From: Spirogloea muscicola | Lineage: Eukaryota > Streptophyta > Zygnematophyceae > Spirogloeales > Spirogloeaceae | Direction: 5' to 3' | Assembly (NCBI GenBank): GCA_009602725.1 | Contig: WELB01000277.1 | Span: forward strand, 22,432-64,821 | DNA: 42,390 bases | Shown here: piece after piece, positions 1 through 42,390 of the stretch | Position numbering within the stretch: the first letter of the stretch is position 1 | Layout: every line of letters starts with the position of its first letter | The notes under the pieces: model-generated | Seen by the model: only the letters and a program-made list of their open reading frames with translations | Told to the model about the DNA's origin: nothing | The model's database searches: none | Translations under genes and position numbers: made by a program

Positions 1-2
1 CG

Positions 3-1535
3 CGCCCCGCCGTCACCCCCGCGCCGCGCCGCGCGCCGCTGCCCTCCGCGGCGCCGGCCGTGCGCGCCAACAAGAAGGCGCAGAAGCGGCAGCAGATCAT
101 CCTGACTCAGGACCTGCCGGCCATCGGCAAGGCGGGCGAGCTGCTGGCCGTGAAGCCGGGGTTCTTCCGCAACTACCTCTTCCCGCTCGGCAAGGCCAGG
201 AGAGCCACCGCCGCCATCCTCAAGTGCGCCCCCTCACATTCCTCTGCCACCTCCTCGCACCACAGATGCAGCCGGCCCAGCGTGTTCCCGAACAGCTGCA
301 ACAATGCAATGTCTGCCCCGAGCGCACTGCTCTTCGGCTCACTGTGCTGCCGGAGCGACAAGGCCCGCGGTCTTGGCCTTCGTAGCAGTCTGTGTCGATC
401 GGGGCGTTCGAGAGCTTCCCAGCTCACCAGGGTCCCCATTGTGGCTGCCCGCCAGGCAGATTGAGCAGGAGCAAGCAAGAGAGGAGGCCGAAAGGCGCAA
501 GGTAGGCATGCAGGACAAGCAAGGCCGCGTTGCATCTCAGCTTGCTACTCCCGTCGTCCTGCAATCTTGCGACTGCCTCGTTGTCAGGAGCAGCTGGCCG
601 CTCCCATTCTCCTACTGCCTTGCTCTGTCAGCCGCCAAGGGTACTCCTATGTTCTCACAAAGCGCCTTCAAAGCTTGCATCTGCTGCCTTGCATAGCCTG
701 GCCACCTCTTGCATCTCCCCATCGTGCTTCTGCTGCACCAAGGGAGGAACTCATTGAGCTTACTGGTTTGGTTACCCTGAGCGTTTTCCTTACTCCGTCC
801 TGTACGGTGGCCTGACGTCCCATCAGATTCAAGAGGATGCTGAAGCTATCGCGAGGCAACTACAGACGATCGGAGGCTTCACGATCAGGCGAAAGCTCGG
901 GCAGGGCAAACAGATATTTGGCTCGTAAGCCCGTCAACACAAACCCAACATGTCTGGAACAACAGCTCTGCAAGATGGCATGCAGACCCTTGCCTCGTGT
1001 ACTTTATGTGAGGGCTTTATCCAGCTCAGCGGTCAAGCTCAAGGCAGTCCAATTTCAACAAGCTCACGAAGGCACTTCCTTACTACAATGTCACTGCTGC
1101 TGACCGCGGGCGTTGTCTGCCAGGGTCACTTCTCAAGACCTAGTTGACGTCATCCGGGCTCAAACATCCAGGTGCATCTTCACGTCTGCCTTGCTCTTCA
1201 AGTCACCCCTGGGGCCACTGCCTCCAGCTCCAGTTCTTGGCGCCACTCGGCAGGTCCTTCACAGTGGGCTTAGCTGTCCAGTTGTCCTTGGCAGGGCTTG
1301 TGCATGCAAGCCCTGGTCGTTGGCGAGTCATGCAAGCATTGCTTGTACAATTGTTGGGTAGTCTTGATGCCTCCTTGCAGGGTTCCCTGATGGTCTGGTC
1401 GCTGGGTCTTGCAGGGAGGTCGACAAGAAGGATGTCACTGTGCCAGATATCCGCGAGATCGGGCAGTTTACTGCTGAGATTAAACTACATCCTGAAGTCA
1501 CCGCCCAGGTCAGGATCAACGTGATTAAGGGCTAA
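3..1535 (+). CDS. rpl9: Plastid ribosomal protein bL9 (bL9c), 5' end cut by window edge
   Basis: Large-subunit ribosomal protein that binds 23S rRNA; the extended leader suggests import into the plastid. Five exons join in frame: 3-223, 456-501, 827-924, 1124-1171 and 1415-1535 (stop TAA 1533-1535), with GT-AG borders. The visible product is about 177 residues. The first ~20 residues are rich in Ala, Pro and Arg without acidic residues, as in a transit peptide. Then come the bL9 N-terminal motif ([33 protein letters not shown]), a charged connecting helix ([15 protein letters not shown]) and the C-terminal domain ([19 protein letters not shown], then [18 protein letters not shown]). The spacing matches plant bL9c. 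No ATG lies in the leader, so the start is upstream of the window; a GTG at 60 only looks like a start. A mitochondrial bL9 is possible but less likely. Confidence 0.93.
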
Positions 1536-2869
1536 AATGGGAGCAACTCCAGTAGCTTTGCCTGACCGTGTGTAGCTTCAAGTCCAACCTTTATTTGAAT
1601 AGCTGAAGTGACATCACTTCTTCAGCTAGCTAGCTCAACCCCTACTCATCTGTTGAAGTCTCTGTTTCAAGCACACACTGCTGGAGGAATCCGGCAGATT
1701 GGCTTGCTGCAGTGCTTGGTATCACAAGATCGATGTTCCAAGTAATCATTGTAAGTTACGCTATTTCTTAGACAGAACTGGACTCTCTGAAGAGAAGCCT
1801 CCGTGCTAACGCATAGCATCACCAATTGAAGAAGAGAGCGAGGAGGTAGCACAAGGTCCAAGCACTTTCACAACTTTTCCTTCCGAAAGGGTGGGCTAAA
1901 TGGCTCACTCTAAACACAGGTACATGGACCTCGTATTCCAACCAAGAATGCACTTGCCTGTTGTGATTTCGACCAGTGGTGACGGCAAATCTGAAAGCTA
2001 GACAACAGGTACTGCATAATGCCTGCTGGCTGATCTGCTGCTTGCGAGCAAATCCTCCGAAGGAGGGGTGTTCAGGTGTGAAGCACTTGGGAGCTGATGT
2101 CCTGCATTGCACTCGGAGAACACACAGGCAGCTTCGTGGAGTCACTGATCTTGTGGTGTGCTTGCATGCCGGCGTCAGGCTTGAAGTAAAAGCACCGTGC
2201 ATGTAGCAGGCACCTCCGACAATCGTCACCTCAATGTCTTGAGGTGATGATGCAGTGCTCCATTTGGTTACTGGGACTGACACCTGCCCAGGTGCTTATC
2301 AGGCTCGTCCGGCAAGTGTGCTCTCGACAGCCAGAGGGTGTGCTCTATCCGAACAGGAGCTTCATGAAGATTGTGACCAGGTTCGCAGCCAGCAAGGGCA
2401 CTGCGCAAGCAGCAGCAGCGCAGCGAGTAGTGGGTACTTGGCTCCCATCACATGTACTGCGCACCGTCAGTAGGGCAATGAGTGCAGGCTGTGCACAGGC
2501 GCGTGGCGAGCTGCTACAGAGCTCGTCTGCACGCTCGCTGACAAGGCCACAAAGCTGAAGACAGGAGCCAGATGCATGTCCGGGGCAGGACCAGGAGCGT
2601 GGAAGTCGTGGTGGCGAACGTTCGGGGGTTCGGCCAACCTCTGAGGTACTGCACAGCGTGCAGCATGCCGATGATCTGGACCTTGAGCGGAGACGTCCTG
2701 GCGGCGTGCATGTCCTGGAAGCCCCACCCGTCTGCGCGAGGGGCGGAGGCACGTCAGGGGGCCAGGCTCTAAGCAGAGCGGCGGCAGAGGCTGGGCGGAG
2801 CGGCGAGGGGGGGGGGCGGAAGCCATGCGGAGACCATCACCACTGCCGCTTGGACTCGTCGGCCTGCTC
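1536..2869. other. Intergenic stretch without a recognised gene
   Basis: This holds the 3' flank of the bL9 gene and the distal upstream region of the RRP8-like gene. Open frames on both strands are short, overlap each other and show no family motif. An unrecognised 5' non-coding or N-terminal exon of the downstream gene could lie here, because the first visible coding ATG of that gene directly follows a CAG that could be a splice acceptor. Confidence 0.5.
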
Positions 2870-3060
2870 CCCCGGAAAGGCGTCGGAAACAAGTGATTGC
2901 GGCTGCTGATGTCAACGATCCGGCCGTAAACTGCCAGCCAGATGCATACAGGTGTTCGTGACGGAGCCAAAGGCTAGGCAGACAGGGCGCCCTCAATACC
3001 CCCGTGTCAGCAGTAGAGAGAGAAGGCGCGCGGGGCGCATGAATTGAAAGGGAGGCCAGT
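2870..3060 (-). mobile_element. 5'-truncated non-LTR retroelement tail (B/C-like)
   Basis: Read on the minus strand, this segment repeats the one at about 27880-28080. It shares the CCTCCCTTTCAATTCATGCG module with the GC-rich palindromic stretch that follows, then CTACTGCTGACACGGGGGTA and the sequence around GGCGCCCTGTCTGCCTAG. The CTGCTGACACGGGGGTATTGA piece encodes the end of the family C-terminal signature (LLTRGY-stop). The two copies differ by scattered substitutions and by a block after the palindrome. It lies about 245 bp upstream of the RRP8-like ATG. Confidence 0.8.
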
Positions 3061-3069
3061 AAAGAAGAA

Positions 3070-3070
3070 N
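3070..3070. other. Undetermined base (N) in GC-rich sequence
   Basis: A single N follows a retroelement tail and precedes a very GC-rich stretch upstream of the RRP8-like gene. Similar single Ns occur at 7547 and 31503, also at 5' ends of genes. They may hide small indels, which matters when choosing translation starts. Confidence 0.95.
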
Positions 3071-3305
3071 TCGGCTCCGCGTCCCAGCGCGGCCCCGCCG
3101 CCCGCGCCGCCGCCGCCTCCGCCACGCCGGTCTGGCCTCCTGACCAAGGCGAGCGCCTGCCTCCCTGGCCCCGCTGCTGCTCCAGCTACTGTACAGCAGC
3201 CCCGCGGGCGCATAGCCCTGGAGGCTTGCTTCCGCGCAGCTGCAGCCTGCTCTGCTGCTCACCTGCCCGTGCCGCGTGTCCACGCCTCTTCTGCCGGCGC
3301 TGCAG

Positions 3306-5649
3306 ATGAAGGCCAGGCTGCAGGGCGGCCACTTCCGCATGCTCAATGAGAAGCTCTACACTTGCCGGTGCGGGCAGCAGAGACTCATACGTACCTCATG
3401 CCTATTTCCGAACTCAAACATTCTCACTCAAGCCCAAGCCCCTGTATAAGCAATGTGATTGGCACACACTTGCATGCATGTAGTCTGGCTGCCGCTGCTT
3501 CACAACAGCAAATGGGGAGAGTGCAGTGGATGTTGGCGGTGGTCGAATGTTCTAGGATCGTGGAGTCTGGTCTTGGGTGAAGCGAGCCATCGACCAGCTC
3601 GCTGCTACAGAGCACGCGAGGCTCGTGGTCATGCTACGTACACTATTAGTGGGGTGCTTAGCGTCGAGTATCCTGAGCCCTGTCTGCCCTCACGCTCTTG
3701 ATGCAGCGGGGAGGAGGCGTTGCAACTTTTCAGCAACTCCCGGGACGCCTTTAATCTGGTGCTGAGTAGTCATCCCCTGTCTGAAAGCACCAGGTCTTCT
3801 CATTCTTGACGGTTTGTCTTATGTCTGACACAGCACACATTGTCGGGACGCACATAATGCAGGGCCGTATCGCAGTCACCCACTCTCGCTTCGCTCGTCG
3901 ACTGGCATCCCTATTGGTTCAAGGAGTCAAGTCATGCCTCCTGTGTGGTCCAGTAAGCATGACTGCTCTTGGCTGCCAACTGAACTCGTTGTTGTTCGAC
4001 CCTTGAGCGGTTGTTGCAGTATCACGCGGGATACAAGCAGCAGCTGGTGACGTGGCCAACCCTCCCTCTGGACCTCATAATCCGATGGCTGCAAGAGCGA
4101 AGCCCATCGCTGCGAGTTGCTGACTTCGGTTGTGGTGAGGGGCTGCGTCTAGCCAGTTGCTGACACTACTTGCCTCCTGCAACCTAGAAGCGAAGTGTTA
4201 CAGAAGGCCAAGACCGCATTGGCAGCTCTGCCCACTGCAGTCAGCAGCCCCATTTGTCTTGACCTTGTGACTTATTGCAGTGCTCCATATGTCATGAGCA
4301 TGGCCGTCTCTGCTAACCCGCCTACAGTGGACTCCCTTTTAGGATGGCAGGCGATGCAAGGCTGGCAGCCTCTGTTCCAAACAAGGTCTATTCGTTTGAT
4401 CTGCAAGCAGTGAATGAGCATGTCATTTCCTGCAACATGGCACATGTATGCCGCACGCTTCTGAACCTGCAGTATCTCCAGCATGCACATATGCAGTGCT
4501 GATTGTAAATCTATTGTACCCGTTGTCAATATTCATCATCATACACAGCCAACAAAGCTGTTATGGTCTGCAGTGCTGCCTTGTATTACAACCTTGCTTC
4601 ACTCTGCGCGCTGCAGACGCCATTAGCTAGCACGTCTGTGGATGTGGCTATCTTCTGCCTCTCCCTTATGGGAACAGACTACCCGTCGTATCTGGAGGAG
4701 GCACGACGCGTCCTTGCCTCCAGGTATCGTCTGCATTGTTAATGTGTTAGTGCAACATGAAGCAAGCTTACAGTGTGTATCTCGGTACCTGATGCACGTG
4801 CCGTGCTTACGGGCACGTGCAGTCGGGGGGAAGTTGAATGTGACCGCAGGTAGAGCAGTATAGATTAGTCCCTGGCAGGGGGACAGCAGGATTGAACTGG
4901 CTCACGCTGACTGGCAGACTTCTGGGTAGTGTTTTGCACTTGGTTTTCCTCAAGTGGGTCACTGGATGTTGCCTCACTTGGAGCATTTCTCCAGGGGCTG
5001 GCTACTGATTGCCGAGGTCAGGAGCAGATTCGACCTGGCAAATGGAGGTGCCAGCATCGATGACTTTGTCAAGTGCCTATGCTCGTTGGGATTCAAACTT
5101 GAATCACAGGTATTGTTTCCGAGAGTTGGGTATGACCTGAAGGTCAGTATCATGTGCACCTGGGGTTGCTAATTATCATCCTGAGCCATATGTGTATTGA
5201 CTTAGCTAAATTGCTGTATATGCATGTGCTTGATTGGTTAAGAAGTCAATTTACCTGGCACTCTACTGCTATGCTTTGTGCAGGATGTATCCAACAAAAT
5301 GTTCCTCCTATTGTACCTGCAAAAGTGTGCGCGGTCTGGGGTACGTGCTCTTTGCCCTCAGTCTCCTTGGCTCTTTTATGCACATATACACACAAAATGT
5401 TGTTGATGCAAGTTCAAGAGCTCGTGGGTTTTCCTGGCATGTATGGGAGACGTCTTGGAGCCCAATACTGGTGATGCAAGCTCGGGGATATCAGGACCTG
5501 CACGAAACTTTGTGTCGCTCAGGCAGGGTGAAGAAGCCCGATGGGCGCCTGAGGTTGACATCTGTATTCTTTAATCACAGGAGGGGAAGCGGAGTAAGGG
5601 AGAGTTGCAGTGGCCTCCACTGAAGGCGTGCATGTATAAGAAGAGATGA
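3306..5649 (+). CDS. RRP8: RRP8-like ribosomal RNA base methyltransferase
   Basis: Nucleolar SAM-dependent methyltransferase; in yeast and humans RRP8 makes an m1A in 25S/28S rRNA. Eight exons join in frame: 3306-3367, 3707-3758, 4020-4134, 4351-4445, 4617-4723, 4995-5109, 5284-5340 and 5581-5649 (TGA), giving 223 residues. Visible motifs are [20 protein letters not shown] at the start, [13 protein letters not shown], the SAM-binding DFGCG (residues 73-77), [40 protein letters not shown], and the plant-like end [13 protein letters not shown]. The whole catalytic domain is present. The basic N-terminal extension of other RRP8 proteins is missing from this model. The ATG directly follows CTGCAG, so an upstream N-terminal exon may exist; an N at 3070 and a retroelement tail lie in that region. 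Confidence 0.93.
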
Positions 5650-5849
5650 CAGCTGCCTATCGGGGTGCATGGACGATGGACATGATACAGTCTGAGCTTG
5701 CCCTGGGGTTGAAGGAAGTGCATGTCTCCAGGCCTGCGCTGCATGGAGGCCTTTGCTGATTGAAGTAGTGCCTGTGCGCCTCCGCCTTTGTGTGGTGCCA
5801 CTACACGAGGGCGTGTGGGCACTTTGTGTAGCCCCATTCTTTGCAATAC

Positions 5850-6100
5850 TCATTCTTTTCGTCTGTATGAACAATGTATTGGCTCGGCTTTCCCTTCCTT
5901 CCAATTGTCCTAGGCCTCCCTTCCATATTTTCTATTTCTCTTCAGGCCCTGCAGATATCGTCCCTTGTCTCCTGCGCTGGCCATTCACAGCCATTGCTTT
6001 CTTGTGGGAAGAGCTTTCTCGCTCATTTGCTGCTGCAGTGCACTTGCAAGCAGGCAGCGCTATAGCTGCTGCTTTTGGATACCGCCGTGGTTGGTGACAC
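5850..6100 (+). mobile_element. Decayed retroelement fragment with C-terminal peptide
   Basis: The segment starts with a diverged copy of the GAACAATGTATTGGCT tail module and then has a hairpin-like CTGGCCATTCACAG. The frame ending at 6097 reads RSFAAAVHLQAGSAIAAAFG, which aligns with RSLAFAVRLRAGRALAAASG of the copy at 21162-22097 (-). It is an old fragment with no intact reading frame. Confidence 0.6.
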
Positions 6101-6214
6101 CTTTGCGGCTGCAGGCTATGCTCGAGTTGCAGCTCCTGATCAAGGAACTACAACTTACTGAGCACCCATTTGTTGTAGCCACTGCGTGGAAGTGTGGTTG
6201 TGCGCATTTCGTTC

Positions 6215-6600
6215 CTCTTATACACAATGTACTGGCTTGCTGTGGCCTCCCTTTTGTTTCATGCGCACGGCGCACCTTGTCTTTCTCTCTTCTCTTGGTA
6301 TTGGCCACCGTCCGCCGGGCTGGCCTGTCACAGTTATACAAGAGACTACAGCGAATGGGAGCTTAGTAACACCGTCAGCAGCTGCAAGTCGGAGTGACTT
6401 GCAGCTGGAGATGAGGCACCCCGACGAGACCCAGAAGCAGCAGCCATAGAGCGGCCTGCGTGCAAGTGCACTGCGTGAGTCAAGGACCGTCCCAGCCATT
6501 CGCCCCCTCATACCTGGGCTCGCTTCTCACAGCCCTCGCCCCTTCCGCGGTGGAGATCAGCAGCCGCAATCATTCCGCGTGCTGACTGGTGGGTCACTGA
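6215..6600 (+). mobile_element. Further degenerate retroelement tails
   Basis: Two pieces can be made out. From 6219 to about 6320 runs a diverged B-type tail (ACAATGTACTGGCT, GGCCTCCC, TTTCATGCGC, then a CTTTCTC-rich stretch and CGGGCTGGCCTGTCACAG). From about 6515 runs GGGCTCGCTTCTCACAGCCC followed by GATCAGCAGCCGCAATCATT, which matches the sequence beyond the hairpin of the tail at 2870-3060. No coding capacity remains. Confidence 0.55.
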
Positions 6601-6732
6601 GAGGGGTCGGCTGTGCAGCAGGTAATACACCCCTGTCAGTCGGGTTGGCCGTTGTGCTTGGTCCCACAGGGCCCTCTCAAATCTCAGGGCCTTTTCAGCA
6701 CTATAACACACAGTCCACCCTCCGAATGTGAG

Positions 6733-7373
6733 AAGGCGCGCGGGGCGCATAAAATGTACTGGAGGTCAATTCAAGCCGATACATTGTTCAGGCAGAGTCT
6801 AGGGCAAACTAAACAGGGCTACATGATATGGAGACCGAACCTAAGGTGCCTAAGGTGACATCAGTACCTACAGGTGAGCACAAACAAATCCGACAAGCTA
6901 ACCTGGGGAGCTGGAGCGCCGCCACGAAAGCCGGAGGCCTGACTTAGAGCGCGCCCTGCACGTTGATGAAGAGCCAATGCTTGCGAGCGCTGCAAACTAA
7001 GTGAGAGCCGCATTCTATGATATGCAACTAAGGCCTGCGGAATGCTGGAGTGGCCCAAGCTGCCCCCCCGACTTCGACGACGCGCATCAACCAGCCGGGC
7101 CAGATGCCGGATCAGGGAGGACCATTTTACGCCCTAGCCTCCGTAGATATCCATGGCACACGGATAAAGATGGTCCCCTCGGGGATGGTCCTGGTAGTGC
7201 CGCTCCTTCTTGCGCTCCGCGCTGGACGTGGCCCAGCCAGACACACGGGTGATGTGGGTGCGCCAGCCTTGTATGCGTCGATCAGTACCACGTCCAGGAG
7301 CAGAGGAGACGAGGCCCACCGCCCCGGGGGGTGGCGACCACGTCCAGACGCGCCGCAGGTATGCGAAGAAGAA
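6733..7373 (-). mobile_element. 5'-truncated B-type non-LTR element (endonuclease-like C terminus)
   Basis: On the minus strand this is a close copy of 30060-30600. It encodes the last part of the polyprotein: a nuclease-like stretch (TRVSGWATSSAERKKERHYQ, then CAMDIYGG) and a helical basic tail (RMRLSLSLQRSQALALHQRA, then SDLFVLTCRY-stop near 6861). The B-type 3' tail follows, ending at the GGCGCGCGGGGCGCAT palindrome near 6735. The frame is broken between the nuclease-like part and the basic tail. In element orientation it begins directly after a D-type tail (7374-7440), so it probably inserted beside that older copy. Unlike the copy at 30060, it retains the internal RMRLSLSLQRS segment. 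Confidence 0.85.
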
Positions 7374-7440
7374 AGCGCGGCCAGACGGACTGGTGGCTGG
7401 GAAAGGCCAGCTCAGAAGGATGAACAAGGTCTGAAGAAGA
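7374..7440 (-). repeat. D-type retroelement 3' tail next to the MRG gene
   Basis: On the minus strand it reads as the D tail found at 21053-21127 (-) and 22093-22167 (+): a CCTTGTTCATCC-like part, then TGGCCTTTCCCAGCCACCAG and CTGGCCGCGC. The repeat ends about 110 bp before the visible chromodomain coding sequence of the neighbouring gene. Confidence 0.8.
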
Positions 7441-7546
7441 AGAGAAGAGGCCCTCGCCTGCTGCAGACCGTGCGCACCGCGCGCCTGCTCCCGGCGGCCT
7501 GCGCCCCCGCGTCCCTGTCGCCGCGGCTCCGGGCGTCGCCCCCCCC

Positions 7547-7547
7547 N
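7547..7547. other. Undetermined base (N) at the start of the MRG gene
   Basis: The N follows a run of cytosines inside the first visible exon of the chromodomain gene. An indel hidden here would change the frame upstream, which could explain why no in-frame ATG is found. Confidence 0.95.
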
Positions 7548-7550
7548 AGC

Positions 7551-10362
7551 CGCCGGCGCCGTCTGGCAGCACGGGCGCGTTCTCGGAGGGCGATCGGGTG
7601 CTGGCGTACCACGGGCCGATGCTGTACGAGGCCAAGGTGCAGGAGGCGGAGCTGCGCAAGCCCAAGGCCGGCCCCGCGCGCTGGTGGTACTTCATCCACT
7701 ACCAGGGCTGGAGCAAGAAGTGAGGGCCCCTTCCGGGCGTCTGCATGGGGCCCCCGCTGACAACCACTCGACTCGACTGCTGCCACGCTAGGGGCTCGCA
7801 GGAGCCCTCCAGCGGCTGAGCTCTCCGGAGAGCAGGGCCTACCCGCCATCTTCTCTACCAGGGCCTGATGAGGCTGCCGCGGGCAGGCCCCCCTCGGGTC
7901 TCCCGCCCTTGCCACCAGCACCAGCCTGACTCCGCCTGTACCTCCCTCAGAGGCGGCTGAGGCAACAGTGCTTTTTGCTGTATCGAGGGCCGACTGTAGG
8001 CGAGTGCCACTGCCAGCACATACCGTGCTGATGTGGCTACTCAGGTGGACGCACTTGCGACGATTCGGTGACAAGCATATCCAGCTCTTCTGCTGGAGGC
8101 ACCATGCGCAGAACAGCTGGCGCCAGTGGCAGCCCCCCCTTTCTTTGTCCATTGAAGGGGCAGTATGCCAGCGGCATAACGTCCAGGCGCGCTTCTTGTG
8201 CGCATGGGACAGGTGGGATGAGTGGCTCCAGCCTGGCAGGATCCTGGTGCTCAACGACGCCAACCTGGCCAAGCAGAAGAAGCTTGCGGAGCAGCAACGG
8301 GCCGAGAAGAAGCGAGGCCGCAAGCCCAAGGATGCTGGTGCTCGCCCACTTCTGCTCTGATCCGCGGACCCAATCTTACTTGGCAAGCTCAAAAAGCTCT
8401 TAGGAGTCAGCCGCCCTCGTTGACAATGCACAGACGCACATACAGTGAATCTGTCCTGAAGCAAGCATACTCCACACAGCTAGCTCCTCACGGCAACGAG
8501 TAGGTGTGTTGCCTAGGGGAGGGGCGGTGAGCAAGGAAAACTGAAATCAGATGTTAAGCCGTAACCCCTAACCCTAGAACTCAGACCCTAAATCAAGTTT
8601 CTCAAGCGCCTGTCTCTGCAGGGATCCGTGCACTGATGCTTTGCATGTCACACACGCAGATGCGGATGGCGAGAAAGAAGATGTGAGGAAGGTTCCAGGT
8701 GCGCGATAAACGCCAATATTTGCAGACATGCAACATTGGTGCACCAACTGTAAGCGCATACGAAGTTCTTCAGTCTCTCAAGGCATGAGTGAGCTTATTA
8801 TTCTGATGGGATGGTGTAGAGCTGCTAGTGCTTGACTGAGCTAAGGGGGTCAGCTTCTGGTGCACTTTGGGGCACAGGGGCGAAGGGAAGGCGGCGGAAG
8901 CTCGAAGGCGAGGTATGTGTGCCAGGCCTAATTTTGGCGCACTTTAAGCAGCTGTTACTATCCTTTACAGGCGCTTGATGTGCATGACTATGTTGTGAGA
9001 GCATGTCCCCATGTGCTTCCTGCATGGATGCCAGGGTAATACTTGCTCTCAACTGTTCACAGGGAAAGAGAGAGGAAGGAGAGCCATCTGTGCCCATCCC
9101 CATCCCACTCGCCCTTAAGAGGCAGCTGGTTGATGACTGGAAGAGCATCACACAAGATGGTCAGGTGGGTGACTAGCTGAGCTGGTGCGAGTTGCAGTAC
9201 GCAATCTCAGACCATACCCTGGATGAGCGCAGTCACATCCTTTGCTATCCACCCAATTGGCTGCTTTCGTGCTCTGGAAGGGGTTCCTTGAGCTAGTTTT
9301 GATGCTCTCAATTGCATGCCAGCCTCCTTCTCTACCATCATGCGAGCATGCTGTTCGGGTCAATCAGATTCTGAGCCATAGTCACCTGGACCTTGCATGC
9401 AGTTGCCAAAGCTACCGCGCAAGCCGTCAGTCCGAGACATCCTTCAGAAATACCTCGATGCTGTCGCCAGGAAAGATGGCAGGTAGAGCGTATCATGATT
9501 CTTCCTGCATGTACCCTGATCTGCTTTCGTTTCCTCCTCTGTTGCGAGGCTGCAGTTGAGCTGCAGCATTGCTTCAGCTTGATCTGACCAGTTCAGGAGC
9601 GCTGCTGTGACCCGTGTCCATTGTCAGGAGGTTTCTGGCGAGTTTCAATCTAGAGCTTAAAGATTGCTTCGCACTGTTCCCTCAGTGAGGACGACGCTCT
9701 GAAGGAGGTGGTGACTGGACTGCGGGTATACTTTGATAAGTCGCTTCCAGTCATATTGCTATACAAGGAGGAAAGAGAGCAGTATGCTGAGATACACACT
9801 GAGGGGAGTGAGACCCAGCCCAGCGATGTCTATGGAGCTGAGCACCTCCTTCGCCTCTTTGGTCAGTCTGCTACCTTTGCTATTTGCATGCCTCCTTGAC
9901 ACCAATACTTTTATGGCTGTGACTAGTTGCACATCTGTGCTGTTATTGACCCATGTCGAATCGTGACGTTCTGTATTTCCACGTGTACAGTGAAACTACC
10001 TGAGCTGCTGACATATGTGAACTTGGAGGATGCGGCAATGGCCCATCTACTAGACAGACTGAGTGACTTCCTGAAGTGCGTGCTGTGGTCACATCAACTC
10101 AATCTGATGTTGATGAAGGGCTAGCAATATCTGATGCTCTCTGATGCCACGTAGAAGGCAATCTCCGTCTTAGTGTTTGCCTTGCAGCTACATCTTCTTG
10201 CAGAGCTAGCTTTCCAGTAGTATGTTCTGTACTGGCTGCCTGGCAGTCACAGCTATGATAGAGGCAGGATTGAGGCCCGGTGCTTTGTCAAACAGGTTCG
10301 TGCAAAAGCATCGAGCTTCTTTCTTCCCTGCTCAAGTTGCCCCGCAAGGAACAAAGAAGTGA
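7551..10362 (+). CDS. MRG15/Eaf3-like chromodomain-MRG protein, start unresolved
   Basis: Chromatin adaptor; the family joins NuA4-type acetyltransferase and Rpd3S-type deacetylase complexes and reads H3K36 methylation. Eight exons: about 7551-7719, 8213-8337, 8660-8682, 9063-9164, 9403-9482, 9686-9861, 9991-10075 and 10296-10362 (TGA 10360). The chromodomain starts FSEGDRVLAYHGPMLYEAKV and WWYFIHYQGWSKKWDEWL. A basic linker follows (AKQKKLAEQQRAEKKRGRK). The MRG domain has IPIPLALKRQLVDDW, LPKLPRKPSVRDILQKYLDA, YGAEHLLRLF, VKLPELLTYVNLED and, at the end, FVQKHRASFF. No ATG is in frame upstream: the frame has a stop at 7421-7423, an N at 7547, and retroelement sequence up to about 7440. The true start is probably in an upstream exon or masked by the N. 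Confidence 0.9.
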
Positions 10363-10869
10363 TGGAGCAGACTGGGAGAATTTGTTCAGGACAAGGATGC
10401 GCTTGGCGGCGACTATCCTTACAGACCAGGTAATGTGGCTTGACTGTCAGTTTGTTCCTTGTCCTTGCCACATGTGTATTGATTTGTAGGTAGGTTGCCA
10501 GCACACACCAGGCCTGTGGTATGTTACTTAGCACCTACTTAGGTAGCATGTCATCAATTTGAAGGAAAGTGATGCTTATGAGAATGTTTACACCTTGTAG
10601 GAGAGCTCATTTGTTCGACCTTCGTTGATCAACCTACAACTTGTCTTTGCAGCCAGTCAGGTACCCGTTTGGAATACATGCCATGAAGATAAATTGATGG
10701 ACCTTGTGACGAACTTTGAAAGACACCTTGAGCACTCCGCTCCTTCAGATTCTTCAGAGGACACCGACATGAATAGAAAATATTGGTTCTCGTTTTGCTT
10801 CAAATATTCAGGCTGAAGTAATTGTGAGCAACTTTATTAGATGCTGCTAGCAGCAGAAAGCAATAACAG
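10363..10869. other. Short intergenic gap between convergent genes
   Basis: About 500 bp separate the stop of the MRG gene (+) from the stop of the paladin gene (-). It should hold both 3' UTRs. The open frame at 10625-10816 (+) shows no family motif and is judged non-coding. Confidence 0.55.
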
Positions 10870-13800
10870 TCATTTGAGTTTTAAGTGGTCACAAAGAATA
10901 CCGAGCTCAGGCCGGTGGTGCATCCAATGAGAGAAAGGCATCTGTCCTGCAAGGCTAGATCCTCCTTGGGCTATTTGTGTGTATAAGAAGCTCCGGAAGA
11001 CAATCAGGTAGCAGTACCGCCTGAGGTAGAAGAGCAGATGTGAGCCACAGGCATTAGCATTACTGCTGACATGTGGAGCAGGTAGTCATGCAACCAAAGC
11101 AGGATGATGAGCAAGTGTGCAGTTAAGAGATTATTCCAAAATTCAACCAAGTAAGCTATGCACAGCTTCAAGTATCTCCAAATTGGTGGAATAAGAAAGG
11201 GCTCGCCCATTGAGGATAGGGGCTGGAAAAGCCAGCACAGTAAAGGAATGAAACAAAGTACGAGAAGGGGGCCAGGGGAAGCACTAAGAAAAACAAGCAC
11301 ACAAAGAAACAAGGAATAAGGTGTATGCTGTAGGCACAGTAGCACATAAATCTGAGACTTGCACCTTAGGGCTTTGAGGCCCATGTCCTGGAGGTAAGCT
11401 TTATGATCCTCCTCGAAAGCTCCACAATTGTCGAGGTCCTTCTTGTACCTGTATATGTCATCCAGCAGGTTGCCAGCAGCAGCACATCTGCAACAAATTG
11501 GCCCATTCATTTTAGCAAGACTGTCCTACTAGTGGCGGGCATTGACATGAATTGTGGCTTGAATGTGAACACTCTGTAAGTGAAGGACCACGAACGTACA
11601 TGCTCCCACAGTGTGTACCTCAAAACCTCAATGCCAACAACGACCAACAAAGACTTCCCATGAGAAGCACATGTTAAAAGCAGAGACAACGTGCACCTGT
11701 GAATGATAGAATCCACTTCCAACTTGCTTGCAGGCCCATAAGGCAAGACCCTTTCAAGACTGAGCACGTCCCGGTAGTTCCCTTGCTTGTAGTCATCTGG
11801 AACTTCCCTCTTGCTGTCTGGCTGATGGCCATTCAGCAAAGCTAGTGATGAGAGGACTTCTGCCCCTCCTGCCTCTGTCTTGTGCTCCAGCTTCATGATG
11901 ACCTTTTCGTCCTGTGCATGACAGCTTGGACATGCCTGTCAGCATGGACAGGCCTACTTGTAGACCATCTCATATTTAGCATCCAAAAAACAGCCTCTGA
12001 AAACATGTCTATGCTTGAATGATCACGGCTGTTAAAAGCATTGACCTTACCATCACGTGCATACAAGATCAAAGAAGCACCCTGCATGCGACCTGTCAAA
12101 GTACAGAGGGTCATAGGAGCACACACCTTGACGCCAGGAATCCTGGCTGTTGTTTCAACAGATACGTGAAGGTCAGCAACCGCTTCTTTGCCCTTCGGAG
12201 ACAGAGTAGCATGAGCCTTGGCAGTTGTCGTGAGGCTTGCCCCATGGGGGCTCTCAACGGAAGTACGGAGTGAAGCGGAGGCTTCTAATGAGGTTGTCCA
12301 ACCCAACAACCTGGGATTTGCATCAGGACTCAATGCTGATAACTCAGCATCAGCCTGTAGTCTGACGCAGGCAATAGCCATTGCATAGGCTACACCCCCA
12401 AAGCCCGTGTGAGACACAAAGAGGTACTCAGCTTGGCTGGCCCACCTGCTCCAGAGTAGAAAGTAATTACTCTGTCAGCCTCGAATGTAGCCCATGCTAA
12501 TATGTAAATTGTGGGACTAAATGCAGCTGCTTGGTTGTTACATAAGAGAAATCAATCAACCTGCTACCTCAGGCTAGTGAGGACCACGACTTTCAGCCAA
12601 ATTGCGGCAGGCCAGAGCTCAGAGGAATGTACTCAAGCTTTTGGACTGCACTGGCTGCCAGCATGTAAAGCAAAGCTGCCAACCTGTTGAGCCGGCTTTG
12701 GATGGCATCCAAGTCAGACGGCTGGGGGAATCTCTCTCGGGTGAGCGGAACTCTCTTGTAGTCAATGAGGAAGCCCTCTTGCTTCAGAGCCAAGTATATC
12801 TCAGCAGGTGTGTACACGTCCTTGGGAGAGACACTGTCCCAGTATCCAATGACATCAGAACCCCCATGCGCCTCATTCACCACCTCCCTGTGCAGTAACA
12901 CCTGCCCGTTGTATTGTGCTGCTTCGTTCAGGATATCAGCCTTCATCCTCTCCTCCATCTCCTCGACCTGGGCACAAGGTACGCCTCTAAGATCCTGTTA
13001 GACTACAATGTCATTAGCACCAACAGGTACATAACACATGGCTAGGCTCTACCGCGCCAATTGCTGACAACCGAGAGCAAATTTATGTTGTCAAGGTAGC
13101 AAGACACAAGCACAGAAACAAGCATGAGAGGCACCAACAGTGACATCAGTGTACAGCACCCGTGGACAGAAAAGCATCAAGTGAGACAACAGCCAGGTTG
13201 TACTGGAGAAGGCACAGAAGCTCTCAGTGACTGACCACAGGGCCTTCAATGCCAACGTGCTTGTATGTAGAGACGGGCTGATTCGACTCCCTTAAGACAA
13301 AGGGCATACCATCTATGTACACAACTGCTTCTTCACGCAGGTCTGTGATGATGGTGTAATTTGCCTCTTCGCCAGCCTTTGGCGGCCGTGAATGCAGATG
13401 AGACAGAATGGCTCTGGCACCCCCTATGGTAGGAGTGGCCATACTGTGGACAGGGAACCCCTGCACCTGTTCCCACACCCACTTGACAGAAGACATGAAG
13501 GTTCCTTGATGGCCTCATTATGGATCCTGGAACCATGGGGTCCGCAACCCTGCAGACTGCCAAGGTCTTGCAGGCTGCCATAAAGGCGTCAGAGCGTTCT
13601 GAGCAGCTGTGTCGCAGACTGTTCAAGGGGTGCATATGCACCTTGCCAATGTGGGGAGCTCCGTCGATGTTGCACGAGGACATCTTGGATTGTTGACCAG
13701 GAAAGAAGTACATCTTCAGGATTGACTGCTTGCCAAGCACAGATCCTGACCGGGCTTTGACAACACCCTCCATGAGCGCATCCTCCTGCTCCATGTGCAT

Positions 13801-16800
13801 CTGCGATCTTGTGTCCACCTCCTGCAGTGCTCCACGAAACTTGGACGTCAGTGTGGCCAGCAACGCACATAGTTATGGGTTTGGATCTCTGAGCAAGATT
13901 TTAAGCCGTTTAATTTGCAGTCTTGAGACATATCAACATCAATGCTGATATGCGCAGAGGAATCATGAAGAGCAAGTGCCGTAAACACGTAACAACGTGA
14001 AATGGCCATGAGAACTGGAGCTGGCTCACTGGAACAGTGAAGACACGAGCTGGCCGGAGCCTCATGCTCCACTTCATGTGTCGAATTTCAGGCCGTCGTC
14101 TTATCCAGGCCTTGAAACTTAGGACTTCTCCCGCTGAGGCCCCTGAGCTATCGCTGCTGGGCATTCTAGGAGTTGCTGCGTCACTTCCTAAGTATGCAGC
14201 AAAGGCAATGAGCATATAATAGCGCTCCAGATACTCAATACCGCGACTGAGGGCATTACGTCTCTGTCTGTGGTCCTCCTTCTGCTGATTGAAAGTCCGT
14301 CTGTACCTCAGAATGGCCTGCCTCAGATTCTGCCACATTGACAAGGAGAATGTCTTCATCATGCAGGCTTGGACCTGTTAATGGTCCTCACCTCAACACA
14401 TATCCTGGTCAGTCATGGACCCTCCACTGGCTCTGTATTTGCAGAAAGGGAGAGCAGGAAAGTCTCAGGTCCAGTAGCAACGAGCCACGCACCTGCATCG
14501 CAGCACAGCGGTCAATGACTGCATCAAGGATCTCCCTGCTTTCAGCACCATTGTCCAGGAGCCTCGTGAGATTCCTGATTATCTGGATGTCGTCCATTGT
14601 GAAGCCTGGAATGAGGGACGGCTGCCGCATCGTGGGTGTCATGAGTGACCCAAATGAGCCCACAGACCTTCTGAGCTGCATTGGCTGATGCTTTAGAGTC
14701 CTTTCTGGCACTGCTACATCCACAGTCTCAGCCTGCTCTCTGTCCTCTTCCCTCTCTGGAACCTGAGGACGAGGGGGCTTGACTGCCAAGAGGTCAGGAG
14801 TGCTTTTAGGCAGAGCAGCCTCCGTGAAGGGACTCGCACCGCCTGGCTTATAAGACAGCCTTGGGTCCGTGTATGGCGTCTGTTGCTGCGGCGTGACTGT
14901 GCCATTCTCCTTCTCCTTGTCTTCCTCTGAGTCTGACGATGAAGTTCCCTCCACGTCCGAGGAGGCAGAAGTGAGCCTTGGCATGCACAGTGGTCGCCCG
15001 CTGGTCACTCTCATGTGGACCAGGCAGGCAATCACAGTGCCAGTTGTCGTTCTCCCTCGTCCCATCTGGCAGTTGAACACCAGCGCAGTGTCTTTCCCCG
15101 CCGGAGCAATCCTTGTGGCCAGGACGTCAAAATCGCGGCTCTTTGGTGCCTTTCCATCGGTAATGGGCACTCTCTCGTACTCGACATGGTAACCTTCGGC
15201 CTGAGCAAGCAATTTCGAAGTCGTATGCGAACAGTGAGCAGCTGACGGACCAGAGGGCACTGAGTGATTGCATGGTGGAGACTGAAAGAGCTGGCTGACT
15301 CACTTCTGAGTCTAGGCTCTGAGTCTCAGCTCTGAGTCTCAGTTCTGAGTCTGACCCTAAACTCTTCTGCGCTGAGAAGCTAAGTCTTCCACCAAGGGAT
15401 GAAACACGACATCAGCACCATCTCGTAGGTATCAGGATGCCAGGATGCCGACAGTTGCCCGGCCTTACCATGGCGACACAGCTCTCTCCCATCATCTACC
15501 CGCCTGAACCCCCTGAGGTTTTGGGGTCTGGGATTCAGGCGGGTAGATGATGGGAGAGAGCTGTGTCGCCATGGTAAGGCCGGGCAACTGTCGGCATCCT
15601 GGCATCAACCCCAAAACCTCAGCCCTACATCCTAAACCCCTTGTATGCAGTGTCAGTGGACTTTCAGCCTGCAACCATCAGGACTATAGCATAGATGGAG
15701 GAGGGTACCTGCAAGCGCTGGTACACTTCCAGTGGTGTCAGCACCGAATCTGCAGAGACAGGCTCCCACATGTCATAGATCTCCCCCGTCTCAGACTCAT
15801 GATTGACCATGATGGTGTTGTCGTACTGCGCAGCCTCCCGCAGAACGTCTTCCTTTAGGCGTGCTTCCATCTGCTCTACCCTGCCCCGATCGATGCCCTG
15901 CAAAGCAACACAATGTCGTGGCTTAAGCAGGACCCTCTCTGCTGGAGCACATGGTGGGGTGGCAAGTGAAACGACCTGCAGCTATCACTGCAAGGGACAT
16001 CCAATCAGCAAAATTATCAGGACTGAAAGGAGAGGGCCCTGAACCCACAGTATACTCCAGCATATTCTTGAAGGGCCGCTCAAGCTCGCGCAGGACAAAG
16101 GGCTTTCCATTGATGTACACGACAGGTTCTTCCCTCATGTTGTGCCAAAGAGCATTTCGCCCCCCCACTCCAGCCCCTATCCTGGCTAAAACCTCCCGGA
16201 TGCCTTCCACCGTAGGATTGGCAACCCCGTACACTAGAGACAACGAAGCAAGGCAACAGTCAGTGGCAGGCCGTCGCCCCTGCAAGCAGCAGTAGCTCCG
16301 TCGTGATGCACAACCCACCACGGCTGACTCGTCAGTGAGGACACGCAAGCTGCTGCTATTTCCTAGTTTCTTGGCCATCACTGGATACCCATTGTTACAG
16401 GTAGCAAACCATTAATAGCCTCCTGACAGGAGCGACCCCAGTTGACAAGAGTGTCAGGAGCATGCAGATCCAATTGCAAGTGTCGCGCACACTGAAGCAG
16501 CGTGCACGATCATCGAACTTTGACCTATGGGCAAGCTTCAGGCATGTTATAATTCTGTGACCAGAACAAGCAAGGCTCATAGACAAAGCCAGCCTTGTAG
16601 TCACTGCTGCATGCATGAGTTCACCAACCCATAGGCCCATTTCAGTCCAACCACAAGTTTCATACAAAACGCACAGCATGGATTGGCAATCTACAGGCTT
16701 GCATGTGTTGCAGAGGACTCGGACATCAGTGGCACCTGGAAAGCCAGCCACCTCTCGGAAGTTGGGCGCTCCATCCACTCTTTCGGGCAAATGCAGATTC

Positions 16801-19800
16801 TGACAACCCGGGCAGTGGTCACTTTTCAAGACAGTGTGTCTCCCCAGAACACCACCATCCCTAGAGCCCACAACAGTTTCCATGTCCAGCTCACGGCCCC
16901 TGACAACGTGCAGCTTCTTCTGTGGACTAATCACGCAGTATGGGCCACTGCTATAATCCAAGGCACCCATGGGATCTCTCCTAAGCAGCCTGGACTTGAC
17001 AGCCAAGAGGAGATAAATTCACGTAGATCAGGCAGGAGGACACAACCGCCTGAAGCTTGACAAAGCATGTATAAACGGGTCAGGTAGTAGTTCAGGTGCT
17101 ACTGCAGATACTCAGCATGTCTGTCAAAGTAGCCTCAGTATTACTAGCATGAGGAGTGTTGATGAAAGATGGGAGTGACAATCAGCCTCTTCCACCCACA
17201 AGCACAAGAAAATGGATCAGATAGATAGCTGACCTTCGCAGGATGCTGTAGAGCTCTGGGCGATCCTTCATCCAGGCCTGAAAACCACCCTCAATGGGTG
17301 TTTGCCCTTTCAAGCTGTAGGGATTAGTATGTAGGTATACGGCAAAACAGATGAGGAAATAATAACGCTCCAAGTATTCAACAAAGTTGCTGAGAGCTGC
17401 TTCTCTCTTCTTCTCATCGGCCTGTCTGTGGATGCCATTCCTATAGCCCAGGATGGCCTCCCGAAGATTCTGCCAATCACCACATCACCACTGGTTGCTG
17501 ATCAGCCGGACTTGGACTCTTGGCCTTCATGACTTTGCCTGAAGACAGCAGCCAGCAACCATGCTCATCTCTGCCAAGCAACCAGGGGGAGCACAACTGC
17601 AAACATAGGGATGGGGTTAGAGGCTGCTATGCTTCAGCATTCATCAGTTCTGGAGAGTCGGAAAGTGCTCACTTGCATAGCGGAGCACTTGTCAATGGCT
17701 GCATCCACGATGCGCTTGCTCTCTGCTCCACCCTATCAGAGATGAGAGTCAGCTGGACTGCGTAAGGAGGTGGCTGTCTGCGGTGTAAGAAGCTCCCACT
17801 ACAACAAACCTAAAGTAGCTACAGACAGGACTTCTGAGAAGCACAAGTGCCATTGCTCATCAGTGCCACCTCCCTAGCTACTGACACTGACCTTGTGAGG
17901 TTCAAGTGATTTGCACTTAAAGGTAAGCATGCTAACCTGGAGGACACGCGTCAGACTGCGGATGACACTGTATTCCCCCAGGCGCAGTTTCTCCTCAACG
18001 GCCTTCTGGTGCCCTTCCTCAGTCCAGAAATCATCTTTAAACGCAGCGAAGCTTTTCCGAGGCGACTCGCTATGAGCAACTGCAAGTGCCGGCGGGCTCT
18101 GCAAAGAGCGCGTCCGGCAGAGGTGGATGAGCGTGGCAACCACCATGCCTGTGGTTGTTCTGCCCCGTCCCATCTGACAATTGAAGAGCAGCCGGGTGTT
18201 GACGTCCACTTGAGCCAGTCTGTGGACCTACACCACCAAGAGGCATATCAATATTCAAATAGTGAAATCAGCAGACACCTTGCAACTGTAGTTGGTAACA
18301 AGTGGCGGCCAACAATGTTGCTCATCTGAGCAGCTCCCGCAGCTCAGAATGGGAACAACAGATGTACGCAAGAGGTCAACTCAGTGACCAACCTCGACCT
18401 CCCACGCAGCAGAGTGCAGTCATTGAAGGACACATCAGTCTTCACCACCTTGGGAGCTCCAGGTGCTACTCTTACCAGTAAGTCAAAGTCTCTTTCCTTG
18501 GGAGACTTCTCGTCTGTGACTGGCACCCTCTCGTAGTCCACTTTGTAGCCCTCTGCCTGGAGGCTCTCATAGACCTGTAATGGCACATCCCTAGGGTGGA
18601 ATTGGTTCACATTCTGAGCAACAGTCGCTAGGCTCAAGGCACTCAGGGCCTACAATCTTCCACAACTGTAGGAAGAGGCAGCTCGCTGGCAGAACAGACC
18701 TCGAGGGGCGTCTGCACGGAGTCTGGCCCGATAGGCTCCCACTGGTCTACCATCTGACCATCTGGCAGCTCGTCGCTGACCATAACTTTGTTCTTGTACC
18801 TGATGGTGCGCAGTACGTGGCAAGTCAGAAGAGAATGTTGCGCTACAGAATGTGGGAAGGGGAAGGGCCGAGTTGTCAGTAGCAAAGCGGCTGAGAGCAC
18901 GAACAACCCAAGGTGCATTCGTTGTTCAAAAAACACAGCCAGAGAAGACAGGTGTAAACAAATGGATCAGGAGTGAGAGGAGTAAAGGATGCCTTGCTGC
19001 CTCGTCGAGGACATCTTGCTTCAGCCGGCTTTCCATCTCTTCCACCCTTGCCCTGTCAATGCCCTGTTTGCAGCGGGTGCAAAGCAGCAGACACGAGACG
19101 CAGTTGCGAGGAGTGAGCTCCAGTGCCCACATGCCTGTGCACTGTGCTGCATTGCCCAGCCGCACCAGAGAGGAGCCAGCGCTGGCAGCCGCGCACCGTG
19201 TACTCAAGGTTGGAGAAGGGTCTCTCCACCTCCCGCAGCACGAAGGGCCGCCCATTGATGTAGATGACCTGGGAAGCGGCCCGACACAGGACGTAGGAGG
19301 GGATCAGAACGGCTCCACGAGCAGCCATGCCTGGTCACGATAGCGCCAGTCAGTCCGCTTCGTCCGAAGCTCGGCCGGTGCTCGCCTGGTCGCACCCACG
19401 GGGTTCGGGCGACGCTGCGATACAGACGGCTCAGCTGCATGCCAGCTTTGCAGTGGCTGCTTGCGTGTCTCACGCCCAAGGCCTGGCTGCTCAGCACCAT
19501 GGGACCGGAGCCGAGGGACCCACATTCCAGTCCCGCGCGCGGAGCCAGCAGCCCGAGCCAGGGCAGGCGGCCAAGCCAGGCCAAGCCGGGGCGGGGGGGC
19601 GGGCGCGGGCGAGGAGAGAGGCGGGGCAGGGGGAGCGAGCGGAGGAGGTGTGGGCTGGCGGTACGCACGGGCTCCTCCCGTATGTTGTGCCAGAGCGTGC
19701 GGGCGCCATCGTCGCGCGCCGTGCCCACGAAGTGGAGCACGTTGCGGATGCCCTCCACGGTGGGGATGGCGACGCCGTAGATGGGCAGGTCGTCGACCTG

Positions 19801-19965
19801 GCGGTAGTTGGGGGCACCGTCGATGTGGGGCAGGAGGCGGCGGTTCTGGCAGCCGGGGAAGTGGTCGCTCTTGAGGACGGTCTTGGCGCCCAGCACGGCG
19901 CCGCGCCGCGCCAGCAGCACCTGCTCCGGCACCTGCGCCGCCGCCGGCGACGGGGGCGGCGCCAT
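10870..19965 (-). CDS. PALD: Paladin/phytase-like phosphatase with three tandem repeats
   Basis: Cysteine-phosphatase family (PTP-like phytase type); vertebrate paladin has been reported to act on phosphoinositides. Twenty exons join in frame and give 1435 residues: 19965-19669, 19268-19197, 19063-18993, 18799-18700, 18574-18476, 18227-17937, 17732-17673, 17469-17234, 16989-16736, 16233-16049, 15897-15709, 15200-14493, 14329-14073, 13807-13642, 13466-13236, 12967-12684, 12445-12127, 11911-11697, 11487-11365, 11020-10870. Each repeat has VLKSDH(F/C)PGCQN or a variant, (V/I)YI(N/D)GxPFVLRE, and a P-loop. Repeats 1 and 2 carry FNCQMGRGRTTTG (Cys230 and Cys662, CX5R intact). Repeat 3 has FVSHTGFGGVAYA (1176-1188), which lacks both Cys and Arg. 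Repeat 2 is followed by a Ser/acidic linker (SSSDSEEDKEKENG). The architecture fits the plant homologue. Intron 3 has a GC donor. Confidence 0.93.
11196..11312 (-). mobile_element. A-type retroelement tail inserted in paladin intron 19, with target duplication
   Basis: On the minus strand this 117-bp segment matches the A-type 3' region: CTTCCCCTGGCCCCCTTCTC, a GGCTGGCTTTTCCAGCC hairpin, then CTCAATGGGCGAGCCCTTT. It is flanked by direct repeats GGAATAAG at 11188-11195 and 11313-11320. Removing the insert plus one repeat leaves a continuous intron sequence. It is a 5'-truncated insertion between exons 19 and 20 of the host gene, in the same orientation as the gene. Confidence 0.87.
15304..15355. 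repeat. 13-bp tandem repeat, four units
   Basis: Four consecutive units of the form (T/C)TCTGAGTCT(A/C/G)(G/A)(G/C), with the middle two identical (CTCTGAGTCTCAG). It lies in intron 11 of the paladin gene, about 80 bp from the long inverted repeat. Confidence 0.9.
15436..15606. repeat. Perfect 73-bp inverted repeat with 25-nt spacer
   Basis: Arms 15436-15508 and 15534-15606 are exact reverse complements over all 73 positions, with a 25-nt spacer at 15509-15533. In addition, CTGAGGTTTTGGGGT in the spacer (15513-15527) is the reverse complement of ACCCCAAAACCTCAG just outside the right arm (15608-15622). The structure lies in intron 11 of the paladin gene (15201-15708) and would be transcribed with it. 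Confidence 0.97.
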
Positions 19966-20259
19966 GGCCGCGGCGGGGCCGCCTGCAGGACCGAGACCGA
20001 GAGACGAGAGGTTGGGGGGGAGATGCGCATCTGGGGAGGGGCCTCGTGGGGCCGCACCGCCGCGTGGCGCCTCCCCCCGTCATGCCCACCACCACCGCGG
20101 GAACGCCCAGAACGAGGATCGGCACTTTCCATTGGGATCAGAAGATCACGGTGACGGGCGGTGCGAAGACCGTGAAGCTCGTCCAAGAAGATGAGAGAGG
20201 CCAGCCTGAAGAGATGGACGAACGGAGTTGCGAACAAGGCCCACTGAGCTTCCCTCTGC

Positions 20260-20846
20260 ATCGTCTTGTGTTCGGCCAACCCCGCAAGGTCCGCGACGCT
20301 CGTCGGGCACGCGGTCGCTCTGGCGGCTCGGAGTAAGGAGCGCAAGTACTCTGACCACCCTCCAGGCGATGCCTTCGCGGCACTGACCATTGACGTACAC
20401 GGGGCATTTGGCAGTGGCTGGTTGGATCTCCTCCAGCGACTTGCCCGGGAGGCCATCGAGCGGCGGCAGGGTTCGCCAGGCTTCAATGCTGCCGGCTCCC
20501 TCTCGCAGGTCTTTCGGATGTGGTTACTGAGTTAATAGTAGCTGCTTTGTTTTTTCTTGTGTGCTTGTCATTTCTGCTGCTTCGCCTTAGGGCTTCGCCT
20601 GGCTTCCCCCCCCTCTTCTTGTACTCTGTTCATTCTTTTTTGGGCTGGCTTTTCCAGCCCATATTCTCAATGGGCGAGCCCTTCTTCTTTCGGATGAGGC
20701 TGGCGGTCTCGCTGCAGCGCTCTTTGGCTCATGCGGTCCACGCGCGGGCTGGCCGTGCTATGGCTGCTGCTTCCGGGTCTCGGCAAAGTGCCGCTTCTCC
20801 TGCTCCGAGTTACTCTGATCTGCTGTTGCTCACACGTGGATACTGA
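20260..20846 (+). mobile_element. 5'-truncated non-LTR element, frame interrupted by a nested insertion
   Basis: This encodes the C-terminal region of the family polyprotein: ARSKERKYSDHPPGDAF, IDVHGAFGSGWLDLLQRLA and AAGSLSQVFRM, then after the nested insert RMRLAVSLQRSLAHAVHARA and SYSDLLLLTRGY with a stop at 20844-20846. Deleting 20521-20685 plus one 11-bp repeat restores a continuous frame from 20266 to the stop. The copy therefore had an open end when the insertion happened. It begins about 300 bp upstream of the paladin start. Confidence 0.9.
20521..20685 (+). mobile_element. Nested A-type tail insertion with 11-bp target duplication
   Basis: A 165-bp segment begins with TGGTTACTGAG, which corresponds to the last codons and stop of an A-type copy. 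It continues through the A 3' region with the hairpin GGGCTGGCTTTTCCAGCCC (20642-20660) and ends GGGCGAGCCCTTCT. Direct repeats TCTTTCGGATG flank it exactly at 20510-20520 and 20686-20696. The insert sits inside another copy of the same superfamily. Confidence 0.93.
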
Positions 20847-20899
20847 GCAGCCTTCTGCATCTCCCTCTGCACCATCTTGCACTTTGTAGTGTAGTCCTT

Positions 20900-21005
20900 T
20901 TTCAGCACCTCTTTCTTTGGCTTTGAACATTGTCCATTCTTTTTGGGTTGGCTTTTCCAGCCCCTCTTCTCAATGGGCGAGCACCTTCTTCGTTTTGTCG
21001 TATTT
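20900..21005 (+). repeat. A-type 3' tail remnant
   Basis: The segment has TTGTCCATTCTTTTTGGG, then GGTTGGCTTTTCCAGCCCC and CTTCTCAATGGGCGAGCACC, the A-type end with one change in the left hairpin arm. No clear target duplication was found. Confidence 0.75.
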
Positions 21006-21052
21006 GGCAAAAGGACTGTGGTCCTTAATCGAGCTGCTCACTCAGAGAGAAG

Positions 21053-22097
21053 GCGCGGCCAGATTGACTGGTGGCTGGGAAAGGCCAGCCCAAAGGAATG
21101 GACAAGGTCTGAAGGAGCCGGAGTACGGAGGACTAGGACTAAGACATCAGCCAGGGAACGCTCAGTAAGCTCTAGCCAAGAGATGCAAGTCTGAGTAGCT
21201 AGCCTGCGGAAAGACGTCGCCCTGACGGAAGCCGGAGGCCGCTGCCAAAGCTCGGCCTGCGCGCAAGCGAACCGCGAAGGCAAGGGACCGCTGCATCGAG
21301 ACGGCCAAACGTATACGGAAGACTTGAGCGAGGGACCCGGCGACGTTGAAGCCGGGCTGCTCGCCCTGCTGCCCGAGGCGGCGGGCCGCTACACGTCGTG
21401 CATGGCGGTGAAGCAAGTCAAGCCATTTCGTGCCAAAGGCTCCGTGCACGTTGACTGCCAGTGGAACAAACTCGTCTCCCACAGTGTGGTCCGAGTATTT
21501 CCGTTCCTTTGCGCCCGCCGCTTGGCGGACTGCGTAGCCCGCCTCCTCCGACGAGCGTTTGGCGCTGCTGGAAACAACGCAGTCAGTCGTGACAACGTCG
21601 GCGATGAGCCGAGGCCCCCCGCCGAGCGCGCTGGCGACGAGATCGGCGCGCCGGGTGTGGATGCGGCCACCCCCGCAGCGGTCGGAGGCATGATGCTGGT
21701 ATTCTCGAGTGCCACCGTGTAACCGGCCTCGACACAGATGCCAAACATCGCATTCCGCAGCAGGTCGTGTGTTCCTGTCCACTCCCCGCCCCGTGCGCGC
21801 CTGAGCATGTGAGCTCAACGATGCCGCCAACGATGCCGCGTCTGAACTGCGCTCTCCGCACTCACACTGCTGTACTCCAGTAAGGCAGGGTGGGTGAAGG
21901 CCGAGGAGGCGGTGCACCGCCATACGGAAGGCGTCATCGTGCATTCGGAGCTCGTCGTGGATTGGCAGGGCAGACAACCAAGCTGCCGCCCCTGGTGATA
22001 ATTCCGAGAGCAACTGCTCGCGCCCCCGGAGGTCGGCCGATGGCAAGAGCCCCATCGCCGTGGTGAAGGAGGCCGCATCTACCTCTGGAAGACGCAC
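21053..22097 (-). mobile_element. D-type non-LTR element, 5'-truncated, with C-terminal reading frame
   Basis: On the minus strand a frame of 311 codons (22097-21162) ends in SYSDLHLLARAY-stop and is followed by the D-type tail down to 21053. In order it shows a helical segment (PGAAAWLSALPIHDELRMHD), a CECG zinc-finger start, a nuclease-like region (GGGPRLIADVVTTD, ERKYSDHTVGDEFVPLAVNV, HGAFGTKWLDLLHRHA) and the basic tail (RLAVSMQRSLAFAVRLRAGR). Between about 21808 and 21680 the family-like sequence (HMLRRARGGEW, MFGICVEAGYTVALE) lies in another frame. Two compensating frame changes must therefore lie inside this apparently open frame. No reverse transcriptase is present. Confidence 0.87.
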
Positions 22098-22167
22098 TCC
22101 GGCTCCTTCAGACCTTGTCTACTCCTTTGGGCTGGCCTTTCCCAGCCACCAGTCAATCTGGCCGCGC
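21053..22167. repeat. Inverted pair of 75-bp D tails
   Basis: 21053-21127 (minus orientation) and 22093-22167 (plus orientation) are inverted copies that match at 72 of 75 positions. They flank the D-type frame. The sequence contains GGGCTGGCCTTTCCCAGCC. The ends lack the terminal features of a DNA transposon, so two independent tails in opposite orientation is the simpler reading. Confidence 0.88.
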
Positions 22168-22199
22168 TTTTTTCGAGAGAAGAGGGGACCTCCTTCTCT

Positions 22200-22374
22200 C
22201 GCTTCGGACATTGTCCATTCTTTTGGGGCTGGCTTTGCCAGCCCCTCTTCTCGATTTGGCCAGCACTTTCCTTTCATGGACGCCAGCCATCACCGTCGCA
22301 TCCCCGTGGGCGTCCGACCTGGCGGAGGGACCACCACGTGCCTTGTCGATGTGGTCGTCACGGGAGGCATGTGA
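22200..22374 (+). mobile_element. Retroelement tail joined to a nuclease-domain fragment
   Basis: An A/D-like tail (GACATTGTCCATTC, hairpin GGGCTGGCTTTGCCAGCCC, then GGCCAGCACTTTCC) is followed directly by a short coding fragment, RPGGGTTTCLVDVVVTGGM. That fragment resembles the GGGPRLLLDVVLIDA segment of the nuclease-like domain. It is a decayed remnant. Confidence 0.6.
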
Positions 22375-22494
22375 AGGACCCAGCGTTGACCTACGTTGCC
22401 GGCCACGCAGTGGATTGTTGACGAGCAGCGAAACTGGCGGCACTGCTTCGACCTGCTCAGCTGCAGCTATGCCCTTCTCCTGAAGAAACAGCGC

Positions 22495-22780
22495 TACCAA
22501 ATTGACTGGTGGCTGTGAGAGGCCAGCCCAAAAGAATGGACAAGGACTCTCCTCGTCTGCTCGTCAAGGGGTCCAAATGCAGATGCGCTCATGGCTGCAC
22601 ACAAGGATGAGACTAGCACAGGCTCCGGCCGGCCTCACTCGGTAGGTGGCAGCCATAGCCTGGGGGTGTGCACTGGAGCAGCACGATCGTCTCAGATTTA
22701 GGACGAGCCTAATCTGCCAGAACATCACTCACATTTTCTCTGGGCTGGCTTTTCACAGCCCTCGCCCCCTTGGAAAATGG
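22495..22780. repeat. Two more hairpin-bearing tails
   Basis: At about 22498-22552 a D-type tail lies on the minus strand (ATTGACTGGTGGCTG, then AGGCCAGCCCAAAAGAATGG). At 22738-22775 a plus-strand tail has GGGCTGGCTTTTCACAGCCC and CTCGCCCCCTTGG. Nothing recognisable lies between them. Confidence 0.65.
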
Positions 22781-23916
22781 GAAATCTAGAATGAAGAGCC
22801 AATTTCTTCCTCCTTGTGGGCCGAGTGACTAGCTGACTCGGCCCATAAGGCTGAGTAAGTTGGTCACCAAGTTCACATGCAGGTTTACCATCTTACTACA
22901 ACAAGTGGGCCCTGAGCTGCCATTCTGCCGCTTCGCAGAGCGTAGATGCACTTCAGAAGTCCTTGTGTGCACACTGGCTTTCATACCCGCCCTTACACAT
23001 CACTCCTCATTCTCTCTACATTGGCCACATCTTCTAGCTAGCGGTGAGCCCAGCAGTGGTCTATTCACCTCCTGCAGTTCCTACTCTGCTCCTCAGGCCC
23101 ACTGCCTCTCCTGGTCCTGCCAGGGATGCAGGATAACCAGAACTCTCCAGCATCAGAACCCAAGCCTGCAGCTTGCTCATCCTCGTGTCTGCTGGACTTG
23201 CGCTCATTGCAAGTGCCCTTTACTCGACACCCATCATCGCTTCTGGGCTACAGAGCTAATACTCATTCTCATCTCTCACAAGCACAGATGCCAGATGCAC
23301 GCTCTGAGCTGCTAGGCCTTACAGCCAGTCCAGCGTCAAAGGCCTCTCAGTGTTACATGCCGAGCCCCATATACTCCAGCAGGCTTGCTAAAGGTTGGTT
23401 GGCCTTTTTTGGGGCACTCTAATGCTTATCAGAGGGACCCCCTTGCTTCCGCCGATGCACCCAGTTGATAGCTTGATGCCTTGTTGCAAAATGCTAATTT
23501 ATAATCAGATTGAAAAGGGACAAGGAAGGGGGACTATGGGCTGGGAAAACCATTGCTAATCAATGCATGCCGATTGGAATGTGCTTGACGACAAGCAGCC
23601 TCTCGCCTGTCACCCGTGCAGCCTATGCTGCCCGTGCACGCTTGCGTGCCAGGAACCTCTCTCTCGCTGCGTCCAACATGTCACCACCTTCCAACTTCAC
23701 CATCTCCATTGTGAGCTGTGCTGGCAACCGCCCCTCTCTTGCGCAGGGTCCCACGTTTGCACTTGTATCACTTGCTGGCCGCCCACTGCATACGACAAGA
23801 AGCAAGCGTGCTTTACGGGTTATACATCCGTGGCATCACAAATGAGGCATTTGTATTGCGCCAGAACCAACAATGTGCGGCTGTGTGACTGGAGAAACTT
23901 GGAGCCTTGGAGCAGC
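22781..23916. other. Intergenic stretch without a recognised gene
   Basis: Open frames here, such as 22860-23315 (+), show no family motif and have no convincing exon structure. The part next to 23917 should hold the 3' UTR of the DEAH helicase gene. Confidence 0.5.
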
Positions 23917-27527
<3,611 letters not shown>

Positions 27528-27582
27528 GCGGCCTCCCCGGCTCCGCAGATGGACAACTGCAGCAGCGTTGGACATGTACCTG

Positions 27583-28080
27583 GCTGGCTGGCTTTCACAG
27601 CCCGTGCCCCCCCAATTCTTCTCTTTGGCCTCCCTTTCAATTCTCTGATCTGCGGCTGCTTAGCAGGGGTTACTGAGTGTCTCGTAGCAGCTTTGTTTCT
27701 GTTACTTAGCGCTTCCCCTGGCCCCCTTCTCGTACTCTGTTCATTCTTTTTCGGGCTGGTTATTCCAGCCCCTATTCTCAATGGGCGAGCACTTTCTTCT
27801 TTCAATTCATGCGCCCCGCGCGCCTTCTCTCTCTCTTTGGGAGAGCCACTTCTGAACAATGTATTGGCTTGAATTGGCCTCCCTTTCAATTCATGCGCCC
27901 CGCGCGCCTTCTCTCTTTGGGAGAGCCACTTCCGTTCACAGCCGCTGTTCCTTACTCAGCTCATCTGACTTCCTACTGCTGACACGGGGGTATTGAGGGC
28001 GCCCTGTCTGCCTAGCCTTTGGCTCCGTCATGAACACCTGTATGCATCTGGCTGGCATTTCACAGCCGATTCTTTCATAT
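27583..28080 (+). mobile_element. Tandem B/C-type retroelement tails upstream of the helicase gene
   Basis: A hairpin GGCTGGCTTTCACAGCC is followed by two successive units of the CCTCCCTTTCAATTCATGCG module, the GC-rich palindrome and TTTGGGAGAGCCACTTC. The first unit is split by the A insertion at 27644-27798; the second (about 27857-27931) is intact. From 27975 follows the end of a coding frame (CTGACACGGGGGTATTGA, LTRGY-stop), then the same downstream sequence as the minus copy at 2870-3060, including GGCTGGCATTTCACAGCC. The block starts about 55 bp upstream of the helicase ATG. Confidence 0.83.
27644..27798 (+). mobile_element. A-type tail insertion with 10-bp target duplication
   Basis: A 155-bp insert starts TCTGATCTGCGGCTGCTTAG (the last codons of the family frame). 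It runs through GGGTTACTGAGTG, the TTCCCCTGGCCCCCTTCTCG block and the hairpin GGGCTGGTTATTCCAGCCC (27753-27771), and ends GGGCGAGCACTTTCTT. Direct repeats CTTTCAATTC flank it at 27634-27643 and 27799-27808. The intact target sequence is present again near 27888-27897 in the neighbouring tail unit, which confirms the empty site. Confidence 0.93.
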
Positions 28081-28089
28081 CAGCAGCCG

Positions 28090-30600
28090 CTTTCTTCTTC
28101 CCGCTCTCAGGACCCCTCCACCCCCCTGCCCCAAGCCCCCCTACCCCCCTGGCTCGAGGAGTTCCAGCCCCCGACCTTGGTGGACCTCAATCCAGCAGCC
28201 CTTCGGACAGGGGTTGGTGCAGAGCCGGAAAGCAGCTGCTGGAAGGGCCTCGGGCATGCTCTTTGAACACCTTCGCGAGCTCTGGCTGGACGACGAGGCG
28301 GGTGACTTCAGTCTGCTGCACAGAGTGTGCCAAGCGGTGGCGCGCGGCCTTCTCCCACCCAAGGCCCGGGCGGCACTCACCAGCAGCACCCTGCTCGCTC
28401 TCTCCAAGCCCACCGGAGGCGTTCGACCAATTGCGATGGGCGAGGTCCTTACCCGACTGGTTTCAGAGACCCTATTCCAGCAGAACAGAGAGGCGGCGCA
28501 GCTCCACTTCTCCCCCCACCAGTTTGGTGCAGGGCTGTCTGCGGGCGCGGAGACAGTGGTTCATGGTCTACGTGTTGCCCTGGATTGCAATCCCGATTGG
28601 ATGGCCCTGTCAGTGGACGTGAAGAATGTGTTTAACAGCGTTGACAGAGGTGTCATCGCCGAGGAGCTTGCACACGCATTTTCCCTCCCTCATCCCTTTC
28701 TTCCGGTGCTCCTACGGAGCTCCCTCCCGCCTGCTTAGGGGATCGGGCACGTCACAGGTGGTCTTGCAATCCAGCACAGGCACCCGGCAGGGAGACCCTG
28801 TGGGTGGGTTCCTCTTTGCACTGGCACAGACGTTGCGTAATACGGCAGAGGCCCACCCTGCTGTGCTAATCCCAAGCTATGCCGACGACACCACCATGGT
28901 GGGACCCCCAAGCGCTGGTGGGTCACCAGCGCTTACAGCACATTGGAGCGCGAGGTCCACAGCCTCGGCCTCAACATCCGGCCCGAGAAGTGTTCAGCCT
29001 GGTCTCCAGCCGGCATCCCTCCCTCCATCAAGCTGCCGGCTGGGTGCCAGACCCACCACTCGGCATGGTGGTGCTTGGAGCCCCGTTGGGGGCTGCTGCG
29101 CATGTGGAACAAGTTGTGGAGTCCACCCTTGAGAATCATCTCCAGTCCCTCCCGGCCCTCCCGTCCTTACAGGACGCGCAGCTTGCGGTGGCCATCCTCA
29201 CCCGCTGTGTGGCCCAGCGTCCCACTTACCTGTTGCGGACTGTACCCCCCACCTCTGCTATAAGCGCCACCTACTCTACCGTGGACTCCAGACTCCAACA
29301 GGCTCTTCACGGCCTGGTGGACCATCCCAAATAATCCGCCATGCCGGCTGCCATCCTACAGTGTACCCTTCCTACCAGCAAAGGCGGCCTTGGGTGCCGT
29401 CCACTGGCTCGCCTGTCCTAAGCAGCTCACCTCGGTTGCTGGGCCCAAGTGGCCTCCACCATCTCAAGTCGCTTCATCCTGAGGGGCCAGGCTGTTTTAG
29501 CACCCGCTATAGCGGGTGTTGCAACAGGGAACCTGCCCTTCCAGCTTTCCCTAAGCGCAGCACTGCATGACCTCTCGCGCTCTTTACCAACACTTGCAGA
29601 GGGTCATGCAGATTTTGCGGCATGGGCACGCTGTTCTGACAGGAAAGCGCAGGCGCACTACACTCACGCTGCGGACATACAGGCCGCCTCTGAATTGAAG
29701 GGACTGCTCAAGGACGATGGACGTGGCCTCACCCGGCTCCTTTCCTTCAGCTCCCCGGGCGCGTCTGAGTGGCTGAACGCTCTGTCGATATACGAGTCCC
29801 TTCGGCTCACAGACAACCTGTTCCGCACAGCTCTCCACCACCTCGGCCTCCCCCCCCCCTGGCTTGACTGGAATCCGCCAGTGCGAGTGTGGCCACATTT
29901 CCTATGACAAGCTCGATCTAGCTGCTCATATGCTGAGATGTGTTGAGGGGGGTGAGCGCATTGCCTCCCACGACTTACCAGGGACACTATGTTTGGAATT
30001 GTGCGAGAGGCGGGGTATCATCCGGCGATGGAGGTGTCCGGCATCATGCCAATCTCCTCAAGGCGCGGCAAGCCATACGTGCGACGTCTGGACGTGGTCG
30101 CCAACCCCCGGGGCGGTGGGCCTCGTCTGCTCCTGGACGTGGTACTGATCGATGCATACAAGGCTGGCGCACCCACGTCAACCGTCTCTGGCTGGGCCAC
30201 GTCCAGCGCGGAGTGCAAGAAGGAGCGGCACTACCAGGACCATCCCCGAGGGGACCATCTTCATCTGTGTGCCATGGATATCTATGGAGGCTACAACGTA
30301 AAATGGTCCTCCCTGATTCAGCATCTGGCCCGGCTGGTTGATGCGCGTACTCGCAAGCATTGGCTCTTCATCAACGTGCAGGGCGCGCTCTAAGTCAGGC
30401 CTCCGGCTTTCGTGGCGGCGCTACACCTCCCCAAGTTTGCTCGTCGGATTTGTTTGTGCTCACCCGTGGGTACTGATGTCACCTTAGGCACCTTACTTTA
30501 GGTCTCCGTATTATGTAGCCCTCATTATCATTAAGTTTGCCCTATACTCTGCCTGAACAATGTATCGGCTTGAATTGGCCTCCATTTCATTTCATGCGCG
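28090..30600 (+). mobile_element. Non-LTR retrotransposon with reverse transcriptase, zinc finger and nuclease-like C terminus (B type, decayed)
   Basis: Longest copy in the window. Reverse transcriptase motifs in order: LALSKPTGGVRPIAMGE (about 28395-28445), VDVKNVFNSVDR (28612-28648), TGTRQGDPVGGFLFALA (28771-28821) and YADD (28878-28889), followed by a thumb-like helical region. A CECGH...HMLRC zinc-finger-like stretch lies at about 29882-29942. Next comes a restriction-endonuclease-like region (GGGPRLLLDVVLIDA, KKERHYQDHPRGDHLHLCAM, DIYGGYNVKW) and SDLFVLTRGY-stop near 30476. The B tail runs to about 30600. A C-terminal endonuclease after the RT suggests the R2/NeSL-like groups, but clade assignment is inference. 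Frame breaks near 28260, 28735, 28925, 29090, 29335, 29890 and 30395 show it is dead. It lacks the N-terminal part. Confidence 0.9.
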
Positions 30601-31200
30601 CCCCCCGCGCCTTCCCCCCCTTCCTCTTTGTGCTCACCAGTGGCCGCGCTTTCTCACATGGGGCGCTGGGCGCTCGGTGGCTCGAGCTGCTCACCCAGCT
30701 CGCCCGCCACACCATCGCCCGGCGCTTCCATGGAGAGCCGGTAGACTTCCCTGCAGCCGGGTCGCGGGCGCAAGTGTATCGAATGCGCCTGGCCGTCTCG
30801 CTGCAGAGGTCCATGGCCCGGGCGCTGCACCTTCGTGCCGGCAGAGCCCTCGCTGCTGCCTCTGGCTCTGGCCAGGGGACCCACTTCCAGGAGCCCAGCA
30901 TCTCTGATCTGCGGCTGCTTGGCAGGGGTTACTGAGTGTCTCGTAGCTGCTTTGTTTCTGTTTCTTAGCGCTTCCCCTGGCCCCATTCTCGTACTCTGTT
31001 CATTCTTTTTCGGGCTGGTTGTTCCAGCCCCCATTCTCAATGGGCGAGCACTTTCTTTCTCACCAGTGGGTACTGATGTCACCTTAGGCACCTTGGTTTC
31101 GGTTTCCGTATTCTGTAGCCCTGTTTAGTTAGACTCTGCCTGAACAACGTGTCGGCTTGAATTGGCCTCCATTTCATTTCATGCGCCCCGCGCGCCTTGC
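30600..31200 (+). mobile_element. Second B-type tail, split by an A-type insertion
   Basis: After the first B tail, a second B copy retains only its last few codons (LFVLTSGY-stop) and its 3' region (GTACTGATGTCACCTTAGGC through TTGAATTGGCCTCCATTTC to the GC palindrome near 31190). The coding end is split between 30643 and 31059 by an A-type copy. The tail ends about 315 bp before the SFH start codon. Confidence 0.87.
30644..31058 (+). mobile_element. A-type insertion of 415 bp with 11-bp target duplication
   Basis: The insert encodes the last ~95 residues of the A polyprotein: HGALGARWLELLTQLARHTI, then RMRLAVSLQRSMARALHLRA and SISDLRLLGRGY with its stop at 30933-30935. The A 3' region follows with hairpin GGGCTGGTTGTTCCAGCCC (31012-31030) and end GGGCGAGCACTTTCTTT. 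Direct repeats CTCACCAGTGG flank it at 30633-30643 and 31059-31069. Without it the B copy reads LFVLTSGY-stop. The open C-terminal frame suggests this is among the youngest copies. Confidence 0.93.
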
Positions 31201-31502
31201 CTGCGCCATCCGGCCGTTTCGGACCACCCTGTGCATTCCATTGGGCTGGCCTCTCACGCCCGTTGCACTGCAGTGGAAGAGCTGGTTGTGCATCAGCCAG
31301 CCACCGTCATTCGTTTCGATTGTGCAGCCGCTCGGTCGGAAACTGTAGCCGCCGTTCGCTTTGCTCGGGGAGGACGGGGGGGTGGGGGCGGGGTCCCCGG
31401 CTCGCGCCATGTGCCCACGAAGCGAAGCGTCTCTTCCCTTGGTGACTTCGCCGCCGCCCCCCCCTCCCGCCCGCCATTCCTCCTCGCCATCCGAGCCACC
31501 CC

Positions 31503-31503
31503 N
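31503..31503. other. Undetermined base (N) just before the SFH start codon
   Basis: The N lies 12 bp upstream of ATG 31515 in a GC-rich 5' UTR. It does not affect the coding model unless an upstream start exists. Confidence 0.95.
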
Positions 31504-31514
31504 CGCCCGCCGGC

Positions 31515-34500
31515 ATGGCGTCCGAGGACGTGGAGCCGCGCAAGCGCCTGCGGCGCCTGCAGCGGCGCGAGTCCAAGGACGAGGACCGGCTGCGCAAGCT
31601 GCTGCAGGAGGAGCAGCGCGACACCGCGGACGAGGCCGCCGCCCGCAGCGGCGACGACGCGCGCCGCCGCACGCGCATGAGCACGCTGCGGGCCATCCTG
31701 GCGGCCAAGAAGTTCCGCACCAACTCCATCAAGAAGAAAAAGCAGCGCCGGGAGGCCCTCAAGAAGCTGCAGGCCATCGAGGACTTCCGGTCCGAGGAGG
31801 AGCAGAGGGCGGTCGACGACTTCCGCAAGCTCCTGCTGGCTGACAGTCTCCTCCCCGCCAGACACGACAACTACCACACGCTCCTCAGGTGCCACTCCTC
31901 CCCACCCCATTGCTCAGCCTGGCGTGTCGGCTACTCGTGCCTGCAGTGGTCGTTGATGCATTCGATGGGAAGCCCCTGGTCCAGTCACCGTACTCTGGTC
32001 TCCATACCAGGAGCCGAGCGACTCACTCTCTTGAGTCGACTGGCAGCTCTGCACCTCTTTGCCCTTGCCTTCCTGGCCGCTCTGTGTGGAGCCTGCTGCA
32101 CAAGGGGAGTAGCCCAGATGAGTGTAGCATGCAAGCTTAATTTGCTGCAGGGAAAGGACAGGTTGGGGTGCTCCTGCAAGCAGGCACAAAGCCCCCCCTG
32201 ATCAGCAGACGAATTGATCGGGCAACTGAGTATCGTTACTGCTCACTCACGACAACTTCACGACGAGCATGCAAATGGGTTGTCGAGCGCATGTCGGGTG
32301 CCTCCGCACAACAAGATGGTGTGACATCAAGGCGGCTCCTTCGAAATTTCAACAGGAACCTCGCTTTCCTGCATGCCTGGGGTACTTAGAGCTGCCCTGA
32401 ATCCGGTCAGAGAGTCCTGACAATGTAGCTTTGTGTATCTAGGTTCTTGAAGGCAAGGAAGTTTGACATGGAGAAAGCCAAGCACATGTGGATGAACATG
32501 CTCAAGTGGAGGGAGGAATTCGGAACTGACAACATTGAGGAGGTAATGGTCGAGTAGGTACTCCATAGCTATTTGCTAAGAGTGATAGATATGGGTGTCG
32601 ATTGCTGTGGAGTGTATTTGCATGAGAGTGGCAGACCGTGGTGGCCAGCTCAGCTTCTGTCCTTGAAGGTGTCTATTTTTAGCGAGCCCAGCGCGCCGAT
32701 TGCCGTACCTAGTGTCCACTACTGTGCTTCATCACTTGTGCAGGCTTCCAGTGCAGGAAGCTCTTGCCTCAGCTGTTTAAGGAATTGACATCTGATCTAG
32801 TCACGTCTGCAGGGTCGATGATAGTGCCTTTCAGGTGCCTCATTGTGTGCACACAATGTCTCGTAGCCCGGTCCGTGGCATTGGGTTTTGTTACAGGCAG
32901 TGACCTGACGGGAGCTGTCATGTGCCATGCAGGACTTTGTCTTTGAGGAGCTCGAGGAAGTCAAGAAGTTCTACCCTCAGGGCCACCATGGCGTTGACAG
33001 AGAAGGCAGGCCAGTGTACTTTGAGAGGATGGGGAGGGTTGATGTTCCAAAGCTCCTGAAGTTGACCACATTTGAGAGATACTTGAAGTACCATGTACAA
33101 GAGTTTGAGCGCTCGTACAGCACAAAATTTCCTGCTTGCTCCGTGGCAGTTGGAAAGCACATCGACCAGACGACGACCATACTGGATGTCAGTGGACTGG
33201 TAAGCTAAGTCTGCCTCAACCCTAAGGGATGTGATTGAGGCAGCTAGCTTGTCAATAAAGTAAGCTGGACGGGAAAGTGCCACAGCTGGGCTTGTGTCAG
33301 ATAGCTTGTAAGATGCTGTCAAGTTCTGTTTACAGTATATGTGTTACCTTTCTTATAGGGCAGCCCAGCAGTAGCAATTTGACATTTCTGATGCACTTGC
33401 GCCTTGTGTCTTACTTGCACATTCTCCCAGGGTCTCAAGCATTTCACAGGAAGCGCAAGGGAGCTTTTGAAACTTGTCAGCAAAATTGACAGTGATAATT
33501 ACCCGGAGGTCTGATGATTCTTTGACACGGAGTCTTGCAACAGTCAAATTGCAAGCTTGTCAGTGGCTCTTTGACAGAGCACCTTGTGTGGTAGGGGGTC
33601 TTGGGTGCAGTAGGTCATTCTAGCATCCCTGGACGGCAAGTGCTGAGCATTTGCAAGCTGCTTGATCCTTCGTCTGTCTGTGATCTGCCGAGCAGAGCCT
33701 CAATCGCATGTTCATCATCAACACTGGTCCAGCTTTCCAACTCATCTGGAACACGGTGAAGGGCTTCATTGATCCGAAAACAGCATCCAAAGTTCATGTA
33801 AGTCAGTAGCTCTGCTTGGATGCCAAGCTGTGCAGTAGCCAGTCATTTCTGTCATGTAGCTGCAGCCACTGCATGTTTCATGTTAGCAAGGGTTATCTGC
33901 TTTAGTGGATGTGAATCTGCATCAGATGCAGTTGTGTTTCTGTTTGTTGAGGTTTCTTGCATGTTAAAGAGGAGGCGGTGTGACTGCGAGATTCCTGGCC
34001 ATGTTTGCTCCTGCATTTGCAGCATTGATATAGATAGTCATGGCTATTGGGCATGCATCACTAGAAAAGCATTTGTGGTTCTATTTCTTGGTCAACGCCT
34101 GAGGTAGTCGAAGTATGTTAAGGATGATCGCCGATAGATGTCCAATCTGAGTGCCAGAGTTAGTCAAGAGCTAGGTCCACTTTCAGAGCCAGGAGTTAGT
34201 CAAGAGCTAGCAGGCTTAGCAGATGGAGTTTTGGGCTTGCTTTCATGACTGTAATCCTGGCACGAGGTTAAGTGCGTGGACTGCTGCTTGGGCGTTGCAA
34301 TGAAATTCCTGTTGGCTGGTCACAAGTACTAGACTCACACGCTGTATTGGTTTGCAGCTTCTAGGTTCCAAGTATCAACAGAAGTTGTGTGAGGTTATTG
34401 ATCCCAGGTACTTTGCTATTCTCACTCTTCAAGGATGTGGTGATGCACATCTCCTTAGCTAAGCCAACCCTGTTATTATTATCCTACACCACCGGCAGCT

Positions 34501-37500
34501 TGTGTCCTTTCCACAACTTTGGGCTCTTCTCCTGGCCAGGCATCTCAGATGCATACATTGGGTTGCAGCCAACTTCCTGATTTCTTTGGAGGGACGTGCA
34601 AGTGTCAAGATCATCCAGGTGGTTGCTTAACATCTGACAAAGGACCATGGAAAGATCCTGAAATCGTTAAGGTACTGTGACAGCCAAGTCAAGGTAGGCT
34701 TTTGGTCTGTTGATAGTGGGGCTACATCCTGCTGGTTCATTCCATCACAGCCCCTCTTGCTAGATGCCTTGCAGCTGAGTTCCCGCGAGCTTGAAGGCTC
34801 ATTTCTCTTGTTGGTAGCAGAGCGGCAATGACGACTTTATATATCAATGCAGTAAATTACCATGTTACGCACAACCTGCTGCGAAGTAAGCAGAGGGTTC
34901 AGGAGAAAGGCTGGGAACGAATGATTGTGCTGGTGGTGCTGGTGGTGGTGCTGGTACAATTGTAGACTTTCTCGACCTTGGTGCAGATTTTAAGAGCTCA
35001 GCAATCTGGAGAACTGTACCTGGAGAGCGAGCATGACACAGACCGTGTCGCTGGAAGAGGGCGATCTGCCTCTCAAAAGTGGAAGGTAGGTAGGTACTTT
35101 GACAGTGGGCTTATGTAATCCAGTTGTAACTAGCGTGCGCATCAGAGAGGAACTTGCTGATCTGAGGGGGAAAACAAAAATTCCTCAGAGCTCTGTGTCA
35201 AAGTTTGAGGGCTTTACATCCTACTGACACCTGAGCATGTTTGGATGCAGGGGAAGGATGTAGATTCGGGCACAGAGATGTCAGAATCAGAAGCTGATGA
35301 TCCAAATTCTATGTCTCAGCGAGAGCTCATCTCATACACATCGGCGGACTTGGAGCGACTCGCACCTGTTGTGGAAGAGGTCTGCTTTTATCACCTTTGC
35401 GTTTGAATCATCTCACGCTAGCCGCCTACAGATGCACTTATCTTTGTAGTCATTGTGCTGTTTGTAATACTACGATTGTCCTGCCATGACGCTTTGGCAG
35501 GCCTTGCGAAATGGCGAGCTATCTCGTCTCACAAGCCGAAGCTCCAATCAGGAAGCAGTGGGTGGCGAGCAAGCAGAACGCTTGCTTTCCAGTATTGCAG
35601 CTGCGGGCAGAAGCCCGCTAGCGCCGTCAGGACGCAAGATGCTGGCCAATGGCAAAAGTCGAAAGCATCTGCCCACAGGCGCAACCCCGACTAGGGATCA
35701 GTCTGACTTGTCATCTGATGACGAAGAGGCTGGGGACAGGATGGCAGCCCCTTCTCAAGCCCTGCCTTCCACGAAGTCATCCTCCTCACAGGGGATGGTG
35801 TATCCACAGCAGAACCTTGACGGAGGCATCAAGAAGCCCACAGGCAATCTCGATCACCTTTGACGACCGTCCTCAGTGGACACCAGACATTGTCTTGAGT
35901 TGCATATTCATGTCTGTTGTGATCAAGGGAGGCTACTGAGTATAGAAGGATCACTTGGCAGATCTTAGCAGACTCTCAGTCATTGATATTCTACTGCTCC
36001 ACGCATACAGTGAGAAACTCATCATGTTTAGCAGCTGACATGTTGCGCAGCTTTTGTGCACTATTGCAGGAAAGGGAGACTTGTCTAAGATGCATGGGCC
36101 CAGCTTGTTACTTGCGTTCCTTTTCAGTTTCATCTCAAGTATCGCCGTCTTCTGCAAGAGAATTTTAGGGATTGCTGAGACTTCGGACAAGCTGTCCATC
36201 AGTCAGCCACCATCCACCAACGATGTACCTGCAAAGAGTGCAACAAGTATGGACAAGCCATCAAGTGTTGCAGTGAGCAGTGGGTCTCCTACTGTCTCAT
36301 TTCACGAGGATTCAAGGAATTCCACTCAGATTGTGAAGAGGGTCGAGCACCTGGAAAACAAGGTGAATTTCATAAGCAACAGTTACTTTAGAGTAGGGAC
36401 TGACATGCTTTTGCTCTCAAACACAGCTGCACTTGGTCACTGTACGCTGTCAATTGTGGCTGATGCCTCTAGACATGATGTTTGTTCAGGTCAATCAACT
36501 GAGCTCAACCACCCCCATGCCACCAGCTGCCAAAGTAACACTAGAGGAGACAGCTGGTCCTGCTATGGACAGAGTCAAGCAACTAGAAGCTGAGCTTGCA
36601 GAAACGAAGATGGTGGGTCTAGGATGCAATTATCTTGTTGAGCTGCTTCATGCTGTATAAGTCATTGCTTAGCTGATGGTGGTTGTTGAACATCCCTTTC
36701 CTGCACGTCACACATACATTGGCTCAAGTTCCCTGGTCACTGTGGTGCATTCTCATGTCTACTTGATGCTGTGCAGACTGTAAAGACCCTCTTGACTAAG
36801 CAAGAGGAGCTTTGGGACCGCATCAAAGACCTAAGCTTCCAGGTATCATATGATGCTGCTTCTAAACTTGTTGTGAATGCAGAACAATGGGTTGTCCTCT
36901 TACACCCCTGTATGAGCCCAGTTTAGATCCAATGGTAAATGTCAGCATCCTATGGTATTGCCGTGCACATGAAGCATGAATACTACCTGCTAGCTCAGGA
37001 CTGTACTTCGGTGCATCACTTTTGCAGAGGAGAGGTGGGTGCTTCAGATGACAATGACCCCATACGTTACTCTCCAGGGACAGGACTTTTCCTGGACGCC
37101 TCTTTGTATGTTGAAGCAGCTCTTGGTGAGTGCTGCATTTTACGGGGGTTGTCATGTCAGCCTTGACCTGCTTCGCAATTTCTAGTTGCTGCATACATTG
37201 CCAGTACCTTAGCAATGTGTAGCTGATTTGCATACCGTGGAGCAACACACTCCAGCTACTTGTTCACAACCAGACTAAGGCTTGAGAATTCACATCTGTT
37301 TTTGTCATGTTGATTGTTGTGCAGGTCCTCTGCAATTTTGCCTGTGGCACATATTCCACCTCTTTTAGATCATATTGGCACATATTCCACCTCTTTGCTC
37401 AAAGATAGCAGCTTCGAGGTCCAACATGACCCCTAGCTAATCTTCTTGTATATTCACCACATTTGAATCATCACTGCAGGGTTGATTCTATCTGCAGCTG

Positions 37501-37545
37501 GGAACAGAGGTGCCACTTGTAGCAGGTTCTCGGTTGCCACAATAA
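31515..37545 (+). CDS. SFH-type Sec14 (CRAL-TRIO) phosphatidylinositol transfer protein
   Basis: Binds and presents phosphatidylinositol and phosphatidylcholine at membranes. Exons in frame: 31515-31888, 32443-32542, 32933-33199, 33431-33508, 33696-33797, 34358-34407, 34569-34671, 34987-35085, 35251-35379, 35501-35843, 36070-36362, 36490-36612, 36777-36842 (709 codons), with a possible last exon 37498-37545 (stop TAA). The basic, coiled N terminus (to ~85) is followed by the CRAL-TRIO N domain ([40 protein letters not shown]), the lipid-binding domain ([71 protein letters not shown]) and a Cys-rich motif ([15 protein letters not shown]). The C terminus has a Ser/acidic linker, a hydrophobic helix (~560-583) and a coiled coil, as in plant Sec14-nodulin proteins. 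Intron 10 uses a GC donor at 35844. If the last exon is wrong, read-through stops at 36926. Confidence 0.9.
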
Positions 37546-38679
37546 GATGAGTGATGCCTTTGCATCACACTTCGGCTCGTTAACCATGTGGCATCTTCTA
37601 GCAAACCTGGGAATTGAGCGACCTCCTTGGCCCATTTTCCTCCTTTGTAAGCTTGCCTTTGGCCTTGTCAATAAGTTCCGCGCAGCCTTAAGTCGTGGCA
37701 CCGAGAATGGACTCCTCGTCCATTGGCGCAGGCTCTACTGGCGCAGGCTCTTCCTTGATCTATTACTTCCAAAAAAATTCGGGCATGGCTGAGAGATTGC
37801 ACATCCCTGACGGCAAATGTTTGTTGCCAGTTGTCTTCATGCTGACATGCACCCTGTGGAATGTGACACCTTGTGACAAGCCATCCCGTTCATTCCTACA
37901 AGGTAGCTGTTATGGCCAGTTTCTTGCGTACATAGTTGATAGATTTCTTACATGCTTTCATGCTCGAAGCTTCCAGCCAAGGGTGGCTGCTCAGCATTCC
38001 ATTTCAATCCATCTCGAACACTTATACAAGATGGCTGATCCCGAGATGGTGATCCCATACGATAAAGTTTCGAGGTGCTTGCAGATGACAAAAACTGATA
38101 TTGAGGTCCAAGTTCTTGCGCATAGTTGATAACAGCTTCTTACACGCTTCCATGCTCGAAGCTTCTAGCCAAGGGTAGCTGCTTAGAATTTCCATTGTTG
38201 GCAGATGGCAGTTAGATGAATTGTGAGGGAAGCAGGGTCGCACTGTGCATGCCACAGGCAACTGGGAGAGCTCGACCAGGTTGGGTCACTGAACAGGTGA
38301 TCGCTTTTGCCACACTGCTACGGGAGATCTATTCAGAATCTCAAGTATATACCAAAGATGTGTAGGACCCCTGAAGCTAAGGACCACAGGACAATCTCTG
38401 TGATCACGATTACAGCAACGTGCCAACTTGAAGACAGTCCCAATGTTGCCTCAATGGGGCTAATAATGTAAGCCTTGAAGGCATTCACCTGCCATCGATG
38501 CAGACAACACACTCAGTATCTGATATTGTGTGATGCAGTGGGTCCGTGAACACGATGACCTGCAGGTGCCAACCTCCTACCAAGATAAGCTTGCTTGCTA
38601 GGTGATTCCTGCTGCCAATATAAGCTTGCCTGCTAGGTGATTTCTGCGGTTGCAGTGCGACGTGCATGCAGAAGTGCTG
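37546..38679. other. Intergenic stretch with short duplications
   Basis: No gene was recognised. It holds a 15-bp tandem pair (GGCGCAGGCTCTACT-like, near 37724-37753), a dispersed ~85-bp duplication (37921-38008 and 38113-38197), and a ~30-bp pair near 38583-38645. It lies between the 3' ends of the SFH gene (+) and the HGSNAT-like gene (-). Confidence 0.6.
37921..38197. repeat. Direct repeat of ~85 bp, two diverged copies
   Basis: Copies at 37921-38008 and 38113-38197 share TTCTTGCG, CATAGTTGATA, CATGCTCGAAGCTTC, AGCCAAGGGT and GCTGCT in the same order, with scattered changes and small indels. The function is unknown. Confidence 0.8.
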
Positions 38680-41600
38680 CTATGACAAGGTAGAAGCAGA
38701 GGTAGCAGCAGAGGTCAGCTGAGCTTTCACCAGATTGTTTTGCGGGTGTTGCCAGAATACACTGCGGAGGAGCAGTTCAAAGATTCCGTTTACAGCAAAG
38801 ATGAAGAGAAATAGAGGATTCTTGCCCATCCACTCGAACAATCTTGTAGGAGTTACGATGCCGAGAAGGTCGACCTGCAGGATCTCAGTGCAGAACATAT
38901 GATACCCAAAGAGTATTCCCCAATAGAAGCTTCAAGTACATGCTAGTGACGCTTGTGCCCAAGATTGAAGCTGCCCTTATAGTTCTCAAGCTGCTGAGAT
39001 GAGCCCCATGGCACTCTTCTCATACATACAGCACTCATCCAACTTGGAATGAATCGTCCGAATCAGCTGCATACCCAAATATGAAGGAATGAGAGGATCA
39101 AGCCGGCCAATCCGCCTGTCAGTAGTGTGTAGCTCAGACTGTAGAGGAGCTTGTTCAGGGGAATACCTGCAGTCAGCACAAGAAGCCCACGACAGATGGC
39201 GTTTAACAAAGAGGACTTTGCTCCTGCCGAGCGGTTGGTGAGACACACAGGGACACGGGTCACCTCCCAGCACGTCAGTGGAGTCTGGCAAGGTCGAAGG
39301 TCTGCAAGCTTGCCTGAGAGATGTATACCAAGAGCATCAATGTGCACTTGCAGCTGCAGGATGTAGCCCGCCAGCATGAGCAGACCGTATGTGGGCAGCC
39401 AGAGCTGCAACCGCTCCTTGTGGTCCTGCAGATACAAGCCCTGTATGAGGCTGCTTCTGAGAAGCACGGGGCTCATGGTCTTGACAGAGTGGGAAGAGGT
39501 GCAGCTGTTGACTGAGGACTTGTCAGAGCAGGGGACTTCCCGCCTGAGGGCTCATAGCAGAGAGCATCTTCTTTGACGGCCTTGAGCAGAGTCGCAAACC
39601 TTGCTTGTAATGAGGATGTGAGAAAAGTGAGCCCCAAGCATGCAGCTCAAGATGGCTCCAGTAGAGCTGGAGACAACAAAATAAATACTGAGTCTCGACA
39701 AGCACTTGCTTGGTGCAGGTCTCTTGAGCCACATGCAGCAGAGAGCTTGACAGCAAGATTCTTCGAAGCAGAAGATAGAAGATGGTGGCTGCAGGTGGGA
39801 GAGCTGACCTCAAGACTCCTTCAGGCTCGATTGGAGCAGTGCACCAGGCAGGGGCATTGTCGGGCAGGGGCCCTAGCCTCGGTGCTCTCGTGCTACACAG
39901 GTGGTCGCGCCTGTATGGAGGAGGCTGCTTGTACATGTGCGGTAGTCCAATCAGCTGGCGGTCCAGGTAGGCTGACGCACTGCATGCAGGACTGAGGTCG
40001 CCCCGCGTGCCACACCGCACCTGGCGTCCATGACCAAGCCGCACAACTGATTTATTCAGTGATAATCACAGTGACTTCTGCAATGAGCACGTGAAAATCC
40101 TGCTGCTGGTGTCTCAAAGATCACAGTTGCCAGTCTGCGGCATCCTAGGGCAACATGAGCCGATAAAGGACTGCTGCCCCGGTCGAACATTGACACATGT
40201 TGCCAGGAAGCTCAGATTGCTGGCCAGTCGGAAGCAAAGTGGGGTGGGGAGAATGCTTGCCCACTGGGTGCCATTGTTGTCCAGATGGACATGAGAGCTT
40301 TGAGGCTTGAACTCCCAATCTGGGACGAAGAGAAAGAGGGTAATTGCTAGGTACACAGCAACCAAGGTGCCAGCTATTGCCCTGCAGGTTCGCAAAGCCG
40401 TGTCTCATGTCTCGTTTGATCACTACTGCCTGCAAAATTGCAGTCTCCAGATTGGCATTTACTATTGATATTGTTTAGCTGGCAGACCCTGCAAAGTGGC
40501 GGCTTTGACATGAGCGGATACGAGAGTCACTGCTCACCACTTCCACATATACGTGCTCTGCCTGCTCTGCCTGCCATCGGCCTCCGAAGTCACGGAGTCA
40601 CTGCCAATAATCTCCAGTGCCGCAACAACCAAGTACGAGATGGCTATCCTCTGCAACCAGTCAGACGTAGAGAGCACGGGGAGCTTTCAAAGGGCTCTGC
40701 TTGTAGGGGAGCCATGAGTCCCTGAGGCTAACAACCGAACATCAATCGTGTGCAGATTGTTGGGGTGGTACAGCTCAGAGACTGGGCCTGAGTTACAGAC
40801 GGTCGCGGTGACACCTGAGCTGACCGTCACCTCGCCACGCACTGACTGAGGAGCTGACCTGCAGAATGCCCGAGTACCTCAGCTGTGCCAAGTCCACTCC
40901 AGAAGCCACCTTGTCTGCGCCGTGGAGATATCCTCCCTGAAGGACCAGTCCCAAGCCAAAGAGCTTGACAACCCGCACAGCTACCTTGCGCATCACCTTG
41001 CCTCGACTATGCAGCTTCTGCACAACACAAAACATGGCGGGCCTGAGGAACTACAGAGTCATGCAGATGTTGCCTGTCGTGTTCACAATTCGCAGTACAC
41101 AGCCCATCTCCTCGCATTGTGGAACTGTGTATCTAGCATTCACAGCGGACAGCGAGACTTGTGCAGGCCGGAGCTTATTCATGTTTAGTGCTTAAAGTCA
41201 CGTCACTTGCCGTTCGTGACGGCGAGCACACTAGTGGGGCAAGAGGAGGAGGGGAGGCCTTGCCCTGAGGGAGAGGGCGGTGGAGGCGCCCACAATGAAT
41301 AGGAAAAAGGGCATAATGAGATCGGCAACGGTGACGCCATCCCAGGGTGAGTGATTCAGGCTCGGATACGCGTCCCCCGCGTCATCGACCAGGATCATTC
41401 CCTGACGCATGCACACAATAAGGCCGTGTGGCTGCATCGATCAGCACACTATGGCCGGCGTCGCGCGGGGGTTGGGATGCTCTGCCCGGGGACCTCTTAG
41501 GAGGATGTATCTTGGCACTTGCGCAGCCGGGCACAGGCGCCACTCCAGCAGAGCGCAGGCGGCGCGGGGCGGTGCCAGGCCACTGACCGCAACGGTGAGG

Positions 41601-41953
41601 CCGCGGAAGACGTCCAGGGAGAGGAGCCGGCGGTGGCGCAGCCCGGGAGCGGTGCTGGCAGTGCCCTCCGCCTGGGCGACCCAGCGCGCCACCTTGTCCT
41701 CCAGCGACCCCAGGCCCTCCTCCAGGTCCGTCTCGCCCTTGTGCAGAAGCGGCTCCTGCAGGCCCGCGCCCTCCTCGCGGCCGCCGCGTGCCCGCTGCTC
41801 ACCACCATCCTCCTCCTCCTCCTCCTCCTCCTCCACCTCCAAGCGGTACCACTGGCCACGCTTGGCAGCCGGATCGCCGCGCTGGACGCTCTGGCCTGGC
41901 GCTGCTTCCGTCGGCAGCCCACCATTGAGATCGCTTCCCCCGTCAACGCCCAA
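38680..41953 (-). CDS. HGSNAT-like membrane acyltransferase
   Basis: Polytopic protein of the heparan-alpha-glucosaminide N-acetyltransferase family; in animals it moves acetyl from cytosolic acetyl-CoA to lumenal glucosamine. Ten exons join in frame and give 509 residues: 41953-41588, 41401-41264, 41017-40859, 40650-40538, 40381-40291, 40020-39809, 39666-39600, 39425-39329, 39166-39075, 38874-38680. A long hydrophilic N terminus carries a poly-Glu run, then RRLLSLDVFRGLTVAGMILV and NHSPWDGVTVADLIMPFFLF, where His139 matches the active-site His of the animal enzyme. Later come VKLFGLGLVLQGGYLHG, RIAISYLVVAALEI, VRCGTRGDLSPAC with YLDRQLIGLPHMYKQPPP, APAWCTAPIEPEGVL, and WMGKNPLFLFIFAVNGIFE. 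The second intron has a GC donor. The last codons after WQHPQNNL do not match the usual family end, so a further 3' exon is possible. The natural acceptor substrate in an alga is unknown. Confidence 0.88.
41809..41834. repeat. CTC trinucleotide run encoding poly-Glu
   Basis: On the minus strand the run reads as GAG codons and gives EVEEEEEEEEDGG in the cytosolic N terminus of the HGSNAT-like protein. Confidence 0.9.
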
Positions 41954-42149
41954 GGAGCCCGAGAGGCCTGTGCCACGGCCCGGTGCTGCTCCGCCTGCGC
42001 ACGAGTCTCACCGTGGGCCGTGCTGAGGGCCCTCCTCCCAAGTTTCGGTGGGCCAAGGTTTGGGGTGTGGCGCCGGCTGCATGGCGGGGGGTCGAGAGGA
42101 GAGTTGACGGCACCGGGCGGCGAACCTTGGGCGGTGGAGGCGAGCCCAC

Positions 42150-42390
42150 GAGGCTCCTGCTGGCCTGCAGCCGTGCTGCTCCGGCCGCTCCCTGCAGCCG
42201 CCGGCGGCGGGCGCCGCTCGTCCTCGGCGGACGACGCGCTGGACGAGGACACGACCGAGTTCGTGCGCGAGAGCGCGTCGTAGAAGGCCTCGCCGCCGCC
42301 GCCGTCGCCGTCGCCGTCGCCGTCGGCGGCGCCGGGCGGCGCAGCTGCCGCGACAACGCTCCGGCCGAGGCGTCAGCGGAGCGCTGCCGG
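42150..42390 (-). CDS. Possible exon of a further minus-strand gene, cut by the window end
   Basis: One minus-strand frame entering from the right edge reads EAFYDALSRTNSVVSSSSAS and SAEDERRPPPAAAGSGRSS, preceded by a Gly/Asp repeat from the GCCGTC run near 42301-42328. The acidic and Ser-rich composition after an AFYDALS helix looks like a real N-terminal region of a cytosolic protein. No domain is visible, and the frame then runs into low-complexity GC-rich sequence. It could instead be an upstream exon of the HGSNAT-like gene or non-coding. The inner boundary is a guess. Confidence 0.3.

Follow-up and report, generated by a model that had tools for sequence, protein, structure and literature searches.

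According to the available parts of the source papers, R2 was not found outside animals in a 2016 survey (PMC5035012), and animals are known to carry R2-like elements that are not site-specific, namely the R2NS families (PMC5035012) and the cockroach BLAG elements (PMC7650587), the latter having one or two zinc fingers and a 3′ UTR of 132–241 bp (PMC7650587). The same kind of partial source describes end-to-end template jumping by the R2 reverse transcriptase (RT) (PMC12203849, PMC2881922) and the development of R2 proteins for RNA-templated gene insertion, where their site choice matters. Among other long interspersed elements (LINEs), complementarity between the nicked target and the RNA tail is described as shaping the start of reverse transcription in L1 'snap-velcro' priming (PMC3649969), and stringent-type LINEs are described as recognizing a 3′ stem-loop, as in ZfL2 (PMC4176376) and plant L1 (PMC3747384). 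LINEs of the RandI/Dualen type are listed for green algae (PMC3747384), and a LINE group with both APE and RLE nucleases has been described (PMC3636483), again as far as the consulted parts of these papers go.

Here we analysed a 42,390-nt stretch of DNA from the zygnematophyte Spirogloea muscicola (the window), in which short inserts with a common 3′ end are flanked by direct repeats. The reading that we favour, with a probability of roughly 85%, is that these inserts are 5′-truncated copies of a dispersed single-ORF LINE, encoding zinc-finger-like stretches, an RT and a block that looks RLE-type, inserted by the mechanism proposed below. As in the R2NS and BLAG elements, so far as these are described in the parts available, R2-like proteins go with insertion at unrelated sites; the BLAG families have 3–6 copies each in that account, whereas thousands of 3′ ends are present here. 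The accessible parts of both descriptions (PMC5035012, PMC7650587) make no mention of a pyrimidine tail or of tail–target pairing. With the stringent-type LINEs, as partly described, the LINE here shares a conserved 3′ stem-loop near a short tail; ZfL2 and plant L1 belong, however, to other clades (L2 and L1). Tail–target complementarity at priming is the point of likeness to 'snap-velcro' L1, judged from the portion of that report at hand. L1 primes its poly(A) on T-tracts and has an APE-type nuclease, whereas here a CUUUCUUCU tail meets pyrimidine targets and the protein is RLE-like.

The features of the window on which the analysis rests are the following.

11188–11195 and 11313–11320: target duplication of copy 1, GGAATAAG (CTTATTCC in element orientation), read directly
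11196–11312, minus strand: copy 1, 5′-truncated LINE of 117 bp with the 3′ end GGGCGAGCCCTTT, read directly
20510–20520 (left) and 20686–20696 (right): target duplication of copy 2, TCTTTCGGATG, read directly
20521–20685, plus strand: copy 2, 5′-truncated LINE of 165 bp, inside an older element that belongs to the same group
20972–20982, plus strand: fifth copy, the 3′ terminus of the older element that hosts copy 2, followed by the tail ACCTTCTTC
21162–22118, minus strand: remnant of the C-terminal part of an ORF from a related family, containing the block RRADLV...DVVTTD...K..KY and without a Pfam match
27634–27643 (left) and 27799–27808 (right): target duplication of copy 3, CTTTCAATTC, read directly
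27644–27798, plus strand: copy 3, 5′-truncated LINE of 155 bp
27875–27916, plus strand: paralogous empty site of copy 3 (second paralog at 3017–3058, minus strand)
28034–28735, plus strand: RT fragment from a related family in the same LINE group (RVT_1 match at E 0.0017, short of the Pfam cut-off)
30633–30643 (left) and 31059–31069 (right): target duplication of copy 4, CTCACCAGTGG, read directly
30644–31058, plus strand: copy 4, 5′-truncated LINE of 415 bp, made up of about 14 bp of filler, the ORF end and the 3′ UTR
31005–31058, plus strand: 3′ module of copy 4, with the hairpin GGGCTGG-TTGTT-CCAGCCC, a spacer, GGGCGAGC and the pyrimidine tail

A sequence-only reading of the window had proposed four inserts with different 5′ ends, nearly one 3′ end and exact flanking duplications of 8–11 bp. 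Direct reading bears out the positions and strands of all four, the duplications at their coordinates and the combination of differing 5′ ends with a common 3′ end; the set itself was incomplete, as a fifth copy, with its 3′ end at 20982, had been missed. The end motif AATGGGCGAGC has five exact occurrences in the window and one with a single mismatch, and none of 100 shuffles reached six; the exact occurrence at 20972–20982 is part of the older element interrupted by copy 2. Paralogous uninserted sequence, from the window itself or from fetched loci, served as empty sites and supports three of the four duplications (copies 2, 3 and 4); copy 1 is not in the set of rows whose empty site is known. 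The duplication of copy 2 is backed by the uninterrupted element at two loci (L050 and L061), and that of copy 3 by the window paralogs at 27875–27916 and 3017–3058 (minus strand). For copy 4 the empty sites lie at 30430–30480 and on the reverse strand of 6840–6930, deviating from the 11-bp duplication at one and two bases, respectively. A 9-bp duplication, CTTTCTCAC, is also compatible with the copy 4 junction and was set aside, since the paralogous empty sites favour 11 bp.

Beyond the window, we scanned the 153-Mb genome (471 contigs) with the 16-mer 3′ end TTCTCAATGGGCGAGC and obtained 2,758 matches (1,393 forward, 1,365 reverse), compared with none for the reversed 16-mer pattern. Scattered copies number in the thousands through the genome of this photosynthetic organism. 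That genome contains 68 matches to the chlorophyll a/b-binding family; of two such proteins compared with the PDB, one matched light-harvesting proteins broadly, an LHCI-2 chain being the best, and the other was far nearer to a group of Lhca4/P4 chains (E 5e-80 to 2e-64), which come from land plants, than to the chains ranked after them (4e-54), as suits a green-lineage and probably streptophyte host. As a sample we took 100 of these places, consecutive through contigs C1 and C2 and the start of C3; all were selected by an intact 16-mer, so that only that 3′ end is represented. For the duplication test, 5′ boundaries were placed by homology to other copies, and 3′ flanks swapped between rows provided the control. 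The test covered 96 of 105 rows (91 sampled and five from the window), six having been omitted for want of a boundary and three for exceeding the fetched flank. In 25 of the 96 rows a duplication no shorter than 8 bp lay at the boundary, as against 3.2% in the swapped control; with a threshold of 9 bp the count was 20, as against 1.5%. Some of the 25 arise from matching within tails or nested elements, for which the swapped control was intended to allow; in this count window copy 2 was given a wrong boundary, its true duplication therefore going uncounted, and the row ending at 20982 was counted through a match within the copy 2 tail. The other 71 rows show no such duplication, probably owing to their age, to errors in placing the boundary or to repeats nested in one another. 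A stricter test, restricted to bases after the tail and omitting ten further rows whose 5′ flank has runs of N, gave 17 duplications in 86 rows against 1.5 expected, the 17 including copy 4 through its alternative 9-bp duplication. Flanking repeats no more frequent than chance had been named as grounds for abandoning the proposal, and an excess over the controls was seen instead. An earlier search for repeats of at least 9 bp anywhere within 800 bp upstream (38 of 100, against 19.9% in mismatched pairs) was replaced by these boundary-anchored tests because repeats inflate its control. Fifteen full-length candidates were fetched as 5′/3′ pairs, with the anchor readable at its expected place for nine 5′ ends, ten 3′ ends and both ends of five; three of the eight full-length copies that were read at both ends have a duplication of at least 7 bp near the 5′ end (GAAACAAA, CTTTTGA and TCTTCTGG; a raw, uncontrolled count). 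At ten loci (L008, L010, L018, L019, L035, L051, L054, L055, L064 and L072) runs of N stop at the called 5′ boundary, which suggests assembly gaps, or withheld sequence, at these LINE copies.

The sequence-only reading had also suggested that the CT-type starts of the duplications could provide primer microhomology to the tail. In 37 of the 105 rows the 3′ flank was a repeat with uninserted copies, so that the pre-insertion sequence was known. At these junctions the target overlapped its own tail by a mean of 1.68 nt, with at least 2 nt in 20 of the 37 (some of the 37 insertions have a common target site, which makes the effective number slightly lower), compared with 0.33 nt, and at least 2 nt in 6.9%, at random window positions; ten of the 37 had no overlap. 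The alternative that survives best is ordinary target-primed reverse transcription in which the CT-rich target start reflects endonuclease preference alone, the tail being merely target-like and idle in priming; it differs from our explanation solely in the tail-priming step. Targets permuted among the insertions already overlap the tail by 1.00 nt, with at least 2 nt in 12 of 37, and 15 of the 37 targets have CT as their last two bases before the junction. To some extent the CT signal is a preference common to the targets, and an endonuclease by itself could produce that. However, own targets fit their own tails better than permuted ones do (1.68 against 1.00 nt; p 0.0002), the microhomology thus passing the empty-site test, and 12 of the 17 strict duplications extend at least 2 nt into the tail, as against 27 of 127 chance matches. 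The permuted baseline and the excess of own targets together imply a common pyrimidine preference plus an insertion-specific match; the latter is as expected if the RNA tail pairs with the nicked DNA, and is supported statistically. We therefore regard the endonuclease-only explanation as possible and rather improbable.

The source element is represented by three fetched full-length copies with 99.7–99.95% identity over about 4.1 kb, each containing a single stop-to-stop frame of 1338–1357 aa (a ~1,340-aa ORF). A Pfam search at E values up to 1 listed five families, RVT_1 (8.5e-16) and four zinc-finger models; two zinc-finger-like stretches can be read in the ORF, of which Pfam matches one (residues 303–323), below its cut-off. 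At the same limit (E up to 1), Pfam gave no match to an APE endonuclease and none to a nuclease domain in the ORF. Homologous RT frames are numerous, with 150 scored among 1,825 candidates genome-wide, and the RT fragment at 28034–28735 has many matching frames elsewhere in the genome. A C-terminal CxC...HxxxC is present in 18 of 20 fetched regions and, together with RRxDxV, DVV..D and K, is invariant across 14 aligned members from several families. This motif block presumably resembles the R2 endonuclease region and looks like a restriction-like (RLE-type) nuclease, a label given on motif evidence alone because PDB searches with the C-terminal region by itself, by sequence and by profile, found no R2 structure or other relative; the fold predicted for the C-terminal ORF remnant in the window has a mean pLDDT of only 37.5. 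An RT-encoding source element and, among the 16-mer-selected copies, 5′ truncation, a common 3′ end and target duplication are all present, as befits a LINE. Two sets of full-length copies on different contigs (L081, L108 and L132; L082 and L120) have identical 5′ flanks over at least 315 or 346 bp; their 3′ flanks nonetheless differ (L081 from L132, L082 from L120), and 5′ transduction, recombination or assembly error may be the cause.

A PDB sequence search with the whole protein (E up to 0.01) returned only three matches, all of them R2 proteins matched through the RT (E ~1e-6), the LINE being a putative relative of R2. The element resembles R2 in having one ORF, 5′ truncation, sampled ends without poly(A) and an RT that, among proteins of known structure, matches R2 only by sequence comparison, and perhaps also in its N-terminal zinc-finger-like stretches and its C-terminal CxC...HxxxC with a nuclease-like block. 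R2, however, occupies one site in 28S rDNA, the insertion that characterizes its clade, whereas the LINE here is dispersed, with duplications at many unrelated target sequences, and its host is photosynthetic. RandI/Dualen LINEs contain an RLE, and we take the group with both nucleases to be Dualen. The green-lineage host is shared with them, to judge from the part of the survey consulted; Dualen/RandI membership, which goes with APE plus RLE, was rejected, as Pfam found no APE in the ORF.

The 3′ end of the sampled copies is common without being a single base. Downstream of GAGC the 100 copies are conserved through ACTTTCTTCT, fray from position 8 and then pass into background, with agreement of 92, 76, 71, 64 and 41% at positions 7, 8, 9, 10 and 11. 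The claim of an exact 3′ terminus thus stands as to the common end and needs refining as to its precision. Scattered 3′ ends, the other ground named for abandoning the proposal, were looked for among 16-mer-bearing copies, in which the end frays over about four bases. The 5′ boundary was callable in 94 of the 100 copies; measured as far as GAGC, these have a median of 147.5 bp, compared with about 4.1 kb for the full element; 89 of the 94 are shorter than 300 bp and three reach at least 770 bp. So many short copies with one common 3′ end could be SINEs, that is, independent small RNAs borrowing the LINE 3′ end. The 5′ ends are spread, however, with 73 distinct positions among the 91 shorter copies, the longer copies are collinear with the LINE 3′ UTR and ORF, and an ARAGORN scan of the window gave no tRNA; on these grounds we rejected this reading as very improbable. 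Across the genome, too, 16-mer-bearing copies are thus truncated to various extents at the 5′ side and end alike at the 3′ side.

In related families the 3′ end consists of a GC-rich block and then a tail similar to CTTTCTTCT, in most cases with a hairpin before them. In the CTGGCCGCGC family (16 places fetched; 1,862 exact 19-mers genome-wide) the pyrimidine run is TTTCTT, TTCCT or similar, and a variant stands behind an ORF of the same LINE group at locus L099. A second LINE family, with the end CCAGTCAATCTGGCCGCGC and likewise counted at 1,862 exact 19-mers across the genome, has exact 3′ ends in the window at 21053–21071 (minus strand) and 22149–22167 (plus strand) and a variant end at 7368–7439. 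Four copies of a TATGGGCGAGC+CTTC end lie behind an ORF of the same LINE group, two copies have a GCGCGCC+TTTCTC end, and a CAGCCGC end is followed by a pyrimidine run in three of six copies. The GGGAGAGCCAC+TTCTTC end (14 fetched; 1,567 exact 20-mers) has a similar hairpin, without a link to an ORF. Boundary repeats of at least 7 bp, in counts that are uncontrolled, occur in 12 of 29 rows of the CTGGCCGCGC type, nine of the 12 starting with CT, and in five of 18 of the GGGAGAGCCAC type, one starting with CT and two with TCT. The tails may be alike across families because of the target, common descent being the alternative. The conserved hairpin lies about 25 nt from the element end: its stem has all seven base pairs in 75 of 110 distinct 62-base ends in ATGGGCGAGC, compared with 30 of 550 shuffles, with little covariation, the arms being identical in 55 of the 110. 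No poly(A) was found at the sampled 3′ ends, and Rfam gave no match at the gathering threshold. A hairpin at this distance from a fixed 3′ end also recalls Helitron-type or DNA-transposon remnants, a reading that we consider next to negligible in view of the variable 5′ ends, the encoded reverse transcriptase and target duplications that exceed the swapped control, Helitrons making none.

Two junctions contain additional bases. In copy 4, about 14 bases, CCGCGCTTTCTCAC (30644–30657), appear to be filler that separates the duplication from the element; they open with CCGCGCTTTCT, which resembles the 3′ end of the CTGGCCGCGC family, and 39 other full-length-scored copies begin at insert base 12 (30655). 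At a full-length copy on contig C195 (locus L114), 19 bases stand between the duplication GAAACAAA and the main-family 5′ end; compared by eye, they match the CTGGCCGCGC family 3′ end save for one base. Both fillers match what end-to-end template jumping would leave, which makes such jumps possible, two cases being no proof.

Target-primed reverse transcription of the inserts is well supported: its hallmark, as put forward for the window, of variable 5′ truncation, a common 3′ end and duplications recurs genome-wide, and full-length copies that encode an RT exist. In the mechanism we propose, the protein would bind the 3′ end of its own RNA, probably via the conserved hairpin, and would nick pyrimidine-rich DNA, which is observed as the target bias. 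The RNA tail ACUUUCUUCU may then pair by a few bases with the freed DNA 3′ end, a step for which the support is statistical and by which the tail would have a share in setting the landing site, as the insertion sites suggest; reverse transcription would usually stop early, since most inserts are shorter than 300 bp, and a second-strand cut downstream would yield the duplications of about 7–12 bp seen at the junctions. More tentatively, and rather doubtfully as a whole, these elements may be an RLE-only, R2-like lineage in a green-lineage host that lost site-specificity and took up RNA-guided targeting instead. Its families would independently have kept or acquired the CUUUCUUCU tail since it pairs with nicked pyrimidine DNA, their differing hairpin-bearing 3′ ends would serve for protein recognition, with occasional jumps to sister RNAs producing chimeras.

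The kind of element is already known, and the combination looks new within the literature covered, in which no RLE-only LINE with a pyrimidine tail was found in the green lineage; most subscription papers and Repbase lay outside that scope. If the RLE assignment is true, RLE-only LINEs are placed in the green lineage. With thousands of natural insertions and many empty sites, the shares of protein recognition and RNA–DNA pairing in targeting become measurable.

Two other features of the window may be recorded. A reading frame at 14412–15299 (minus strand) with a PTPlike_phytase domain (1.3e-23) is probably a host gene, and positions 15436–15606 hold an inverted repeat of 77 bp whose arms are 99% complementary and lie 17 bp apart.
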